64,000 nucleotides of DNA, from assembly GCF_017357825.1 (NCBI RefSeq), contig NZ_CP046072.1, forward strand, positions 1,736,001 through 1,800,000, written 5' to 3'. This document shows, one piece after another, positions 1-64,000 of the stretch (positions are counted from its first letter, which is position 1; every line of letters begins with the position of its first letter). The notes under the pieces were generated by a model that did no database searches, was not told where the DNA came from, and saw only the letters and a program-made list of their open reading frames with translations. The DNA is from Sulfurimonas aquatica (GTDB taxonomy: Bacteria; Campylobacterota; Campylobacteria; Campylobacterales; Sulfurimonadaceae). Both the position numbers and the translations under genes were made by a program.

Positions 1-399
1 AGTCTCTTTACCATCACGTGCTTTAAAGTCTAGGTTTAGCTCACCTTCAGGTGTAGTACTACTCTCCTCACCAGATGCAGTCTCTACTTCATCCATCTGA
101 TCTATATCACCCATAAGATCATCAAAGTACTCATCATCTTCAAACGCTACTTCTTCATCTAAAAATGCTGCTTCAAAAAGAGAAGTGTCAAAAAGTAATG
201 GTTCGTTTCCAGCTAAAACAATCTCACCCGAATTTTCTTCTAGAGCTACGACAATAGAGCTATTAACATTACCATCACCAACAACTTTTTCACCTTCAAA
301 AATCGCATCGCCGATAAGAAGTACTCTCTCTACTCCATCAGCATTGATAGCTTTAAACTCACCCTCTATTTTTGTAACATATCCAATAATTTTTGACAT
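1..399 (-). CDS. LapA-like giant adhesin, N-terminal retention module (partial, runs off the left edge)
   Basis: Only the first 133 codons are in the window. The protein starts MSKIIGYVTKIEG and continues with a repeat-like beta region (GDAIFEGEKVVGDG at about 30-43), the pattern of the retention module that anchors LapA-type adhesins in the outer-membrane secretion pore. An acidic stretch follows (about 80-106), then ETASG (106-110), which sits where family members carry the LapG cleavage motif TAAG. The start at 399 is preceded by an AGGAG ribosome binding site. It is divergent from lapG- and lapD-like genes, which fits a substrate beside its protease. No signal peptide is visible, as expected for type I secreted adhesins. 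The repeats and RTX C-terminus lie outside, so the adhesin identity is inferred from this module and the neighbours. Confidence 0.75.
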   Translation of the reverse strand, partial: MSKIIGYVTKIEGEFKAINADGVERVLLIGDAIFEGEKVVGDGNVNSSIVVALEENSGEIVLAGNEPLLFDTSLFEAAFLDEEVAFEDDEYFDDLMGDIDQMDEVETASGEESSTTPEGELNLDFKARDGKET

Positions 400-457
400 A
401 AGAACTCCTGAGACTTTTTTAATTGTCTCATATTACAACTATTTTAGGAACATAACA

Positions 458-475
458 ATAATACTTTGGTATTAT
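458..475. repeat. Perfect inverted repeat between divergent lapA- and lapG-like genes
   Basis: ATAATAC and GTATTAT form a perfect 7-base inverted repeat around the 4-base centre TTTG, in the 113-base gap between the two divergent genes. It could be an operator or overlap promoter elements. It is AT-rich, so chance is possible. Confidence 0.35.
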
Positions 476-512
476 ATTTGACTAAATATTGAAGGTAAAT
501 AGGTAAAACAGA

Positions 513-1139
513 GTGCAAATACATAAGTTATTTTTATTTATTATTTTTATACTTATGCTTAAGCAAAACCTTTTTGCAGAGCTTATAACTCCAGAGCTTA
601 TCACTGATGCTGAGAAAAAATACAATAAATTTGCTAAAAACCGATTTATCTCCATAGACGAAAAACTCCTTAAAAAATTAAAAGATGAAGATGACATCAA
701 AAAGCTAAACTTTGTTAACACTTGGGTCAATTACATAAAGTACAAAAGTGATAAAAAGCTTTATGGGGTTAATGACTACTGGGCTACTCTTTATGAATTC
801 GTTGGAAAAAATGAAGGTGATTGTGAAGATTATACTATTGCAAAATATTACATACTTAAAGAGTTAGGGGTCAATCCAAAAAGGATGAAGTTCACCTATG
901 TTATATATAAAGACAGAAAAGGCAAAAAAATATCTCACATGGTTTTATCCTATCTCAAAAAACCAAAACCAAAATCTAAAAAAGATATTTTAATTTTAGA
1001 TAACAATAATAAAATGGTTTTACCAGCTTCAAAAAGACCCGACTTAGTAAAGGTTGTCAAAATGATGAATGGTGACACTGGAGCAAAATCTAAAAAATGG
1101 AAAAAACTCGAACTTGACATGAAAAGGAAAAAACTATGA
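513..1139 (+). CDS. lapG: LapG-like periplasmic cysteine protease (transglutaminase-like)
   Basis: This is a 208-residue predicted periplasmic protease of the LapG (DUF920) family, which clips LapA-type adhesins at the retention module and so releases biofilm cells. An N-terminal hydrophobic signal (about 1-22, ending NLFA) precedes the mature domain. The catalytic triad is visible: Cys104 in GDCEDYT, His142 in ISHMVL and Asp163 in LILDNN. The residues after the Cys match the region that binds calcium in known LapG proteins. The start is GTG at 513; no in-frame ATG precedes the signal peptide. The stop overlaps the lapD-like start by four bases (ATGA), so the two are probably translationally coupled. 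Its presumed substrate is encoded divergently at 1-399. Confidence 0.87.
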   Translation: MQIHKLFLFIIFILMLKQNLFAELITPELITDAEKKYNKFAKNRFISIDEKLLKKLKDEDDIKKLNFVNTWVNYIKYKSDKKLYGVNDYWATLYEFVGKNEGDCEDYTIAKYYILKELGVNPKRMKFTYVIYKDRKGKKISHMVLSYLKKPKPKSKKDILILDNNNKMVLPASKRPDLVKVVKMMNGDTGAKSKKWKKLELDMKRKKL

Positions 1140-3058
1140 CACTCTATAAACAGATAGCGCTTATCACCTCGATGATTATTATTATATTGCTCTCTTCGGT
1201 AATGGTGATAAATTATCAATCAGCAAAGGATGATATGCTACAAAGCTTGTATGAGACAACTGTAAATAATATATCAACACTCACAAGTAAACTAGCAGAA
1301 GCTAGTGATGAGAGAGCACTTCTAGTGACAACAATAGACTCCGAGTTTGATAGTGGATACTATAAAATGATTCACTTTGAGTCCAATGATGGGAAAAGTG
1401 ATTATAAACAGATAGACAATCATCCAATCGAGGGAGTTCCTTTATGGTTTATCAATTTTGCAAATATTGAACTTCAAACAGTTTCAGCAGATGTCTCCTC
1501 AGGATGGAGTATGATAGGTAGAGTACATGTTCAAGGCGATGTAGCTATTGTATATAAAGCACTTTATGAAACATTTACAAAACTATTTTATCTCTTTATA
1601 GTCTTCTTATCTGTGACATTAACTATACTAAGCTTTCTTCTGCGTTTAGTTCTAAAACCACTATATAGAATACAAAAACAGGCAGAAGCTATACTGAAAA
1701 ATGAGTTTATCATTCAAGAAGAGATGCCATATACTACAGAGTTTAAAGATGTCGTTATGGGCATGAATGCTATGGTAAGAAAAGTTGAAGATATTTTTCA
1801 CAAAGGAAATCAGGCGGCTCAAAGAAACAAAGAACTACTCTATAACGATCCAACTACAAAACTTTTCAATAGACGATACCTAATGCTCAAGCTTCCAGAC
1901 TTAATCAAAGAAGAAAATAAGACCTATGGTGGAACCATCATCTTTATTGCTCTTAGTGGTGCTGAAGTTATCAACCAAGTTTTAGGTCGTCAAAAAGCGG
2001 ATGAGATGTTTTTAGAGATAGCAAAAGACTTTAACGAAGTATATAAAATGTTTGACAGTAGAGTCGTAGCTCGTGTAAATGGCACTGAATTTACCCTTAT
2101 GTTACCTGACTGTGAAGCGGACGAAGCATCTCAAAATGCTCAAAGAATCAATGAACACTTTAATAAGTTAATTGAGATAAATGCACTTGATCCTAAGAGT
2201 GTATATATTAACATAGGTCTCTATAGATACAAACCAACAGTTAATATAGGAGACTTACTTACAAGAGCAGATAACGCACTCTCTCGTGCTAAAGCATTTG
2301 AGGAGGACAATATCTGCCTTTATGAGGAAAAAGATGAAACAAATGCACTCGGAAAAGAGCAATGGAGAAGCATTATAGAAGAGTCAATCGAGAAAAATCA
2401 CTTTAGTCTAAAATTTTGGCCAACACTCAATGCCAAAACTAAAAAAATCGACCATAAAGTAATGACTTTCACTATAGATGGAGGTGAAAATAAAAAGTAC
2501 TTTTATGGTGACTTTATAGCGCCTGCGATTAATCTTGGACTTGTTTCTAAAATGTATATAGTAGCACTTCGTGATCTCATTACAACCAAACATGAAGAGA
2601 TAGATGACTGTTTATGCTCAATTCGTCTCTCAAAAGAGTTTATCAATGATCCTAGCTCATATAATGAGTTGTCATCACTTTTTTCTCAGTATGCAAGAAC
2701 TCTTAACTTTAAACTCTCATTTGAAGTCACAGATACATTTGCGATCAAAAATACAGAAGCCGTTGAAGCATTTGTAAGGCTTTTTGCTAAGTATGGTTTT
2801 GGTTTTGGAATAAACTCTTTTACTGGAGAGTCTAATGATTTTACATATCTAAAACAGCTCAACCCTGCATTTTTAAAAGCAGATACAGCTTTTTTACTTG
2901 ACCAGTCACATGATTCTATGAGTGCGATTCAAATTATGACAGACTCCTTGGGTATAGAAATCATAGCGACGTTTGTTAGAACAAACGAGGAGTTAGAAGC
3001 TCTTCAAAAAATGCATATAAATAGTGTTCAAGGACCAGTTACAGATATGCTTCTGTAA
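1136..3058 (+). CDS. lapD: LapD-like inner-membrane c-di-GMP receptor (degenerate GGDEF-EAL)
   Basis: This 640-residue protein has a transmembrane helix (6-26), a periplasmic LapD/MoxY-type domain (27-148), a second helix (150-173), a HAMP linker, a GGDEF-like domain (about 235-400) and an EAL-like domain (about 410-640). Both catalytic signatures are lost: NGTEF (315-319) replaces GGDEF, KVM (441-443) replaces EAL and NSFT (560-563) replaces DDFG. This fits a receptor, not an enzyme. Gly-Trp at 123-124 matches the loop tryptophan with which LapD holds LapG. In the known system, c-di-GMP-bound LapD sequesters LapG and keeps the adhesin on the surface. The gene overlaps lapG by four bases. Assignment is firm from architecture plus neighbours. 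Confidence 0.9.
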   Translation: MTLYKQIALITSMIIIILLSSVMVINYQSAKDDMLQSLYETTVNNISTLTSKLAEASDERALLVTTIDSEFDSGYYKMIHFESNDGKSDYKQIDNHPIEGVPLWFINFANIELQTVSADVSSGWSMIGRVHVQGDVAIVYKALYETFTKLFYLFIVFLSVTLTILSFLLRLVLKPLYRIQKQAEAILKNEFIIQEEMPYTTEFKDVVMGMNAMVRKVEDIFHKGNQAAQRNKELLYNDPTTKLFNRRYLMLKLPDLIKEENKTYGGTIIFIALSGAEVINQVLGRQKADEMFLEIAKDFNEVYKMFDSRVVARVNGTEFTLMLPDCEADEASQNAQRINEHFNKLIEINALDPKSVYINIGLYRYKPTVNIGDLLTRADNALSRAKAFEEDNICLYEEKDETNALGKEQWRSIIEESIEKNHFSLKFWPTLNAKTKKIDHKVMTFTIDGGENKKYFYGDFIAPAINLGLVSKMYIVALRDLITTKHEEIDDCLCSIRLSKEFINDPSSYNELSSLFSQYARTLNFKLSFEVTDTFAIKNTEAVEAFVRLFAKYGFGFGINSFTGESNDFTYLKQLNPAFLKADTAFLLDQSHDSMSAIQIMTDSLGIEIIATFVRTNEELEALQKMHINSVQGPVTDMLL

Positions 3059-3065
3059 CTATTCT

Positions 3066-6000
3066 CTACCAATCATCTAAGACGAAACCTTTTGGTTCTT
3101 CGTCTGCTTCTTGGACATCAACATTTTCATTTATCTCTGGCTCTATCACTTTTTTCTCTTTAGGCTTACTCATCTGTTCTTCAAACTGAAGCTCTAGCCC
3201 TTTAGAAGTCATGATAAAACCATCAACTCTTATCTTTCCATCATGTATTAAGTGGTGATGCTCTTTACATAAAGGAACTAAATTATGCTTATTATCTTGA
3301 TGGAAATGTCCAATAAAGCCAGCACCATCGGCAAGTGAACGCTGAGAGATATGGTGAACATCTTCTGCAATAGCACCACAGATAATACATTTTGTAACAT
3401 AGAGGTCTTTGTTATACTTACTTGTCTTTTTCTTCACAAGCAGTTCTAACTCATCAAAATCATTTGATAAACGCTTACGGATTTTATTTGCCTCTTCTAA
3501 GAACTCATCATCCATATGAAGCGACTTTGCAAACTCTAAACCATATATGCTACTTCCACTGCCTTGTTGGAGCTTACGGTTAAAAATAAGTGCGTCTTTT
3601 TCTTCATCATACTCTACGCTTAGGTGCAGGTCCACTACGTTTTTAAGAGTCGTTATCTCTTTCATAGTTGAGAGTTGGTGCAGGTGCGTTGCAAAAAGAA
3701 AAAGACACCTAGTTTTTGCCAACTTTTTAATAGCGCTTGCGACTATCGCCACGCCTGATAGTGTTTCCGTTCCATGACTTATCTCATCTCCCAAGACTAA
3801 AGAGCGAACGGTTGAACGGTTAAAAATATTTTTAAGTTCAAGCATCTCAACAGCAAAGGTTGAAAGACCTTTAGCAAGGTTGTCTTTAGAGACAATACGA
3901 GTAAAGAGTGAATCAAAGATACTAAACTTCATAACAGCAGCGGAGACAAAAAATCCACTCTGAGCCATAAGTGTAGCTATCCCTATACTTTTCATAAGTG
4001 AAGATTTACCACTAGAGTTTATGCCATAGAGTAAAACACCATTTATCTCATGTCCATCATGAACGCTCACTTCAAGCATTACAGTATCTGGATGAGGCAG
4101 GTCCATATAGTCACGATTACCCATAACTATGTCATTGGGAACGTAAAGGCCACCTCTCTCTTGTATCTCAATGAGAGGATGACGAAGTTGCATTATCTGT
4201 ATAAAGTTTTCATCACCTTTTGGCTCTACTATCATTGGACGGGAGTGTTTATAGAGTTGAGCCACCTTAGATGAGCTAACGCCAACGTCAAGGTCTGAGA
4301 CATATGAGATAACTCTATCAAAAAGAAGTGCGTAACGGCGTTCATAAACACCCTGAAGCTGTATAAACCTATCTTTAACTAGCGTTACTATCTTTCTTCT
4401 GTTTTTCATTATCTTATCAGAGAGATCATCTGTAAAAGTAGAAGTTATTTTGACAGAGTTGGTAAGCTTTTTTACATTGTACTTTGAGAACTCTTCATCA
4501 CTTTTAAATTCAGCTTCTATAAGTGAGTATCTATTTTTACTCAAAGAGATATAATAACCCTCTTTTTCCAAAAGTCCAAGAGTAACCAAACGACTAGAAC
4601 TTCCCGCGTTTTGTGAGAGTAAAATACTTTCTATGCGTTTGATGATGTCCTCAAATGCTATGAGCATTACCGCGTTCTCTTTAACAAGAGTATCTATGGA
4701 CTCATCAACGCCATTCATTAAGAAGTTCTCATCTACGGTCGCATTGGTAAAACGTCGTGATACGTCTAGATCTATGCTTTTGTTAATATCTCTTAAAAAC
4801 TCTTCAACCTCACTCTCATGAAAAGGAGTCTTTTGAATCTTATGTTTTTTGACATACATCATCAATTCTTTAACGCTACTCATAGAGTCGTAAATGTGAT
4901 TCATTTCAAATGGATGCAGGCGACCAAGATTCAACCTACGAGATAAACGCTCTAAATCATAAACGCCACGCATCATCTCATCTAAGTATCTCGTGTGCGA
5001 AGAGACTCTCTCTATGAGGTTATATCGGCGTTCAAGTTCCGCTTTTTCCATGATGGGATTAAGTAGACGCTCTTTTAGTAAACGCCGACCAATTGCAGTT
5101 GCACTTCTATCCATCATCTTTAGAAGCGTAAACTCTTGCCTATCTTTAGAGATGATACCCATCTGCTCTAACGCATTGTTTCCAAGATACATAAAACGGC
5201 GATTATCTATTAAACGCGGCATAGACATCTTTTGAACTATGTGATAATCATGCTCTATTACAAAATGAATTAAGATTGCAAGAGACTCTGTAATCATAGG
5301 GGAGCGTTCAAGGTCTAAATGCTCTATTGGCGAGAGAAGAGATTGTATCTGATAGACCTCTTTAAATAGCTCATTTTGAAAATCTATGCGAGGTCTTTGG
5401 TTATTGACAGAGTAGTGATAATGCTCAGGAATTTCGAGGTACTGCATCACATGGCGTTGCTCTTCTACCCCATCTAAAAACGTAATAACTATCTCACTTG
5501 TTTTATATACGTTTAAAAGGTTAAAAACTTCATCAAGTGCATATGATGGGTCTTCGCTTGTAGAGTGTGTCTCATAGAGCCAAGTCTTTCCAGTCGTTAC
5601 GTCTATTGCCGAGTAGCCAACACTATAAACATCTCTATATTTATCTACAAGAATTGAGACTATGTAGTTATCATCATTATCTACTATATGGTCAAAATTT
5701 GTTCCTGGTGAGACTATTTGAGCGATATATCTACTTATCTTTGGTGGATTGCCTTTTTGTTTTACAACTATGATAGTATATTTTTGCTCTGAAATAAGGC
5801 GGCTTAAATAACGTTCAAATGAAACTGCAGGTACGCCCGCAAGAAGTGGATTTTTATCTGAGTTTTCAATGATGTTTTTATTTTTTTTAGTGAGTTGGAT
5901 ATTAAGTAGTTCAGCCATCTCTTTGGCTTTACCAATCTGCTCTTCATCGTTATTTACTTCATATACTTCAAAAAATGTGCCTATTTCCATAAACACTACA

Positions 6001-6107
6001 GTATCATTTCCGTATTTTTCTTCGAAATGTCTTTGTAAATCAAAATAAGTTTGCGTGAGAAGTTTGTCTTTGTTGTTTAAAATTTCACTTACGTCTGATG
6101 AGAGCAT
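3066..6107 (-). CDS. MutS7-type mismatch repair ATPase fused to a C-terminal HNH endonuclease
   Basis: This 1013-residue protein has a MutS mismatch-recognition domain with the Phe-x-Glu motif (GTFFEVYE, 43-50), connector and lever regions, and a MutS ATPase domain with Walker [10 protein letters not shown] (695-703) and Walker B LGDEISHG (772-779). After a charged linker comes an HNH nuclease: Cys907, Cys910, DVHH (916-919), HNLVPLC (941-947) and HHHLIH (950-955). This is the architecture of MutS7, known from Campylobacterota, some giant viruses and octocoral mitochondria. There it is proposed to combine mismatch recognition and strand nicking in one chain, without MutL. The acidic tail (980-1013) has no recognised domain. 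It is the first gene from its own promoter and is convergent with lapD. It is not canonical MutS1. Confidence 0.9.
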
Positions 6108-6135
6108 AGATATCCACTTATATTAATATATCGCG

Positions 6136-6141
6136 ATTATA
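6136..6141 (-). promoter_or_regulatory. Extended -10 promoter box for mutS7
   Basis: On the minus strand the sequence reads TGTTATAATCGCG, an extended -10 element (TG, one base, TATAAT) about 29 bases upstream of the mutS7 start at 6107. No clear -35 box is visible, which is usual for Campylobacterota sigma70 promoters. Confidence 0.6.
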
Positions 6142-6172
6142 ACATAACTAGATGTTTGTATATACTTTAGGA

Positions 6173-6649
6173 CTAAGACCTAGCTGCTTTTATAGCACTA
6201 TATGCTTCGTTGAGGCTTTTTGTTTTCTCTTCTGCTAGCTTAATCATGTGCTCAGGTAAATCTTTACTTGCTATAGAGTCATAATGATATGCTTTCATAA
6301 GTCGTCTGTAATTCTTTTTGATTACATCCATGCCATCTGTTTTACTTGACTCTAGGATTTCATAATATTTATCAAAATTATTTACACTTTGAGTGTATCC
6401 TCTGTTTGAGTGAGAACTTCCACCTTGTGAGTAACTTCCATATTTAAAACTTCTAGTACCACTAAAAGCCTGTTTCCCCATAACACTAAGACCAACAACT
6501 AAAAAGAAATTAAATGGGAAGAAGAGTATTCTAGGTGCAAAAACAAGAAGAAGTATACCTATGATGATACTTCCAAAACAAAATCCCAGCCACATCACTT
6601 CAAGAAAAATACCTAAAGCTATCAGCAAAAAGCCTACAAATTTTTTCAT
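6173..6649 (-). CDS. Membrane-anchored J-domain-like protein with degenerate HPD motif
   Basis: The 158-residue protein has two or three hydrophobic segments (about 5-38 and 42-58), a Gly/Ser-rich linker (70-90) and a C-terminal J-like domain (94-157) beginning DKYYEILE. The helix II/III loop that contacts DnaK normally reads HPD; here it reads HYD (122-124). The layout resembles small TerB-less DjlA-like proteins. With the proline replaced, stimulation of DnaK ATPase may be weakened or redirected; that is inference. The start is ATG at 6649 after a moderate purine stretch. It lies between mutS7 and a chemoreceptor with separate spacing on both sides, so it may be monocistronic. Confidence 0.65.
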   Translation of the reverse strand: MKKFVGFLLIALGIFLEVMWLGFCFGSIIIGILLLVFAPRILFFPFNFFLVVGLSVMGKQAFSGTRSFKYGSYSQGGSSHSNRGYTQSVNNFDKYYEILESSKTDGMDVIKKNYRRLMKAYHYDSIASKDLPEHMIKLAEEKTKSLNEAYSAIKAARS

Positions 6650-6720
6650 ATACCCTCGTACTCTTTATTTTTACTAGTATAGCAAAAGATATTAACTACA
6701 AAGAATACGAGTTTAAAAAT

Positions 6721-7839
6721 CTACTTTTTATGTCTTAAAACTTTTTCTTCACTAAGCATCGAATTGAGAGTTTGTACAACTTGTTTTGAAGCATCTTCTG
6801 CCGCATCAAAGTAAGTCATAACATTTTGAGACTCTTGAGTACATGTCCCATTATTTACACAATCTATCGCTTTTTTGATGTTATCATGTACAGCTTTATG
6901 TGGTAAAGCCATCTTAGCATAGCTAGCACACTTACTAAATGCATCTTTTCCATTACCTTCAAAGTACCACTTACCGAGTCTGCACTCATTATCTGTTACG
7001 AATTCATCAGTTGATTTTCCTGAGAAAACAGTTTTGTACCCATTTGCTTTAAATAAAAGATGATCTAGCTTAACTAAAACCATAAACACTGCATTTGTAA
7101 CATCCTTAGTCTCTTGAGAAATCATTATAGAGTTTTGAGAAAGAATCACCATTTTTTCTTCAAATATATCCATTTGTTCATTGGAACTTTGAGAGAGTCT
7201 CTCCATAGCTTGAGAGTGTTCATGTACCTCTTGAGTGTTTTGCTTTAATGAAGAGACTGATATTTCAACTTCACTAGTTGCTTTTTGTGTTCTCTCAGCA
7301 AGCTTTCTTACTTCATCAGCAACAACAGCAAATCCACGTCCATGCTCACCTGCACGTGCCGCTTCTATAGCTGCATTTAATGCTAGTAAATTTGTCTGGT
7401 CAGATATATCTTTAATAAGCATAATAACATCAGAAATACTATCTACATTTGTATTTAAAGTATTAACCTGCTCATAAGTACTTGATATATGTTCAAGTAG
7501 CAAGCTCATAGTTTCAGAAAGTTCACTTATACCTGATGAAAAGTCATGAGTATGTTCATCATTTTCATGATTTCTATCTTCTATTTCATTTAAAGAGTTT
7601 AAGTTACTTTCTAAATCATCTTTAATGATATTAAGGTCCCTACCACAACCAGTTGTTAAGCCTTTGGTAAGTGAACGAATAAGATTATTCATAACTTCGC
7701 TATTCTCTTTAGTAAGAAGTTCTTCTTGAAGTTGCATATTTTTTTCTTTTAGTGCATCTATTTCAAGCCTTAGAATTGCATTGTCTTTTGTAACTAGATT
7801 TAACTCATCTTCAATTTTTTTACTTTTAGAAAAAAACAT
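6721..7839 (-). CDS. Soluble methyl-accepting chemotaxis protein with C-terminal CZB zinc-binding domain
   Basis: This is a 372-residue chemoreceptor without transmembrane segments. An N-terminal coiled coil (about 8-50) leads into the MCP signalling hairpin, whose tip [20 protein letters not shown] (147-166) is highly conserved. The C-terminus is a chemoreceptor zinc-binding (CZB) domain: His260, then Cys286 in CRLGKWY (286-292), His314 and His318, the 3-His/1-Cys zinc site. CZB receptors are known to sense zinc or hypochlorous acid through this cysteine; which ligand applies here is not shown by the sequence. It stands alone between the J-domain gene and a divergent sirtuin, away from other chemotaxis genes. 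Confidence 0.88.
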
Positions 7840-7937
7840 CTTATTTATCCTTATATATCAATGTGATAATAATATAATAACATAATTCAATATATAGACA
7901 GCAATATAACATATAAAATTTAATAGGTATTTTGTGA

Positions 7938-7943
7938 TAAAAT
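7938..7943 (+). promoter_or_regulatory. Probable -10 promoter box for cobB
   Basis: TTTTGTGATAAAAT lies about 22 bases upstream of the sirtuin start and resembles an extended -10 element. An AAAGGAG ribosome binding site follows. No -35 box is recognised. Confidence 0.45.
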
Positions 7944-7964
7944 TTACTCATTAAAGGAGTTGCA

Positions 7965-8663
7965 ATGGCAAAAGTAATCATATTTTCAGGTGCTGGTATA
8001 AGTGCTGAGAGTGGAATATCTACATTTAGAGATAGTGATGGGCTCTGGGAGAACTACAAGATAGAAGATATTTGTAGTGCAGGATGTTTAGATTTCAACT
8101 ATCAGGAGACCATAGACTTTTATGATAAACGCAGAGAAGATATTTCAGATAAAAAACCAAATAGAGCTCATTTAGAGATAAAAAAACTGTATGATAAGTA
8201 CCCTACTAAGATAAAACTAATCACACAAAATGTTGATGACATGTTTGAGAAAGCTGGATGTAAAAATGTACTTCATCTCCATGGGTTTGTTAGAGAAGTA
8301 TGGTGTGAAAAGTGTGGGTTTCTCGATGACATAGGCTATGATAAACTTAAGGATACTTATGACTCATGCCCCGAGTGCCATAACAAACTCCGTCCTAATG
8401 TCGTATTTTTTGGAGAAGCAGCTCCAAAATATCAAGATCTCTATGATGAGTTAAATGATTGTGAAGCATTTATAGTTATAGGAACAAGTGGTAATGTCAT
8501 TAACACAGATATGTTTCTATCTAATGCTATAAAGCTATCAATACTAAACAACCTTGAAGAGAGTGCCGCAATAAATGACAATCTCTATTCAAAAGTACTC
8601 TATAAAAAAGCTACTGAGGCTATTGATGAGATAGTTATTGATATTGAGAATTTTTTGAATTAA
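7965..8663 (+). CDS. cobB: NAD-dependent protein deacylase, sirtuin (CobB/Sir2 family)
   Basis: The 232-residue protein removes acyl groups from lysines using NAD+. Visible motifs are the NAD-binding GAGISAESGISTFRD (9-23), TQNVD (87-91), the catalytic His106 in LHLHG, and a zinc site of Cys114, Cys117, Cys135 and Cys138. Tyr53-x-x-Arg56 matches the YxxR motif of class III sirtuins, which favour succinyl and malonyl lysine over acetyl. Length is normal for bacterial CobB. The ribosome binding site AAAGGAG lies just upstream of the ATG. It is divergent from the chemoreceptor and convergent with the flavin-barrel gene, so it is probably transcribed alone. Confidence 0.92.
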   Translation: MAKVIIFSGAGISAESGISTFRDSDGLWENYKIEDICSAGCLDFNYQETIDFYDKRREDISDKKPNRAHLEIKKLYDKYPTKIKLITQNVDDMFEKAGCKNVLHLHGFVREVWCEKCGFLDDIGYDKLKDTYDSCPECHNKLRPNVVFFGEAAPKYQDLYDELNDCEAFIVIGTSGNVINTDMFLSNAIKLSILNNLEESAAINDNLYSKVLYKKATEAIDEIVIDIENFLN

Positions 8664-8673
8664 AAATCTTATT

Positions 8674-9264
8674 TCACAGAAGCTTGAAGAAATCTATTGG
8701 ACGAGATTTTTCATCTTCTGAGTTGTCTTCATTTTTCTTCAAGATGGGAATATTTCTTGAGCAATGTATATATGCTTCTTCCACAAAGACAAGCGTCCAA
8801 AATGATACTTTTTGTTTTAAGGTAGGTAACTTTACATTTGATTTTATTTTATCTATAAAAGACAAAACTTCTTCTTCATTTAGCTGCTTTGCTTTTCCAT
8901 TAACATGCAAACCTACTTTATTTTCAAAAAAATCTATAAACAGCATACCTATATGTGGGTTTTCCGATATATTTCCTAAAGAGGCCAAGACACCATTGCC
9001 TTTGAAGTCTGGATAGATAATATGTTTTTCATCAAGGACAATAACAAAGCCAGCTTCGCCAGAGCGAAAAGAGCTATCACACTCACCATTTTTGTCTGAA
9101 GTGGCAAGAAAAACCATCTCTTGTTTAGAAATAAACTCTTTCATGTGGGGTGCGATATAGTCTAGCATTTGTCTATTGTAAAAATCTTCTGCTTTATCTT
9201 GTGTATTAAATTTTTCTTGCATCATATGTTCGCCAGCCGAACCAGGTAGTTTATTCTTATCCAT
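8674..9264 (-). CDS. Pyridoxamine 5'-phosphate oxidase-like FMN-binding split-barrel protein
   Basis: The 196-residue protein matches the PNPOx-like split-barrel fold: ISKQEMVFLATSDKNGE (about 44-60) is the first barrel strand pair, followed by VIVLDEKHIIYPDFKGNG and a later NPHIGMLFIDF strand. Such proteins bind FMN, F420 or heme; the set conserved here suggests a general flavin-binding reductase, but the substrate cannot be read from sequence. It lacks the residues that define true PdxH. It is convergent with cobB and separated by 89 bases from gpsA, so it is probably its own transcription unit. Confidence 0.75.
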   Translation of the reverse strand: MDKNKLPGSAGEHMMQEKFNTQDKAEDFYNRQMLDYIAPHMKEFISKQEMVFLATSDKNGECDSSFRSGEAGFVIVLDEKHIIYPDFKGNGVLASLGNISENPHIGMLFIDFFENKVGLHVNGKAKQLNEEEVLSFIDKIKSNVKLPTLKQKVSFWTLVFVEEAYIHCSRNIPILKKNEDNSEDEKSRPIDFFKLL

Positions 9265-9353
9265 TCTATTCCTTACTCTAATATATAAATTGGAAGAGAA
9301 TAGTAATATGTTTATCTTAATATACTAGAAAATTAATCTTTTAGATAGTTTAA

Positions 9354-10241
9354 TTAACTTGAAAGTAAATCTCTTAAAGACTCTTGAGGATTTTTACCTT
9401 CAAGCATTGCATAAACTTCTTTTGCTATAGGAAGGTACAAATCTTTATTTTGAGCTATTCTATGAAGGGCATAAGAGGTTCCAATACCTTCTGCTACTTC
9501 TCCTAACTCTTTCATTATTTCATCTTGCGTTTTACCTTTAGCAAGCCCAAGTCCAACACGGAAGTTTCTACTCATAGTGGAAGATGCTGTTAAAAATAAA
9601 TCTCCCGCACCGCTAAGACCTACAAAACTATCATCTTTAGCCCCATATACTTTACCAAAACGCTGCATCTCTACAAGACCGCGAGATATTAACGCAGCTG
9701 CTGCATTTTTACCAAGTCCTAAACCTTCACATATCCCAGCAGCAATCGCAATAACATTTTTATATGCACCTGAGACCTCTGCACCAATAACGTCTTTTGA
9801 AGTATAAGCTTTTATAAAAGGAGGAAAAAGTGCTGCAAATTCTGAACTTAAAGTCTCATTTAAAGAGTTAACAACAAGTGCTGTTGGAAGAGACTGAATC
9901 ACTTCAGCTGCAAATGATGGACCTGAGAGAAAGGCTATATTTTCATCTGGAATATGCTTTTTATATATATCATTTAAAAATCTACCACTTGATGCCTCTA
10001 TACCTTTTGAAGCAACTAAAACTTTTTGTCCACTAAAGATAAAGTTCTCTTCTAACCACCGTGCAACTTCCTGTGCAGGAACGGTAATAATGAGATACTC
10101 ACACTTTAAAATCTCTTCTAAAGGTAAAAAATTATCCACATCTCTTGGTGTTCTAGATGTAATGTATACTTCATTATTAATCCCAAATGCATAAGCTAGA
10201 GCACTTCCCCATTTCCCAGCTCCTATAACGCCTACTTTCAT
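9354..10241 (-). CDS. gpsA: NAD(P)+-dependent glycerol-3-phosphate dehydrogenase
   Basis: This 295-residue cytosolic enzyme reduces dihydroxyacetone phosphate to sn-glycerol-3-phosphate for phospholipid synthesis. The Rossmann motif GAGKWGSAL (7-15) opens the protein. VASKGIE, LSGPSFAAE and the catalytic lysine region GAYKNVIAIAAG follow in the family order, and the C-terminal AEGIGTSYAL segment is present. Length is slightly short of the usual 330 but all domains are there. Its start overlaps the preceding RCK gene by four bases, so it is co-transcribed with the potassium channel genes upstream, an arrangement without an obvious metabolic link. Confidence 0.95.
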   Translation of the reverse strand: MKVGVIGAGKWGSALAYAFGINNEVYITSRTPRDVDNFLPLEEILKCEYLIITVPAQEVARWLEENFIFSGQKVLVASKGIEASSGRFLNDIYKKHIPDENIAFLSGPSFAAEVIQSLPTALVVNSLNETLSSEFAALFPPFIKAYTSKDVIGAEVSGAYKNVIAIAAGICEGLGLGKNAAAALISRGLVEMQRFGKVYGAKDDSFVGLSGAGDLFLTASSTMSRNFRVGLGLAKGKTQDEIMKELGEVAEGIGTSYALHRIAQNKDLYLPIAKEVYAMLEGKNPQESLRDLLSS

Positions 10242-10930
10242 TCTCTATTCCTTATGTACTTTCTAAATTCTTGAATATCATTTTTATAGCCAACTACAAC
10301 AAGAGTGTCACCACTTGTTAATATATGGTTTTTAGCCTTGGAAGAATAAATAAACTCGCTCTTCATATCCTCATGCATTAGAGATAAGACTATTATCCCC
10401 TTATATCTACTCCAGTCAATACTTAAAATCTCTTCATCTTTTATATTACAATGCTCATCAATTTTAATCTGTGCTATTTTTAAATCATTCTCCTCAAAGA
10501 GGATACTATGTAAAACTTTATTTGAAATAGGTAATTGTAAAATATTGGTAATAATATCAGCTGTAGTCTCAACAACTGGAATAACTTTATTAGCACCCGC
10601 TAGACTTAATTTAGTTGCATTTTCTTTATTTGATGCAATAGCGATGATGCTCAATTTTGGAAAATACTCTCTCAAAGAGATTGTTAAAAAAATATTTTCT
10701 GCACTATCCGCTAAAACACAAAAGACTACCGAACTTTCCGTGTCTATACTATTTTCAATGCTCGACCAATCGTCACTTAAGTCAAAATACTCCGCGTCAT
10801 ATGTTTCATCTTCCAAATCATTTTTATTATTTGAATAAAGAAATACTTCTTGATATGTATCTTTTACATTTTGAACTATCTCAAATGCATACTTGTTAAA
10901 TCCAAAAATAAGTGCTGATTTTTTATCCAT
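10238..10930 (-). CDS. Soluble RCK/TrkA-type NAD-binding regulator of potassium transport
   Basis: The protein has a TrkA-N (RCK_N) domain starting ALIFGFNKYAFEIVQ and a TrkA-C domain near its C-terminus (DTLVVVGYKNDIQEF). It has no membrane segment. I place the start at the ATG at 10930, after a purine-rich stretch (AAAGGCC) and giving 230 residues. A longer reading to 10987 only adds sequence that overlaps the upstream channel gene. The start overlaps the channel stop by eight bases, which implies coupled translation. It probably assembles with, or regulates, the channel encoded immediately upstream, as a second gating ring subunit; this is inferred from position and domain type. Confidence 0.8.
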   Translation of the reverse strand: MDKKSALIFGFNKYAFEIVQNVKDTYQEVFLYSNNKNDLEDETYDAEYFDLSDDWSSIENSIDTESSVVFCVLADSAENIFLTISLREYFPKLSIIAIASNKENATKLSLAGANKVIPVVETTADIITNILQLPISNKVLHSILFEENDLKIAQIKIDEHCNIKDEEILSIDWSRYKGIIVLSLMHEDMKSEFIYSSKAKNHILTSGDTLVVVGYKNDIQEFRKYIRNRE

Positions 10931-12485
10931 TTTTGGCCTTTGTATCAAGATGATTTTCAAACTCTTTGATAAAAACATCGTAACCAATAGCTATAATATA
11001 ATCACCAACTTCTAAAAATGTGCTATCTATTGGGTTGAATAAAAACCTATCACTAGTGTGTTTATATACTCCTAGAATAATAACTCTAAAGTTTTTATTG
11101 CCAAACTCTCCAACAATAGGATAATTCTCTACAATTCTTTCTGTAACTGCTATTTCAGCTATATTTACATTGTTACTTTCACTTCTAAGTTCATGAATCA
11201 CTTCAAATGCAACAGGTTTACCTATAAACTCCTTAGTCATTAGACCTACAAGTTCTTGAGGATATACTAAGTTGTTTATTCCTGCAAAGAGTAGCTTTTT
11301 ACGATTTACATCATTTATAAGCAGCGAGAGTATAAAGATATCTTTATCTAAAGAGCGTACAGTTAATGCCGTATAAACATTTTGAACATCATCTTCTCGT
11401 AAACATAAAATCGCTTTTACTTGCTTCTTAATATCTATGTTTAACTTTTTATAACTTTCAATACTTCCTGGGTCATAAGGTAGAACCGTTAAACCATCAT
11501 TTCTTGCATTTTCAATCCTTAGAGGATCTATATCTAGGACTATAATATCACTATCTTGTAGCAATAGCTTACGTGTCACTTCTTTAGCAACGCTCTCATA
11601 CCCACATACAAGATAAAATCTTTTTAATTTATTAATATCCTCTATTGTTTTCACTTCTTTAATTTCATCAAGCTTTTCCGTAAATGCCGAAACAACTAAA
11701 GAGGTCGTAAATGCCAATACTGCTATACCTGCAGTAATTACAAGCATAGCTACTACTCTACCCTCAGTCGTTACAGGAGTAACATCTCCATACCCAACAG
11801 TAGATATAGTAACGATAGACCAATAGACAGCTTCAAATAGTGTATTTATTGCCGAAGACGTATTGTTGGCTTCCATAACATAGATTAAAATAGAAGAGAC
11901 AAATATAACAATGGAAGCAAAAACCCCTAATGTAATAAATTCAAATTTTTTACTCTGCAATACACCAATAAGCATTTGAAAACTTCTAGCATAACGAAAG
12001 AGTTTAAAAATACGAAAAAGTATAAAAACGCGAAGTAGTCTTAACTCATGGAAAAATGGAAGGACAGCAAGTAAATCAATAATGGCTCTAATAGAAAAAA
12101 TATATTTTAATTTTACATATAAGATTTTTTTTAAGACTTTAAAAAGGCTTAAATCTTGAGATAGAAAAGAGTTATGATCAGCTTGTTGTACTATTATACT
12201 TGTTACACTACTGTTAATCCAAAGTCTCAAGATATACTCAATAAAAAATATAATCGAAACGACATAACTACTAAAAAATCTAAGGTAATCAGGCACTTCA
12301 TGCTTCACTTCTCTTATTAGCACAGCTACGCTAATAAAAATAAGTGTAACCATAAATATGTCTACATATTTTTTATATTTATATTGATTGTTTTCAAGAA
12401 GATTATAGAAAAAAACTTTCTTTGCCTGATAAGCTTTAGATGTTTGTAAGTAGTATGCTCCATCTATAATCAGGCGTTTTATCAT
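10923..12485 (-). CDS. Six-transmembrane voltage-type potassium channel with RCK domains (KchA-like)
   Basis: The 520-residue protein has an ion-channel domain of six helices (about 40-270). The S4-like helix carries regularly spaced arginines (149, 152, 158, 164, 167), and the selectivity filter TVGYGD (229-234) is intact. A RCK_N domain (about 288-410, YLVCGYESVAKEV) and a RCK_C domain (about 420-510) follow. This resembles the Helicobacter K+ channel HpKchA. RCK domains gate the pore in response to ligands such as Ca2+, Na+ or nucleotides; the ligand here is unknown. Voltage sensing is suggested by S4 but not proven. It is the second gene after gatB on the minus strand, with only six bases between. 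Confidence 0.88.
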   Translation of the reverse strand: MIKRLIIDGAYYLQTSKAYQAKKVFFYNLLENNQYKYKKYVDIFMVTLIFISVAVLIREVKHEVPDYLRFFSSYVVSIIFFIEYILRLWINSSVTSIIVQQADHNSFLSQDLSLFKVLKKILYVKLKYIFSIRAIIDLLAVLPFFHELRLLRVFILFRIFKLFRYARSFQMLIGVLQSKKFEFITLGVFASIVIFVSSILIYVMEANNTSSAINTLFEAVYWSIVTISTVGYGDVTPVTTEGRVVAMLVITAGIAVLAFTTSLVVSAFTEKLDEIKEVKTIEDINKLKRFYLVCGYESVAKEVTRKLLLQDSDIIVLDIDPLRIENARNDGLTVLPYDPGSIESYKKLNIDIKKQVKAILCLREDDVQNVYTALTVRSLDKDIFILSLLINDVNRKKLLFAGINNLVYPQELVGLMTKEFIGKPVAFEVIHELRSESNNVNIAEIAVTERIVENYPIVGEFGNKNFRVIILGVYKHTSDRFLFNPIDSTFLEVGDYIIAIGYDVFIKEFENHLDTKAKNG

Positions 12486-12491
12486 AAGTGT

Positions 12492-13916
12492 TTAACCTAG
12501 TTTTGCTTTTAAAAGCTCATTTACTGCTTGAGGATTTGCACTTCCCTGACTTGCTTTCATTACTTGTCCAACAAAAAAGCCAAAGAGTTTATCTTTACCA
12601 CCCTTATATTGCTCAACTTTTTCAGGATTCGCCGCGATTATTTCATCACAGATAGCTTCAATAGCACCCGTGTCAGTCACTTGCTTTAATCCTAAAGTAT
12701 CGATAGCACTATCTACATCTATATCATGTTCCATTAAGTAGTCAAGTACTTCTTTTGCCGCTTTACCACTCACTGTTTGATCTTCTATGCGAGAGACTAA
12801 AGTCCCTAGTTTCTCCGCATCTACAGGAGAGTTACTAATAGTCAACTCTCCCTTTAAGCGTGCAAGTAGCTCAACTGTTAGCCATGTAGTAGCATTTTTA
12901 CCACTAATACCTTTAGCCATCATAGTTTCAAAAAAGTGTGCCATTTCAACAGAAGACGTAATTACCCCTGCGTTATACTCGTTAAGTCCAAACTCTTCTA
13001 CAAATCTATCACGTTTTGCATCTGGAAGTTCAGGAATTTGTGAATACTTTTCAAACATTTCATCTGTCACGACAGCTTTTAGAAGATCTGGCTCTGGAAA
13101 ATATCTATAATCAGCAGCTTCTTCTTTACCACGCATTGAACGAGTCTCATTTTTTTCTTGGTCATATAGACGAGTCTCTTGAGAGATCTCTTCATCATAA
13201 ACGCCATCTTCCCAAGCTTCGCTCTGACGAGCCACTTCAACTGCAATAGCTTTTTCAATGAACTTAAATGAGTTAATGTTTTTAACTTCAACACGAGTAT
13301 AAAGCTTCTCATCTCCCTTAGGACGGATAGAAACATTTACATCTACACGAAAAGAACCCTCTTGCATATTAGCATCACCAATATCCAAATAGCGAATAAT
13401 TGAGTGAAGTTTTTTAAGATATAAAACAGCTTCTTCGGCACTTCTCATATCTGGTTGAGTTACTATCTCAAGAAGAGGCGTTCCTGCACGGTTCAAATCA
13501 ACTTTAGAGATATCTCCCTCGTGAATATTTTTTCCAGCATCAGCTTCTATATGAGCAAACCCAACGCGAATAGTTTTTTTTGAACCATCTTCAAAGTTTA
13601 TATCTAAAGTACCATTTTGTATTACTGGAGTATAAAACTGTGTGATTTGATATGCAGTAGGACTATCTGGATAAAAGTATGATTTACGATCAAAGTAAGA
13701 GGTACGATTTACAGTAGCGCCTAGAGCGGTACCAAGCATAACAGCTTTTTGTAAAACCTCTTGATTTAAAACTGGAAGTGCTCCCGGCAGAGCTAAACAA
13801 GTTGGACATGTATTTGTATTTTGCTTATGATTAAAACTCGTAGCACACGAGCAAAAAAGTTTAGTTTTTGTATTTAATTGAACATGGACTTCAAGACCGA
13901 TAACTACTTCAAACAT
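12492..13916 (-). CDS. gatB: Aspartyl/glutamyl-tRNA(Asn/Gln) amidotransferase subunit B
   Basis: This 474-residue subunit of the GatCAB complex binds mischarged Glu-tRNA(Gln) or Asp-tRNA(Asn) and activates the acyl group for amidation. The N-terminal [18 protein letters not shown] (5-22) is the family signature. The zinc-binding cysteines lie in CSCATSF and [17 protein letters not shown], and the C-terminal YqeY-like tail ends [12 protein letters not shown]. Length is standard. It is the first gene of the minus-strand run gatB, K+ channel, RCK protein, gpsA. gatA and gatC are not in this window, which is common in Campylobacterota where the gat genes are scattered. Confidence 0.97.
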
Positions 13917-13979
13917 AGATTTCCTTATAATTAAAAAATATTAATTATCTATTTTATCTAAAGAAAGCTTTAAAATCTG

Positions 13980-14243
13980 TTATTTAGTATGCTTAGAGTA
14001 AATCTTTTGAAGAAGTTCTGTCTGTTTTTTTGACTCTGCTAATCTTTGTTTGTTTACAGAAAAAGCATCAAGTGCGAGAATAAGAAAGAGTGAGATGATA
14101 ATAAAAAATATAGTAAAGAAAATCGCACTAGAGAGACCAAATAAAATAGAAACTTGAAATGTGAGAAGAGCACCAAAAAGGACAATAGCCCACGATGCTC
14201 CTTGCAAAAAGCTTATGATTCTATCATAAATATCTTTTCGCAA
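13980..14243 (-). CDS. Small two-helix membrane protein of unknown function downstream of atpB
   Basis: The 87-residue protein has two hydrophobic helices (about 15-33 and 36-58) and a basic C-terminal tail with coiled-coil character (65-87). I do not recognise a family. The start is TTG at 14243, eleven bases after the atpB stop; no ATG gives a complete first helix. Position directly after ATP synthase subunit a suggests co-transcription, but there is no evidence that it is an ATP synthase part; it is unlike AtpI or AtpE. Confidence 0.55.
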   Translation of the reverse strand: MRKDIYDRIISFLQGASWAIVLFGALLTFQVSILFGLSSAIFFTIFFIIISLFLILALDAFSVNKQRLAESKKQTELLQKIYSKHTK

Positions 14244-14254
14244 AACTACTAAGC

Positions 14255-14929
14255 CTAGTGGTCGTCAACAGCTACTGCACCACCAAGGTAAACATATGTA
14301 AGCATCATGAAAATGAAAGCTTGCAGGAATGCCATGAATGTTAAAAGTGCAAATGGAATCATTGGTAATAACCAAGGAGCTAGCATAAGAATTACCATTA
14401 AGAACATATCATCACCCTTTACATTTCCAAATAAACGGAAAGATAAAGATACTAAACGTGAGAAGTGAGAAACGATTTCAATTGGAAACATTAACCAGTA
14501 TAACCACCAAACTGGACCTAAAAAGTGCTTGAAGTACTTAACTACACCTTGACGACGGATACCTTCAAAATTATAGTAAACAAATACAACAAGAGCAAGA
14601 GTTAAAGGCATCTCTAAAAATGCAGTTGGAGCTTCAAAACCCGGAACAACACCAATTAAGTTAGCGATTCCTACAAATAGACCAATAGTTGCTACAAGGG
14701 GAAGGTAACGGCTAGCAGCCTCTTTTCCCATAACATCTGTTCCCATTTGTAAAACACCACCAATATATGCTTCCATTACATTTTGTGTTCCCTTAGGAAC
14801 AATCTGTAGGTTAGACATAGCCATTCTTACTATAAGTAACGCGATACCTGCTGATAGCAACATGTGAGTGATGTAGATAAAAGTCTTGTCATGTGTAACA
14901 AGTCCGAAAAATGTAAACAATTCTGGCAT
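14255..14929 (-). CDS. atpB: F1Fo ATP synthase subunit a
   Basis: This 224-residue integral membrane subunit forms the proton half-channels beside the c-ring. Five or six helices are visible. The fourth helix carries SLSFRLFGNVKGDDM (about 156-170), which includes the essential arginine next to the c-ring, and the last helix reads LLTFMAFLQAFIFMMLTYVY. Length matches the compact Campylobacterota form. It stands apart from the other atp genes, as in most of this class. It has its own promoter (TATAAT at 14963-14968) and a GGAG ribosome binding site, and is probably co-transcribed with the small membrane protein downstream. Confidence 0.96.
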   Translation of the reverse strand: MPELFTFFGLVTHDKTFIYITHMLLSAGIALLIVRMAMSNLQIVPKGTQNVMEAYIGGVLQMGTDVMGKEAASRYLPLVATIGLFVGIANLIGVVPGFEAPTAFLEMPLTLALVVFVYYNFEGIRRQGVVKYFKHFLGPVWWLYWLMFPIEIVSHFSRLVSLSFRLFGNVKGDDMFLMVILMLAPWLLPMIPFALLTFMAFLQAFIFMMLTYVYLGGAVAVDDH

Positions 14930-14962
14930 AGAATAGCTCCCTGTCTGAAAATAAATTACGAG

Positions 14963-14968
14963 ATTATA
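14963..14968 (-). promoter_or_regulatory. -10 promoter box for atpB
   Basis: The minus strand reads TTTGACTATAATCTCG with a perfect TATAAT about 34 bases upstream of the atpB start, in a divergent intergenic region. Confidence 0.6.
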
Positions 14969-15000
14969 GTCAAAGTTGCATTAAATTATTCTAAGTTTTG

Positions 15001-15006
15001 TATAAT
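15001..15006 (+). promoter_or_regulatory. Extended -10 promoter box for the Tll0287-like heme protein
   Basis: AGTTTTGTATAATTGC contains a TG-extended-like TATAAT about 56 bases upstream of the start at 15062. It is back to back with the atpB promoter, with only 32 bases between the two boxes. Confidence 0.6.
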
Positions 15007-15061
15007 TGCAAATGAAGATTTATAAATTAGACTTTTAAAACAACTCAAAATAGGAACGAAA

Positions 15062-15649
15062 ATGAAAATTATAAAATATATCACATCTATAAGCTTAACA
15101 GCAAGTATACTTTTAGCAGCACCAGTAAACAAACAAGAAGAAGAGATGAAGAGTGTAATTGAACTGGGAGATAAAGGTTCAATGATGCTTGCAAGCACTC
15201 TAATGAAAAAAATGAAAAAGAAGATAAAAGGCGATAAAGTGATGCAAGCTTTTGAGTTTTGCTCAAACGAAGCATATACTCTTACAGAAAGTGTAAATAA
15301 AAAACTTCCAAATGGAGTGAAAGTAAAAAGAGTTAGCAGTAAGTTTAGAAGTCCCGCAAACGCTCCCTTAGAAAATGAGCAAAAGATACTCGATGCAATA
15401 GAGAATTTAAAAGAAGCTAATCTTATTTTACCAGAGTACTTTATAGAAAAGATAGATAATCATACTTACAACTACTATAAACCTTTACTTATCAATAATA
15501 AAGCCTGTTTAAAATGTCATGGAACACTTAAGGACATAGAGGTCAAGCGTGCTATTAGTCAGAGATACCCTATTGATAATGCTGTAGGCTATGAGATGGG
15601 TGACTTAAGAGGGGCAATAATAGTTACTATAGATAAATCTGTAAAATAA
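15062..15649 (+). CDS. Periplasmic c-type heme protein, Tll0287-like (DUF3365) domain
   Basis: The 195-residue protein has a cleavable signal peptide (1-20, ending LLAAP) and a Tll0287-like domain. One heme attachment motif CLKCHG lies at 149-154, close to the C-terminal strand GDLRGAIIVTIDK that typifies this domain. Such domains occur as free periplasmic cytochromes or as sensor input modules; here it is stand-alone, so a redox or heme-sensing role in the periplasm is likely. The region 24-60 is lysine-rich and helical. It is divergent from atpB and convergent with rny, so it is transcribed alone. The redox partner is unknown. Confidence 0.85.
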   Translation: MKIIKYITSISLTASILLAAPVNKQEEEMKSVIELGDKGSMMLASTLMKKMKKKIKGDKVMQAFEFCSNEAYTLTESVNKKLPNGVKVKRVSSKFRSPANAPLENEQKILDAIENLKEANLILPEYFIEKIDNHTYNYYKPLLINNKACLKCHGTLKDIEVKRAISQRYPIDNAVGYEMGDLRGAIIVTIDKSVK

Positions 15650-15684
15650 AAAAGTATAGAGTTGCTATTTAGCAAACTCTATAG
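15643..15684 (-). terminator. Rho-independent terminator of rny (minus strand)
   Basis: TATAGAGTT at 15655-15663 pairs with AACTCTATA at 15675-15683. An inner GC/GC pair, one bulged base and a 6-base loop complete the hairpin. Read on the minus strand it is followed by CTTTTTTATTTT. It overlaps the last codons of rny and lies in the 15-base gap before the convergent gene. Confidence 0.7.
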
Positions 15685-17233
15685 CTCTACTCTCACGGAT
15701 TACATTAACTTTTATTTCGCCAGGGTACTGAACTTTTTCTTCTATCTCTTTAGCTATCTCTTTAGCCATTAAAACAGATTCATCATCATTTACAAGAGTT
15801 GCGTTTACGATAACTCTTACTTCACGCCCTGCGTTTATCGCATAAGATTGTTTAACGCCACTGTGAGAAGACGCTATATCTTCTATCTCAGTAACACGCT
15901 TTAAAAAACTCTCTAGTACTTCGCGTCTTGCACCTGGACGAGCTGCAGAGAGAGCATCTGCCGCACATACAGCACCACACTCTATTGAGTTTATCTCTTG
16001 TTGCCCGTGGTGTGCATATATTGCGTTAATAACTACTTCATCCTCATTATATCGATTACATATATCTGCACCTAAATCAACATGATTTCCATCATGGTCA
16101 TGAGTGAGTGCTTTACCGATATCGTGTAGTAATCCTGCACGTTTTGCCAACTTTGCATTTCCACCCATTTCAGATGCCATAATACCAGCTAAATGAGCTA
16201 CTTCTAAGGTATGTGCAAGTGCATTTTGACCATAACTAGCACGATAACGTAGTCTACCAATAAGTCTCATCAGGTCAGGATGCATCGAGCCAACTTCCAT
16301 CTGAGCTACTAGTTCTTCACCTTCTGAGAGTATCTTTGACTCAAACTCGGTAGAAACTTTGTTATATATCTCTTCTATGCGAGCAGGTTGAATCCTTCCA
16401 TCTTCGATTAGTAGTTGTAAAGTTTTAGTTGCGATTGCTCGTCTATAGAGGTTAAAACTACTCACCAAAATTGCATTTGGCGTATCATCAATAATGATAT
16501 CAACACCCATTAAAACTTCTAAGGCTTTGATATTTCGTCCCTCTTTTCCAATGATTCTGCCTTTAAGCTCATCATTATCCAAGTGTACTAAATTTGTTAA
16601 ACGCTCAGATGCAAACTCACCAGCAAAACGACTTGTAGCCTGAGCTAAAATATAGTTTGCCTTTTTTTCTGCTTCTTCTTTTGCTTGACTCTCACACTTT
16701 CTAACTATGTGGGCAATATCACCGCGGGCTTTCTCTTCTACCTTCTCTAAAAGTAGAGTTTTTCCCTCTTCTTGTGTCATACCTGCAACATGTTCTATTA
16801 CATGAAGTGCTTCATCTATCTTTTTTTCATATCTCTCTTTAAGTTGGGAGAGGGATTTTTCATTTCTCTTTAAATTAATCTCTTTTGCATTTATCACATT
16901 TTGCGCGGCTTGAATCTTTTCATCTTCACTCTGCTTATACCGGCTGAAACTCTGCTCTTTTTTTATAAGCTCATCTTCTCTTTGACTCAGATCAGCTTTA
17001 GCTCTCTCTTTGGCACTATCAAACTCTTTTTGTGCTTCAAGCTCAATTCCACGTGATTTTAAGTGAGCACGTTCAAGTAGAGTCTGTGACTCATTGTCTA
17101 TAGCTTTTGCTTTAGCCTTTGCCTGTTCTAGATAGATATCAAAATTTGCACTAGTGATTTTTTTAGAGATGAAAAAACCGATAACCCCACTCACTGTAGC
17201 TATTGAGCCACCAAGTAGTATTTCGTTAAACAT
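15665..17233 (-). CDS. rny: Ribonuclease Y
   Basis: This 522-residue membrane-anchored endoribonuclease initiates mRNA decay. Order of domains: one N-terminal transmembrane helix (about 3-22), a long coiled coil (about 25-200), a KH RNA-binding domain (about 210-275, with GRIIGKEGRNIKALE), and an HD hydrolase domain with HTLEVAHLAG and LLHDIGKALTHD supplying the metal-binding His and Asp residues. Length and order are the family standard. The upstream folate cyclo-ligase gene ends four bases before it, so the two form an operon, closed by a terminator hairpin at the rny stop. Confidence 0.97.
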   Translation of the reverse strand: MFNEILLGGSIATVSGVIGFFISKKITSANFDIYLEQAKAKAKAIDNESQTLLERAHLKSRGIELEAQKEFDSAKERAKADLSQREDELIKKEQSFSRYKQSEDEKIQAAQNVINAKEINLKRNEKSLSQLKERYEKKIDEALHVIEHVAGMTQEEGKTLLLEKVEEKARGDIAHIVRKCESQAKEEAEKKANYILAQATSRFAGEFASERLTNLVHLDNDELKGRIIGKEGRNIKALEVLMGVDIIIDDTPNAILVSSFNLYRRAIATKTLQLLIEDGRIQPARIEEIYNKVSTEFESKILSEGEELVAQMEVGSMHPDLMRLIGRLRYRASYGQNALAHTLEVAHLAGIMASEMGGNAKLAKRAGLLHDIGKALTHDHDGNHVDLGADICNRYNEDEVVINAIYAHHGQQEINSIECGAVCAADALSAARPGARREVLESFLKRVTEIEDIASSHSGVKQSYAINAGREVRVIVNATLVNDDESVLMAKEIAKEIEEKVQYPGEIKVNVIRESRAIEFAK

Positions 17234-17236
17234 CTT

Positions 17237-17809
17237 TTATTTCCTATTTTTTTCTCTTATAACTTTAGTAATAGTTTTACTTGGCGTTAGAAGTAAATCA
17301 CAAGCAACATCATAGTCGTCGCAAATATGTTCTTTTGTGTAACAAAATTCTAGTTGTGTAAAAATTATATATGGTCTCTTTTTCAATTTATCAAAGAAAC
17401 GGTCATACATCCCTTTTCCAAAACCAACTCTTTGTAAATTACCATCAACACCAACCGTTGGAACTATAGCTATATCAATTTTATTTATATTTCTATTTGT
17501 ATTACCAGCTTCAAAAATGTTAAATTTCTTTTTTTTAAGTGGTAATCTAAATGGTACCATCTTAAAACTTTCGCCTTCCATAAACGGAATATAAATCTCA
17601 TTTCTTTTTCTTAGGTAGTTTAAAATCTTCAAAATATTGACCTCAAATGCCAGTGGATAATAAAAAAGAATCTTCCTGTTTCTCTTTGTTTTAAGAGCTT
17701 TTAATAATTTTTTATTCATTAAAGAGGTTTTATATAGTTTATTATGTTTAGAAGAATTTCTAATTTTTTTTAAAGATATTTCTCTAAATTTACTCTTGGT
17801 CATACTCAT
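17237..17809 (-). CDS. 5-formyltetrahydrofolate cyclo-ligase family protein
   Basis: The 190-residue protein matches the MTHFS family, which converts 5-formyl-THF to 5,10-methenyl-THF using ATP. The ATP/phosphate loop GFGKGMYDRF (129-138) and the preceding VPTVGVDGNLQRVG are the family signature. The N-terminal basic region (1-45) carries the lysines and arginines that normally bind ATP. It is followed four bases later by rny; this pairing is also known to me from relatives. Start is the first ATG of a close pair (17809, 17803), and I cannot choose firmly. Confidence 0.85.
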   Translation of the reverse strand: MSMTKSKFREISLKKIRNSSKHNKLYKTSLMNKKLLKALKTKRNRKILFYYPLAFEVNILKILNYLRKRNEIYIPFMEGESFKMVPFRLPLKKKKFNIFEAGNTNRNINKIDIAIVPTVGVDGNLQRVGFGKGMYDRFFDKLKKRPYIIFTQLEFCYTKEHICDDYDVACDLLLTPSKTITKVIREKNRK

Positions 17810-17932
17810 GTTAAATCTTTATGGATATAATTTCAGCGATATTTACAAACTATCTGTTTTTTGTTTGACGTACACTGACTTTTCTCATTTTACACAAATA
17901 AAATAAAATAATTAACACAAAGGTCTCAACTT

Positions 17933-18496
17933 ATGTCAAAAATTTCAATTTTATCCGCTCTCATATCTCTCTCATTACTCTTTAGTTCATGTACAAAAGA
18001 AAAAGAAGTTGTTGAAGAAGAAGCAAATACGATACTATCAACTAATGAGTATGTACTTACAGGTCTTGATAACAAGCAGTACGTTGTCAAAAAAGAAGCA
18101 AATGGTTATGTAGTTGATGGAGCAAAAGGTAAGGTTATCATCTTAGATATATTTGCAACATGGTGTCCACCGTGTAAAGCAGAAGCGTCTCATCTTACTT
18201 CATTACAAAATAAATATAAAGATAATCTTTTAATATTAGGCCTAACCATAGAAGATGGCATTCCAAATGAAAAATTGCAAGAGTTTAGAAAGAATTATGA
18301 TGCTAATTATGTACTTGTAAACTCCTCTGAGAACCGTCGTCTAATTGAAAGTGTAGCAACAGAGTTGAAAGTTGGTAGAAGTTTTGGAATCCCTCTTATG
18401 GCTATGTATAAAGATGCAAAACTCGTAAACTATTATCAAGGAGCTACAGAAGAGGAGTTCATTGAGAGTGATATTAAAAAAGCTCTGGGAAAATAG
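17933..18496 (+). CDS. Thioredoxin-like lipoprotein (TlpA/ResA type)
   Basis: The 187-residue protein has a lipoprotein signal with lipobox LFSSC (Cys20), a spacer, and a TlpA-like thioredoxin fold with active site WCPPC (77-81) and a cis-Pro region GIPLMAMY. It probably reduces disulfides of periplasmic proteins such as apocytochromes c, tethered to the inner or outer membrane. The residue after the lipid cysteine is Thr, which does not indicate inner-membrane retention. The stop codon directly abuts the ftsY ATG, so the two genes are co-transcribed, a common Campylobacterota arrangement. Confidence 0.9.
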   Translation: MSKISILSALISLSLLFSSCTKEKEVVEEEANTILSTNEYVLTGLDNKQYVVKKEANGYVVDGAKGKVIILDIFATWCPPCKAEASHLTSLQNKYKDNLLILGLTIEDGIPNEKLQEFRKNYDANYVLVNSSENRRLIESVATELKVGRSFGIPLMAMYKDAKLVNYYQGATEEEFIESDIKKALGK

Positions 18497-19381
18497 ATGT
18501 TTGGTTTTATAAAGAAATCCCTTAATAAAACCGTTGAAGCTATCAAAACGGTAGCTCCAAAGAAAAAAGTCACATTTACAAAAGATGAATTAGAAAATAT
18601 TTTACTAGAAGCTGATGTAGAGTACGATTTAGTTGAAATTATCATCAATGAAATATATCAAGATAAAGTAACAAGAGAAATACTACGTTCTAAACTTCTT
18701 GCGACACTTGCCTACACTACTTACAAAGAGCCAGAATTTACAGCCCCTTTTGTTGAACTGATAGTAGGAGTTAACGGTGCAGGAAAAACGACTACCATTT
18801 CAAAACTTGCAAACAAGTACAAAAGTGAAGGTAAGTCCGTTGTTTTGGGAGCCGGAGACACTTTTCGCGCTGCAGCGATTGAGCAACTTACCCTTTGGGC
18901 AAAAATACTTGACATCCCCATCATAGCTTCTAAACAAGGTCATGATAGTTCAGCCGTTGCATATGACACGATAGACTCTGCAAAAAGCAAAGGGTATGAT
19001 AATGTAATCATTGATACTGCTGGAAGACTTCACACACAAACAAACCTTGCAAACGAACTCATTAAAATCAATCGCATCTGTGATAAAGCACATCCTGGCT
19101 CACCTCATAGAACTGTATTAATTATAGACGGGACACAAGGTAACTCCGCTATTGCTCAAGCAAAAGCCTTTAATGAGATGATAGGTATAGATGGCATAAT
19201 CATTACAAAACTTGATGGAACTGCAAAAGGTGGAAGTATTTTTAGTATCGCGTATGCACTTGAACTCCCCATCATATATGTAGGAACGGGAGAGCAACCA
19301 GAAGACTTAACGCCATTTGACAAGTATGAGTTTGTTGATGGCTTACTTGACGCAATCTTTGTAGAAGAAGAATCAGACTAA
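18497..19381 (+). CDS. ftsY: Signal recognition particle receptor FtsY
   Basis: The 294-residue SRP GTPase docks ribosome-SRP complexes at the membrane. The helical N domain (about 25-75) precedes the G domain with G1 [10 protein letters not shown] (91-100), [11 protein letters not shown], the DTAGR loop, [10 protein letters not shown] and the closing GTGEQPEDL. The acidic A domain of E. coli FtsY is absent; only a short basic amphipathic N-terminus (1-25) remains, as in many small FtsY proteins. The start ATG follows the thioredoxin lipoprotein stop with no gap. A hairpin lies just after the stop. Confidence 0.97.
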
Positions 19382-19389
19382 TATCTTTC

Positions 19390-19412
19390 AAATATGACGC
19401 TTTGTCATATTT
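19390..19412. repeat. Perfect 9-base inverted repeat after ftsY
   Basis: AAATATGAC and GTCATATTT pair perfectly around the loop GCTTT, nine bases after the ftsY stop. There is no U-tract, so it is a weak terminator candidate or an mRNA-stabilising 3' hairpin; it could also be an operator for radA. Confidence 0.45.
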
Positions 19413-19470
19413 AAACTCCTCAAACTCTTTTTACACTAAAATACTCTAGAATTTAAATAAGGCAATATTT

Positions 19471-20817
19471 ATGGCTAAGAAAAAAATACTATTTGAGTGT
19501 CAGCATTGTGGACTTACAACACCAAAATGGATGGGGAAATGTACAAACTGTGGTGCTTGGGACTCATTTGTTGAACTGAGTGAGCATCAACAAGAGGTAG
19601 TAAAACAGACTAAATCCTCTGCATCAGCTGGTTCAAAAGCCTTAAGTATAAATGAGATTCATGAAGAAGAGGTTTATAGGTTTACATCACTAGACCCTGA
19701 ACTTGATAGCGTTTTAGGTGGTGGAGTAGTTCCAGGCTCACTTACTCTCATAGGTGGAAGTCCCGGCGTAGGAAAGTCTACCCTACTCTTAAAGGTTGGC
19801 TCAAACATAGCCTCTTTAGGCAAAAATGTGCTCTATGTCACAGGGGAAGAGTCAGCTGGGCAGATAAAACTTCGCGCTAACAGACTAAAATCAAATGAAG
19901 ATAAACTATACCTCTTAAGTGAGATTCGTCTTGAGCAAATTCTCGTTGAACTTGAACATAGAGAGTATGAATTCATTATCATTGACTCTATTCAAACAAT
20001 CTACTCAGAAAACATAGCCTCAGCCCCTGGATCGGTAACGCAGGTCAGACAGATAACTTTTGAACTTATGCGCATAGCTAAAGAGAAAGATATCGCTATA
20101 TTTATCATTGGTCATATCACTAAAGAGGGCTCTATTGCTGGGCCTAGAGTACTTGAACACATGGTTGACACTGTGCTCTATTTTGAAGGTGATTCATCTC
20201 AAGAGTTAAGAATACTAAGAGGGTTTAAAAATCGCTTTGGGACGACAAGCGAAATAGGTGTTTTTGAGATGAGAGCTGAAGGCTTAGTCTCTGCCACAGA
20301 CATCGCATCGCGCTTCTTTAACCGTGACTCGCAACAGAGTGGCTCAGCTCTTACTGTAGTCATGGAAGGTTCTCGTCCTATCATCCTTGAAGTCCAAGCA
20401 CTTGTCTCAGAATCGCATACGAGTAACTCTAAACGCCAAGCTACGGGATTTGACAACAATAGACTAAATATGCTCTTAGCTCTACTAGAGCGTAAACTCG
20501 AGATACCTCTTTCTGGTTATGACGTATTTATAAACATAACAGGTGGAATAAAAATCACTGAAACAGCTGCAGACCTAGCAATACTTGCAGCTATCATTAG
20601 TAGTTTTAGAGATAGAGCAATCTCCAAAGAGACGATATTTATAGGTGAAGTTTCACTTGTCGGTGATGTAAGAGAGGTTTATGCACTTGATACAAGATTA
20701 AAAGAAGCCTCTATGCAAAATATAACTAAAGCTTTAGTCGCAAAAAAACCATTAGAAAAAAGTACAATAAAGACTTTTGTTGTGGATGAAGTAACAAAAC
20801 TTTTAGAATGGTATTAA
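19471..20817 (+). CDS. radA: DNA repair and branch-migration protein RadA
   Basis: This 448-residue RecA-like DnaB-type helicase promotes recombination intermediates. The N-terminal zinc finger uses Cys10, Cys13, Cys24 and Cys27. Walker A GGSPGVGKST lies at 95-104, the RadA-specific KNRFG motif at 253-257, and a Lon-protease-like C-terminal domain at about 300-445 (SGYDVFINITGGIKI). All family marks are intact. It follows ftsY after 89 bases with a hairpin in between, so it may use its own promoter. Confidence 0.97.
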   Translation: MAKKKILFECQHCGLTTPKWMGKCTNCGAWDSFVELSEHQQEVVKQTKSSASAGSKALSINEIHEEEVYRFTSLDPELDSVLGGGVVPGSLTLIGGSPGVGKSTLLLKVGSNIASLGKNVLYVTGEESAGQIKLRANRLKSNEDKLYLLSEIRLEQILVELEHREYEFIIIDSIQTIYSENIASAPGSVTQVRQITFELMRIAKEKDIAIFIIGHITKEGSIAGPRVLEHMVDTVLYFEGDSSQELRILRGFKNRFGTTSEIGVFEMRAEGLVSATDIASRFFNRDSQQSGSALTVVMEGSRPIILEVQALVSESHTSNSKRQATGFDNNRLNMLLALLERKLEIPLSGYDVFINITGGIKITETAADLAILAAIISSFRDRAISKETIFIGEVSLVGDVREVYALDTRLKEASMQNITKALVAKKPLEKSTIKTFVVDEVTKLLEWY

Positions 20818-20876
20818 TTTTACGACTTAAAGAGTTAACAAACTAAATTACAATTTATTATTTTCATAAATTTTGA

Positions 20877-20882
20877 TATACT
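20877..20882 (+). promoter_or_regulatory. Probable -10 promoter box for fliL
   Basis: TTTTGATATACTAAC lies about 30 bases upstream of the fliL start and offers a TATACT hexamer. It is sigma70-like; I see no sigma54 (GG-N10-GC) or sigma28 element there. Confidence 0.45.
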
Positions 20883-20913
20883 AACAAAAATACAACTTCA
20901 AGGAAGTACAAAA

Positions 20914-21465
20914 ATGGCTGAAGAAGAGACAACAGAAGAGAGTGCTGCACCAGCAGAGAAAAAATCAAACATGCTGATGATAATAATCATCGTTGTTTTA
21001 TTTCTAATAATTATTATTGGTGCAGTAGTTGGATTCTTACTCATGGGTGATGATGCAGAGCCTGTAGATAACACTCCCCAAAAGAAAGAGAGAAGTGCTC
21101 CTAAAAAAAGAGTTATGAACAGTTCAACTGATTCTTATGATGATATGAGACAACTCAGTGACATAGGAATTCTTTATCCACTAGATACTTTTACTGTAAA
21201 CCTTAAAAGTGATGCGGGTAGAAGATACCTAAAAGTCACTCTTTCACTTGAGCTTGAAGGTGAAGAGTTAAGTCTTGAGTTAGACGCAAAATCACCAGTT
21301 CTTAGAGACAGAATTATTAGAATATTAACTTCAAAAACTCTTGAAGAGATATCATCTAAAAAAGGAAAACAAAAAGTTTCTCAACAAATCATGGACACAC
21401 TTAACGCTATGATTAAAGATGGAACTATACAAGGTATCTATTTTACTGAGTTTGTTATTCAGTAA
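20914..21465 (+). CDS. fliL: Flagellar basal body-associated protein FliL
   Basis: The 183-residue protein has a short acidic cytoplasmic N-terminus (1-18), one transmembrane helix (about 23-46) and a periplasmic domain with the FliL pattern: YPLDTFTVNL (about 89-98), RYLKVTLSLEL and LTSKTLEEISSKKGKQ. FliL rings surround the flagellar stator and support motor torque. It is the only flagellar gene in the window. acpS begins two bases after its stop, a pairing seen in other Campylobacterota. Confidence 0.93.
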   Translation: MAEEETTEESAAPAEKKSNMLMIIIIVVLFLIIIIGAVVGFLLMGDDAEPVDNTPQKKERSAPKKRVMNSSTDSYDDMRQLSDIGILYPLDTFTVNLKSDAGRRYLKVTLSLELEGEELSLELDAKSPVLRDRIIRILTSKTLEEISSKKGKQKVSQQIMDTLNAMIKDGTIQGIYFTEFVIQ

Positions 21466-21467
21466 AT

Positions 21468-21851
21468 ATGATAGGCATTGACCTCATAAAAACTTCTCGT
21501 ATGAATCGCTTAATGGAGCGATTTGGTGAGAAGGGACTTCTTAAATTTTTATCTTCCGATGAAATCTCACTTGTAAAAAACTATAAAACTGCTGCTGGAT
21601 TTTGGGCTATAAAAGAGGCTCTTTCAAAAGCTATTGGGACTGGAATCGGGAGAGATTGCTCATTTCATGACATTCGTATCTATAAAACGGACTTGGGAGC
21701 GCCTAAACTTGCTCTATCATCAAAAGTAATTGAGAAGTTTGGCATTGTAGACGTAAGCATATCAATCACTCACGATGGAGAGTATGCCATAGGTGTGGTA
21801 GCTCTAGAGACTATAAAATCATCCGCCACCAACAAAATCAAGCAGTTCTAA
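21468..21851 (+). CDS. acpS: Holo-[acyl-carrier-protein] synthase
   Basis: The 127-residue enzyme transfers 4'-phosphopantetheine from CoA to ACP. The N-terminal IGIDLIKTSRM (with the Mg2+-binding Asp) and the central GFWAIKEALSKAIGTG (about 43-58, with the Glu and Lys of the active site) are clear, as is VSISHD-like VSISITHDGEYAIG near 103. The start is the ATG two bases after fliL. The last 33 bases overlap the 3' end of thiS on the other strand. Confidence 0.95.
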   Translation: MIGIDLIKTSRMNRLMERFGEKGLLKFLSSDEISLVKNYKTAAGFWAIKEALSKAIGTGIGRDCSFHDIRIYKTDLGAPKLALSSKVIEKFGIVDVSISITHDGEYAIGVVALETIKSSATNKIKQF

Positions 21852-22019
21852 CTTATCACCATCATTAAGCTCATGCTTAGACCAAGTATCTTGCTTAACA
21901 ATATCCATATTTACAGCTGCAGCCATCACCTTTCCCTCTAATGACAATGCTTGAAGTAGTTGAAGGATTGTAGTTCCTAGTGGAAAATCTTTATCTTGAC
22001 CATTTACTATTATATTCAT
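21819..22019 (-). CDS. thiS: Sulfur carrier protein ThiS
   Basis: The 66-residue ubiquitin-fold protein carries sulfur for thiazole formation in thiamine synthesis, as a C-terminal thiocarboxylate. It begins MNIIVNGQDKDFPLGTTI, has the family core LDFVGGG at the end, and ends in the diagnostic Gly-Gly pair plus one extra Gly. Its 3' end overlaps acpS antisense by 33 bases. No thiF, thiG or thiH is adjacent, but thiL (41005-41823) and a THI5-like gene (59587-60468) are in the window. Confidence 0.88.
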   Translation of the reverse strand: MNIIVNGQDKDFPLGTTILQLLQALSLEGKVMAAAVNMDIVKQDTWSKHELNDGDKLELLDFVGGG

Positions 22020-22070
22020 ATTCTCTCTTTTAGTATTACATTTATTCTTCTAATTGTATCTTGATAAGTT

Positions 22071-22102
22071 AAAAAATATATCAAATCTTCAGATTGATAT
22101 AT
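22071..22102 (-). terminator. Rho-independent terminator after the cytochrome c lipoprotein gene (minus strand)
   Basis: ATATATCAAATC and GATTGATATAT form an 11-pair stem with one bulged A and a TTCA loop. On the minus strand the hairpin is followed by TTTTTT. It lies about 20 bases past the stop of the gene ending at 22124. Confidence 0.65.
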
Positions 22103-22123
22103 AAAATCAAAGAAAAGTATAAA

Positions 22124-22708
22124 CTACTTTAACTCTGAAATATACTTAGATATTGCTTCTACTTCTTCTTCATTTAAAGCTGATGCATATGATTTCATGA
22201 CACCTTTCATAGCTCCGCCATAACTTCCGTCTTTATAGCCATTAATAGCTAATTTTAACTTTTCACTACTCCAACCTTGAATAACTTGAGATTTTCCTAG
22301 TGCTTTTTTCTGTGCATTTAAGCCATGACATGAAGTACATTTTGAAAATAGTTTTGAGCCATCGACAGTGCTCTTATTTACTATTCTTATCTCTTCTTTG
22401 ACTACTTCTACTTGAACTTTTTCAACTTCAACTGCAGGTTTTTTAAGTTTTTCAGGAGCCTTTTCTATTACTTTTAGAGTTGTTTCCTTAGTTACTTCAT
22501 CTAGATTTTCCTTCACTTTTTCACTTATATTTTCTACTACGTCTTTAGTAACTTCTTTTGTTTGTTCTATCAGTTCTTTTGGCTTTTCATTCAGAACTTT
22601 AGATATTTGAGTACTCGTATTAACTACTTCTTTTTCTAGTGAAGTCGATTTTTCTTCACTACATCCAAGTATAAAAATTGATATCACTACCGACAATACT
22701 AATTTCAT
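22124..22708 (-). CDS. Cytochrome c lipoprotein with charged helical spacer
   Basis: The 194-residue protein has a lipobox ending ILGC (Cys16), a long Lys/Glu/Val-rich spacer (about 20-110) that looks like an extended amphipathic helix, and a small class I cytochrome c domain with CTSCHG (124-129) and a probable Met axial ligand in GGAMKGVMKSY. It is likely anchored to a membrane on the periplasmic side, with the spacer giving reach. The partner oxidoreductase is not in the window. A hairpin terminator follows. Confidence 0.85.
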   Translation of the reverse strand: MKLVLSVVISIFILGCSEEKSTSLEKEVVNTSTQISKVLNEKPKELIEQTKEVTKDVVENISEKVKENLDEVTKETTLKVIEKAPEKLKKPAVEVEKVQVEVVKEEIRIVNKSTVDGSKLFSKCTSCHGLNAQKKALGKSQVIQGWSSEKLKLAINGYKDGSYGGAMKGVMKSYASALNEEEVEAISKYISELK

Positions 22709-22807
22709 TTTAAATCCTAATATTATAATTTGGATAATTATACTGTAGTTTTAAAATTTCTCACATTAAATATAAGACTAGTAAATACTAAAATAAGTAT
22801 TTTTAGG

Positions 22808-22813
22808 TATAAT
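22808..22813 (+). promoter_or_regulatory. -10 promoter box of the aminotransferase-murC-mutS2 run
   Basis: TTTTTAGGTATAATTCC contains a perfect TATAAT about 30 bases upstream of the first gene of a plus-strand run that continues to 29540. Confidence 0.6.
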
Positions 22814-22842
22814 TCCATTAATTTAACTTAACGGTAAAACTC

Positions 22843-23982
22843 ATGAACTTTGAACCATATCCATTTGAAAAACTAAACAATTTACTTAAAAATATCACAC
22901 CAAATAAAAATTATGAACCATCAGTTTTAACTATTGGTGAGCCTCAATTTGAAACGCCAGAATTCATTCAAAATTCTTTAGCCAAAAATGCATCCCTTCT
23001 TAAAAAGTACCCAAAAACAACTGGGGAAGAGTACTTAAGAGAAGCTATTCTTTCTTTCATTGCTAAAAGATTTAATACTAACTTGAGTGATGAGCAGATT
23101 ATCCCTACATTTGGAACAAGAGAAGTACTGTTTAACTTTCCTCAATTTTTACTTTTTGACAAAAAAAATCCAGTAATGGCATATCCAAATCCTTTTTATC
23201 AAATCTACGAAGGTGCTGCTATTGCAACTCGTTCAAAAGTTATACATCTAAACCTTACTCAAGAGAACAATTTTAAACCTCTAATAGATGAAGATGAATT
23301 AAGCAGTTGTGATTTAGTAATATTAAATTCTCCAAATAATCCAACGTCATCAACACTCTCTATTGAGGAGCTTGGAGAATGGGTGAAACTTGCACTTAAG
23401 TATGACTTTGTACTTTTAAATGATGAGTGCTACAGTGAAATCTATACAAATGAGCCTATTCCTTCACTCTTAGAAGCTGCTACTTATGTTGGCAACACTA
23501 CTTTTAAAAATACTATAGTTATAAACTCTATCTCTAAGCGTTCTTCCGCTCCAGGTCTACGTTCAGGATTTATTGCAGGGGATGAAGAGATACTTGCTGA
23601 GTATATGAAATATAGGACCTATGTTGGTTGTGCATCTCCTCTGCCGCTCCAAAGTGCAGCAGCTGAAGCTTGGAGTGATGAAGCTCACGTTGCAGCTTCA
23701 AGAGAGGTCTATAAAAGAAACTTCCAACTTGCTAAAGAGATATTAGGCACAGAGATACCAAATGCTACTTTTTATCTTTGGTTAAAAGTGAATGATGCGT
23801 TAGAGTTTACAAAAAAACTCTATGAACTTTACAATGTTAAAGTACTTCCTGGTGAGTTTTTAGCACGCCAAAGTGCATCTCAAGAAAATCCGGGTGTAGG
23901 ATTTGTAAGAATTGCTTTAGTCGAAAGTGAACTCAAAACAAAAGATGCGTTAACAAGAATCAAGGAGTGTTTAAATGGCTAG
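22843..23982 (+). CDS. Class I/II PLP aminotransferase, probable succinyldiaminopimelate aminotransferase (DapC-like)
   Basis: The 379-residue fold-type I aminotransferase has LNSPNNPTSS (161-170), NDECYSEIY (193-201), the PLP-binding Lys232 in SISKRSSAPGLRSGF and a C-terminal RIAL strand with the substrate arginine. In Campylobacterota the aminotransferase beside murC is taken to act in lysine/diaminopimelate synthesis, which fits the cell-wall context here; substrate cannot be shown from sequence. It is the first gene of the run and overlaps the next by eight bases. Confidence 0.85.
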   Translation: MNFEPYPFEKLNNLLKNITPNKNYEPSVLTIGEPQFETPEFIQNSLAKNASLLKKYPKTTGEEYLREAILSFIAKRFNTNLSDEQIIPTFGTREVLFNFPQFLLFDKKNPVMAYPNPFYQIYEGAAIATRSKVIHLNLTQENNFKPLIDEDELSSCDLVILNSPNNPTSSTLSIEELGEWVKLALKYDFVLLNDECYSEIYTNEPIPSLLEAATYVGNTTFKNTIVINSISKRSSAPGLRSGFIAGDEEILAEYMKYRTYVGCASPLPLQSAAAEAWSDEAHVAASREVYKRNFQLAKEILGTEIPNATFYLWLKVNDALEFTKKLYELYNVKVLPGEFLARQSASQENPGVGFVRIALVESELKTKDALTRIKECLNG

Positions 23983-24481
23983 AAGTGAAGAAGAGCTAAA
24001 AACAGCAGTACTAGAGGCTCAGACAGCTTCAGACATAGCATCCCTATATGTTTTAGAACAAGAAGTGTATGAAGTATTTGATGAAGATACACTTAATGGT
24101 TTTTATGCATATATCTTAGATTTAGCACTTGAAAAATTAACTGATACTCTGGAGTCACACCGTAAAATGGATATGAAAGAGGTTCAAGACTTTGCAACAA
24201 CTAGAGCACTATATGAGTATGCGATGGAGCACTACAGTGCTGGTGATGACAAAGACGCAGCTGCACTTTTTGAAGTCCTCAGTGGTCTAACAAATGATGC
24301 CAAGTTCTCTTCATCACTTAAATTACATTGGGCGGCAGCTACAGAAAATCTTAGTCTAGACAACTTTCTCTCTAAAATAGCAGACCTAGATGAGACAGAA
24401 AAAATGGGCACTTTTTATATTTCAGAATTTCAAAAAGAGGCACAGGAATTGCTAGATAATTCCCAAACAAAGGGAGAATAG
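23975..24481 (+). CDS. Conserved small helical protein between aminotransferase and murC
   Basis: The 168-residue protein is acidic and almost entirely helical, with no signal peptide or membrane segment. I recognise no domain; a TPR-like or dimeric helical bundle is possible (EYAMEHYSAGDDKDAAALFE at about 85-104 resembles one TPR repeat). It overlaps the aminotransferase by eight bases and ends four bases before murC, so it is part of the same operon. Confidence 0.7.
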   Translation: MARSEEELKTAVLEAQTASDIASLYVLEQEVYEVFDEDTLNGFYAYILDLALEKLTDTLESHRKMDMKEVQDFATTRALYEYAMEHYSAGDDKDAAALFEVLSGLTNDAKFSSSLKLHWAAATENLSLDNFLSKIADLDETEKMGTFYISEFQKEAQELLDNSQTKGE

Positions 24482-24485
24482 CTTA

Positions 24486-25799
24486 ATGAAAATACACTTT
24501 ATTGGAATTGGTGGGATTGGGATTTCTGGTCTTGCACAATATATGCATTTTAAAGGTCATGAAGTAAGTGGATCGGATATTAAAGATACCATTATCACAC
24601 AAAAGCTTCGTCTATTAGGTATTAAAGTCACTGTTCCTCACTCAAGTGATGCTATTACTAACCATGACCTAGTAGTCCATTCTGCTATTATCTCTCCTAC
24701 AAATCCAGAAATCGTAGCGGCAAAAGCAAAAGGAATTGAAGTTCTTGCTCGTCGTGAAGCACTACTAAAAATTCTAGACGATAAAAAAGTTTACTCAGTT
24801 GCAGGTGCTCATGGTAAAAGTACTACCACGGCTATTTTAACTTCTATAATGAATGGCTCAGCAATCATAGGAGCTGAATCAAAAGCATTCGGTTCAAACG
24901 TCCGCTATGATGAAACTACGGATGTTATGCTTTTTGAAGCAGATGAGAGTGATGGAAGCTTTGTTAACTCAAACCCTTACTGTGCTCTTGTTATAAATGC
25001 GGAACCTGAGCATATGGAGTACTATGATTATAATCATGAGAGATTTTATGACTCATACAAAACATTTATAAAATCAGCAAAGTTAAAAGTTTTAAACGCG
25101 GAAGATCCATTTTTAGCAACCCTTAAAGATGAAGTAAATGCCGAGTGGCTTTACCCTTCAGTAGATATAACTGAGCTAGAGTACGTACTTATCAATAATG
25201 AACCACACACAAGATTTAGATTTCGCGAGTATGGCACATTTGCTGTTTGGGGTTTTGGTAAACATATCGCTCTTGACGCGGCTCTAGCTATACTTGCTGC
25301 AAAAGAGTCTATGGATATTGAAGATATAAGAGAGAATCTATTATCATTTAAAGGCATCAAAAAGCGCTTTGACATTGTAGGCTTTGAAAAAGATAGTGTT
25401 ATTATCGATGATTATGGACATCATCCTACAGAGATAAAAGCAACATTTGAATCTGTCAAAGAGTATGCAATGCTTAAAGGTTTTGATAAAATCACAGCAA
25501 TTTGGCAACCGCATAAGTACTCTCGTACCATTGATAACCTTGATGCGTTTATACAGTGCTTCGAAGGTGCTGGCGAACTTATCATACTTCCTGTATGGGC
25601 TGCAGGCGAAGCTGTGCGTGACATTAACTTTGAAGACAAGTTTAAACAATACAATCTTACTATGGCGGATAAAATTACAAGAGCCAATAATACCATCACT
25701 GTAGTAAAAGATGAAAAAAATCTTGAAACACTTGACCGTGGCCTTATCATAGGCTTTGGTGCAGGTGACATTACATATCAAATAAGAGGTACCGCTTAA
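24486..25799 (+). CDS. murC: UDP-N-acetylmuramate--L-alanine ligase
   Basis: The 437-residue ligase adds L-alanine to UDP-MurNAc. The N-terminal Rossmann domain begins HFIGIGGIGISGLAQYM (4-20). The ATP loop AGAHGKSTTTA is at 106-116, FEADESDGSF and the C-terminal domain's WQPHKYSRT are clear. The stop overlaps the next start (TAATG). Presence beside a DapC-like gene and mutS2 recalls the order of the corresponding Helicobacter locus. Confidence 0.97.
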   Translation: MKIHFIGIGGIGISGLAQYMHFKGHEVSGSDIKDTIITQKLRLLGIKVTVPHSSDAITNHDLVVHSAIISPTNPEIVAAKAKGIEVLARREALLKILDDKKVYSVAGAHGKSTTTAILTSIMNGSAIIGAESKAFGSNVRYDETTDVMLFEADESDGSFVNSNPYCALVINAEPEHMEYYDYNHERFYDSYKTFIKSAKLKVLNAEDPFLATLKDEVNAEWLYPSVDITELEYVLINNEPHTRFRFREYGTFAVWGFGKHIALDAALAILAAKESMDIEDIRENLLSFKGIKKRFDIVGFEKDSVIIDDYGHHPTEIKATFESVKEYAMLKGFDKITAIWQPHKYSRTIDNLDAFIQCFEGAGELIILPVWAAGEAVRDINFEDKFKQYNLTMADKITRANNTITVVKDEKNLETLDRGLIIGFGAGDITYQIRGTA

Positions 25800-26128
25800 T
25801 GACTTATATCGCAGGTCTTGTAGTTATAGCACTTTTCTTTTTAGCGCTACACTATTTTACAGAACTTAATCATATGGAAAAGATAAATGTAACTATAATT
25901 GTTCTCTCTATATTAGCTATTATAGTCATGTATAATGAGTATAGTCAAAGTCAAAATGAAAAAATGATGGATGCTACACTTAGATTTGATCAAAACAAAA
26001 CTATACAATGTGATGGCGTTGACATAAATAAAACAAACTATACACTCAGTGTAGGTACATACACATTTATCGGTAAAGAAAACACTCCAAATTACAATAA
26101 AATGATCAGCGCTTCAACTTGCGAGTAG
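25799..26128 (+). CDS. Small membrane protein between murC and mutS2
   Basis: The 109-residue protein has two hydrophobic helices (about 2-22 and 28-46) and a C-terminal extracytoplasmic part with two cysteines (about 75 and 108), which could form a disulfide in the periplasm. I know no function. A similarly sized hypothetical gene occupies this place in Helicobacter. It overlaps murC by one base and the mutS2 start by ten. Confidence 0.7.
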   Translation: MTYIAGLVVIALFFLALHYFTELNHMEKINVTIIVLSILAIIVMYNEYSQSQNEKMMDATLRFDQNKTIQCDGVDINKTNYTLSVGTYTFIGKENTPNYNKMISASTCE

Positions 26129-28341
26129 ATACAAACAGATCAAAAATCGAGTTACTAATAAATCAACTCGATCTAAACGAACACATAGAACAGTTTCAAA
26201 GTTTCTTCTCTCGTGAACACTCTCTCTATATAGAGGGTGATCAAGAGCTTCACTTCAAGTATATTAAATCATTAGACAAACTAGAGTTTAAAGCCCCTCC
26301 TAAAGTATCGGACTTTACAAATATTAAAAATCATCTCAAGAAGCATGGTGTTTTGAATTTTGAGCAGATTTTTGAAATAGTTAAAGTTGTAAGATATTTT
26401 AGGTACTTTAAAAATCGTGAATTAGATGGCATTATTGGTGAATGGATGAGTAAGTTTATCATTGATGTTAAATTTACTGAAGTTGAGAAGTATTTTACCA
26501 ATGATGGAAAATTTGAAGAGAATCTAGATGAAACTCTCTTTGGTTTGAGTGCAAGAATCCAAGAACATAGAAATAATATGTCTGGTGCACTTAAACGCAT
26601 GATGAGTAGTTCAAAACTTGCTGGCTACCTTGTAGATACACAAGTGCATTTCATAAATAATGAAGATTGTCTTTTAGTTCGTGGTGGCTTTAACCATGTT
26701 CTAAAAGGTGCGGTAGTTGGGCGTTCTACTGGTGGTTTTTTCTATGTTTCACCCGATAGTATTTTAAAATCAAAAGAGCAGATTCGCTTTATAGAACAAG
26801 AGAGAGAGGCCATCTTTTATGAGTATGCCAAAGAGTTCTCAGCGAAACTCGCCGAACTTCAACCTTTTATAAACTTCATAGACAAAGAGTTTACAAAGTT
26901 TGATAATTATCAAGCGAGGGTTCTCTTTGCTAAAAGCAAAAACATGCAGCTTGTTAAGAGTAAAAATGACTCAAGAATAGTTTTGAGTGGATTTGTGCAC
27001 CCTGCCCTGCATAATGCCAAACCCATAACAGTAGATTTTACTAAAAACATCTTAATGATTACGGGTGTAAACGCCGGTGGTAAAACCATGTTACTGAAGT
27101 CTATACTCGCTTCTGCATTTATGGCAAAGTATATCATACCGATGAAACTTGACGAGCATAAATCTCATATTGGCTCTTTTAAAAGTGTTCTTGCTATCAT
27201 AGACGACCCACAAAATGTTAAAAATGACATCTCAACCTTTGCTGGACGTATGCAGGAGTTTTCTCGTATATTTTCAGAAAGTAAAGCTCTTGTAGGTGTT
27301 GATGAGATAGAACTAGGAACCGACAGTGATGAGGCAGCAGCTCTATTTAAAGTTATACTTGATGATTTAATTAAACGCGGGCAAAAAGTAGTTGTTACCA
27401 CACACCATAAACGCCTAGCCGCATTAATGGCAGATCGTGACGACGTTGAGCTTATGGCTGCCATCTATGATGAAGAACAACGTAAGCCTACTTATGAGTT
27501 TATGCAAGGCATCATTGGTAAGAGTTATGCATTTGAGACTGCTAGTCGTTATGGCATAAACAACGCCATCGTTAAAGAGGCTAAAGCGGTTTATGGAGAC
27601 AACTCGGAAAAGCTCTCTCTACTGATAGAGCGCGGTTCTCAGCTTGAACGTGAGCTCAAGCAAAAACATAAAAAAGTGGATGACAAGTTAGAAGAGCTAA
27701 GACTCAAAGAGCTTCATATAAAAGAGACAAGAGAAAAGAATCTTAAAGAGCTTGAAGAGCAAAAAGCGGCACTTAAACGCAGCTACGATGTAGCTATTAG
27801 TGAAGCCAAATCTGCTGCAAAAGCTGGTGACACCAAAGCTATTCATCGCGCTATGGACAAGGCAAATAAAAAACTTCCTCCTCAAAAAGAAGAGCTTATT
27901 AAACGCCATGAAAAGTTTAAAGTTGGAGACAGTGTCAAGTACCACTCGCAAAGCGGTCTTATCATCTCGATGAAGGGCGAAAAAGACGCGACTATAGAAG
28001 TCGACGGTATGCGTGTACGCGTAAAGACTAAACATCTCAAACATACTCAGATTCAAAAGATAAAACCAAAAACAGACGTAAAAGTTCAGGTAGAGAAAAA
28101 AGCTGGTCTCAAGTGTGATTTACACGGTATGAGAGCGGATGAGGCTTGTGATGAGCTTGATAAGTTCATCAGTAACGCACTTATAAATGGATGGGATGAG
28201 ATTATCATCTATCATGGTATAGGAACAGGAAAGCTCTCTTTTGCAGTTAAAAACTTCCTCATTGCTCATCCAAGCGTGAAAAAGTTTGAAGATGCACCAC
28301 AGCACTTAGGTGGTTTTGGAGCGAAGATAGTCACTTTATGA
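26119..28341 (+). CDS. mutS2: MutS2-type DNA/ribosome-associated ATPase with Smr domain
   Basis: The 740-residue protein lacks the mismatch-recognition domain of MutS1. It has core and clamp regions, an ATPase with Walker A GVNAGGKT (316-323) and Walker B VGVDEIELGTD, a long coiled coil (about 495-600), a KOW-like segment (about 605-640) and a C-terminal Smr nuclease domain with CDLHGMR (about 664) and HGIGTGKL. MutS2 proteins limit homologous recombination, and in some bacteria rescue collided ribosomes. Start: no ATG gives the N-terminus, so TTG at 26119 is the best choice; it has a poor ribosome binding site and overlaps the upstream gene, suggesting coupling. Confidence 0.93.
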   Translation: MRVDTNRSKIELLINQLDLNEHIEQFQSFFSREHSLYIEGDQELHFKYIKSLDKLEFKAPPKVSDFTNIKNHLKKHGVLNFEQIFEIVKVVRYFRYFKNRELDGIIGEWMSKFIIDVKFTEVEKYFTNDGKFEENLDETLFGLSARIQEHRNNMSGALKRMMSSSKLAGYLVDTQVHFINNEDCLLVRGGFNHVLKGAVVGRSTGGFFYVSPDSILKSKEQIRFIEQEREAIFYEYAKEFSAKLAELQPFINFIDKEFTKFDNYQARVLFAKSKNMQLVKSKNDSRIVLSGFVHPALHNAKPITVDFTKNILMITGVNAGGKTMLLKSILASAFMAKYIIPMKLDEHKSHIGSFKSVLAIIDDPQNVKNDISTFAGRMQEFSRIFSESKALVGVDEIELGTDSDEAAALFKVILDDLIKRGQKVVVTTHHKRLAALMADRDDVELMAAIYDEEQRKPTYEFMQGIIGKSYAFETASRYGINNAIVKEAKAVYGDNSEKLSLLIERGSQLERELKQKHKKVDDKLEELRLKELHIKETREKNLKELEEQKAALKRSYDVAISEAKSAAKAGDTKAIHRAMDKANKKLPPQKEELIKRHEKFKVGDSVKYHSQSGLIISMKGEKDATIEVDGMRVRVKTKHLKHTQIQKIKPKTDVKVQVEKKAGLKCDLHGMRADEACDELDKFISNALINGWDEIIIYHGIGTGKLSFAVKNFLIAHPSVKKFEDAPQHLGGFGAKIVTL

Positions 28342-29540
28342 AAAACATAGCTATCATCGGTGCTGGAGCATCTGGTCTTCTTTGTGCAATTCTCTGTGCA
28401 AAAGCATCTTGCAAAGTTACAATATATGAGCAAAACTCAAAACCTGCAAAAAAAATTCTTGTCTCAGGGAATGGCCGCTGTAATATTACAAATAGAAACT
28501 TAGGCATAAACGACTACTTTAGCGATAATCCATCTTTTGTAGAGTATGCGTTAAAAGAGTTTGGATTTAAAGAATTTTCTAAACTGATGAGCGAACTTGG
28601 ACTCTTACTAGACGTAAAAGAAGATGGTAGAGCCTATCCACTTAGTAACGAAGCAAAATCAGTGGCTAAACTCTTAGAAGATTATGCAAAAACTCTAGGA
28701 GTCACTATTTTACTTGACACTAAAGTAGATGATATTAATAAACTACTAAACAAATATGATTCTGTTGTTGTTGCAACTGGTTCACGAGCGGCTTCTCACC
28801 TTGGTGGTAACAATGATGGAGAAGAGTTTGCCAAAGAGTTTGGGCATAACGTTATTAAAGCATACCCATCGCTTGTTCAACTTCACATAGACTCTAACTG
28901 TGCTCATAAAATGAGTGGAGCAAAGATAAACGCAGAAGTAACCCTACTTATAAATCATAAAAAAGATATCAGCTCTACGGGCGACCTTCTCTTTACCAAC
29001 TATGGTGTTTCAGGATTTTCCATACTTGACATATCTCAGCGCGCAAGTCAATCTCTATTAAATTATGAAGTGGTAGATATATCAGTCAACCTGCTTCCAT
29101 CTTTTAATATGCAAAAACTCTCTACTCACATACTTAACGTAGCCTCTTTAATGCCCGAGTTTACCATTTTAGACATTTTAGTGGGACTTATTCCCATAAA
29201 AATAGCAAATGGCTTACTAGAAGAGCTAAAAATATCTAACGCCACTAAAGCAGATACTATCCATACAAAGATGGCTAAAAGAGTAGCAAACGCCATGCTA
29301 AACTGGCGCTTTACTATCAGTGATACACATGGATTTCGTCATGCAGAAGTAAGTGGAGGAGGAGTTGACACACTAGAGGTCAATCCAAAAACAATGGAAT
29401 CGCAAAAGAGAAAAAACCTCTACTTTTGTGGAGAAGTTTTAGATGTAGTTGGTCGGCGTGGAGGCTTTAACTTTGCCTTTGCATGGGCAAGTGCATATGT
29501 TGCTGCAAATGCCATAAGTGCAAAAAATCACTCTAAATAA
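28338..29540 (+). CDS. HI0933/YhiN-family FAD-dependent oxidoreductase
   Basis: The 400-residue flavoprotein opens with IGAGASGLLCAI (6-17) for FAD binding, then KILVSGNGRCNITN (family signature) and a C-terminal GEVLDVVGRRGGFNFAFAWAS that closes the FAD site. Members are general NAD(P)/FAD oxidoreductases of uncertain substrate. It overlaps the mutS2 stop by four bases and is the last gene of the run. Its 3' end overlaps the convergent gene by eight bases. Confidence 0.88.
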   Translation: MKNIAIIGAGASGLLCAILCAKASCKVTIYEQNSKPAKKILVSGNGRCNITNRNLGINDYFSDNPSFVEYALKEFGFKEFSKLMSELGLLLDVKEDGRAYPLSNEAKSVAKLLEDYAKTLGVTILLDTKVDDINKLLNKYDSVVVATGSRAASHLGGNNDGEEFAKEFGHNVIKAYPSLVQLHIDSNCAHKMSGAKINAEVTLLINHKKDISSTGDLLFTNYGVSGFSILDISQRASQSLLNYEVVDISVNLLPSFNMQKLSTHILNVASLMPEFTILDILVGLIPIKIANGLLEELKISNATKADTIHTKMAKRVANAMLNWRFTISDTHGFRHAEVSGGGVDTLEVNPKTMESQKRKNLYFCGEVLDVVGRRGGFNFAFAWASAYVAANAISAKNHSK

Positions 29541-30135
29541 AACTTAAACCTTTAAATGTAAGTTTTGTATATGGAGTCTCTTTGTCAGCCATAACTGACA
29601 CATCCCCTAAGACAGAGCCATTAATAAGTGTAACTGAACTAGAAAATGATTCTGCTAAATGAACAAAAGCCAAAGAGTACGGCATACAGATCTCTGATAT
29701 CTGCTTTTTCATAATTATCTCTACACTAATATTTACTAGCTCTTCATAAATTATCTTATTTGTCGCCCTTTGAAGTCTATACTTTTTCATATAGCTTATG
29801 TTTTTTTCAAGTACGTCTTTTTCAATATCATTTAGATGTTGCTGATCATCTACATCATCAAGTTCATCTTCTATTTTCTTTTTGTAAGCATCAATTTTTT
29901 TGTCATAAACTTTTTCAAAATCTGGTCGAAGTCTTTTAAGTAAAGCAAATGTCTCCTGCTCATCAAGCTCTTTATTTGTAGTAATGGTAGCACTCGTATC
30001 TGACTCTATTTTTTCTAAAAAAGCCAAAATATGTGTTGCGGCTTGAATATATACATATTTATCTTCCTTGCCTATACTAAAGTCAACTCCTCTCACACTT
30101 ATAACTGGTTTGTTTCCAACATATTCTAAATGCAA
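29533..30135 (-). CDS. Conserved protein of unknown function (Campylobacterota type)
   Basis: The 200-residue soluble protein starts with a beta-rich part (1-30), continues with charged helices (about 60-125, DELDDVDDQQHLNDIEKD), and ends with beta strands. There is no signal peptide, membrane helix or motif I recognise. A good AAGGA ribosome binding site precedes the ATG. It is divergent from lemA and convergent with the flavoprotein gene, so it is transcribed alone. Confidence 0.65.
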   Translation of the reverse strand: MHLEYVGNKPVISVRGVDFSIGKEDKYVYIQAATHILAFLEKIESDTSATITTNKELDEQETFALLKRLRPDFEKVYDKKIDAYKKKIEDELDDVDDQQHLNDIEKDVLEKNISYMKKYRLQRATNKIIYEELVNISVEIIMKKQISEICMPYSLAFVHLAESFSSSVTLINGSVLGDVSVMADKETPYTKLTFKGLSFI

Positions 30136-30173
30136 AATAATTCCTTTTTATTTATTATAACTGTTTTATTACT

Positions 30174-30196
30174 TAAGTAGTGAAAAAAACTGCTTA
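30174..30196. repeat. Inverted repeat upstream of lemA
   Basis: TAAGTAGT and ACTGCTTA can form an 8-base stem (one G-T pair) around the loop GAAAAAA, in the divergent gap between the 200-residue protein gene and lemA. It is a candidate operator; no U-tract is present. Confidence 0.3.
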
Positions 30197-30255
30197 ATAA
30201 ACTACTATTAAAAAATAAAAAGATAAACTATCTAAGATTGAAAAAAGGACAAGAT

Positions 30256-30810
30256 ATGTCAACACCACTCATTATACTCATCGTATTAGCTATTATATTG
30301 GTACTTATGTACAACTCGCTTGTAGCCAAGAAAAACCAAGTCGATAACATTTTTGCTAGTGTAGATACACAGCTTAAAAAACGCTATGACCTTATACCAA
30401 ACCTTGTTGCTTCAGTAAGTAAGTATATGGAACATGAAAAATCTATTTTACAAGAGGTTACAAAACTTCGCGCAGATGCAAATAAACCAAATATTAGTGA
30501 TAAACAAAAAATTGCTCTTGATGCACAGGTCACTTCAGCTCTTGGCTCCATTATGATTGCAGTTGAAAACTACCCTGAACTCAAAGCAAATGAAAATGTC
30601 ATGCATCTTCAAAGCTCTTTAAATGAAGTAGAAGAGCAGATCTCTGCAGCAAGAAGAGCTTACAATCAGGCAGTAACGGATTACAATAACGCTATTGAGA
30701 TGATACCTACAAACTTTATGGCGAACATTATGAACTACAGAGAAAAAGAGGTCTTTGTAATTAGTGAAGGTGAGAGAACAAATGTAGATGTAAAAGAGCT
30801 CTTTAACTAG
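30256..30810 (+). CDS. lemA: LemA family protein
   Basis: The protein (184 residues from the ATG at 30256) has one N-terminal transmembrane helix (about 4-22) and a helical LemA domain: NQVDNIFASVDTQLKKRYDL, IPNLVASVSKYM, and the closing AEVFV-like KEVFVISEGER. The function of LemA is not settled; it often neighbours TPM, M48 protease or DUF3137 genes, as here. I choose the ATG at 30256 since AAAAAAGGAC precedes it at good spacing; a TTG at 30238 would spoil that. DUF3137 follows after four bases. Confidence 0.9.
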   Translation: MSTPLIILIVLAIILVLMYNSLVAKKNQVDNIFASVDTQLKKRYDLIPNLVASVSKYMEHEKSILQEVTKLRADANKPNISDKQKIALDAQVTSALGSIMIAVENYPELKANENVMHLQSSLNEVEEQISAARRAYNQAVTDYNNAIEMIPTNFMANIMNYREKEVFVISEGERTNVDVKELFN

Positions 30811-30813
30811 CTT

Positions 30814-31773
30814 ATGAAAACAACAAGTGAGCTTACTGATTTTTACTATAAAACACTTTTTCCTACACTTGAGACACTAGAAGAAGATAGAAAAAAACTT
30901 CGTCAAAAAATCATTAAAGTTGGAGTTTTTTATACCTTCATTGTAGTTCTTCTTAGTTTAGTATTTCTAAGCTCTCACATCAACTTTGACATCATTGTCT
31001 TTTTACTTTTTGCCTACATCGGTATTGGTCTGTTTATATATAAAATGCTGATAAAAGATTATACAAAAGATTTTAAACATAGTGTAATCGAACCTCTTAT
31101 AAAAGAGATAGATAGGAACCTCTCTTATACACCAGAACTTTGCGTAAGAGAACATACCTTCACTCGATCAAAACTCTATAAAAAGCATATTGATAGGTTT
31201 AGGGGAAATGATTATGTTCGAGGGACTATAGATGGTATAGACATAGAGTTTTCTGACATTCATGCTGAATACAGAAGTAAAAACTCTAAAAATAAGAGCT
31301 GGCATACCATCTTTCAAGGTCTTTTTATTGTGAGTGATTTTCATAAGCATTTTAAAGGTGAGACAATTGTCCTTCCAGATAATGCACAGAGTACTTTTGG
31401 AGACCTTATCGGTAACTGGTTACAGTCAAATAATTTTGCAAGAGACGAGCTCGTGAAAATGGATAACCCCGAGTTTGAAAAAGAGTTTGTTGTTTACTCT
31501 AACGATCAAGTAGAAGCAAGATATGTATTAACCCACACTCTTATGCAGAGACTTCTTATATTTAAAAAACGCTCTGGTCATCCACTTGGAGTATCTTTCA
31601 TAGGTGGAAACATCTACATAGCTATAGAGTATAACAAAGATCTATTTGAGCCGTCTATATTTCATTCACTATTAAAGTATAAAATAGCGATGGAGTATGT
31701 CTCAACTTTACACCTTGCCATAGGCATCATCGAAGAGTTAAAACTCAACCAAAAAATATGGAGCAAACAATGA
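30814..31773 (+). CDS. DUF3137 membrane protein
   Basis: The 319-residue protein has two adjacent hydrophobic helices (about 32-50 and 54-74) and a large C-terminal DUF3137 domain (about 110-310) with IEFSDIHAEYR and the strand VARYVL-like VEARYVLTHTLMQRL. DUF3137 proteins typically sit beside LemA and are thought to act with it at the membrane; the biochemical role is unknown. The stop overlaps the next start (ATGA). Confidence 0.85.
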   Translation: MKTTSELTDFYYKTLFPTLETLEEDRKKLRQKIIKVGVFYTFIVVLLSLVFLSSHINFDIIVFLLFAYIGIGLFIYKMLIKDYTKDFKHSVIEPLIKEIDRNLSYTPELCVREHTFTRSKLYKKHIDRFRGNDYVRGTIDGIDIEFSDIHAEYRSKNSKNKSWHTIFQGLFIVSDFHKHFKGETIVLPDNAQSTFGDLIGNWLQSNNFARDELVKMDNPEFEKEFVVYSNDQVEARYVLTHTLMQRLLIFKKRSGHPLGVSFIGGNIYIAIEYNKDLFEPSIFHSLLKYKIAMEYVSTLHLAIGIIEELKLNQKIWSKQ

Positions 31774-32300
31774 AACTAAACAAAGTACTTACAGGACTTC
31801 TACTAGGGAGTCTCATCTCACTCAATCTAAATGCCGTCACCATAGGTCAAACGCCAAAGTTAGTATCGATATCTGATGATAACGGTGGTCTTGTAGAAGA
31901 TGGTAGTGTATGGTCATCAAGCATCATTACTGATAAAGTATATGTTATGTTTTATGTTGATCCAGATGAAAAAGACGTAAATGAGCACTTTTCACAAGCA
32001 CTTAAAGCAAAAGAGTATGACAAGAGTCGTTTTGGGAGTATGGCAATTATAAATCTTGCCGCAACGTGGAAACCAAACTTTGTTATAGAAAAAATTCTAA
32101 AAGGAAAACAAGAGGAGTTTCCAAGAACGATTTATGTAAAAGACAAGAGTAGCGTTTTAGTAAAAGAGTGGGAACTGGCTGATGACGCGTCAAACATACT
32201 TCTTTTTGCTAGTGATGGAAAGCTTCTTTTTTACAAATCTGGAAAGATGCAAGAAGACGACATGAATAAAGTATTTAAACTAATAGAAGACAATATATAG
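31770..32300 (+). CDS. YtfJ-like periplasmic thioredoxin-fold protein
   Basis: The protein (176 residues from the ATG at 31770) has a signal peptide (MKLNKVLTGLLLGSLISLNLN, cleaved near residue 22) and a YtfJ-family thioredoxin-like domain without a CxxC motif: IGQTPKL, KVYVMFYVDPDEKDVN and a later IYVKDKSSVLVKEW. Without redox cysteines it is unlikely to be a disulfide enzyme. A start four codons earlier is possible, but the ATG overlapping the DUF3137 stop (ATGA) has GGAGC at good spacing. EI24-like gene follows directly. Confidence 0.8.
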   Translation: MKLNKVLTGLLLGSLISLNLNAVTIGQTPKLVSISDDNGGLVEDGSVWSSSIITDKVYVMFYVDPDEKDVNEHFSQALKAKEYDKSRFGSMAIINLAATWKPNFVIEKILKGKQEEFPRTIYVKDKSSVLVKEWELADDASNILLFASDGKLLFYKSGKMQEDDMNKVFKLIEDNI

Positions 32301-33086
32301 ATGAATAGCGAAAACAGTACACTCGCTCTTAGTTTAAGAGACCTCTTTACAGGTAAGATGATAAAGTACTCTCTCATGCCATTTATCTTAAGCATGCTTG
32401 TTATGTATCTGCTCTTTTTTGTAGTTGCTGGAGTTGGTCTTGACCAACTTGGTTCTATGGATGTTCAAAGTTCTCAAACTACCATAGAAAATGGCATACC
32501 TCATACTGATAGTTTTACAGCGTCGCTTGAGGGAACTGCACTTATAAAGTTTTTGATGAGTAATGCCATCACTTCTTGGATAGCAACCTTTTTAGTCTAT
32601 ACGATAGGGAGTTTTTTAACTCTTTATCTTTCTATCTTTGTAGCACTTATTATCATAGGATTCTTAACGCCAATAATCCTTAAAGAGTTGCACTTTAGAC
32701 ACTACCAAGACGTAGAGATGATTGGTCACTCAAACGTAATAGAGTCTATCTTTTTGATAATTCGCTGGGTAGCTGTAATGCTCATAATGTTTATAGTTTT
32801 TATTCCTCTATACTTCATTCCATTAGTCAACGTTATCGCGTTTAACTTTCCTCTTTATTACCTTTTTCATAAAGTAATGACTTATGATGTCTCATCAACT
32901 ATCTGTACAAAAGAGGAAGCTATGCAGATTAAGTTTTTTCATGCTACTACATTGAGGCTTAAAACACTAGGTCTTTATCTTATATCTCTCATCCCTTTTG
33001 TAGTCTTTTTTGCTACTGTTTTTTATGTCATCTATTTAGGGCATAGCTACTTTTTAGAAACAAGAAAAATAAGATCAGAAGCTTAA
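32301..33086 (+). CDS. EI24/CysZ-like membrane protein
   Basis: The 261-residue protein has about four to six hydrophobic segments (25-50, 90-125, 150-185, 225-250) and matches the EI24/CysZ pattern, with LMPFILSMLVMYLLFF near the start and RWVAVMLIMFIVFIPLYF in the middle. CysZ proteins import sulfate; EI24 homologues in this class are not shown to do so, and no sulfate genes adjoin. It starts at the base after the YtfJ-like stop, as the fourth gene of the lemA run. Confidence 0.78.
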   Translation: MNSENSTLALSLRDLFTGKMIKYSLMPFILSMLVMYLLFFVVAGVGLDQLGSMDVQSSQTTIENGIPHTDSFTASLEGTALIKFLMSNAITSWIATFLVYTIGSFLTLYLSIFVALIIIGFLTPIILKELHFRHYQDVEMIGHSNVIESIFLIIRWVAVMLIMFIVFIPLYFIPLVNVIAFNFPLYYLFHKVMTYDVSSTICTKEEAMQIKFFHATTLRLKTLGLYLISLIPFVVFFATVFYVIYLGHSYFLETRKIRSEA

Positions 33087-33135
33087 ACAGCTAATTTTAA
33101 CTGTATAACTTTTGGCAAAGCATAAAGATAAATAG

Positions 33136-33870
33136 ATGCAAGAACAGATATATAAAATAACTCCTGAGGTGATTGATGATGACATCTCTTTTATTCATCT
33201 CATTGCAAGCCTACCCGATCACTCATACTATTGGAGTGATGAGTGGTCTGCTGATTTTTATATATCTTTAGCAAAACGAGGCTTTATTTGTGTCTCGCAT
33301 GATTATGAGGGTTCTCTTGTTCTGTTGCCTTAGTTACAATTAGAGTATGGTGTACTTGAGTTTGAAAACCTTCATATTTCCAAAAAAGTTAAAACTCTTA
33401 TAAATAAACAACACTACTCCCTTAGAATCAACACAAGATTTAATGATGTACTAGATCAATTATCCTTGCATCATGAACATAATTGGCTAAGAGGTAGCTA
33501 TATTACTCTGCTCAAGAGTTTAGACAGAGATAGAACAAGTAGAGATGACTTTATCATTAACTCCATAGAGTTGATTGATAATGAAACAAATCAACTAGTC
33601 GCTGGTGAGGTTGGATACTCCATAGGGAGTGTCTACACTAGTTTAAGTGGCTTTAGTTCTAAAGAGAAAAAACACAATAATTCGGGAACACTGCAGATGG
33701 TTCTTTTAGCCCAATATTTAGATGAAAAAGGTTTCTCTTTTTGGAATATGGGACATCCATATATGGAGTATAAAAAGAAGTTAGGCTCTATAACTTACGA
33801 TAGAGAAGCATTTCTACAAAAATACTTAATAGCCATAAGTAAAAGTACGATTCATCTTAAAGAGACTTAA
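33136..33870 (+). pseudogene. aat-like leucyl/phenylalanyl-tRNA--protein transferase family gene with an in-frame TAG
   Basis: One reading frame of 245 codons is interrupted by TAG at 33331-33333 (codon 66). Upstream reads SLVLLP; downstream reads LQLEYGVLEFENLH. Relatives have LLLPQxQ there, so the lost residue is probably Gln (CAG to TAG, one transition). The distal part keeps Aat/GNAT-like features: LVAGEVGYSIGSVYTSLSGF, a NSG segment, and FWNMGHPYMEYKKKLGSI. The typical Aat N-terminus (FPPxxxA) is not evident, so it is a divergent member. No ribosome binding site serves the distal part. TAG ends other genes here, so it is a normal stop. Either a fresh pseudogene, a readthrough case or a base error. 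Confidence 0.7.
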
Positions 33871-34158
33871 ATGGAATATGAATTTGAAGAAGATGCAGAA
33901 CCTACTTGGCTAGTTAAACAGCGAGAAGATGCTTTACTTGCTGAGAATGCTTATGCAATAAATGAGAAGATTATCTATAAAAAAGGTGATCAAGTTGGAA
34001 ACTTCTTATTTGTGCAATACAATAAGGCAAAAAACAGGGCTACATTCGAGTGTCAAGAGTGTGGCAGAAAGTTTACTTATAATATTTATGCCATAAAAAA
34101 TAAAAAGAGATGTAAGTGGTATAAATTTCATGATAAAAAATTTTCTCAAAAAACTTAA
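33871..34158 (+). CDS. Small protein with a CxxC zinc-ribbon-like motif
   Basis: The 95-residue protein starts right after the stop of the aat-like gene. Its C-terminal part has ATFECQECGRKFTYN (about 60-74) and one more Cys near 84, which suggests a small zinc-binding or RNA-binding ribbon with an incomplete ligand set. It is acidic at the N-terminus and basic at the C-terminus. Function unknown. It depends on translation through, or restart after, the broken gene upstream. Confidence 0.55.
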   Translation: MEYEFEEDAEPTWLVKQREDALLAENAYAINEKIIYKKGDQVGNFLFVQYNKAKNRATFECQECGRKFTYNIYAIKNKKRCKWYKFHDKKFSQKT

Positions 34159-34253
34159 AAAATTATTCTACCAATATATAGAGCTAAATTGTTAATAATT
34201 AAATGGTTAAAATTACTTTGAAATAATATTTACAAAAATTTTAAGGAATAAAG

Positions 34254-34613
34254 ATGCCACTCTCAAAAGAAGAAAAAAACAAAGAAGAGATTAACAAGTT
34301 TTTAAAGCATAACGACATAGATCCTACTGACCCGATGAGTTATAAAAATCTATATGGAACAGCATACTATGTGGGTGAGAGTAGAAAGTTTGCAGAACCT
34401 ACAAGAATCAACTTCAATATTCTTAGCAGTAGTGATATCAATGTTTCTCTATATGAGATAAACGATATTGAATTTGTAAATGCCTTTAAAAGTAAAGAGC
34501 AAACATTTATATTTGACGAAGAGCATGAGACTCTTACCATTACCGGAAATGATACTCAAAAACATAATGAAGATTATAAGGTAGTTATAAACAGTCTCTT
34601 TCCAGATCTTTAA
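34254..34613 (+). CDS. Small cytosolic protein of unknown function
   Basis: The 119-residue protein is acidic, without signal or membrane segments; it begins MPLSKEEKNKEEINKFLKHN. An AAGGAATAAAG ribosome binding site precedes the ATG. The middle is probably beta-rich (FNILSSSDINVSLYEIND). I recognise no family. It is convergent with the diguanylate cyclase, and a short AT hairpin lies between. Confidence 0.55.
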   Translation: MPLSKEEKNKEEINKFLKHNDIDPTDPMSYKNLYGTAYYVGESRKFAEPTRINFNILSSSDINVSLYEINDIEFVNAFKSKEQTFIFDEEHETLTITGNDTQKHNEDYKVVINSLFPDL

Positions 34614-34615
34614 AA

Positions 34616-34638
34616 TTTAAATAACTAAACTATTTAAA
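34616..34638. terminator. Candidate bidirectional hairpin between convergent genes
   Basis: TTTAAATA and TATTTAAA pair perfectly around ACTAAAC, exactly between two converging stop codons. It has no G-C pairs, so its strength as a terminator is doubtful. Confidence 0.3.
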
Positions 34639-35667
34639 AGAGACACAGTTTTTACCTTTTGATTTTGCATCATACATCGCTAAATCCGCTCTCTTTATCA
34701 ATGATTCTACAGAGTCATTGATGCTATCAAACTCACTTACACCAAAACTACAGCTTAGTTTTATGCCATGCTTACAATTAATAGATTCAACAGTAGCTCT
34801 TAACTTCTCAGCAGTTAAAGCGCACTCTTTTATATCTGTCATTGGAGTTACTATGAGAAACTCTTCTCCACCCCATCTTGCTATGCTATCTGTATCGCGT
34901 AGTTGATCTTTTACTGTCTGTGACAATTTTTTAAGGACATTATCTCCACTCTCGTGTCCTAACCAGTCATTTATCTTTTTAAAATCATCAATATCAAATA
35001 AAATTAATGAGAGTTTTGTTTTGTATCTCTTAGCTTTGTAGATCTCTTTATCAAGGATCTCATTTATTTTTCGTCGATTATATAACTTCGTAAGTGGATC
35101 TATATTTGATAAAACCTCTAATTTTTTATTTGAATTTTCAAGTGCAATTTCAAGAGTTGCGATCATGATAAACAGTACAATAGATGATATTGCCAATCTC
35201 CAAAATGAGACACTACTCCATTCACCATGTTCCCATATACCTATACCCTTATATGCAAGAGTAAACATTAAAACGAAATAAAGAGTACTCACTATAGCAC
35301 CCCTCTTAACGCCAAGTAAAATTATACTTACAACAGGAAAGAAGTGAGCCCAGACAAGCCCAAACTGCTCATTTTTGTTTAAGTAAATAAAAGAGAGAAA
35401 AAATATAAAAAGAATGAGAACTAGTATGTTAACACTTCTATGTATAGCTCTATTTAATCGTAAATCAAGAAGAAGAAAAAACATTAAAACTGCAGTTATT
35501 ATATTTAGCAGAGAAACATTAAACTTCTCAAGGATAAAATAGTTAAAACTAGAAAAAAATGCAAATATAACTGAACCGAAAATTAGAAAAACATTCACAA
35601 TGATGTAAATTCTATTGAGACGATTATCATCTGACTTAAAGTCAGGCATAAACAAATTATTTATCAA
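34630..35667 (-). CDS. Membrane diguanylate cyclase (GGDEF)
   Basis: The 345-residue protein has about six hydrophobic helices (20-175) followed by a GGDEF domain (about 185-345). The active motif RWGGEEFLIV has GGEEF at 266-270 and the inhibitory I-site RDTD at 257-260. It should make c-di-GMP and be product-inhibited; the membrane part may sense an unknown signal. It lies 80 bases after the PAS kinase on the same strand. One plausible consumer of its product is the LapD-like receptor at 1136-3058. Confidence 0.9.
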   Translation of the reverse strand: MINNLFMPDFKSDDNRLNRIYIIVNVFLIFGSVIFAFFSSFNYFILEKFNVSLLNIITAVLMFFLLLDLRLNRAIHRSVNILVLILFIFFLSFIYLNKNEQFGLVWAHFFPVVSIILLGVKRGAIVSTLYFVLMFTLAYKGIGIWEHGEWSSVSFWRLAISSIVLFIMIATLEIALENSNKKLEVLSNIDPLTKLYNRRKINEILDKEIYKAKRYKTKLSLILFDIDDFKKINDWLGHESGDNVLKKLSQTVKDQLRDTDSIARWGGEEFLIVTPMTDIKECALTAEKLRATVESINCKHGIKLSCSFGVSEFDSINDSVESLIKRADLAMYDAKSKGKNCVSFK

Positions 35668-35747
35668 TTCAAACCTTTTATTAGTGTTTCTATCATATTA
35701 CTTTATTATAATAACAGGAGTCTTAGATTCTGCTTTTAGCCAAGTAA

Positions 35748-36866
35748 TTATTTTAAAGGAAGCAGTATAGAAAATCTAGTACCAGTATCTCCATCAAGTG
35801 AGACATTTATTTCGCCCTTTAAGCGAGTAATGATTTTTTTAACTATATAAAGACCAATCCCTGTTCCATTTGCACCTTTAGAAGAGACATTATTCTCAAA
35901 AATCTTCTCGATTGGAAACATTTTTATTCCTCCTGCATTATCAATAATATCAATATTGATAAATGAGTCCTTCACCTTTAGTTCTATATCTATTTTTCTC
36001 TTGATAGATTTATTTTGCATAAGAAATGCATCTCTAGCATTTGAGAGTATATTAAGTATAACTTGCTTAAACTCATTTTCACTGCCATTTACTTCTAAGC
36101 TATCTTCTACAGATGAAAACTCAACAGAGATGCTCTTACCCATTAACTCATCTTGCATTAAGATTAAGGTCTCTTCTATAGACTTGTTGATATCAAATGA
36201 ATTATAAATATCAATGGGACGAAGAAAGTTTTGAAATGAACTAATTGTCTCATTCATAAAAGTAGTCTGTTCTACTATTGTCTCAAGAGTAGTTTGTAAA
36301 TCTTCTACCCTAAAATCTTTATCAATTTTTCTTAGTAACCTATGAGAAAGTGCATGAATAACACTAAGTGGCTGCTTCCACTGATGAGCCATAGCATTCA
36401 TAAGCTCACCTACGGTAGCAAGTTTACTCTGCTGTAAAAGTAGTTCTTCATTTTTTTGAGTAAGTTTTACTTTAGAAGTTATGTCTGTTTGAAAAGAGAT
36501 AAAATAATTTAGCTCACCCTTGTCATCAAAAATAGGAGAGATATTCCACTCAACATAATATTCAGAGCCATCTTTTTTATAGTTAACCGTAGTTCCTTCA
36601 AAAAAAGTTCTCTCTTGAAGTGCTTTTTTAAGTCTATCTATTACTGCCCTATCAGTATTTTCACCCTGAAGCATTTTAGGGTTTCTTCCTATTACTTCTT
36701 CATATGAGTAGCCAGTCTGCTTTATAAATGCAGGGTTTACATATATAACAAGAGGATTGTCTACATCTGCACTTGTTATTACAACTGAACTATAACTCTG
36801 CTCAAACGCCATGAGAGAAATATTTTTTAATGAATCTTCTAAAATATTTTTAAAGTTGTTTTGCAT
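35748..36866 (-). CDS. PAS-domain sensor histidine kinase
   Basis: The protein (372 residues from the ATG at 36866) has one PAS domain (about 20-130), a coiled linker, a HisKA-like helix with the phosphorylatable His161 in AMAHQWKQPLS, and a HATPase domain with NxxxNARDAF, DNAGGIK and GTGIGLYIVKK. The ATG at 36866 has an AAGGA site and leaves ten bases after the regulator stop; longer readings would overlap that gene. PAS motif GRNPKMLQG resembles LOV motifs but has Pro at the photoactive Cys place, so it is not a flavin photosensor of the LOV type. It has no membrane helix. Confidence 0.88.
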   Translation of the reverse strand: MQNNFKNILEDSLKNISLMAFEQSYSSVVITSADVDNPLVIYVNPAFIKQTGYSYEEVIGRNPKMLQGENTDRAVIDRLKKALQERTFFEGTTVNYKKDGSEYYVEWNISPIFDDKGELNYFISFQTDITSKVKLTQKNEELLLQQSKLATVGELMNAMAHQWKQPLSVIHALSHRLLRKIDKDFRVEDLQTTLETIVEQTTFMNETISSFQNFLRPIDIYNSFDINKSIEETLILMQDELMGKSISVEFSSVEDSLEVNGSENEFKQVILNILSNARDAFLMQNKSIKRKIDIELKVKDSFINIDIIDNAGGIKMFPIEKIFENNVSSKGANGTGIGLYIVKKIITRLKGEINVSLDGDTGTRFSILLPLK

Positions 36867-36876
36867 CTGTAAATCC

Positions 36877-37578
36877 TTATATCTTAAACTGTTCTCGGAA
36901 TGCTTTAGCCCCATCTTTACTTGACTCGATAGTTTCAGAGCAGTTTGCAAAACTAAAGCGGAGTTTACTCTGCTCTATTGTCTCTATCTCTTTTATCTCA
37001 TCTATATTTATAAGATAAGAACGGTGAATTCTTACAAAGTTATATGCCTCAAGTTTTTTTTGCAAGTCTGAAATTTTTTGGGCATAGTAAGAAAAACCCT
37101 TAGCACTTCGTATCATTACTTCTGAAAGGTCTGCTTTTACATAAAAGATCTCTTGAGGTTTGAGAAAAAGATAACTCTCACCAGTTTTACTTAAGATACG
37201 TAACTCCTCTTTTTCTTGAGACTTTACACTACTTTTAACCCTGCTTACACTCTCTTTAACCTGCTCTAGACTATAAGGCTTAACCAAATACCCAACAGCA
37301 CCAATATCAAAAGCTTTAAGGGCATGTTCTTCATATGCTGTTTGAAAGATTATAGATATATTTTCATCCAAGTACTTCAACTCATAGGCAAGTTCTAGTC
37401 CACTCACTTGTGGCATGTTTATATCTAAAAAAACAAGGTCATACGAGCTATCTTTAAATGCGCTTATCGCTTCATCTGCACTACTTGCTTCTTCAACCTC
37501 ATTAAACTCTAAAGTATTGAGCATACGCTTAAGCCTTGCTCTTGCTAACTCTTCATCATCAACTATTAGTATTTTCAC
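36877..37578 (-). CDS. LytTR-family response regulator
   Basis: The 233-residue regulator has a receiver domain (1-118) with Asp7/Asp8, the phosphorylation site Asp52 in LVFLDINMP, Thr in QTAYEEH and Lys in YLVKPYS. A LytTR DNA-binding domain follows (about 130-230) with VRIHRSYLINID. The start is GTG at 37578, inside the end of the LytS-like kinase gene (20-base overlap), so the pair is translationally coupled. Its targets are unknown; no palindromic LytTR box set was found near. Confidence 0.92.
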   Translation of the reverse strand: MKILIVDDEELARARLKRMLNTLEFNEVEEASSADEAISAFKDSSYDLVFLDINMPQVSGLELAYELKYLDENISIIFQTAYEEHALKAFDIGAVGYLVKPYSLEQVKESVSRVKSSVKSQEKEELRILSKTGESYLFLKPQEIFYVKADLSEVMIRSAKGFSYYAQKISDLQKKLEAYNFVRIHRSYLINIDEIKEIETIEQSKLRFSFANCSETIESSKDGAKAFREQFKI

Positions 37579-38569
37579 AGCACTCTCCCAAATCTATATA
37601 AAACAAAGACCTCTCTAAACTCTCAACACTTAAAGAGCCTTTACATAAAAGTTCTAAACGCTGGTTAAGATTACTTAACCCTACTCCAAAACTCTTTTTT
37701 TGCATAGCTAAGCCATCATTTTCTATCTTGATAATTTTATGTCTCATATCAAAAGAGAGTTTTATGTTTAAACTCTCTTTATTACTTACAAAGCTGTGCT
37801 TAATGGCATTTTCCACTATGAGTTGCAGAGAAAACTTAGGAACACTCCAGCGAGGGATCTCTCCTGTTATCTCTAAATGAATCTTATCTGAAAAACGTAT
37901 ATTTTCAAGTTCTATATACTCACCAACATTTTTAATCTCATCTTTTAAAGTTAAAAGGGCCTGCTCATTCATCGTATTTCTCAAAAAAGAGGAAACTTTT
38001 AAAATAGCCATCTCCGCCTTATCTTTGTCATGATGGATAAGCTCGGCAATAGAGTTAAGTGCATTAAACAAAAAGTGAGGATTGAGTTGCGTTTCAAGTG
38101 AACGCAAACGACTCTGAATATATTCATTATCAATAACATCTTTTTGATTTCTCATCTTGACAAACCTATAAAGAAGTGCTCCAACAATATAAGTCAAAAT
38201 ACCGATAAGTATAGAGATAATTACAATTTGCTCACGAAATGCTGGTATGAGTTCTATGCTAATGAACTCAGCAATGTAAATACCAACCATTGTTCCCAAA
38301 AAACCAGAGAGAAAAGAGAAAACTATAGATAGAGGTAGCCAGTAAACTTCTTTGAGTCTTGGTAGGATATTTTTGTTCATATAAGAGATAAAAACAAGAG
38401 AAAAAGTAGTGATACTAAAACCCAAAATCACTCCAAAAAAAGCCCCATCTAACCAAGGATACTCTAAAAGTATATAACCTAAAGAGGACATAAACATTCC
38501 AAAAAATACGCCTATGATGAGTATGTAGATCCAATCACGGGACTTTATGTGTAGCGCTATGTTATACAT
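37559..38569 (-). CDS. LytS-like membrane sensor histidine kinase
   Basis: The 336-residue protein has four hydrophobic helices (about 13-35, 42-62, 78-105, 112-136) and a His_kinase/HATPase part. The phosphorylated His165 lies in QLNPHFLFNALNSI (161-174), and the ATP-binding site shows QLIVENAIKH and GVGLSNLNQRL. It lacks a periplasmic or 5TM-5TMR domain, so the signal may come through the membrane. It pairs with the LytTR regulator that overlaps it by 20 bases, and itself overlaps the CrtI-like gene by eight bases. Confidence 0.9.
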   Translation of the reverse strand: MYNIALHIKSRDWIYILIIGVFFGMFMSSLGYILLEYPWLDGAFFGVILGFSITTFSLVFISYMNKNILPRLKEVYWLPLSIVFSFLSGFLGTMVGIYIAEFISIELIPAFREQIVIISILIGILTYIVGALLYRFVKMRNQKDVIDNEYIQSRLRSLETQLNPHFLFNALNSIAELIHHDKDKAEMAILKVSSFLRNTMNEQALLTLKDEIKNVGEYIELENIRFSDKIHLEITGEIPRWSVPKFSLQLIVENAIKHSFVSNKESLNIKLSFDMRHKIIKIENDGLAMQKKSFGVGLSNLNQRLELLCKGSLSVESLERSLFYIDLGECCENTNS

Positions 38570-39983
38570 TTAAAAGACTCTTTAAGTTTTTTACGCCAAG
38601 CATAACTCCTGGCCAACCCTGTGCCGCATAAACACTATCACCTACATTATAAACGCCTTTAATAGGAGAGTCATTTGATGGTAAAAATGGAAGAAAGTTT
38701 TTCATAGTGATAGCATTTCCTCCGAGTTGAGTTCTGTTTATGTAGCGTTTAAACGTTAAAGGAGTAGCACAAAAACTATGGACTATCTCATCTTCTTCAA
38801 TATCTAAACTCGTTAAAACTGTCTGCATAAGTATATCTTGAAGTACTTTTTTTTGAGCTTTATAGCTCTCTTTATTTTGCCAAAACCTTACATCCGTATG
38901 CAAAGATATAGTTAGGCTATAGTACCCCTCAGCTACAATGCTATTGTCACTTGCATCAGAAAAAGAGACAAAGAGAGCTTTTGAAAGGGAGTGTGGAAAT
39001 AGCTCCTCTTTTATAATCTGGTAATGATGTTCAAACTTTTTTTTACTTTTTATAGTCATATAGAGCATAAAAGAGCTCTGATGATTATTGAGTTTTTCAT
39101 ACTTTTTATAGTAGTCTTTTATATCACTATCTTCAAATAATTTCGCACTATCATAAACGGTTGAGTTGAGTATAATCTTTTTTGCTTCATAAATCTTACT
39201 CTTAGTATGAAGTTCAAAATGAGTTTCTAATCTTTTTATCTCTTTTATTTCACAATTTTTATACAGATGTTCTATATCTTTTGTCAAACCATCAAAAATG
39301 GCACCAAGTCCACCTACTGCATAATGGTTATCATTAAACGTATATCCAAGTGAGAGCGCGCCTGTAAAAAAGTTTATCTCTTTAGTTGGAGCTTGCGCGA
39401 CTATAAGGATTTGGGACTCTAAAAACTGTAAATACTCTGCGTCTATACCATCAAAAATCTTATCTATAAAGTCATAAGCATTGATGCGTAGATACTTTTG
39501 AAACTTAAGAAAAAGTGGTATAAAACTTAGCAGGGATTTTGCTTTTTTAAAAATATTTGAGTTTGAGTAGTAGTGCCCACTCATTTTATAAAACTCACTA
39601 TTTATCTCATACACAAGTTCCCAAAACTCTCTATTTTGAGAGTTTGGATAGTTAGTGTTTAGTGTATGAAAAAACTGCTCAAAGTTACTATAACGCGGGG
39701 TAACCTTATCATTTTGAATGATGACTATAGAGGGGTCTGTTGTTATAAGATTTGGCTTAAAACCTATCTCGTCAAATATCTCTTTGACGATAAAACCCTC
39801 TTCGTATCCAGCGAGGGTAGTCGCTCCAGTGTTGTAAGAGTAGCCCTTATTAGAAAACGTAGAACTACACCCTCCAAGATAAGGCTCCTTCTCAAACAGC
39901 GCTACGCTATGACCTTTGGCGTTTAAAAGCGCAGCTATGGAGCTACCGCCAACGCCAGAACCAACTACGCCATATTCAAACAT
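38562..39983 (-). CDS. Phytoene desaturase/CrtISO-like FAD oxidoreductase
   Basis: The 473-residue flavoprotein opens with VGSGVGGSSIAALLNAKGH (7-25) and FEKEPYLGGCSSTF, the FAD-binding signature of the CrtI/COG1233 family. NxxYxAQGWPGVMLG-like sequence near the C-terminus (DSVYAAQGWPGVMLGVKN) closes the site. Family members desaturate or isomerise carotenoids, or act on other polyprenoid or retinol substrates. No other carotenoid gene is in the window. Its start shares a base with the hemH stop (TAATG), so it is co-transcribed with ferrochelatase and the downstream LytS/LytTR pair. Confidence 0.82.
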   Translation of the reverse strand: MFEYGVVGSGVGGSSIAALLNAKGHSVALFEKEPYLGGCSSTFSNKGYSYNTGATTLAGYEEGFIVKEIFDEIGFKPNLITTDPSIVIIQNDKVTPRYSNFEQFFHTLNTNYPNSQNREFWELVYEINSEFYKMSGHYYSNSNIFKKAKSLLSFIPLFLKFQKYLRINAYDFIDKIFDGIDAEYLQFLESQILIVAQAPTKEINFFTGALSLGYTFNDNHYAVGGLGAIFDGLTKDIEHLYKNCEIKEIKRLETHFELHTKSKIYEAKKIILNSTVYDSAKLFEDSDIKDYYKKYEKLNNHQSSFMLYMTIKSKKKFEHHYQIIKEELFPHSLSKALFVSFSDASDNSIVAEGYYSLTISLHTDVRFWQNKESYKAQKKVLQDILMQTVLTSLDIEEDEIVHSFCATPLTFKRYINRTQLGGNAITMKNFLPFLPSNDSPIKGVYNVGDSVYAAQGWPGVMLGVKNLKSLLNV

Positions 39984-40924
39984 TAACTTGCCTTCATATC
40001 TTCATAGATATTTGTTAAACACTTTACAAACTCAGGATGATCATTTGGAGCTTTTGCAACTCTATACTCTTCTAAACCCAACTCTTCGGCTATCTCTCTA
40101 TACTCTATTTCAAGCTCAAACTCCGTCTCTGAGTTATCTACGGTAAACGCGATAGGAAACAGAATAACTTTTTTCTTCTTTAGGGACTTTAGTTTGTCGT
40201 CTAAGTATGGTGTTATCCACTCAAGTGGACCCAAACGCGACTGATAAGCTAAGTGAGTATTATAAAAATCCACCCCTGCATTCATAAGCGCTTTTCTTGC
40301 ATGATAGACATTATAGCGAATTTGTTTTTGATACACATCCCCTTTTTCTATAACCTTTTTAGGAAGTCCATGTGCTGAAAATATCAACTCATACTCCTCT
40401 GGGTCTTCTCCACTGAGTGCCTCTTTTATTCTCTCAACTATAGAGTTATTGTAGTACTTGTCATTGTAGTAGTCATATATTGTTTGCACTCTTGCTTTAA
40501 TTTTGAGTTTATCAAAACTCTCATAAAGATCTTCATAGCTTGAGAGGGTCGTCGTAGATGAGTAGTGAGGATAAAGAGGAATGGCATAAAACTCATCTAC
40601 ATCACGAAGGTTTTCTAAAACGTCCTCAGCAAATGGAGGGGTATAACGCATCACCATATGAATACTCGCGTCTTTAATATTTTCTTCAAGCTTTTTAATT
40701 AACTCTTGTGTGTATCCAATAATAGGAGATTTTCCACCTATGAGAGCGTAATTATTTTGAGCGAATTCCGTACGAGAAAAAGTTATAAATTTTGCTATCA
40801 TCGCTCGTATAGGTTTTGGCGCGCCAATGATGTTTTTATCATTAAACATATTTGTTAAAAAAACTTCTACTTCATTTAAATTATTTGGCCCACCCATATT
40901 CATTAGTAAGATTGCTCTTTTCAT
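39983..40924 (-). CDS. hemH: Ferrochelatase
   Basis: The 313-residue enzyme inserts Fe2+ into protoporphyrin IX. It begins RAILLMNMGGPNNLNEVEVFL, has MRYTPPF (about 91-97), YPHYSSTTTLSSYED, the metal-binding His in FSAHGLPKKV and the conserved Glu region. It fits the short bacterial form. It is the first gene of the tight run hemH, CrtI-like, LytS, LytTR, PAS kinase. A GAGGAG-type ribosome binding site precedes its ATG. Confidence 0.96.
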   Translation of the reverse strand: MKRAILLMNMGGPNNLNEVEVFLTNMFNDKNIIGAPKPIRAMIAKFITFSRTEFAQNNYALIGGKSPIIGYTQELIKKLEENIKDASIHMVMRYTPPFAEDVLENLRDVDEFYAIPLYPHYSSTTTLSSYEDLYESFDKLKIKARVQTIYDYYNDKYYNNSIVERIKEALSGEDPEEYELIFSAHGLPKKVIEKGDVYQKQIRYNVYHARKALMNAGVDFYNTHLAYQSRLGPLEWITPYLDDKLKSLKKKKVILFPIAFTVDNSETEFELEIEYREIAEELGLEEYRVAKAPNDHPEFVKCLTNIYEDMKAS

Positions 40925-41004
40925 AAATACTCCTCAATTTTTATTTTATTTTATAAGATAAATGAGGTTTTTAGTAGGAGTAATTTGTCTGTTAATAATT
41001 TTTA

Positions 41005-41823
41005 TTAAAAATGATGTGCCTTACATCTGTTTGTATATCTACTTCTTGATGCTGAGCCAAAAATTGTTATTTGTGTTCTTGTTTGTGCAGCTCTTCTAAA
41101 GATTGTTTTTTTGTCTCGCATATCAAACGCCACAAGCATTTCATACTCCTCTCCGCTACAAGCAAGAGATTTTTTTATCTTCGCGTTAAACTTTACGCCT
41201 ATCTTATTTGCTTGTGTAATTTTGCTCAAGTCGCTAAAAAGGCCATCTGAGATATCCATTCCGGCTTTTAAAAATCTTTGAGATTTATATACAAAATCAC
41301 TTCGAAGTTTAATATCTATAAACTTCGATTTTTTATGAATAGTGCCTAAATTAAAAAGTTTTTTTAACTCTTTTTGAGACTTTCCAAGCTCCCCCGTATA
41401 TGCAAGAGCATATCCACTACGGACTTTAGTTCTAAGGAGTGGTTTATCAGTTTTAGATATCACCGTTATAGTAATATCAAGTTTTGTATTACTAATAGTA
41501 TCACCACCTATAATCTCTAAATTATACTTTTTCGCCATATCTTTAAAGCCATTTGCCAAATCTCTCATATCCTCTTTAGACATTGTTTTTGGCATCGCTA
41601 TACTTAGAAGAACATATTTTGGTATGGCATTCATAGCGATTGCGTCAGAGATATTTACTAGCATCGCTCTTTGTGCTACTTGGTAGTAACTCAGCCACTT
41701 TTTTTTGTAATGTACGTCCTCAAAAAAAGCATCTTTTGAGTAAACAAAGCCATCAATAACAGCCCCGTCATCTCCAATATGTCTGTTATCAAACTGTGAT
41801 ATAAAATAATTTTCTAAATTCAA
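41005..41823 (-). CDS. thiL: Thiamine-monophosphate kinase
   Basis: The 272-residue enzyme phosphorylates TMP to TPP, the last step of thiamine synthesis. Motifs: HIGDDGAVIDG near 15-25, the Asp-rich SKDAFFEDVHY, NISDAIAMNA, GGDTIS and GMDISDGL, all Mg-ATP binding features of ThiL. The C-terminal tail (about 235-272) is more basic and diverged than usual, but length is near normal for the short form. It stands alone between hemH and the epimerase, with gaps of about 80 bases on both sides. Confidence 0.93.
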   Translation of the reverse strand: MNLENYFISQFDNRHIGDDGAVIDGFVYSKDAFFEDVHYKKKWLSYYQVAQRAMLVNISDAIAMNAIPKYVLLSIAMPKTMSKEDMRDLANGFKDMAKKYNLEIIGGDTISNTKLDITITVISKTDKPLLRTKVRSGYALAYTGELGKSQKELKKLFNLGTIHKKSKFIDIKLRSDFVYKSQRFLKAGMDISDGLFSDLSKITQANKIGVKFNAKIKKSLACSGEEYEMLVAFDMRDKKTIFRRAAQTRTQITIFGSASRSRYTNRCKAHHF

Positions 41824-41904
41824 CTCTACCTCTTTAAATATATATGATGTGATTTTACAAAAAAACTAACTGTTTTAGTATAAATTATTTGTCTCTTTAT
41901 AACT

Positions 41905-42723
41905 TTAGCCCAAAAGGTGTGATAATGAGGAGTCTATCTCTTCATACTTAAATTTAAATCCACTCTCGAGAAGTCGTTTTGGATAAACCTCTTTTGAAGC
42001 TGTTAAAACAGTAGAACCCTCACCAAAGAGAAGTTTTAACACAAACTCAGGAAGAGGCAGTATAGTCACTCTCTTAAGTTGTTTGCCTAAGGCTTTTGTA
42101 AAAGCATAGTTTGTCACTGGCTTTGGTGCCGTTGCGTTTATAATGCCAGTAATCTTTGACTCTAAGATATACTCATAAATTCTTACGAGATCCTCTATAT
42201 CTATCCAAGAGGTCATCATTTTACCATTACCTATGACACCGCCAAGGCCCAGCTTAAAAGGAGTAAGCATTTGAGCTAGTGCTCCTCCTTCACTTCCTAG
42301 TATAACTCCAAAACGCACAATCGTAGTGGGCTTAGAGCATTTTCTAGCTTCACTTTCCCACTGAGATGTTAAAGAACCTAAAAAGTCATCCGCATAAGCT
42401 TCATAACTCTCATCAAACGCAGAGTCATTAGGGTAAGCACCTATAGCGGACGTAGAGATAAAGTGTTTTACTTCACTCCTGTTTATGGCGTTTACTATTT
42501 TTCTTGTTGTATCTACACGACTACTAAGTAAAAGTTCTTTATAAGAGTCGCTCCAGCGTTTAATGATTGGAGCACCTGCAAGGTTAAATACAGCATCAAC
42601 ACCTTCTAGTTTTCTAAGTATCTCATCTTCATCATCATCTCTCTCTATAATGACGTAATCTCTAAAGCTTTTTTTTAAGTAAGAGGCAACAAAACCATTG
42701 GCTCCACTGAGTGCTACTTTCAT
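41905..42723 (-). CDS. TIGR01777-family NAD-dependent epimerase (YfcH/SulA-like)
   Basis: The 272-residue extended short-chain dehydrogenase begins ALSGANGFVASYLKKSF (4-20), has FNLAGAPIIKRWSD (46-59) and STSAIGAYP, the TIGR01777 signature, and the family C-terminal domain (about 220-272). Substrate is unknown. In other bacteria members are seen near photolyase and light-stress genes, which also applies to families at 51243-56279. It has its own gap upstream with no clear regulatory element. Confidence 0.9.
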   Translation of the reverse strand: MKVALSGANGFVASYLKKSFRDYVIIERDDDEDEILRKLEGVDAVFNLAGAPIIKRWSDSYKELLLSSRVDTTRKIVNAINRSEVKHFISTSAIGAYPNDSAFDESYEAYADDFLGSLTSQWESEARKCSKPTTIVRFGVILGSEGGALAQMLTPFKLGLGGVIGNGKMMTSWIDIEDLVRIYEYILESKITGIINATAPKPVTNYAFTKALGKQLKRVTILPLPEFVLKLLFGEGSTVLTASKEVYPKRLLESGFKFKYEEIDSSLSHLLG

Positions 42724-42981
42724 ATCAAACCTCCATTATTTAAGAAGTATAGCTATTTATTTATACTTTTTGTAGTAATTGAGCATCACTTCATCATGGC
42801 ATGGAGTTTATAGCTTTAGAAGAACCATCTCTATAGTGCGAAAAGCATAAGTGCTAAAATTTTCATGAATCTATTTTATGAAATATGTAAGTTTGTTAGT
42901 AGAAGATATATGTCAGTTCATCTATTTTTTATACGAACTTGAGTAAAGTTCGTGCAACGGATGTTAACTTAAGGCTAAATA
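42724..42981. other. Longest intergenic region (258 bases), divergent
   Basis: It separates the epimerase (minus) from the 7TMR-DISM kinase (plus). It has a strong inverted repeat at 42933-42953. I see no tRNA, small coding frame with a ribosome binding site, or recognisable riboswitch. Weak TATAAT-like boxes occur on both strands but none stands out. Confidence 0.5.
42933..42953. repeat. Perfect inverted repeat upstream of the 7TMR-DISM kinase
   Basis: ACGAACTT and AAGTTCGT pair perfectly around GAGTA, about 29 bases before the kinase start. It is not followed by a U-tract, so it is more like an operator or a 5'-leader hairpin than a terminator. Confidence 0.5.
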
Positions 42982-44811
42982 GTGAATAAAATAGTATTAA
43001 TTTTACTTATCTTCATATCATCACTGTTTGGAGAGAGTAACTTAGATATAAAAACAAGTTACTATCTAACAAAAGATGATCTAACGCTAGCTCAAATCAA
43101 ACAAGTAAAAAACTTCATCCCTTCAAAAGGCGACAACTTTGGTCTTTTGAAGCAAAACTGTTGGCTAAAACTAGAACTCAAAAACCATTTAGATGAGATA
43201 CAAACAAGAGTCTTCAAGTTTCGGTTTGCCTATATGGATGACATAACCCTCTATGAGGACGGTAAAACACCTCAAAAATATGGACGAACTAACAATTACA
43301 ACAAGCAGATAAACTCCATTGACAACAACATCTTTAAAATCACCCTCACTCCTTTTGAGAAAAAAGTGGTATTTATAAAAATATCCTCTTCATACACCAT
43401 AAAGACTTTTTTACAAGACTCTAGCCAAGAGGAGCACTTAAGCACTATATTTTTTCATAAAATGCTATTTTCTTTTTCTTATGGGATTCTTTTTGCACTT
43501 ATTCTTTATAACTTTTTTGTTTGGTATAGTATAAAAATAAAGGTCTACTTATACTATGTACTTTTTCATTTTGTATTTTTACTTGGTATCATCTCTTGGA
43601 CAGGTTTTGGATTTGAGTTTATCTGGCCAAATTATCCTCTTTTTAACTACTATAGCTATGGAATATTGGGAAATCTACTCTATGGCTTTCATATTTTATT
43701 TATAATCACCTATCTAAACGCCGAAGCCTATCTGCCTAAAACCACGTCTTTTTTAAAATCAATCGCATATCTATTTTTCTTTTTTAGTCTCACTTCTCTT
43801 TTGTACCAAGGAACTCTTTTATATGAACTTTTATCTATATTCTCAATGGTATTAACTCTAGTACTTATACTCTATATCTTTTTTATCAAAAAAGTACAGT
43901 TGGCGCTTTATATACTCATCTCAAACATTATTATCATAATTGGCAGTATTTTTATGGTTCTCTCCGATATGGGTCTAACAAATGGCTCGTTAATTATGGA
44001 TTACTTTTTCGTGTGGGGTGCTTGTGTTGAAGTCATACTCATGTCCTTTGCATTGGCTTACAAATACAAAGACTTAGAAGATGAAAAAGAGAGTGAGAAA
44101 CTCATACGAATACAAACACAAGAGATGCTTATAAGTAAACATAAGCTCTCAACTCTTGGCCAGATGATGAATAACTTAGTCCATCAATGGAGACAACCCC
44201 TATCTCAAATAAACTCTATCGTACTTAACATCGAAGATGACTTTTTCAATAAAAAGTTAGATGAGGTAAGACTCAATGATAAGTTAAACGACATCGAGGC
44301 AACCACAACATATCTATCACAAACTCTTAACGATTTTAGGAACTTCTCCATAAATGAAAAAAACCAAAGTAAGTTTTTGATTAAACCACTCATAGAAGAG
44401 GTACTCTCAATTATAAACTTTACAATAAATATAAATGATATAGAGATAGATGTAAGCTACTCTAGCTCAGATATTTACATAGTATCAAATAAAAATGAGC
44501 TTTTACAAATCCTTATGGTCATTCTCTCTAATGCTAAAGACGCACTCATAGAAAATAAAACTAAAAACCCAAAAATAAAGATAGAGGTAATACAAGAGCA
44601 AGAGAGCATCACCATTGAAATATCAAACAACGCCGGAGCAATTCCTGATGAGATAATAAACGAAATATTTGAGCCATACTTCTCTACAAAAAAGTTCGAA
44701 GATGGAACTGGTTTAGGTCTACATATCGCTACATTAATTGCCGACAAATTAGACATCTCTATCAGCGTTAAAACCTTAAAAGAGTGGACTCTCTTTAGTA
44801 TAAAAATTTAA
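42982..44811 (+). CDS. 7TMR-DISM sensor histidine kinase
   Basis: The 609-residue protein has a signal peptide (about 1-17), a periplasmic 7TMR-DISM extracellular domain (about 20-150), seven hydrophobic helices (about 160-360), a coiled linker and a kinase with His401 in NNLVHQWRQPLSQI and a HATPase ending DGTGLGLHIATLI. Such extracellular domains are thought to bind carbohydrates or similar ligands. The start is GTG at 42982 with TAAGGC upstream. There is no cognate regulator next to it; the H-box resembles that of the PAS kinase at 35748-36866. Confidence 0.9.
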   Translation: MNKIVLILLIFISSLFGESNLDIKTSYYLTKDDLTLAQIKQVKNFIPSKGDNFGLLKQNCWLKLELKNHLDEIQTRVFKFRFAYMDDITLYEDGKTPQKYGRTNNYNKQINSIDNNIFKITLTPFEKKVVFIKISSSYTIKTFLQDSSQEEHLSTIFFHKMLFSFSYGILFALILYNFFVWYSIKIKVYLYYVLFHFVFLLGIISWTGFGFEFIWPNYPLFNYYSYGILGNLLYGFHILFIITYLNAEAYLPKTTSFLKSIAYLFFFFSLTSLLYQGTLLYELLSIFSMVLTLVLILYIFFIKKVQLALYILISNIIIIIGSIFMVLSDMGLTNGSLIMDYFFVWGACVEVILMSFALAYKYKDLEDEKESEKLIRIQTQEMLISKHKLSTLGQMMNNLVHQWRQPLSQINSIVLNIEDDFFNKKLDEVRLNDKLNDIEATTTYLSQTLNDFRNFSINEKNQSKFLIKPLIEEVLSIINFTININDIEIDVSYSSSDIYIVSNKNELLQILMVILSNAKDALIENKTKNPKIKIEVIQEQESITIEISNNAGAIPDEIINEIFEPYFSTKKFEDGTGLGLHIATLIADKLDISISVKTLKEWTLFSIKI

Positions 44812-44869
44812 GCTTAAAACTTCTAACTTGCCCTTAGGCATTTATCTTTCTTTTTATAAAACATATTAT

Positions 44870-44890
44870 AAAACCAAGAACTGGGGTTTT
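44870..44890 (-). terminator. Weak candidate terminator after trpB (minus strand)
   Basis: AAAACC and GGTTTT can pair around a 9-base loop, with a partly U-rich run downstream on the minus strand. The stem is only six pairs. Confidence 0.3.
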
Positions 44891-44922
44891 CTCATATATG
44901 TTTGAGCCTACATCTCAAGAGT

Positions 44923-46140
44923 CTATATGCTCTTTTGCTCTAAAAGCTCCATTGCTTGCACCATGTCTTTATCTCCGCGACCTGAGAGACTCACTATAAC
45001 CGTTTTACCCTCAATCTGCTCTTTTGACATCTTTTTGAGATAAGCGATTGCGTGAGCGCTTTCAAACGCAGGGACTATTCCCTCCGCCTTAGAGAGCCAT
45101 ACAAATGCGTCCATCGCTTCTTTATCCGTTATGGAGTCATATTTCACTTTACCCTGCTCCATCAAGTAGGAGTGTTCAGGCCCTATTCCAGGGTAGTCAA
45201 GTCCTGCACTTATAGAGTGTGCTTCGTTTATCTGTCCATCATCAGTTTGCAGAAGATAACTCAACTGTCCATGGAGTATTCCCGGTTTTCCAAGAGCTAG
45301 ACTCGCGCCGTGTTCTCCACTCTCTAATCCATGACCACCAGCTTCAATACCTATACACTGAGTATCTTCTTCGTTGATAAAGTGAGCAAACATTCAAAGA
45401 GCGTTACTCCCACCACCGATGCAAGCTATGACGTAATCAGGAAGTCTAGAAGTTTTCTCTAAAATCTGCTTTTTAGCCTCATCGCTAATGACCGCTTGGA
45501 AATCTCTCACCATAAGGGGATAGGGATGTGGACCCGCGGCGGTTCCTATGATATAAAAAGTATCTCTAGCGTTTGTAACCCAGTGACGAATGGCGTCGTT
45601 CATAGCATCTTTAAGCGTTCTACTTCCAGATGTAACGGGATTTATCTTAGCTCCTAAAAGTTTCATACGAAAAACGTTTAACTCTTGGCGTTCAACGTCT
45701 TTTTCGCCCATAAACACTTCACACTCCAGTCCCATCAGAGCGGCTATGGTTGCAGTGGCAACGCCATGCTGCCCCGCCCCTGTTTCTGCTATAACCTTTG
45801 TTTTGCCCATGCGTTTGGCAAGTAAACCTTGAACGATGGTATTGTTAACTTTATGAGCTCCCGTATGGTTTAGGTCCTCGCGTTTAAGATAGATTTCGGC
45901 GTTTAACTCTTTTGAGAGTGAGTCCGCTCTATATAAAGGCGAGGGACGACCTACGTACTCTCTAAAGTAGTGATTTACCTCTGCCCAGAACTCTTTGTCA
46001 AAACGCACTTTTTTGTACTCTTGCTCTAGTTCAAGAAGCGATGGCATTAGCGTCTCGGGAACGTACCTCCCGCCAAATATGCCAAAGTGCCCTCTCTCGT
46101 CAGGGTCAAAGTCAAACGCCGTTGGAATATAATCAGCCAT
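44923..46140 (-). pseudogene. trpB: Tryptophan synthase beta chain interrupted by an in-frame TGA
   Basis: One frame of about 405 codons (from MADYIP at 46140) encodes TrpB, which makes tryptophan from indole and serine. The PLP lysine (about 97) is in [13 protein letters not shown] at 45394-45396 breaks the phosphate-binding loop: IGGGSNAL, stop, then MFAHF. Relatives have Gly there (GGGSNAxGMF), so GGA to TGA is the likely single change. The codon after the stop is ATG, so the distal 156 codons could restart. The rest, to the C-terminal LSGRGDKDM, is well conserved, so the lesion is recent, or an error, or the gene is expressed as two pieces. Its start overlaps the flavin reductase gene by eight bases; trpA is not adjacent. 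Confidence 0.85.
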
Positions 46141-46651
46141 CTTCTCTTCTTGGTACTCTTTGTGGATTTTGTGACGTAGTTTCATAGTAGCCCTCGCCTG
46201 TAAAAAGGATTGGTTTTACGTCTTTTACGTCTTTGTTATGAATCATAGTAACTTCAGATATAAAAACGTCATGATCCCCATAGTTTAAAATGTCTATAAC
46301 CCTACACTCATATATCATATAAGCCTCTTCAATGAGTGTCGCGTTTATAGTTTGCGCTTTTTTAGGCGTCAATCCCGTAGACTTGAACTTATCTCCACCA
46401 TGCTCACTCCCACTCTTCTCAAAAGCTTCTATATATGAAAAGTCTAAAAAGTTTAAAGCAAACTGCTCATTTATATGCAGTAAGTCATATGACTTGTTCT
46501 CATCACGAACGCAAATGGCATAACATAGTGGAGATTTTGAGACAGGCATATGCCATGATAGTGGCATGATATTATTTGCAACACTTAGAAGTGCTGTTGG
46601 TCTTGGTTGTTTGTGACATGAAGAATCAAGTTTTGTTGTTGTGCTAAACAT
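46133..46651 (-). CDS. Flavin reductase-like FMN-binding split-barrel protein
   Basis: The 172-residue protein has the flavin-reductase-like fold: [25 protein letters not shown] (cut here: [14 protein letters not shown] at about 19-32), [10 protein letters not shown] and a [14 protein letters not shown] loop. Such proteins reduce FMN with NAD(P)H or bind it in a stand-alone electron transfer role. It is the first gene before trpB, overlapping by eight bases, which is a link without clear metabolic sense. Confidence 0.82.
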
Positions 46652-46857
46652 AAAAATATCCTTTAAATTAATAAAAGTATTTTACTAAGTATCAAAGTTT
46701 TTTCGTACGACTAATATGTCATTTCATACTTATTTTTTTAAAATTTCTCCTAATAAGTATATCTGCTACCTAGGGGGCAGAAGAGTTTTTATTTTTTATT
46801 TATACTTGAAGAGTAAAAAAATTTAGATGCCTCTAAAGGTGTTAAAAGGAGTTTATT
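46652..46857. other. 206-base divergent intergenic region
   Basis: It separates the flavin reductase and Hsp20-like genes and should hold promoters for both. It is very AT-rich apart from CTACCTAGGGGGCAG near 46769. An AAAGGAG site precedes the Hsp20-like gene. I see no clear -10/-35 pair or hairpin, and no RNA gene. Confidence 0.4.
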
Positions 46858-47340
46858 ATGAAAAAGAGTATGCTTTATATGTGTACTGCAGGTCTATTAT
46901 TAGGTACGTCGCTCGAAGCGTTTTCTCTCTTTAGTATTGATACTACTCAAAGAGTTGAAAACAATAATCATATGATTAAAAAGTATGAAAAAGCCATTGA
47001 AAAGCTCAAGGCTGAAAACAAATACATACTAGAAGAAAAAAAGAAAAATCCTCAGCTTTACGAAAAGAAAAAGCTTTTTGAGGACTTAGACGACAGATAT
47101 GTCTACAGAGTCAAACTAAATGGCTCCAAAGCGGAGGCCCTAAACTTTATGGTTAAAGATAGTGTCGTTTCTCTTAGTATGAATATGAAGCGTGAGGAGA
47201 AAAATGATAATGGCTACTTCTATAGCTCACAAAACTTTTCAAGCTCTTATAAGATTCCCTCGGACGTAGTCCAAGAGAAGATTGAACATAAAGTCGAAGG
47301 GGACTATTTTACAATTGTAATGCCTAAGAAAAAGATGTAA
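46858..47340 (+). CDS. Periplasmic Hsp20/alpha-crystallin-like protein
   Basis: The 160-residue protein has a signal peptide (about 1-21, ending SLEAF), a Lys-rich coiled segment (about 36-75) and an alpha-crystallin-like domain (about 78-157): YVYRVKLNGSKAEALNF, a long DSVVSLSMNMKREEK strand pair, SYKIPSDVVQEKIEHKVEG and a closing FTIVMPKKK. Small heat-shock proteins are normally cytosolic, so a secreted form is notable; the ending MPKKK matches the family LPK. It lies upstream of a Crp/Fnr regulator on the same strand with 63 bases between. Confidence 0.68.
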   Translation: MKKSMLYMCTAGLLLGTSLEAFSLFSIDTTQRVENNNHMIKKYEKAIEKLKAENKYILEEKKKNPQLYEKKKLFEDLDDRYVYRVKLNGSKAEALNFMVKDSVVSLSMNMKREEKNDNGYFYSSQNFSSSYKIPSDVVQEKIEHKVEGDYFTIVMPKKKM

Positions 47341-47403
47341 ATTTGCAGTTTATAAAAAAAGATAAGGAGAATATGAGTTTATAAAAATAGTGTACAATTA
47401 TAT

Positions 47404-48078
47404 ATGGACACAATCGAAACTAAAAATCAATCTCTAGTTCTTCATGAACTACAACAACTTCCTCAAAAGTTAAAAAACCAAAAAAACGTTTTTTTTAAAA
47501 AAGGGGAAGACCCGCTTAATAGTGTCGATACGTCAAAATATTTTTACTTTGTTTTAAGTGGAAAGATTAAAATTTTTCAAATTGATTTTAAAAGTTCAAA
47601 AGAGCAGATACTATATCTGCTCTCACGTGGAGATATGTTTGACGTTGTAAGCTTGCTTGATGGAACACATAGAGAGCAGATCTCCGAAGTCTTAGAAGAC
47701 ACGGAGTTAATTCAGATACCGCTTGAAGATGTCAAAGATATGATTCTTCTAGATAATAACTTTAGACAACTCTTTTACTCTTACCTTGCTATGCAGTTGA
47801 AGTCTATGGAAAACCTCGCAATAAGTCTCTCATTTTACGATGTTTATCAAAGGGTGCTACAACTCTTTACAAGATTTACCTATATGAAAGACGATAAAGC
47901 CGAGTTAAAAATAATTGACAACTTAAAACATGAAGATATAGCTTCAATGGTTGGAACCGTGCGAAAAGTAGTCAACAGAAGTCTACAGAAGCTAAAACAA
48001 GATGGAATAATTGAACTCTCTAGAAAAAAGATTCATATTAAAAAGTTTCAAGAGATTTTAGATCGTTTAAATACCTAG
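47404..48078 (+). CDS. Crp/Fnr-family transcription regulator
   Basis: The 224-residue regulator has a cyclic-nucleotide-binding-like domain (about 20-125, with LLSRGDMFDVVSLLDG), the dimer helix (about 128-160) and a helix-turn-helix (about 175-210, LKHEDIASMVGTVRKVVNR). It lacks the N-terminal cysteine cluster of FNR, so it is not an obvious Fe-S oxygen sensor; the effector is unknown. The 3' end overlaps the convergent GGDEF gene by four bases. It may regulate the Hsp20-like gene upstream; that is inference. Confidence 0.9.
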   Translation: MDTIETKNQSLVLHELQQLPQKLKNQKNVFFKKGEDPLNSVDTSKYFYFVLSGKIKIFQIDFKSSKEQILYLLSRGDMFDVVSLLDGTHREQISEVLEDTELIQIPLEDVKDMILLDNNFRQLFYSYLAMQLKSMENLAISLSFYDVYQRVLQLFTRFTYMKDDKAELKIIDNLKHEDIASMVGTVRKVVNRSLQKLKQDGIIELSRKKIHIKKFQEILDRLNT

Positions 48079-48920
48079 GCGAGCTTTTCAAATTCAACTA
48101 CGCGATTTTTTCCCGTTCTCTTGGCCTCATAAAGCGCTTTGTCCGCCCTACTAATAAACTCATCCGTATTTTTGATATCTGAAGAAGAGTGGCATACTCC
48201 GATGCTAACAGTTACGGAAAAACCAGAGAACTCAATCTTAGATATTTTTTCTCTTATTCTCTGCGCAAAGAGCAGTGTTTCTTTTGGCAGTGACTGAGGA
48301 ACTATTATGGAGAGTTCTTCTCCGCCATAACGTGCGGCAATGTCCATACTTCGAATATTTTCATTTATCAACGCGCCTATGGTGCTCAGTACTTCATCCC
48401 CCACTATATGCCCATAGTTGTCATTTACTAGTTTAAAATCGTCAATGTCAATCATAAGCAAAGAGAGCTTTTCATCCCCTCGAAAACTCTTTTGCAACTC
48501 TTTTTCCAATGCAAAATCAAAGACGCTTCTTAGGTACAGTTGCGTTAAACCATCTCGCGTGGTTGTTTCAGATATGAAGTCGCTTTTGTCCTCTTGAATC
48601 AGAATGGCGGATGATAACGAGTTGTGAAAATTTGAAAGGTAATCAAGCGTTGCAACAGCGATACCAGGGTTTCTTCCGAGTCGCTTCGTTAAATTATCAA
48701 GATGTGAAATAATTTTACTCCACAACTCTTTAGCTTTCGCAGGTTCATACCTTTCATGCGTTAATGCAAGCAGTATTTCCGAGTAGAGTTTTTCACCATA
48801 TTTCTTTTCAAAACTCTTACGAACATTTTGATCACGAATGATAGATTCTATATCTTCCAATGCTAAAGTCGACTCTTCGGTTTCAATTAAATCTTCATAC
48901 TGTTTTTGATCATCATTCAA
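48075..48920 (-). CDS. Cytosolic diguanylate cyclase (GGDEF)
   Basis: The 281-residue protein has an N-terminal helical region (1-115) of unknown type and a GGDEF domain (about 120-281). The catalytic motif is GGEEL (199-203) in RYGGEELSIIVP, with I-site RSMD (190-193) five residues before. It has no membrane helix. It should make c-di-GMP and be feedback inhibited. It is divergent from the flippase-like gene and has a strong extended -10 box upstream. Confidence 0.9.
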   Translation of the reverse strand: MNDDQKQYEDLIETEESTLALEDIESIIRDQNVRKSFEKKYGEKLYSEILLALTHERYEPAKAKELWSKIISHLDNLTKRLGRNPGIAVATLDYLSNFHNSLSSAILIQEDKSDFISETTTRDGLTQLYLRSVFDFALEKELQKSFRGDEKLSLLMIDIDDFKLVNDNYGHIVGDEVLSTIGALINENIRSMDIAARYGGEELSIIVPQSLPKETLLFAQRIREKISKIEFSGFSVTVSIGVCHSSSDIKNTDEFISRADKALYEAKRTGKNRVVEFEKLA

Positions 48921-48956
48921 ATAATGTCCTTTTTATAACGCCAGATTATTAAAATG

Positions 48957-48962
48957 ATTATA
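48957..48962 (-). promoter_or_regulatory. Extended -10 promoter box for the GGDEF gene
   Basis: The minus strand reads GTGTTATAATCATTTT, with TATAAT about 37 bases upstream of the start at 48920. It is the same TGTTATAAT core as the mutS7 promoter. Confidence 0.6.
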
Positions 48963-49070
48963 ACACATCTGTAACTATTATAATATATAAGTTCTAATTG
49001 ACAAATAACCACTATCAATCTATATAAATTTAAAGTAGAATACGATAAATATAATTAGGAAATATAAGAG

Positions 49071-50318
49071 ATGACAAAAACAATTCAGCAACATTTTTAC
49101 TCATCTATAGGAATTGGTCTCTTTTCAGTTGCTATGGGTTTTTCTCTAAAGATATATCTAGCGACAATAATTGCAAAGAACGACTTAGCTCTATACTACA
49201 CCGCTATAGACATTTTCTCCTTTTCTCTTCTCGTGCTTATTGGCTTTCGCTCCTCTATGGTTGTAACGTACAACAAGCTTAAAGAAGACAAGGCGATTCT
49301 AAAAATATTTCGTTACTTTATCTTGGGCGCCATGCTTATCTCATGGGCTTTTGTACTTCCCTATGTTAAACACAACTTTAACCTTGAGATAGACTACTGG
49401 TACTTAGTCGCTACCATTTTTTCTATGAGCCTCTATCTTTACTTGAGTAATCAGTTAGCCATGTATAGACTCTATGGCGTTATGAATAAGACGAGCTTTC
49501 TTGAACCAATCTTTTCACTTTTCTGGTTTGCTTTGGCCTTTTACGTATCTGGCGTTCATGGCCTTCAAGCCCTCTTTATCATGAGTTCCATGAGTTCGCT
49601 CTCACTCTCTTTATATATCTATGTCTACAAAAGAAACAGAGCTAATGAGCCCATTATAAAAAGAGTCATACAAAATCAAGAGATGAAGGAGTTTATAAAA
49701 AAGTCTCTCATATCAACCTTGGAGTTTAGTTCGGGAATGATACTTATCTATCTCTCTATTTTCTTTTTTAACCACTACTACTCTCTTGATGAAGTGGGTG
49801 ATTTTCAAGTGGTAACAAAGCCTATACTTATGTATATGATTACGCTTTTTGTTTTTCCAGTCTTTAGGTTTTTGCTTCCTGAGCTGAGTAAGCTCTACTT
49901 TGGAAAAGAAAAAGAGGGCATTTTAAAAATCAAAAAGTGGTTTTATTCTTTTACGTTTTTGGTAAGCGCTAGCTTTGTAGCCGCTATCTACTTTTTTGGC
50001 GAGAGTATTATCTCTATTTTATTTTTGCCCCAGTACGAAGGTGCTTATCTCTACCTCTCTCATCTAAGTTTCTTTTTTATCTTCATCATGTTAAACGCGT
50101 ATCAGATAGCGTTTATAAAAGCTAGCGGCGCTTTTAACTTAGCTCTTTACATACGTTTGAGCGGCTTAGCATTTTTTGTTCTCTCTTTTTATCTTACAAA
50201 GCTATACTCTGAGAGTTCCATCGCCGTTGTTTTTGGTCTTGACATCGCATACCTTGGTATGTTTTTGTTTTCATGGATAGTTGAGAGACATATATATAAG
50301 AAAGATTTGGAGCTCTAG
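49071..50318 (+). CDS. Polysaccharide flippase-like membrane protein (MATE/Wzx superfamily)
   Basis: The 415-residue protein has about 12 hydrophobic helices and the Wzx-like pattern of alternating transmembrane and short polar segments. It probably flips or exports a lipid-linked oligosaccharide; no glycosyltransferase is next to it, so the substrate is open. The start ATG follows AGGAAATATAAGAG. The phosphoesterase gene begins at the next base after its stop, so the two are one operon. Confidence 0.8.
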   Translation: MTKTIQQHFYSSIGIGLFSVAMGFSLKIYLATIIAKNDLALYYTAIDIFSFSLLVLIGFRSSMVVTYNKLKEDKAILKIFRYFILGAMLISWAFVLPYVKHNFNLEIDYWYLVATIFSMSLYLYLSNQLAMYRLYGVMNKTSFLEPIFSLFWFALAFYVSGVHGLQALFIMSSMSSLSLSLYIYVYKRNRANEPIIKRVIQNQEMKEFIKKSLISTLEFSSGMILIYLSIFFFNHYYSLDEVGDFQVVTKPILMYMITLFVFPVFRFLLPELSKLYFGKEKEGILKIKKWFYSFTFLVSASFVAAIYFFGESIISILFLPQYEGAYLYLSHLSFFFIFIMLNAYQIAFIKASGAFNLALYIRLSGLAFFVLSFYLTKLYSESSIAVVFGLDIAYLGMFLFSWIVERHIYKKDLEL

Positions 50319-51236
50319 ATGAAACTAGAAAATATTAATAACACCTTTGTAATCGGCGATGTTCATGGTGCCTACCACTCACTCTTAAAACTTATAAAAC
50401 AGCTTCCTCAAGATGCCAAAATCATCTTTGTAGGAGATCTGTGTGATAAAGGAAAATACTCTAAAGACGTTATAGAGTATGTCATAAATAATAACTATCC
50501 ATGCGTCAAAGGAAATCATGAACATCTTTTTGAGAAGTACATTTTAGACGCAGTCGAGAGAGACGTACACAGTCCATGGAGCAGTGATAAACGCTATGGC
50601 GGACTTGCTTGCATAGAGAGTTATAACAAGGACATTCCTCTTATAAAAAAACATCTGGAGTGGATAAAAAAGCTACCAGTTTACATAGAAATCGAACGCT
50701 ATTTCATAACGCATGGTTTCGCCCTTGAGTACTATGAACATAGAGATAACGAAGAGTACTACAACGAGTTTCTACTCAACAGATATTACCATGGAGACGA
50801 GGTGCCAGAGAGTGAGGTTATAAACGTCTTTGGTCACTGTACTTTTGACGAGGTAGTTTCAGGTGAAAACTTCTTTTGTATAGATACGAGTTGCGCTTAT
50901 GGGAAAAAGCTCACAGCGTTTGAGTTGGGAACGCATAAACTCTATGAAGTGCCAATGGATCCAAGAGACTCAGACTTTAAAGCAGACGCCATAACGATGA
51001 ATGAATATAACGTATATGAAGAGAATTTTGAGTCCATCGCTTCTCTTGTGATAGATGGCGACTCAAAATATGGAGAGTATGACATAGTGGCAAATGAAGT
51101 CCTCATCGCCATAGTAGATAAGTATGGAGAACTAGGAAAAAAGGAGCTCCTTCGTATGCATGAGAGAGCTCAAATCTTTCCAAAACAGATCAAAAAAGTT
51201 TTGGGCGATGAGTATGTTAAACATATTAAGTTTTAA
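50319..51236 (+). CDS. Metallophosphoesterase, calcineurin/PP-family-like
   Basis: The 305-residue enzyme has the dinuclear metal motifs GDVHGAY (13-19), FVGDLCDKG (about 44-52) and KGNHEHLF (about 66-73), plus later His residues (ITHGFA, FGHCTF). It resembles bacterial PP1/PP2A-type or ApaH-like phosphatases. The C-terminal third (about 200-305) is unlike the standard fold and may be specific to this group. It follows the flippase without a gap and converges on the SDR gene. Confidence 0.85.
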   Translation: MKLENINNTFVIGDVHGAYHSLLKLIKQLPQDAKIIFVGDLCDKGKYSKDVIEYVINNNYPCVKGNHEHLFEKYILDAVERDVHSPWSSDKRYGGLACIESYNKDIPLIKKHLEWIKKLPVYIEIERYFITHGFALEYYEHRDNEEYYNEFLLNRYYHGDEVPESEVINVFGHCTFDEVVSGENFFCIDTSCAYGKKLTAFELGTHKLYEVPMDPRDSDFKADAITMNEYNVYEENFESIASLVIDGDSKYGEYDIVANEVLIAIVDKYGELGKKELLRMHERAQIFPKQIKKVLGDEYVKHIKF

Positions 51237-51242
51237 AACCTA

Positions 51243-52661
51243 TTATAGTTTTTTTGCCTTTTTCATGATAGAGCGAATCATGTCTTTAAATACAAAGTAG
51301 TGAATTGGTATAAGCAGATACCAGTAGAGTCTTCCAAGTAATCCTCTAGGGTAGAAGTAAGCCGTTTGTATAAACTCATCCCCTTTAATTCTAAACTCAA
51401 GCCAAGCCTTTCCCGGTACTTTCATTTGTGCTCGAAGCAGGAGTCTCTCATTCTCTTTTAAATCCTCAACTCTCCAAAAGTCTACGCTCTCGCCAACTCT
51501 AAGTTTATAAGTATCTCTTCGACCACGGTTTAGCCCCGCTCCGCCTATCATCTTATCCATAACGCCACGAATCTCCCAGAGCCAGTTATATCCAAACCAC
51601 CCCTCGTCTCCTCCTATGGAGCAAAATGCGCCATAGAGAGCCTCTTTTGAAACACCATCAAGTGGGAGTGTTTGACGGTCTAAAAAAAGAGCTGCGGAGG
51701 TATCGTTTTTAAACTCTTTTTCCCAAACGTCTTTGCCTCCCCCCGCATCACTCCAGCGACTAAAGACTTGATTCTCTTCCATCTCTTGTATAGCTTGTTT
51801 TACAGCATGCTCAAAGCTCACCGGTCTTATATGTGGAAAATACTTCGTAGCGTTTTCATTTTGAATGATTACCTCACTTGAGAGTCCCTCAATAAGTGAG
51901 CGAGCGACATTGTAAGGAACTGGCGTAAAAAAGTTTAGCCAGTAAGATGAGAGCTTTATAGTAAGGATTGGTAGGGGAAATATCCACCGTTTAAGTCCCA
52001 GCGCATGCGCACAACCAAGCATCATCTCTTTATATGTCATCATTTTACTGCCAATATCAACAGTCACATTCCCCTCTAGAGGCACGTCTTTAGATGCTTC
52101 AAGATAAGAGACAACATCATCAACCCCGATAGGCTGTGCTAGAGTTTTTACCCATTTTGGCGTTACCATTACCGGTAGTTTCTCGGTTAAGTGCCTAATT
52201 ATCTCAAAACTTGCACTCCCCGAGCCGATGATTACACCTGCACGTATCCATAGAGTCTCTATCTCGGTAGGCCTACTTGAGAGTATTTCACCCGTTTCTA
52301 TGCGACTTAAAAGGTGTGTGCTTGCATGCTCTTTTACCCCAAGACCACCGAGATACACTATGCGTTTAACACCTTGCTTTATAGCTGCGTTTAAAAAGTT
52401 GTGAGCGCTGAGTTTATCTAACTCTCTATAGTTTTCTTCTTGAAGTGAGTGTATAAGATAGTAAGCAACATCAATGCCCTCTAAGGCTCTCTCAAGCGAA
52501 TCCACGTCAAACGAGTCCCCTTGGACAACTTCAACCTTAACGTCTGGAGTCATACTCTTTGGATTTCGAGCTAGTAAACGTAAGCTTACGTCTTCTCCTA
52601 AAAGCTTCTCTTTAAGTCTTCTTCCTATGTAACCATTTGCGCCCGTTAGTAGAACTTTCAT
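51243..52661 (-). CDS. SDR-DUF2867 fusion protein
   Basis: The 472-residue protein has an NAD(P)-binding extended-SDR domain (1-280, LLTGANGYIGRRLKEKLLG at 4-22, YLGGLGV) and a C-terminal DUF2867 domain (about 320-465) with RDTYKLRVGESVDFWRVE and EFRIKGDEFIQTAYFYPRG. Two hydrophobic helices near the end (about 440-460) could tie it to the membrane. The activity is unknown. It follows the DUF2805 gene by 13 bases. Related SDR-DUF2867 genes occur in photolyase-linked clusters elsewhere. Confidence 0.85.
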   Translation of the reverse strand: MKVLLTGANGYIGRRLKEKLLGEDVSLRLLARNPKSMTPDVKVEVVQGDSFDVDSLERALEGIDVAYYLIHSLQEENYRELDKLSAHNFLNAAIKQGVKRIVYLGGLGVKEHASTHLLSRIETGEILSSRPTEIETLWIRAGVIIGSGSASFEIIRHLTEKLPVMVTPKWVKTLAQPIGVDDVVSYLEASKDVPLEGNVTVDIGSKMMTYKEMMLGCAHALGLKRWIFPLPILTIKLSSYWLNFFTPVPYNVARSLIEGLSSEVIIQNENATKYFPHIRPVSFEHAVKQAIQEMEENQVFSRWSDAGGGKDVWEKEFKNDTSAALFLDRQTLPLDGVSKEALYGAFCSIGGDEGWFGYNWLWEIRGVMDKMIGGAGLNRGRRDTYKLRVGESVDFWRVEDLKENERLLLRAQMKVPGKAWLEFRIKGDEFIQTAYFYPRGLLGRLYWYLLIPIHYFVFKDMIRSIMKKAKKL

Positions 52662-52674
52662 CTTTGTTTTCCTT

Positions 52675-53004
52675 TTACCAGGGTCCTTGGAAACGGTCTG
52701 GTTTGTGGTAGAGTTTTGAGGTATGTTTAGTTGCTCTTCCTTGGACTCTTTTTCTCCAGCGTTTATACGCCTTATGTGAGATAAGAGAACGCATTTTCTT
52801 CTTTAGTTGGTTTTCACTCAGACCATACTGTTTTTGTATAATCTCAAAAGGAACTCTATCTTGCCATGCCATCTCGATAAGACGATTGAGATCACTCTCA
52901 TGCATTGCCACTTTATCAAGTGGCTCTCTATATATTACTGGAAGTTTATTATTTGTTAGCAGGGAGCGATAAAACTCCTGCTCTTTATAGGGAATAAAAA
53001 TCAT
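52675..53004 (-). CDS. DUF2805 / TIGR03643-type small basic protein
   Basis: The conserved core DLNRLIEMAWQDRVPFEIIQ (about 37-56) through YGLSENQLKKKMRSL to WRKRVQGRATKH matches TIGR03643. It is a small basic helical protein that resembles a helix-turn-helix but whose function is unknown. It is often near photolyase, SDR and DUF2256 genes. The 109-residue reading from 53004 has 30 extra N-terminal residues; the true start may be the ATG near 52908 (MHESDLNRLI). A TATAAT box lies seven bases before the 53004 ATG, which would make that mRNA leaderless. Confidence 0.8.
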   Translation of the reverse strand: MIFIPYKEQEFYRSLLTNNKLPVIYREPLDKVAMHESDLNRLIEMAWQDRVPFEIIQKQYGLSENQLKKKMRSLISHKAYKRWRKRVQGRATKHTSKLYHKPDRFQGPW

Positions 53005-53010
53005 ACATAA

Positions 53011-53016
53011 ATTATA
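53011..53016 (-). promoter_or_regulatory. TATAAT box close to the DUF2805 gene start
   Basis: The minus strand reads GTCATATAATTTATGTATG; the hexamer ends about seven bases before the ATG at 53004. If used, transcription would begin at or next to the start codon, or serve the internal start near 52908. Confidence 0.4.
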
Positions 53017-53055
53017 TGACTTTAGAAGAGTTATTCGTAGGAGATTTTTGTCTGT

Positions 53056-53919
53056 TTATTCTTCTTCTACTTTATTTGCAGTAACTGTCTTTTGAAAATA
53101 AGCCAGACCAACAAACATGATAGTCGTTCCTATAAGTAAGTAAAATGCTGAGAGCATATTTGTGTAGTCATCTAGAACTATTTTGAAAACAACCATCAGT
53201 GTCTCTATAGAGAGTGCGATAATAATAGAGACTAGAAATTTTCCTAAAATCTTAAACTCTCTGTTTTTCTCTTTATGAAAAGTCTTAAAAAGTACCTCTT
53301 GCTCTATAATCTGACGAGAGAGATCAAACATAGCAAGACCAATGGTCACAGCAACTATAGACTTAAAAACATCATGTAAGAAGTCACTTTCAGCTAAAGA
53401 GAACATTAAGGCAGCTAAAACATAAGCACCATAGCCAATAAGGGAGAGTGATATAAACCCTAAAATACTCGCTCCAAATATATAAACAAACTTAATTGTT
53501 TTTTCATGAATGCTATTGTATTCAATAAGCTTAAGCTCTTCAAAAAGAAGTATCATATTTATATCGATTACATAATAAATATCTCCCATTCTCTGAACAA
53601 CTGAAATACTTGGGTTTCCCGATGTGTGATGCACATAAGGACTTGAGATAAATACATCGTTATCTTTTAAATCAATATTGCTAAAATATTGACTTTTATC
53701 GCTGTTCATAGCTTCTGAGATGCTCTTATTTTTATATACCGATGGACTGTTTTGTTTAAAATTACCATCTACTGAGTACATTAGCTCTATATACTTATAC
53801 TTTTTAAAAATACTTTTAGAGTTTTCTAAAAGCTCTTTAGGCAAAGAGCTCATGATTCCTCTTATATGACTAACTATATATGTATGATCTTTTTTGTAAA
53901 TTTGTATGATTTTTTTCAT
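53056..53919 (-). CDS. Membrane protein with an N-terminal Cache/PDC-like region
   Basis: The 287-residue protein begins with a soluble region (1-145) that resembles a PDC sensor core (QYFSNIDLKDNDVFISSPYV, SISVVQRM, IYYVIDINM) and continues with four or five hydrophobic helices (about 146-275). No output domain follows, so if it is a sensor its output is not evident. I find no signal peptide before the Cache-like part, which is odd for a periplasmic sensor. Function is unknown. Flanks: DUF2805 gene after 52 bases and UbiB gene upstream on the map by 95. Confidence 0.5.
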   Translation of the reverse strand: MKKIIQIYKKDHTYIVSHIRGIMSSLPKELLENSKSIFKKYKYIELMYSVDGNFKQNSPSVYKNKSISEAMNSDKSQYFSNIDLKDNDVFISSPYVHHTSGNPSISVVQRMGDIYYVIDINMILLFEELKLIEYNSIHEKTIKFVYIFGASILGFISLSLIGYGAYVLAALMFSLAESDFLHDVFKSIVAVTIGLAMFDLSRQIIEQEVLFKTFHKEKNREFKILGKFLVSIIIALSIETLMVVFKIVLDDYTNMLSAFYLLIGTTIMFVGLAYFQKTVTANKVEEE

Positions 53920-54013
53920 CTTATACTTCCTGCTTTGTACTTGGTATAAATATTGTTGTGTATCATAACATTATTGCAGTAAACTTTAAGGTAGAGCTCT
54001 TAAACTCTTTTAC

Positions 54014-55531
54014 TTATTTGTAAAGCACTCGAGCAATGCCAAAAACAAAAACTCCTAAAGCAAACTCTTTTAACTCTCTATCATAGAGTAGTATAAAAAT
54101 TCCACTTAAGAGAAATACAGAGGAAAGTGCATAGGACTTCACCTCTTTTTTAAGGTCCTTTTTCATCCACTCTAACTGATCGTTGGAGAGTTCAACCTCT
54201 AGTTCATTAGAAGCTACTTTTTTAATAGCCAACTTCAAATCTTTAGCCATAAAAGGGATATCTTGCAACTCGTCTATCAATGTTTCTAAAACACTCTCTT
54301 TTGCGCCCAAGGCTTTTGGTATGTTTTTTTGTAAGATTGGCAAGATATCTTTAACGCCATTAAAGTTTTCTATATAAGTAGTCCCAAGTCCTTCTATGAT
54401 GGCACTAACACGTAAGATATAGATAGCATCACTAGGAAGTTTAAAGGGTAAGTTTCGTGTTGATTCAAGTACGTCAAACGCCAACTGCTGCATAGATTCA
54501 CTATCAAGATTGTCGTTTGAGAAAATCTCAAACATTTTAGAAGTAAACTCTGCAAGTTCGGCAACTGGAGCTTCATAAGCAATGGTGCCAAGTTTTTTAT
54601 TCGCTGCAATGTAACGTTCATAATCTTGCTCATTTGCCGCTTTTATAAGCTCTATGATGGCTACTCTTGAGTTATTTGGCACTGACTTCACCATGCCAAA
54701 ATCAAGTAAAATCAACTCTCCCTCTTTAGAGACTAAAAGATTTCCCGGATGCGGATCCGCATGAAAGTACCCATTTATAAGCATCTGTGTTGTGTAAAAA
54801 TCTACAAGAGTGGCTATGATGGCTCTAAAGTCGATGTTGTTCTTAAAGATAGACTCTTTATCATCAAACCTAAAGCCCTCTTCATAACTCATAACAAGAG
54901 CATCGTCACAAGAAAGAGAAGCAAAGGCGCGAGGAAACCTCACTCCCGCGTCTTTGTATACAGAAGAAAATTTTGTGAGGTTGTTTAACTCCTGAGTAAG
55001 ACTCACCTCCTCTTTTATCATCTTAGAAAACTCAACGACTACCGCTTCTATGGAGTTTTTTGTGTAGTGTGAAAAGAGTGGACGGAAGATGGCGTTAAAG
55101 AAGTTGATTATTTTAATATCTGCCATTACTTGTGCATAGATACCCTTACGACGAAGCTTTACTGCGACCTTTTCATTTTCATGCGTATAGGCTACGTGTA
55201 CTTGACCGATGGAAGCCGAAGCTATTGGCGTTTGCTCAAAAATTTTAAAACTTTCTTCGCTAAATGCTTTGTTATATATCTCTTTAAAATCTTTGTCGCT
55301 CATAGGGGGAAGCGAGTCGTGAAGCTCTTTAAGCTCCTCTAAGTACTCTTTGTCAAAAAAGTCCGAGCGCGTAGCGAGTACTTGAGCGAGTTTTATGAAA
55401 CTAGCACCTAAAAAAATGATACTATTTTTGAGCTCTATTGGTGCTAATGGTTTTAAGCCTAAAAAGCTTTCTTTCTTTTTTATGACTAAATAGATAGTCA
55501 TTAGAAAAGTAAAAACTTTATATACTCTCAA
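54014..55531 (-). CDS. ABC1/AarF/UbiB-family atypical kinase
   Basis: The 505-residue protein has the ABC1 kinase features: a family-type N-lobe with ASASIGQVHVAY (104-115), Lys125 in VAVKLRR, HADPHPGNLLV (257-267), LLDFGM (275-280) and two C-terminal transmembrane helices (about 465-505). The N-terminal KxGQ motif that blocks canonical kinase activity reads KLAQ (47-50), so the Gly is replaced. UbiB acts in ubiquinone synthesis; Campylobacterota use menaquinone, so the role here may be in lipid or isoprenoid extraction. The start is TTG at 55531; no ATG or GTG is available before an upstream stop. Confidence 0.88.
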   Translation of the reverse strand: MRVYKVFTFLMTIYLVIKKKESFLGLKPLAPIELKNSIIFLGASFIKLAQVLATRSDFFDKEYLEELKELHDSLPPMSDKDFKEIYNKAFSEESFKIFEQTPIASASIGQVHVAYTHENEKVAVKLRRKGIYAQVMADIKIINFFNAIFRPLFSHYTKNSIEAVVVEFSKMIKEEVSLTQELNNLTKFSSVYKDAGVRFPRAFASLSCDDALVMSYEEGFRFDDKESIFKNNIDFRAIIATLVDFYTTQMLINGYFHADPHPGNLLVSKEGELILLDFGMVKSVPNNSRVAIIELIKAANEQDYERYIAANKKLGTIAYEAPVAELAEFTSKMFEIFSNDNLDSESMQQLAFDVLESTRNLPFKLPSDAIYILRVSAIIEGLGTTYIENFNGVKDILPILQKNIPKALGAKESVLETLIDELQDIPFMAKDLKLAIKKVASNELEVELSNDQLEWMKKDLKKEVKSYALSSVFLLSGIFILLYDRELKEFALGVFVFGIARVLYK

Positions 55532-55566
55532 AGGTGAGTAGTACTTGAGGCTATTTAAAAAAGTGT

Positions 55567-55833
55567 CTATTTTAGATTCTCTTTTAGTTTTTCAATGTCC
55601 TCTTTAGTAGCGAGTCCAAGTTCATCTATGACCTCTTTTAAAGCTGACTTAATCTGCTCTTTTATCTTGAGCTCTTCGTCTTTGCCTTTTTGTTCGATGG
55701 ACTCTAAAAAGCTTTTAGCATCATCAGTCTTTAACTTACCCTCTTTTTCAAGTTTTTTAACTTCTAACTCAACCTTTTCTTTTAAAACTGCCGCTACTCC
55801 GACACCTGTATAGAGTAAATCTTTTAACATCAT
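55567..55833 (-). CDS. Phasin-like small helical protein
   Basis: The 88-residue protein is lysine/glutamate-rich and helical with a short hydrophobic N-terminus (MMLKDLLYTGVGVAAVLKEK). This is like phasin/YtxH-type or PhaF-like small proteins found beside UbiB genes in other bacteria. It begins within the SRPBCC stop (ATGA) and ends 36 bases before the UbiB start, so it probably works with one of them. Function is unknown. Confidence 0.7.
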   Translation of the reverse strand: MMLKDLLYTGVGVAAVLKEKVELEVKKLEKEGKLKTDDAKSFLESIEQKGKDEELKIKEQIKSALKEVIDELGLATKEDIEKLKENLK

Positions 55834-56279
55834 TTCTCCTCTAATATTTGTTTAGTTATTAAATGTCGAAACTCAAACATCGACCTTAGTTCATATTGTA
55901 CAAAAAAATTAAATAAAGAGCCTACAAATCCAAACGGAAGTGTGTATTCGACTAAATCTTTAAGCTCGCAAAGATTTTCATCTATTTGAGTAAAGATATG
56001 CGAATGCTTCCAGGATTTAAAGGGTGACTTCATAGCGACATCTACAAGTAAGTTTGGTGCATCCATCTTTTCAATACGAACTTCCCAAATGATGGGAATA
56101 AAGTTCTTAATTGTTTTAAGACGGAGTATAGCACCCTCTTTTGGCACAAAGCCTTCATTCAAAAGAGTTACTTTTATTCCCTTAGGGCTTATCGCTTTTA
56201 GATTCTCCATCTCAAGATGAAAATTATACAATGCTTCAAGCGAACACTCCACAAGGGAAGTTTTCTCATAGATACTCAT
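55830..56279 (-). CDS. SRPBCC-family ligand-binding protein
   Basis: The 149-residue protein has the SRPBCC (START-like) order: YEKTSLVECSLEALYNFHLE, a central strand set, EVRIEKMDAPNLLVDVAMKS and a closing amphipathic helix. It is related to the cell-division-inhibitor-like SRPBCC proteins seen with TIGR01777 epimerases. It probably binds a hydrophobic ligand. It is the first gene of the run SRPBCC, phasin-like, UbiB kinase. It overlaps the phasin-like gene by four bases. Confidence 0.85.
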   Translation of the reverse strand: MSIYEKTSLVECSLEALYNFHLEMENLKAISPKGIKVTLLNEGFVPKEGAILRLKTIKNFIPIIWEVRIEKMDAPNLLVDVAMKSPFKSWKHSHIFTQIDENLCELKDLVEYTLPFGFVGSLFNFFVQYELRSMFEFRHLITKQILEEK

Positions 56280-56362
56280 CCTTAAGCTCCTTATTCTATT
56301 GAGTATTTTATAGCAATTATAAATCTTTTAGTATGGCTTTTATGTCACTTCATTCTTTTACT

Positions 56363-57637
56363 CTAAAAAATATTGAGCCTAAATTCTCTAGTAGCATTGT
56401 TTAGACTTATGTCACAGTAATCGCCTGCATTGCCACTAAGAGTAAAACTAATGGTGTTTGAGTCATAAAATGTATACTCCATACTTGTTGGTGTTGTCGT
56501 AGATGATGCACAGCTATATGAAAACTGAGTAATTGTATCGCTATTAGAGAGTGGCTCAAAGTAAATATTATATGTTGTATCTGAAGATATTGTCATGTTA
56601 TTATCGGCATATTTTATCAAGTTGTCTAAACTCTTTGTTGTAAAATTCCACTTTATCTCTTGCGTACTACTGTTATAGTCATATGCAAAAGTTACATCAT
56701 AGCTACTATTGTAATCGAGTCTTTTCTCTGGAAATATCGCAAACTGATACTCTGAAAACACACTATTTGGATCATTTGTTTTTGACATAATAGTTGATGA
56801 ATCAGAGTGACTAGCTAAATCAACATTAGTTCCATTACTACTAGCAAGTGTAAACTGGTTTAATGTAAACAGGCTCATATTAAAATCATTTGCATTAAAC
56901 TCTATACTTATCGGGTAACCGCTCACACTATGGGATGGAAGAGGGTCTGGAGACTCTTCATAAAACACTGGTGTTACATCTACTTGATTGGTGTATGGAT
57001 ATATTACGTAAGATGGATTGGCGTTATTTACAACTGTTAAAGTATTTTCATAAACGCTTTTTTCCACTCTAAATGATTCATCTGCACATACTCCTGGGTA
57101 ATACTCACCATTGCCTGTAAAATTATTATCATTGCACATACTATTTAAGTTACTATTTCCCATGTTATAGACATAAGATTGTTCTTCTATCCCAAATCCT
57201 ATCTCATTAATATTAAAATGTAAAAAAGTAAACCTATGATATATCGCACTCATTAATCCATCTAAAGAGCTATTTATATCTATTTGTCCAGTAGATACGT
57301 TTTCCGATACAGCACGACTATCATACCCTTGATATATTGTCCTATCTAATGGAGCAAATCCTGTAAAAAACATTGCATTACTATTAGCTTCATCATGAGT
57401 AGAAACATTATTTTCCACTAAGTATTTTGCATGAGTGAGTGCCGATGCGTTTAACTCACTATTTGTCACTAAGGAGTTTAGACCACTATTTACTCTAAAG
57501 AGATTTATAGATGCTAGTATAGATGCTTCTGTAGACTCATTACTATCTTGTGTAGAACCTGTCTCCTTCGTATCGACTGCTACTTCTACTTCAGGACTCG
57601 AACTCTCAGAGCCACCACCACAGCCCATTAAAAACAT
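56363..57637 (-). CDS. CAP/SCP-domain lipoprotein
   Basis: The mature protein (about 420 residues) has a CAP domain (about 40-160) with ALTHAKYLVENN, a STHDEANS loop and YQGYDSRAVSENV, and a C-terminal beta domain (about 240-424) rich in Asn, Ser and Thr. The first ATG at 57637 leaves only MFLMGC, too short a signal. Thirty bases upstream in frame, ATC at 57665-57667 sits six bases after AAGGAG and would give MKDYIILLSFMFLMGC, a good lipoprotein signal. So translation probably starts there, from a non-canonical ATC or an ATG lost by a base error. Function is unknown; CAP domains are secreted and may bind lipids or act as peptidases. Confidence 0.72.
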   Translation of the reverse strand: MFLMGCGGGSESSSPEVEVAVDTKETGSTQDSNESTEASILASINLFRVNSGLNSLVTNSELNASALTHAKYLVENNVSTHDEANSNAMFFTGFAPLDRTIYQGYDSRAVSENVSTGQIDINSSLDGLMSAIYHRFTFLHFNINEIGFGIEEQSYVYNMGNSNLNSMCNDNNFTGNGEYYPGVCADESFRVEKSVYENTLTVVNNANPSYVIYPYTNQVDVTPVFYEESPDPLPSHSVSGYPISIEFNANDFNMSLFTLNQFTLASSNGTNVDLASHSDSSTIMSKTNDPNSVFSEYQFAIFPEKRLDYNSSYDVTFAYDYNSSTQEIKWNFTTKSLDNLIKYADNNMTISSDTTYNIYFEPLSNSDTITQFSYSCASSTTTPTSMEYTFYDSNTISFTLSGNAGDYCDISLNNATREFRLNIF

Positions 57638-57664
57638 AAATGATAGTAAAATAATATAATCTTT

Positions 57665-57679
57665 GATTTTGTACTCCTT
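57665..57679 (-). promoter_or_regulatory. AAGGAG ribosome binding site with ATC at the expected start position
   Basis: AAGGAG (57674-57679) is followed after six bases by ATC in frame with the CAP lipoprotein. This decides the start of that gene, as described there. Confidence 0.55.
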
Positions 57680-57787
57680 ATAAAAATAGTTTATTTAAAA
57701 CTCTTAATTATATCTTTTTTAAAACTACTTTTATGAACTATGATTTAATAGAAATATGAATAAAGGCTCTAAATACCCATAAAAGGC

Positions 57788-59251
57788 TCAGAAAATATTT
57801 GTACAAACCCTATTTCTTCCACTATTTTTTGCCATATACAAAAGAGCATCTGCCTCTTTGTAAATCATATATTCATTTTCAACATCATTTACATTCTTAC
57901 AGACTAAACCCATTGAAGCACTTATATATTTGCTTGCACTATTATTTGCATGAACTATTTTAAGGGATTCTATAGCATCTTTTATTTTAGTACTAAATGC
58001 AAATGCATCCTTATTAGTTTCAGTTTTAAATATAATGCCAAACTCCTCGCCGCCAAGTCTAAAACAGTAATCGTCTGCCCTTTTCAATAGCGATTTAACG
58101 GCTTGGGCAACTCTCTTTAAAGCAAGGTCTCCCATATGGTGCCCATAGGTATCGTTATACTGTTTGAAGTAATCTATATCCATAATTATAAATGAGACTA
58201 ATTCATTTTTTCTTTTAGCACTTGAAATTATTTTTGGAAACACTTCATTAAAATGTCTACGATTATATATGTTTGTCAATGCATCCGTTATCGCTATCTC
58301 TTCTAAAATTTTCAAACTTGTAATGTCAAGTCTAACAGCTGTATAGCCCATTTTTTCACCCAAGTCGTTATATGTCGGATAGATAGTTACTTTTACCCAA
58401 AAGTGACTTCCATCTTTTTTAAGGTTTTTAAGTTCTCCACTCCATACTTTACCTTCAGTGATAGTTTCCCAAAGTATCTTAAATACCTCGTCATCTGCTT
58501 CTGGATCTTTTATGACTCTATGATTCATACCGATAAGCTCTTCTTTAGAATAACCTGATATCTTACAAAAGGCTTCTGAAACGCCTACTATATTTCCATC
58601 TAAATCAGTACTTGACGTAATGATATTGTCCTCGATAATTTCAACATAATTTTCTATGCTTTTTTGTGCGATAACGGTATCTGTACTATCATAAATACTT
58701 CCAAGCGAACGCATGTGTTTTCCATTTGCATTGTAGTAGTGGGTTGCTCTTTCTTGTAGGTACCTGAGTTCGTTCTTATTTACTTGAATTCTATGGACTA
58801 TATAGTACTCGCGCCTCTCTTTTATAGAGTCTCTAAATTCACGAGTGAGACTCTCTCTATCATCTTTATGAACATAAGATAAAAGTAGTTCATAACTAGG
58901 TTCAACTACGTTTTTATCTAGGCGTAAAATATCATAAACCCCTTCGCTCCAAAAGAGTTGATGCGTTTTAACATTAAACTCCCAAAAACCCATTTTAGTA
59001 ACTCGCTGTGCTTCATTTAGTGAGTTGCTTAGTTCTTTAAGTTTGTCATTTACGTGTGATGATTCGTCTAAATCGCCTCTTCTTCTAGTGAAATATTTTG
59101 ATGCGATGATGTAAAGTAATAGTAAAATTATTATGATGCAAGATGTAAAAGACGACTCTTTGCCCTCTTTTGAAAAAATTCCACTTTCATATAGTAAAAA
59201 AGTGGCAATCAAAAATAAGAAAATTATAATATTTATTTTATATTTTTTCAA
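57788..59251 (-). CDS. Membrane PAS-PAS-GGDEF diguanylate cyclase
   Basis: The 487-residue protein has two hydrophobic helices (about 7-22 and 36-51), two PAS domains (about 80-195 and 205-312) and a GGDEF domain (about 318-487). The active motif is GGEEF (400-404) in FRLGGEEF, with I-site RADD (391-394). The second PAS motif IGMNHRVIKDP is of the generic type. It should make c-di-GMP in response to a PAS signal, possibly redox or ligand. It stands alone between the CAP lipoprotein and the terminator of the exbB run. Confidence 0.92.
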   Translation of the reverse strand: MKKYKINIIIFLFLIATFLLYESGIFSKEGKESSFTSCIIIILLLLYIIASKYFTRRRGDLDESSHVNDKLKELSNSLNEAQRVTKMGFWEFNVKTHQLFWSEGVYDILRLDKNVVEPSYELLLSYVHKDDRESLTREFRDSIKERREYYIVHRIQVNKNELRYLQERATHYYNANGKHMRSLGSIYDSTDTVIAQKSIENYVEIIEDNIITSSTDLDGNIVGVSEAFCKISGYSKEELIGMNHRVIKDPEADDEVFKILWETITEGKVWSGELKNLKKDGSHFWVKVTIYPTYNDLGEKMGYTAVRLDITSLKILEEIAITDALTNIYNRRHFNEVFPKIISSAKRKNELVSFIIMDIDYFKQYNDTYGHHMGDLALKRVAQAVKSLLKRADDYCFRLGGEEFGIIFKTETNKDAFAFSTKIKDAIESLKIVHANNSASKYISASMGLVCKNVNDVENEYMIYKEADALLYMAKNSGRNRVCTNIF

Positions 59252-59303
59252 CTTGAGACAACCCCATTTTTCTTTTTTGAAATTGTATAGGTTAAGTGTA
59301 AAG

Positions 59304-59345
59304 TAAATGAAAAGATTTAAGTGAGACGATTATTATCGTCTCACT
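59304..59345 (-). terminator. Strong Rho-independent terminator of the exbB-TBDR-blc run (minus strand)
   Basis: AGTGAGACGAT (59320-59330) pairs perfectly with ATCGTCTCACT (59335-59345), an 11-base stem with a 4-base loop. On the minus strand it is followed by TTAAATCTTTTCATTT. It is the best terminator in the window and marks the end of the minus-strand operon whose last gene ends at 59374. Confidence 0.85.
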
Positions 59346-59373
59346 GATGTTGAAGGAATTATATCAATAGTAG

Positions 59374-59571
59374 TTATTTATTAACCTGGCTTTTACTCTC
59401 TTCTTCCTCGTCATAAATGGTAAAAACTGGTGCAAATCCCATCAGTTGGAGTTTTTTATCGACTGCTTTAGCGTCAAATCCGCTTCTTTTTATAGACGAC
59501 AATAGTTTTATCTGCTGCTCTCTACTAAGTCCCGCTAGTTCTAATTCAAATTCTATCTCTGCTAAATCCAC
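59374..59571 (-). CDS. Small acidic protein of unknown function
   Basis: The 65-residue protein is helical with a pattern like a UBA- or small helical-bundle-like fold (LAGLSREQQIKLLSSIKRSG) and an acidic tail. It has no signal peptide. It follows the THI5-like gene by 15 bases and precedes the terminator hairpin, so it is the last gene of that operon. Function is unknown; the tight coupling to the THI5-like gene suggests a shared role. Confidence 0.6.
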   Translation of the reverse strand: MDLAEIEFELELAGLSREQQIKLLSSIKRSGFDAKAVDKKLQLMGFAPVFTIYDEEEESKSQVNK

Positions 59572-59586
59572 GATATGCTTCTCCTA

Positions 59587-60468
59587 TTAATTCCAGATTT
59601 TACTATACTGCTCATCGCTCAACTTCACTATGTCCAACTCTTCTAAAAAGTTAGCTAGCTCTTTCCATCTCATGTTGTCGCTTTTTATATTAGTGTCAAA
59701 TCTTGGAATAGTGTCTAAAATGATAGTATCCATCAATGCAGATCTCTCTTCTTTTGCATAATCATAGTAGATGCTCTGAGCTTCTAACTCATTTGATTGT
59801 ATGTAGGCAACCATATCGTTTGTCACTTCAATAAACTTCTTTATAGCTTCGCCCTTTTCATCCATAGTGCTCTGCGTAGTCATAAACTCTAACGCTGAGA
59901 AGTTTGGATAAGGTGATTCAAACTGGTCTATGAAAAGATTCTCAAAACCTTCTAACTCAGCTTCGATACCCTCAAAGTTATAAAAACATAACCATGCGCC
60001 ATCAAAGCTTTCATCGTTTTTCATATTATTGATATGCCAGAAGTCAGTCTCTATAAACTCTACATTTTCTCTATCTATTTTGAATCCATGTTTTTGGGCA
60101 TAGCGTTTGATGATTTCAAAACCGATTTTATTTGTTACTGGATTTGAAGCGGGAGTTGTTATTTTTATTTTACCATTTGCTTTTAACTTTTCAACTCTAT
60201 CGGCTCTTATCATAACGCCGCCACGAGTCTCAAAGAAACAACCAAGAGACTTTAGTCCGTCAAAATAGTGCTCATACAGGTGTAGAGGCTCATTACAGTG
60301 AATGTCAATTTTACCTGTTTTTAAGTCTTCAAAACCATCATAATGCTCAGTAGGCTGAATTATCTCAACATCAAGTCCAGCTTCTTTATACTTGCCACTA
60401 ACCACTCCAGCCACCATTGGTAAATGATCTGGATTTAAAAACCACTCTAATGCTATTTTAATATTCAT
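59587..60468 (-). CDS. Cytosolic NMT1/THI5-like substrate-binding-fold protein
   Basis: The 293-residue protein has the NMT1/THI5 fold: KIALEWFLNPDHLPMVAG (4-21), VVSGKYKEAGLDVEII and a later TPASNPVTNKIG. It lacks a signal peptide, unlike ABC transporter binding proteins of this superfamily such as ThiY, so it is probably cytosolic. Yeast THI5 makes the thiamine pyrimidine using its own His and a PLP lysine; here the matching stretch NEPLHLYEH keeps a His (63) but the lysine position is Asn. A true Thi5 activity is therefore unproven. The ribosome binding site can be sequestered in a hairpin (60472-60503). Confidence 0.72.
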   Translation of the reverse strand: MNIKIALEWFLNPDHLPMVAGVVSGKYKEAGLDVEIIQPTEHYDGFEDLKTGKIDIHCNEPLHLYEHYFDGLKSLGCFFETRGGVMIRADRVEKLKANGKIKITTPASNPVTNKIGFEIIKRYAQKHGFKIDRENVEFIETDFWHINNMKNDESFDGAWLCFYNFEGIEAELEGFENLFIDQFESPYPNFSALEFMTTQSTMDEKGEAIKKFIEVTNDMVAYIQSNELEAQSIYYDYAKEERSALMDTIILDTIPRFDTNIKSDNMRWKELANFLEELDIVKLSDEQYSKIWN

Positions 60469-60471
60469 TGT

Positions 60472-60503
60472 AAATCTCCATAAGTTTTATTGTAGGGAGA
60501 TTT
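60472..60503 (-). promoter_or_regulatory. Hairpin that can sequester the THI5-like gene's ribosome binding site
   Basis: On the minus strand AAATCTCC pairs perfectly with GGAGATTT over a 16-base loop, and GGAG is the ribosome binding site (eight bases before ATG). The hairpin would block initiation unless opened, so translation of the THI5-like gene may be controlled. No known riboswitch core was recognised upstream. Confidence 0.5.
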
Positions 60504-60541
60504 TAACCTGAATCTGAATCCATTCGTAGAGTTTATTTGTC

Positions 60542-60563
60542 AGTTTATATTTTTTTATAAACT
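60542..60563. repeat. AT-only inverted repeat at the lipocalin stop codon
   Basis: AGTTTATA and TATAAACT pair perfectly around TTTTTT. It could weaken transcription between blc and the THI5-like gene, but has only two G-C pairs. Confidence 0.3.
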
Positions 60564-61075
60564 TATAACTCTCCGTTTTGTTCTGTCCAAAGAAGTTTAT
60601 CTTGCGTATAGCCAAATTCAGGGAGTTTACTTAATATGCTGCTCTTTAACTCTTGGCTTATTTTATTTTCACGAGAGAGTATCCATAGGTATTCGCGAGA
60701 TGGATCGCCAATGAGAGCGTACTCATACTCATCTCCAAGCATCAAAATCCAATAGTTTCCATAAAAAGGTCTAAAAAAACTTACCTTTAGTTTTGAGTTG
60801 CTCTCATCAGTGGCATATGCAACGCCATTGGCTTGAGAGAGTTTTCCCTCTTTTATACACTCGTTAAGTACGTTTATATCGCCATCATCTTTAAGCGAAT
60901 AAGTCGCCCTTGCGTTAGTGCATCCTTTTTCAAAAAAGTGCTCATACCTAGCTATCTCATACCAAGTTCCAAGATAGGAGTCGATATTTACCTTTTCAAC
61001 TGTTTGAAGAGGCGCATAATGAGTAGAACACCCAAAGAAAAATAGTGGTAGCAATAGTAAAGTCAATAAACGCAT
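60563..61075 (-). CDS. blc: Outer-membrane lipocalin (Blc-like lipoprotein)
   Basis: The 170-residue protein has a lipobox ending FFGC (Cys16) and a lipocalin domain with the GxW motif GTWYEIARYE (36-45), ATYSLKDDGDI and the closing LWILSREN strand. Blc-like proteins sit on the outer membrane's inner face and bind fatty acids or lysophospholipids, often under stress. It lies 17 bases after the TonB receptor gene, so it is in the same operon. Confidence 0.93.
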   Translation of the reverse strand: MRLLTLLLLPLFFFGCSTHYAPLQTVEKVNIDSYLGTWYEIARYEHFFEKGCTNARATYSLKDDGDINVLNECIKEGKLSQANGVAYATDESNSKLKVSFFRPFYGNYWILMLGDEYEYALIGDPSREYLWILSRENKISQELKSSILSKLPEFGYTQDKLLWTEQNGEL

Positions 61076-61092
61076 AAGAGAATCCTTTTGTT

Positions 61093-63135
61093 TTAAAATC
61101 TATAGGTTAAGTCAAACCATGGCAGTAGAGGCAACTGCTTAGTAGAACCAGTAACATTATAGTTATCATCATAGATGATATCAGAGATATTGTCGTTATT
61201 TGTAATGTTCATAATCTCAAATGACCACTCAAAAGAACGTCCTTGTGCTAGTTTCATCTCTTGAGCTATTTTCACATTTAAAGAGAAGTAGTCAGGTAGC
61301 CTTGAGCTGTAAGGGTTTTCATAAATAGGTTTAACTCGAGTGCCGTCCGTGTAAGTTCCTATTACTTTTGTATATGGCGTTCCACTATGATAATTCATTC
61401 TTGTTGAGAGCGCCCAGTTATCCCAAAACTTCTTCCCCGCTATAAGTTGTAGAGTATGAGGAACTTCCCCATAAAATCTATGTAACTCTTGTACGTTTGC
61501 GTTTAGCTCACGTTCGGTTTTCATGTAAGTATAGGCAGCAAATGCATAGTAGTTACCCCGTCTTACTTTCAAGTTGGTATCTATACCATAAGCATACCCC
61601 TCCCCCACACTCTCATAGTTTGTTACATTATGATCTATAGCTAAATCATGATAGTTCTTATAAAACCCATCTATGTTAAACGTAATGCCATCAAAACCAG
61701 AGTTGTCATAATGAAGTATGTAGTGATCGGCTCTTTCATATTTTAAGTTCTGGTTTCCTATATCTTTTATCGTTCTTATAGTTTGTGGAAGTTGCGTATA
61801 TATTCCTGTTGAAAAAGATATATTGTTAGCATCGTCAACTCTATAAAGTAGTGATGCTCTAGGGTCAAGATAAGCACCAAATGAGTTGTAGTCTGTATAA
61901 CTATATCTAAGTCCATATCGTAAAAGCCAAGAGTCACTATATGAGTATATATCTTCTACAAAGAGTGTTCCTAAAGAAGTACTTATGTTATCCTTGATTG
62001 CATACTTATTTGCATCTGTAAAGTCAAAGTCTACATCATCAGCAGTTGGAATTTTTGAGGTATTAAAATCAATAGGAGATATAATGTTTTCTAACTCTAC
62101 ACCAGCCACTAACTTGTGGGAGTTATAACGGTAAGTACTCTGATGAAAGAGTCCAAAATCATGTGAATCGGAATTAGCGAAATAACCATCAAACAGAGCA
62201 GCTCTTTGATGCTGATATTTGTAGTAAAGCAGACTGTTTGACTCATAGTTTAGATAGTTACTCTGATGTCTAGCACCAATAGTAGTAAAGCCGTACTTCG
62301 CTTTTATAGTACCAACTGCTTCTGGGTCTTTGACCTCATTTTTAAAACTTGATATTTCAAGTGAATCCTCAGCAGAGATAAGCTCTAGGGAGAAAATATT
62401 GTGAGTATTTGGAGTGTACTGACCTAAAAATGTGATGTCATAATAGTTTGGAAACTCTGTATAAGTAGTATTCGTATCTTCATCAAGTGTTCCCGTTGCC
62501 TTTCCAACAGCAGATAAAAGAAGGTCAAAGTAACTTCTTCTAACACCAAGATAAAAGCTCACATCTTTACTAACCGGTACATTTATCCCAGCAGATGAGT
62601 CATATAGACCCATATGTCCATAACCGGAGAGTTCATCATCAGGGTATGAGGGTGTAACATTTATAACACCACCCATGGCATTTCCATATGTAACATCAAA
62701 TCCAGCGAGATAAGCATCTATCTGCTCGATAGCATCTGGTGCTATGACAGAGTGTAAGCCACCCATGTGAAAAAGGTAACCGATAGGCAAATGATTTACA
62801 GTAGTGATAGACTCTTCAGGTTTTGAGCCGTAGATAAAAAGTTCCCCATTGTTATCGCCTACAGATGTTACACCGCTGAGGCTCTGTACTGCTTTTATAG
62901 GGTCACCTTGGATTCCGGGTATGAACATAGCTTCATCTTTAGTGATTCGTTTTTGTGAGGGCATAGCCTCAACAAACTCAGAGTAATCTTGGTACTCAGG
63001 CTCTTCAAAAACTCCTTCAAAGGCACTTTGCTCTATGAACCGACTCTCCTCTTTGGCGTTTACGTCTATGCTTCCTAAATCTACTGCGTAAGCCCAAGTA
63101 CTTAGCATTACTAAAAAAATAAGACTCTTATACAT
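61093..63135 (-). CDS. TonB-dependent outer-membrane receptor
   Basis: The 680-residue protein has a signal peptide (about 1-17), an N-terminal segment with a possible TonB box, a plug domain (about 60-165, DPIKAVQSLSGVTSVGDNNG, PDAIEQIDAYLAGF, GNAMGGVINV) and a 22-strand barrel ending in Phe (WFDLTYRF) as outer-membrane proteins do. Substrate is unknown: it has neither a siderophore-specific nor a B12-specific signature. ExbB/ExbD upstream in the same operon should energise it. A downstream lipocalin and THI5-like gene hint at a lipid, thiamine or precursor substrate; this is weak inference. Confidence 0.93.
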   Translation of the reverse strand: MYKSLIFLVMLSTWAYAVDLGSIDVNAKEESRFIEQSAFEGVFEEPEYQDYSEFVEAMPSQKRITKDEAMFIPGIQGDPIKAVQSLSGVTSVGDNNGELFIYGSKPEESITTVNHLPIGYLFHMGGLHSVIAPDAIEQIDAYLAGFDVTYGNAMGGVINVTPSYPDDELSGYGHMGLYDSSAGINVPVSKDVSFYLGVRRSYFDLLLSAVGKATGTLDEDTNTTYTEFPNYYDITFLGQYTPNTHNIFSLELISAEDSLEISSFKNEVKDPEAVGTIKAKYGFTTIGARHQSNYLNYESNSLLYYKYQHQRAALFDGYFANSDSHDFGLFHQSTYRYNSHKLVAGVELENIISPIDFNTSKIPTADDVDFDFTDANKYAIKDNISTSLGTLFVEDIYSYSDSWLLRYGLRYSYTDYNSFGAYLDPRASLLYRVDDANNISFSTGIYTQLPQTIRTIKDIGNQNLKYERADHYILHYDNSGFDGITFNIDGFYKNYHDLAIDHNVTNYESVGEGYAYGIDTNLKVRRGNYYAFAAYTYMKTERELNANVQELHRFYGEVPHTLQLIAGKKFWDNWALSTRMNYHSGTPYTKVIGTYTDGTRVKPIYENPYSSRLPDYFSLNVKIAQEMKLAQGRSFEWSFEIMNITNNDNISDIIYDDNYNVTGSTKQLPLLPWFDLTYRF

Positions 63136-63137
63136 TT

Positions 63138-63548
63138 TTATCTCCTCTGTTTTGTAAGTATGGCTATGTTTTGGATGTTGTTCTCTTTAAAAACGTCTAG
63201 TACGTCGACAAAACATCTGTGTGGTGTCTCGGCGTCTGCTGCTATCTGAAATATAGACTCTTTGTCCGCTCTGTTTTTTTCTACAATGAGCTTACTTAGA
63301 GTCTCACTCGTCACGCTCTCTTTGTCAAAGAAAGTTTTACAGTCCTCTTTTATGCTCACTACAAAAGTAAGGTTTTTCTTATACTTTACGTCTGTGCTAT
63401 CTGATAGGGGAAGATTAAGTTCTATAACCTTTAACTGTAAAAAAGTCGTAGTAGTGATGAAAAAGATAAGCAGCACCAAAAGTAAATCTATAAGATTTAC
63501 GGGAGCTATATCTAAATGAAACTGCTGTTTTTTACGATTTCTTCGCAT
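63138..63548 (-). CDS. exbD: Biopolymer transport protein ExbD/TolR
   Basis: The 136-residue protein has one N-terminal transmembrane helix (about 16-38) with the conserved proton-path Asp21 in NLIDLLLVLLIFF, and a periplasmic C-terminal domain. It works with ExbB to energise TonB. It overlaps the exbB end by 17 bases and ends two bases before the receptor gene start, so all three are an operon. Confidence 0.93.
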   Translation of the reverse strand: MRRNRKKQQFHLDIAPVNLIDLLLVLLIFFITTTTFLQLKVIELNLPLSDSTDVKYKKNLTFVVSIKEDCKTFFDKESVTSETLSKLIVEKNRADKESIFQIAADAETPHRCFVDVLDVFKENNIQNIAILTKQRR

Positions 63549-64000
63549 CTTTTTCTCTTATAAGTCTATAGATTTTCTCTTCAAACGCCGAAACATTTTT
63601 CGTACTTACATACTCAAAACCTTTATAAAAAATCATACTGATAACCGCGACTATAAGTCCGCTCATAGTATCTATTAGCACCTCTTTAATTCCCTTTGCT
63701 ATCACAGAAGGATCACTCAGACTAATGTCGCTTATACCCTCAAAAACATGCCAAACGCCAATAAACGTACCAATAAGTCCAAGCATGGGGGAGAGAACCG
63801 CAATGAGTCCTATAGTTGTAATGTACTTCATTGCGTACTGCTCATACATATCTATCTTGACGTTTACAAAGGAGTGAAAAAGCGTCTCAGAGTTTGAGTC
63901 AAAATCTCTTATCTCTTGGAGCGTCTTTCTTACATGAGCGTCTTTGATTGAGTCTATCTCATCGAGACTCTTTATCTCATCTAACTTTTTAAGCGTTTTA
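63532..64000 (-). CDS. exbB: Biopolymer transport protein ExbB/TolQ (partial, runs off the right edge)
   Basis: The frame stays open to base 64000, so the N-terminus is missing. The visible part (about 155 codons) has a charged cytoplasmic stretch (HVRKTLQEIRDFDSNS) before the last two transmembrane helices, TTIGLIAVLSPMLGLIGTFI and GLIVAVISMIFYKGF. The pattern SPMLGLIGTFIG matches the MotA/TolQ/ExbB family. A start at 63849 would cut the protein and is an internal Met. Confidence 0.92.
   Translation of the reverse strand, partial: KTLKKLDEIKSLDEIDSIKDAHVRKTLQEIRDFDSNSETLFHSFVNVKIDMYEQYAMKYITTIGLIAVLSPMLGLIGTFIGVWHVFEGISDISLSDPSVIAKGIKEVLIDTMSGLIVAVISMIFYKGFEYVSTKNVSAFEEKIYRLIREKDAKKS

Follow-up and report, generated by a model that had tools for sequence, protein, structure and literature searches.

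As described in 2011 (PMC3166940, partial text), MutS proteins ending with an HNH nuclease domain occur in Epsilonproteobacteria, giant viruses and octocoral mitochondria; that they make up a self-contained repair system is a hypothesis put forward there. The same idea is advanced for the octocoral protein mtMutS in the available text of PMC8438181, and giant viruses, octocorals and Epsilonproteobacteria are the carriers named in the accessible part of PMC12292046. In Nautilia, MutS expression is altered under pressure, which concerns expression and not function (PMC10092268, partial text). A literature search of open-licence papers revealed no experiment, biochemical or genetic, that tests a bacterial MutS7. 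The name MutS7 is reportedly due to Ogata et al. in 2011. Architecture and self-repair hypothesis are already published, and the MutS7 family is known; added here are phylum-wide counts, the constraint on the HNH domain, the correlation of G-tracts with MutS7 loss, and phage carriers.

Mismatch incision without MutL, as proposed for MutS7, is carried out by EndoMS/NucS, a protein unrelated to MutS7. A genome-wide search of the host studied here, Sulfurimonas aquatica, gave no NucS match (control genomes positive, 7/14). The MutS1-MutL(-MutH) system shares the mismatch domain, the ATPase and the overall fold with the MutS7 of the window, a term denoting the whole 64,000-nucleotide stretch analysed. 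The model of this MutS7 has a MutS body similar to the MutS structures of E. coli and human, with Z 27-37 (best 50 matches, MutS2 included). In contrast to that system, the host gave no MutL or MutH match in genome-wide searches (control genomes positive, 11/14 and 1/14, respectively), and MutS7 carries an added HNH and falls below the cut-offs of the NCBIfam MutS1 and MutS2 models (391.6 vs 480 and 310.4 vs 641.7 bits). Unlike MutS2, it has MutS_I and gives no Pfam match to Smr. Plant MSH1 is, as MutS7, a fusion of MutS to a nuclease, but it is not a direct relative, and its nuclease fold is different, GIY-YIG (PMC12292046, partial text). GIY-YIG is absent from the nine Pfam families matching the MutS7 of the window up to E 1.

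Published MutS7 and mtMutS proteins feature the same domain order (I, III, V, HNH) and the same HHNH residues (PMC3166940, partial text). In the available text of that paper MutS7 is reported to have no domains II and IV; in contrast, the model of the window's protein aligns with E. coli MutS through the connector, and a phage relative (L154) has MutS_IV above the Pfam cut-off.

The mutS7 locus and the proposed mode of action

An intact ORF with an ATG start encodes a MutS7 of 1013 amino acids, whose closest named relatives are from Sulfurimonas (91% identity). Features of the locus, and the sole other mutS gene, are as follows.

3066..6107, minus strand: mutS7 gene, MutS with C-terminal HNH (ORF, Pfam, homologue matches, 38-row alignment)
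5691..6011, minus strand: MutS domain I, mismatch recognition, residues 33-139 (Pfam MutS_I E 1.6e-12, above cut-off)
5967..5975, minus strand: Phe45-Phe-Glu47, F-x-E mismatch motif (F45 and E47 invariant in 38 rows)
5196..5672, minus strand: domain II, connector-like and divergent, about residues 146-304 (MutS_II 18.3 bits, cut-off 25; model alignment with E. coli MutS)
4275..5174, minus strand: MutS domain III with clamp-like insert, residues 312-611 (Pfam MutS_III E 3.3e-22, above cut-off; model)
3468..4034, minus strand: MutS domain V ATPase, residues 692-880 (Pfam MutS_V E 4.3e-46, above cut-off; Walker residues invariant)
3243..3389, minus strand: HNH nuclease core, Cys907-His955 (residue conservation and model; Pfam HNH_2 sub-threshold)
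3069..3170, minus strand: acidic disordered C-terminal tail ending with KGFVLDDW, residues 980-1013 (pLDDT <50)
26119..28341, plus strand: MutS2, sole other MutS of the genome (MutS_V and Smr, no MutS_I)

Two features assign the protein to MutS7: MutS domains I, III and V, all present over the Pfam cut-offs, and, at the C-terminus, an HNH that has the H-H-N-H residues, as seen in alignments and model. We take the mismatch-binding role of F-x-E motifs to apply to F45-F-E47. MutS_II is sub-threshold and MutS_IV is unreported by Pfam; nevertheless, an alignment of the model with E. coli MutS starts at residue 128-130 and includes the connector region, and the region around 470-556, made of helices and strands, is clamp-like. 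Pfam HNH_2 scores 18.1 bits at residues 907-960 against a cut-off of 21, and the HNH assignment therefore rests on residues and model.

The AlphaFold2 model was built from 38 rows, and has mean pLDDT 81.8 and pTM 0.57. Two strands (916-919 and 943-946) and a helix (948-955) form the beta-beta-alpha HNH core at 916-955; the tail is disordered from residue 980. The placement of domains relative to each other is untrustworthy, because pTM is moderate and many alignments including domain I have rmsd of about 19-20. The four best matches in the viral structure library are all mismatch-repair ATPases of giant viruses, and number four bears the annotation 'MutS subfamily 7' (Tetraselmis virus 1, E 2e-59). 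A sequence search for HNH relatives among solved structures gave no credible match.

The host genome (2.85 Mb, 2 contigs) is 99.99% complete, with 4.22% contamination. Only two of its proteins, MutS7 and MutS2, carry MutS_V, and its single MutS_I match lies within MutS7. The first-pass annotation had read the gene as a fusion of an F-x-E mismatch domain, a MutS ATPase and a Cys/His-rich HNH, and had noticed a MutS2 lacking the recognition domain and no mutL or mutS1 in the window. The fusion is borne out by Pfam, invariant residues and model, and the MutS2 is as described. The lack of mutL holds genome-wide, and the only MutS other than MutS2 is MutS7, which scores below the MutS1 cut-off. The attribution to the MutS7 type of Campylobacterota and octocoral mitochondria agrees with domains, HHNH residues and the published family (PMC3166940, partial text). 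The first-pass suggestion of a MutL-free mismatch repair is borne out in part.

In the same window, an in-frame TGA (45394-45396) seemingly breaks a gene which is presumably trpB (44923-46185, minus strand) into a pair of ORFs.

The reading that we favour, at a probability of roughly 60%, is that MutS7 supports a MutL-free mismatch repair by both recognising and cutting on its own; the single chain would be sensor and incision enzyme. Domain I, with F45 and E47, would bind the mismatch or a small loop. A predicted dimer would become a clamp upon ATP exchange in domain V, and the HNH located behind the ATPase would cut DNA in a mismatch-dependent manner. New and old strands would be told apart in some way, and ordinary helicase, exonuclease, polymerase and ligase would complete the repair. 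MutL would have no part in it, because none is present. If this is true, a single polypeptide suffices for mismatch repair.

It is unlikely, though well conceivable, that MutS7 cuts instead both strands near a mismatch or a heteroduplex joint, that the break is mended by recombination, and that policing recombination may be the main role of the protein. Such a double cut is attributed to EndoMS/NucS and has been proposed for plant MSH1, recombination mending the break in both cases. Strand discrimination would be unneeded, and the genome has no MutH for a methyl-directed strand signal. MutS proteins dimerise, and a MutS7 dimer would bring two HNH sites. MSH1, with its GIY-YIG domain, is moreover a convergent MutS-nuclease fusion (PMC12292046, partial text). 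The G-tract data described below suit, however, any slippage repair, and do not separate a double cut from a nick.

MutS7 in the phylum and in phages

The phylum was surveyed in 397 genomes, evenly drawn. MutL was found in none of them (0/397; controls 11/14). MutS7 gave matches in 204 genomes. In 152 the match is strong, though in some partial; the other 52 matches are weak (best E from 1e-4 to about 1e-23), were scored as MutS7-negative, and none is accompanied by MutS_I. MutS_I was detected in 141/397 genomes, once per genome, and all 141 fall within the 152 MutS7-positive ones; eight MutS_I positions, compared by eye, are all inside the MutS7 ORF. Neither MutS7 nor MutS_I was found in 245 genomes. 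Since MutS_I matches are confined to MutS7-positive genomes, MutS7 appears, from sequence comparison, to be the sole mismatch-recognising MutS of the phylum. Eleven of the 152 MutS7-positive genomes gave no MutS_I match. The gene is fragmentary in three (G300, G389, G390) and frameshifted in one (G365); the others apparently escaped detection, which makes the MutS_I search incomplete.

Families are designated f1, f2 and so on. MutS7 is found in 51/52 genomes of f1, 18/29 of f4, 9/9 of f5, 37/42 of f7, 11/11 of f8, 2/2 of f9, 19/22 of f10, 4/4 of f11 and 1/1 of f13, and in none of f2, f3, f6 (4 genomes) and f12 (1 genome). The MutS7 tree tracks families, with 9 changes against a minimum of 8, f1 and f4 being each split; it includes MutS7 rows only, results from a short search, and has long branches flagged. 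Several genomes of f1 genera g3, g5, g6 and g7 have two or three MutS7 matches, perhaps fragments or extra MutS-like genes.

Genes flanking mutS7 vary. Outside mutS7 none recurs in more than 7/33 loci, and across families none in more than 6/33, which fits a stand-alone enzyme. A conserved operon partner was looked for and discarded, as all clusters present in more than 7/33 loci correspond to mutS7 itself or to overlapping shadow frames.

Two IMG/VR contigs (L156 and L155) encode MutS7-HNH proteins (L153 and L154, respectively), 37 and 40% identical to the MutS7 of the window; L154 shares 39-43% identity with the six bacterial rows compared. Within about 9 kb of the L153 gene there are a portal of the T4 type (PF07230, E 4.3e-113) and a tail tube, which make L156 clearly a tailed phage. 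The contig encoding L154 carries a phage-type replication initiator, a helicase, an exonuclease and RNase H; no structural genes were found in the 17.8 kb read. Tailed phages may be a new class of carriers of MutS7-HNH. No HNH-bearing relative was found in GenBank phages among the matches listed. The matches listed in tblastn searches came from phages (20 of the 30 records), plasmids (15 of 84) and, with a 960-residue query, again phages (12 of 29). The alignments stop at or before query residue 912 (the 20 phage and 15 plasmid matches listed) or residue 869 of 960 (the 12 phage matches listed), and the listed matches are accordingly regarded as devoid of HNH. Nothing supports a mobile origin of the mutS7 of the window, the phage and plasmid matches listed being 22-27% identical and without HNH.

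Long G-tracts and the loss of MutS7

Homopolymers are expected to lengthen when mismatch repair is missing. In the available text of PMC2147049 (2007), the absence of MutL and MutH was tied to G:C tracts in three genomes. According to the same text, such tracts are lacking in Arcobacter butzleri, S. denitrificans and W. succinogenes, a working repair was suspected, and MutS2 and DnaQ-type exonucleases were considered. Judged by the comparisons below, MutS7 is a better candidate than these for the suspected repair, W. succinogenes being a possible exception.

Tracts of at least nine G (G≥9) were counted in the 397 genomes, and tracts of exactly six (G6) in 160 of them, for normalising. The G≥9/G6 ratio, with 0.5 added to each count, was compared in 158 genomes, the HNH-less G027 and G310 being excluded and the frameshifted G365 counted as MutS7-positive. 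All the MutS7-less members found of f1, f4, f7 and f10 were included; MutS7-positive and f2/f3 genomes were hand-picked with the G≥9 counts already at hand. The ratio has a median of 0.022 in the 69 MutS7-positive genomes, as opposed to 0.358 in the 89 MutS7-negative ones. Most of the contrast lies between families, and the comparison within families is therefore the informative part. Within f1, f4, f7 and f10 the mean log difference is 1.09 (stratified permutation p=0.0013 by genome, 0.006 by genus), and the Mantel-Haenszel ratio is 5.4 (MutS7-negative vs MutS7-positive). Pooled G≥9/G6 counts without and with MutS7 are as follows.

f4: 22/1447 vs 23/4907
f7: 28/101 vs 12/427
f10: 13/91 vs 10/479
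f1: 0/21 vs 7/1025

Same-genus pairs follow the predicted direction in only 6/9 cases. From composition only, G≥9/G6 would be about p^3/(1-p), or about 0.0065 at 35% GC, a figure near the pooled MutS7-positive values.

Because the MutS7-positive members of the ratio test were hand-picked, G≥9 tracts per Mb were also compared in all the 145 members found of f1, f4, f7 and f10, unpicked and not normalised to G6. Loss of MutS7 goes with about threefold more tracts (log difference 1.08, permutation p=0.00015; by genus means, difference 1.13, p=0.0003). The result is driven by f7 and f10; f4 genomes have the same median G≥9 count, 1, whether or not they carry MutS7, and f1 contributes a single MutS7-less genome, with zero tracts. 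All 152 MutS7-positive genomes taken together have a median of 1 tract, and 141/152 have at most 3. Exceptions are found in both directions. Long G-tracts are few in some genomes that lack MutS7 (G≥9/G6: G167 6/750, G336 1/203, G205 0/28, G131 0/290, G105 0/16, G307 0/21), and three MutS7-positive genomes, included in the 145-genome test and outside the ratio test, have many (G323 32, G303 12, G266 11).

The data back a role of MutS7 in slippage repair, and are compatible with lifestyle as the cause of the contrast. They fit a mismatch-repair function, and make the published hypothesis more likely as far as genome comparison goes. Small genomes are common among MutS7-less members, and loss of repair is therefore confounded with lifestyle and with selection for switchable genes. 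The contrast might then reflect lifestyle, MutS7-less lineages having selected switchable genes, and MutS7 might do otherwise, for instance control recombination. The exceptions just listed speak for this, as does the complete lack of MutS7 in f2, f3 and f6, which may represent one or few events. We hold it nonetheless for rather improbable, as the contrast recurs inside f4, f7 and f10 and in the unpicked 145-genome set, and all 38 aligned rows retain the mismatch residues F45 and E47.

If MutS7 is a repair enzyme, its absence offers a testable cause for the hypermutable G-tracts of Campylobacter and Helicobacter as opposed to many environmental relatives. Wolinella succinogenes is a relative of Helicobacter. 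It is listed as tract-free in the available text of PMC2147049, and no strong MutS7 match was found in any f2 or f3 genome of the 397-genome survey; the absence of MutS7 alone may therefore be insufficient for G-tracts to arise. A broader scenario, in which one sense-and-cut protein, perhaps acting on both strands, replaced MutS-MutL phylum-wide, its repeated loss made slippery G-tracts of the Campylobacter and Helicobacter kind, and tailed phages carry the same enzyme, is speculative and, taken as a whole, doubtful.

A-tracts were discarded as a second measure of slippage. Tracts of at least 11 A, for which A7 tracts served as baseline, occur in 21/80 genomes, with and without MutS7, at 0-2 each except in G314 (MutS7-positive, 11, the highest) and G012 (MutS7-negative, 7), and are uninformative. 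In G323, the ten tracts listed among the 32 are all preceded by C, and perhaps represent a repeat family or an assembly artefact.

Conservation of the HNH domain

Residues F45, E47, G700-K701-S702, D774-E775, C907, C910, H918, H919, N942, C947, H950, H951 and H955 are invariant in 38/38 aligned MutS7, rows being hand-chosen with HNH-less and frameshifted proteins excluded. His919 and Asn942, which the first-pass annotation had singled out as HNH residues for mutation, were rightly chosen. HNH is kept in 34 of 35 diverse MutS7 rows, which include one HNH-less protein (L057). In a set of 21 genes, formed by the mutS7 of the window and 20 picked from 80 loci, non-synonymous changes per site come to 0.082 for domain I, 0.084 for domain V, 0.100 for HNH, 0.113 for domain II, 0.124 for III/IV and 0.283 for the tail. 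By this measure of sequence change the constraint on HNH nearly equals that on domains I and V, the latter being the ATPase. The dN/dS ratio was set aside, synonymous sites being saturated among the 21 genes.

Zinc ligands can interchange Cys and His. The two phage MutS7 retain the counterparts of C907, C910, H918, H919, N942, C947, H951 and H955; residue 950, His in bacterial MutS7, is Cys in both, probably a zinc-ligand exchange. That HNH is vestigial or a purely DNA-binding zinc domain, another nuclease making the cut, is very improbable, in spite of the sub-threshold Pfam score and of a congener keeping MutS7 without HNH (L070), since the 38 bacterial and two phage rows all have H918, H919, N942, H951 and H955 and the constraint on HNH is close to that on the ATPase.

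L070, from G027, a 1.3 Mb genome, is a 784-aa protein which lacks also residues ~456-582. Its C-terminal end, KGFVLNDW, resembles the KGFVLDDW of the window's protein; in the 35 diverse rows the tail is missing from most other families, and may serve partner binding. Truncated or frameshifted mutS7 genes were noticed in six more relatives (L057, L058, L059, L067, L068, L069). The gene lacks HNH in G310 and is split in G291, G206, G237, G235 and G365. They may reflect genuine decay or sequencing errors; intact copies exist in relatives. As a point against the favoured reading, only 0-2 long G-tracts are found in each of the genomes in which mutS7 is split or HNH-less (G206, G235, G237, G291, G365, G310 and G027).
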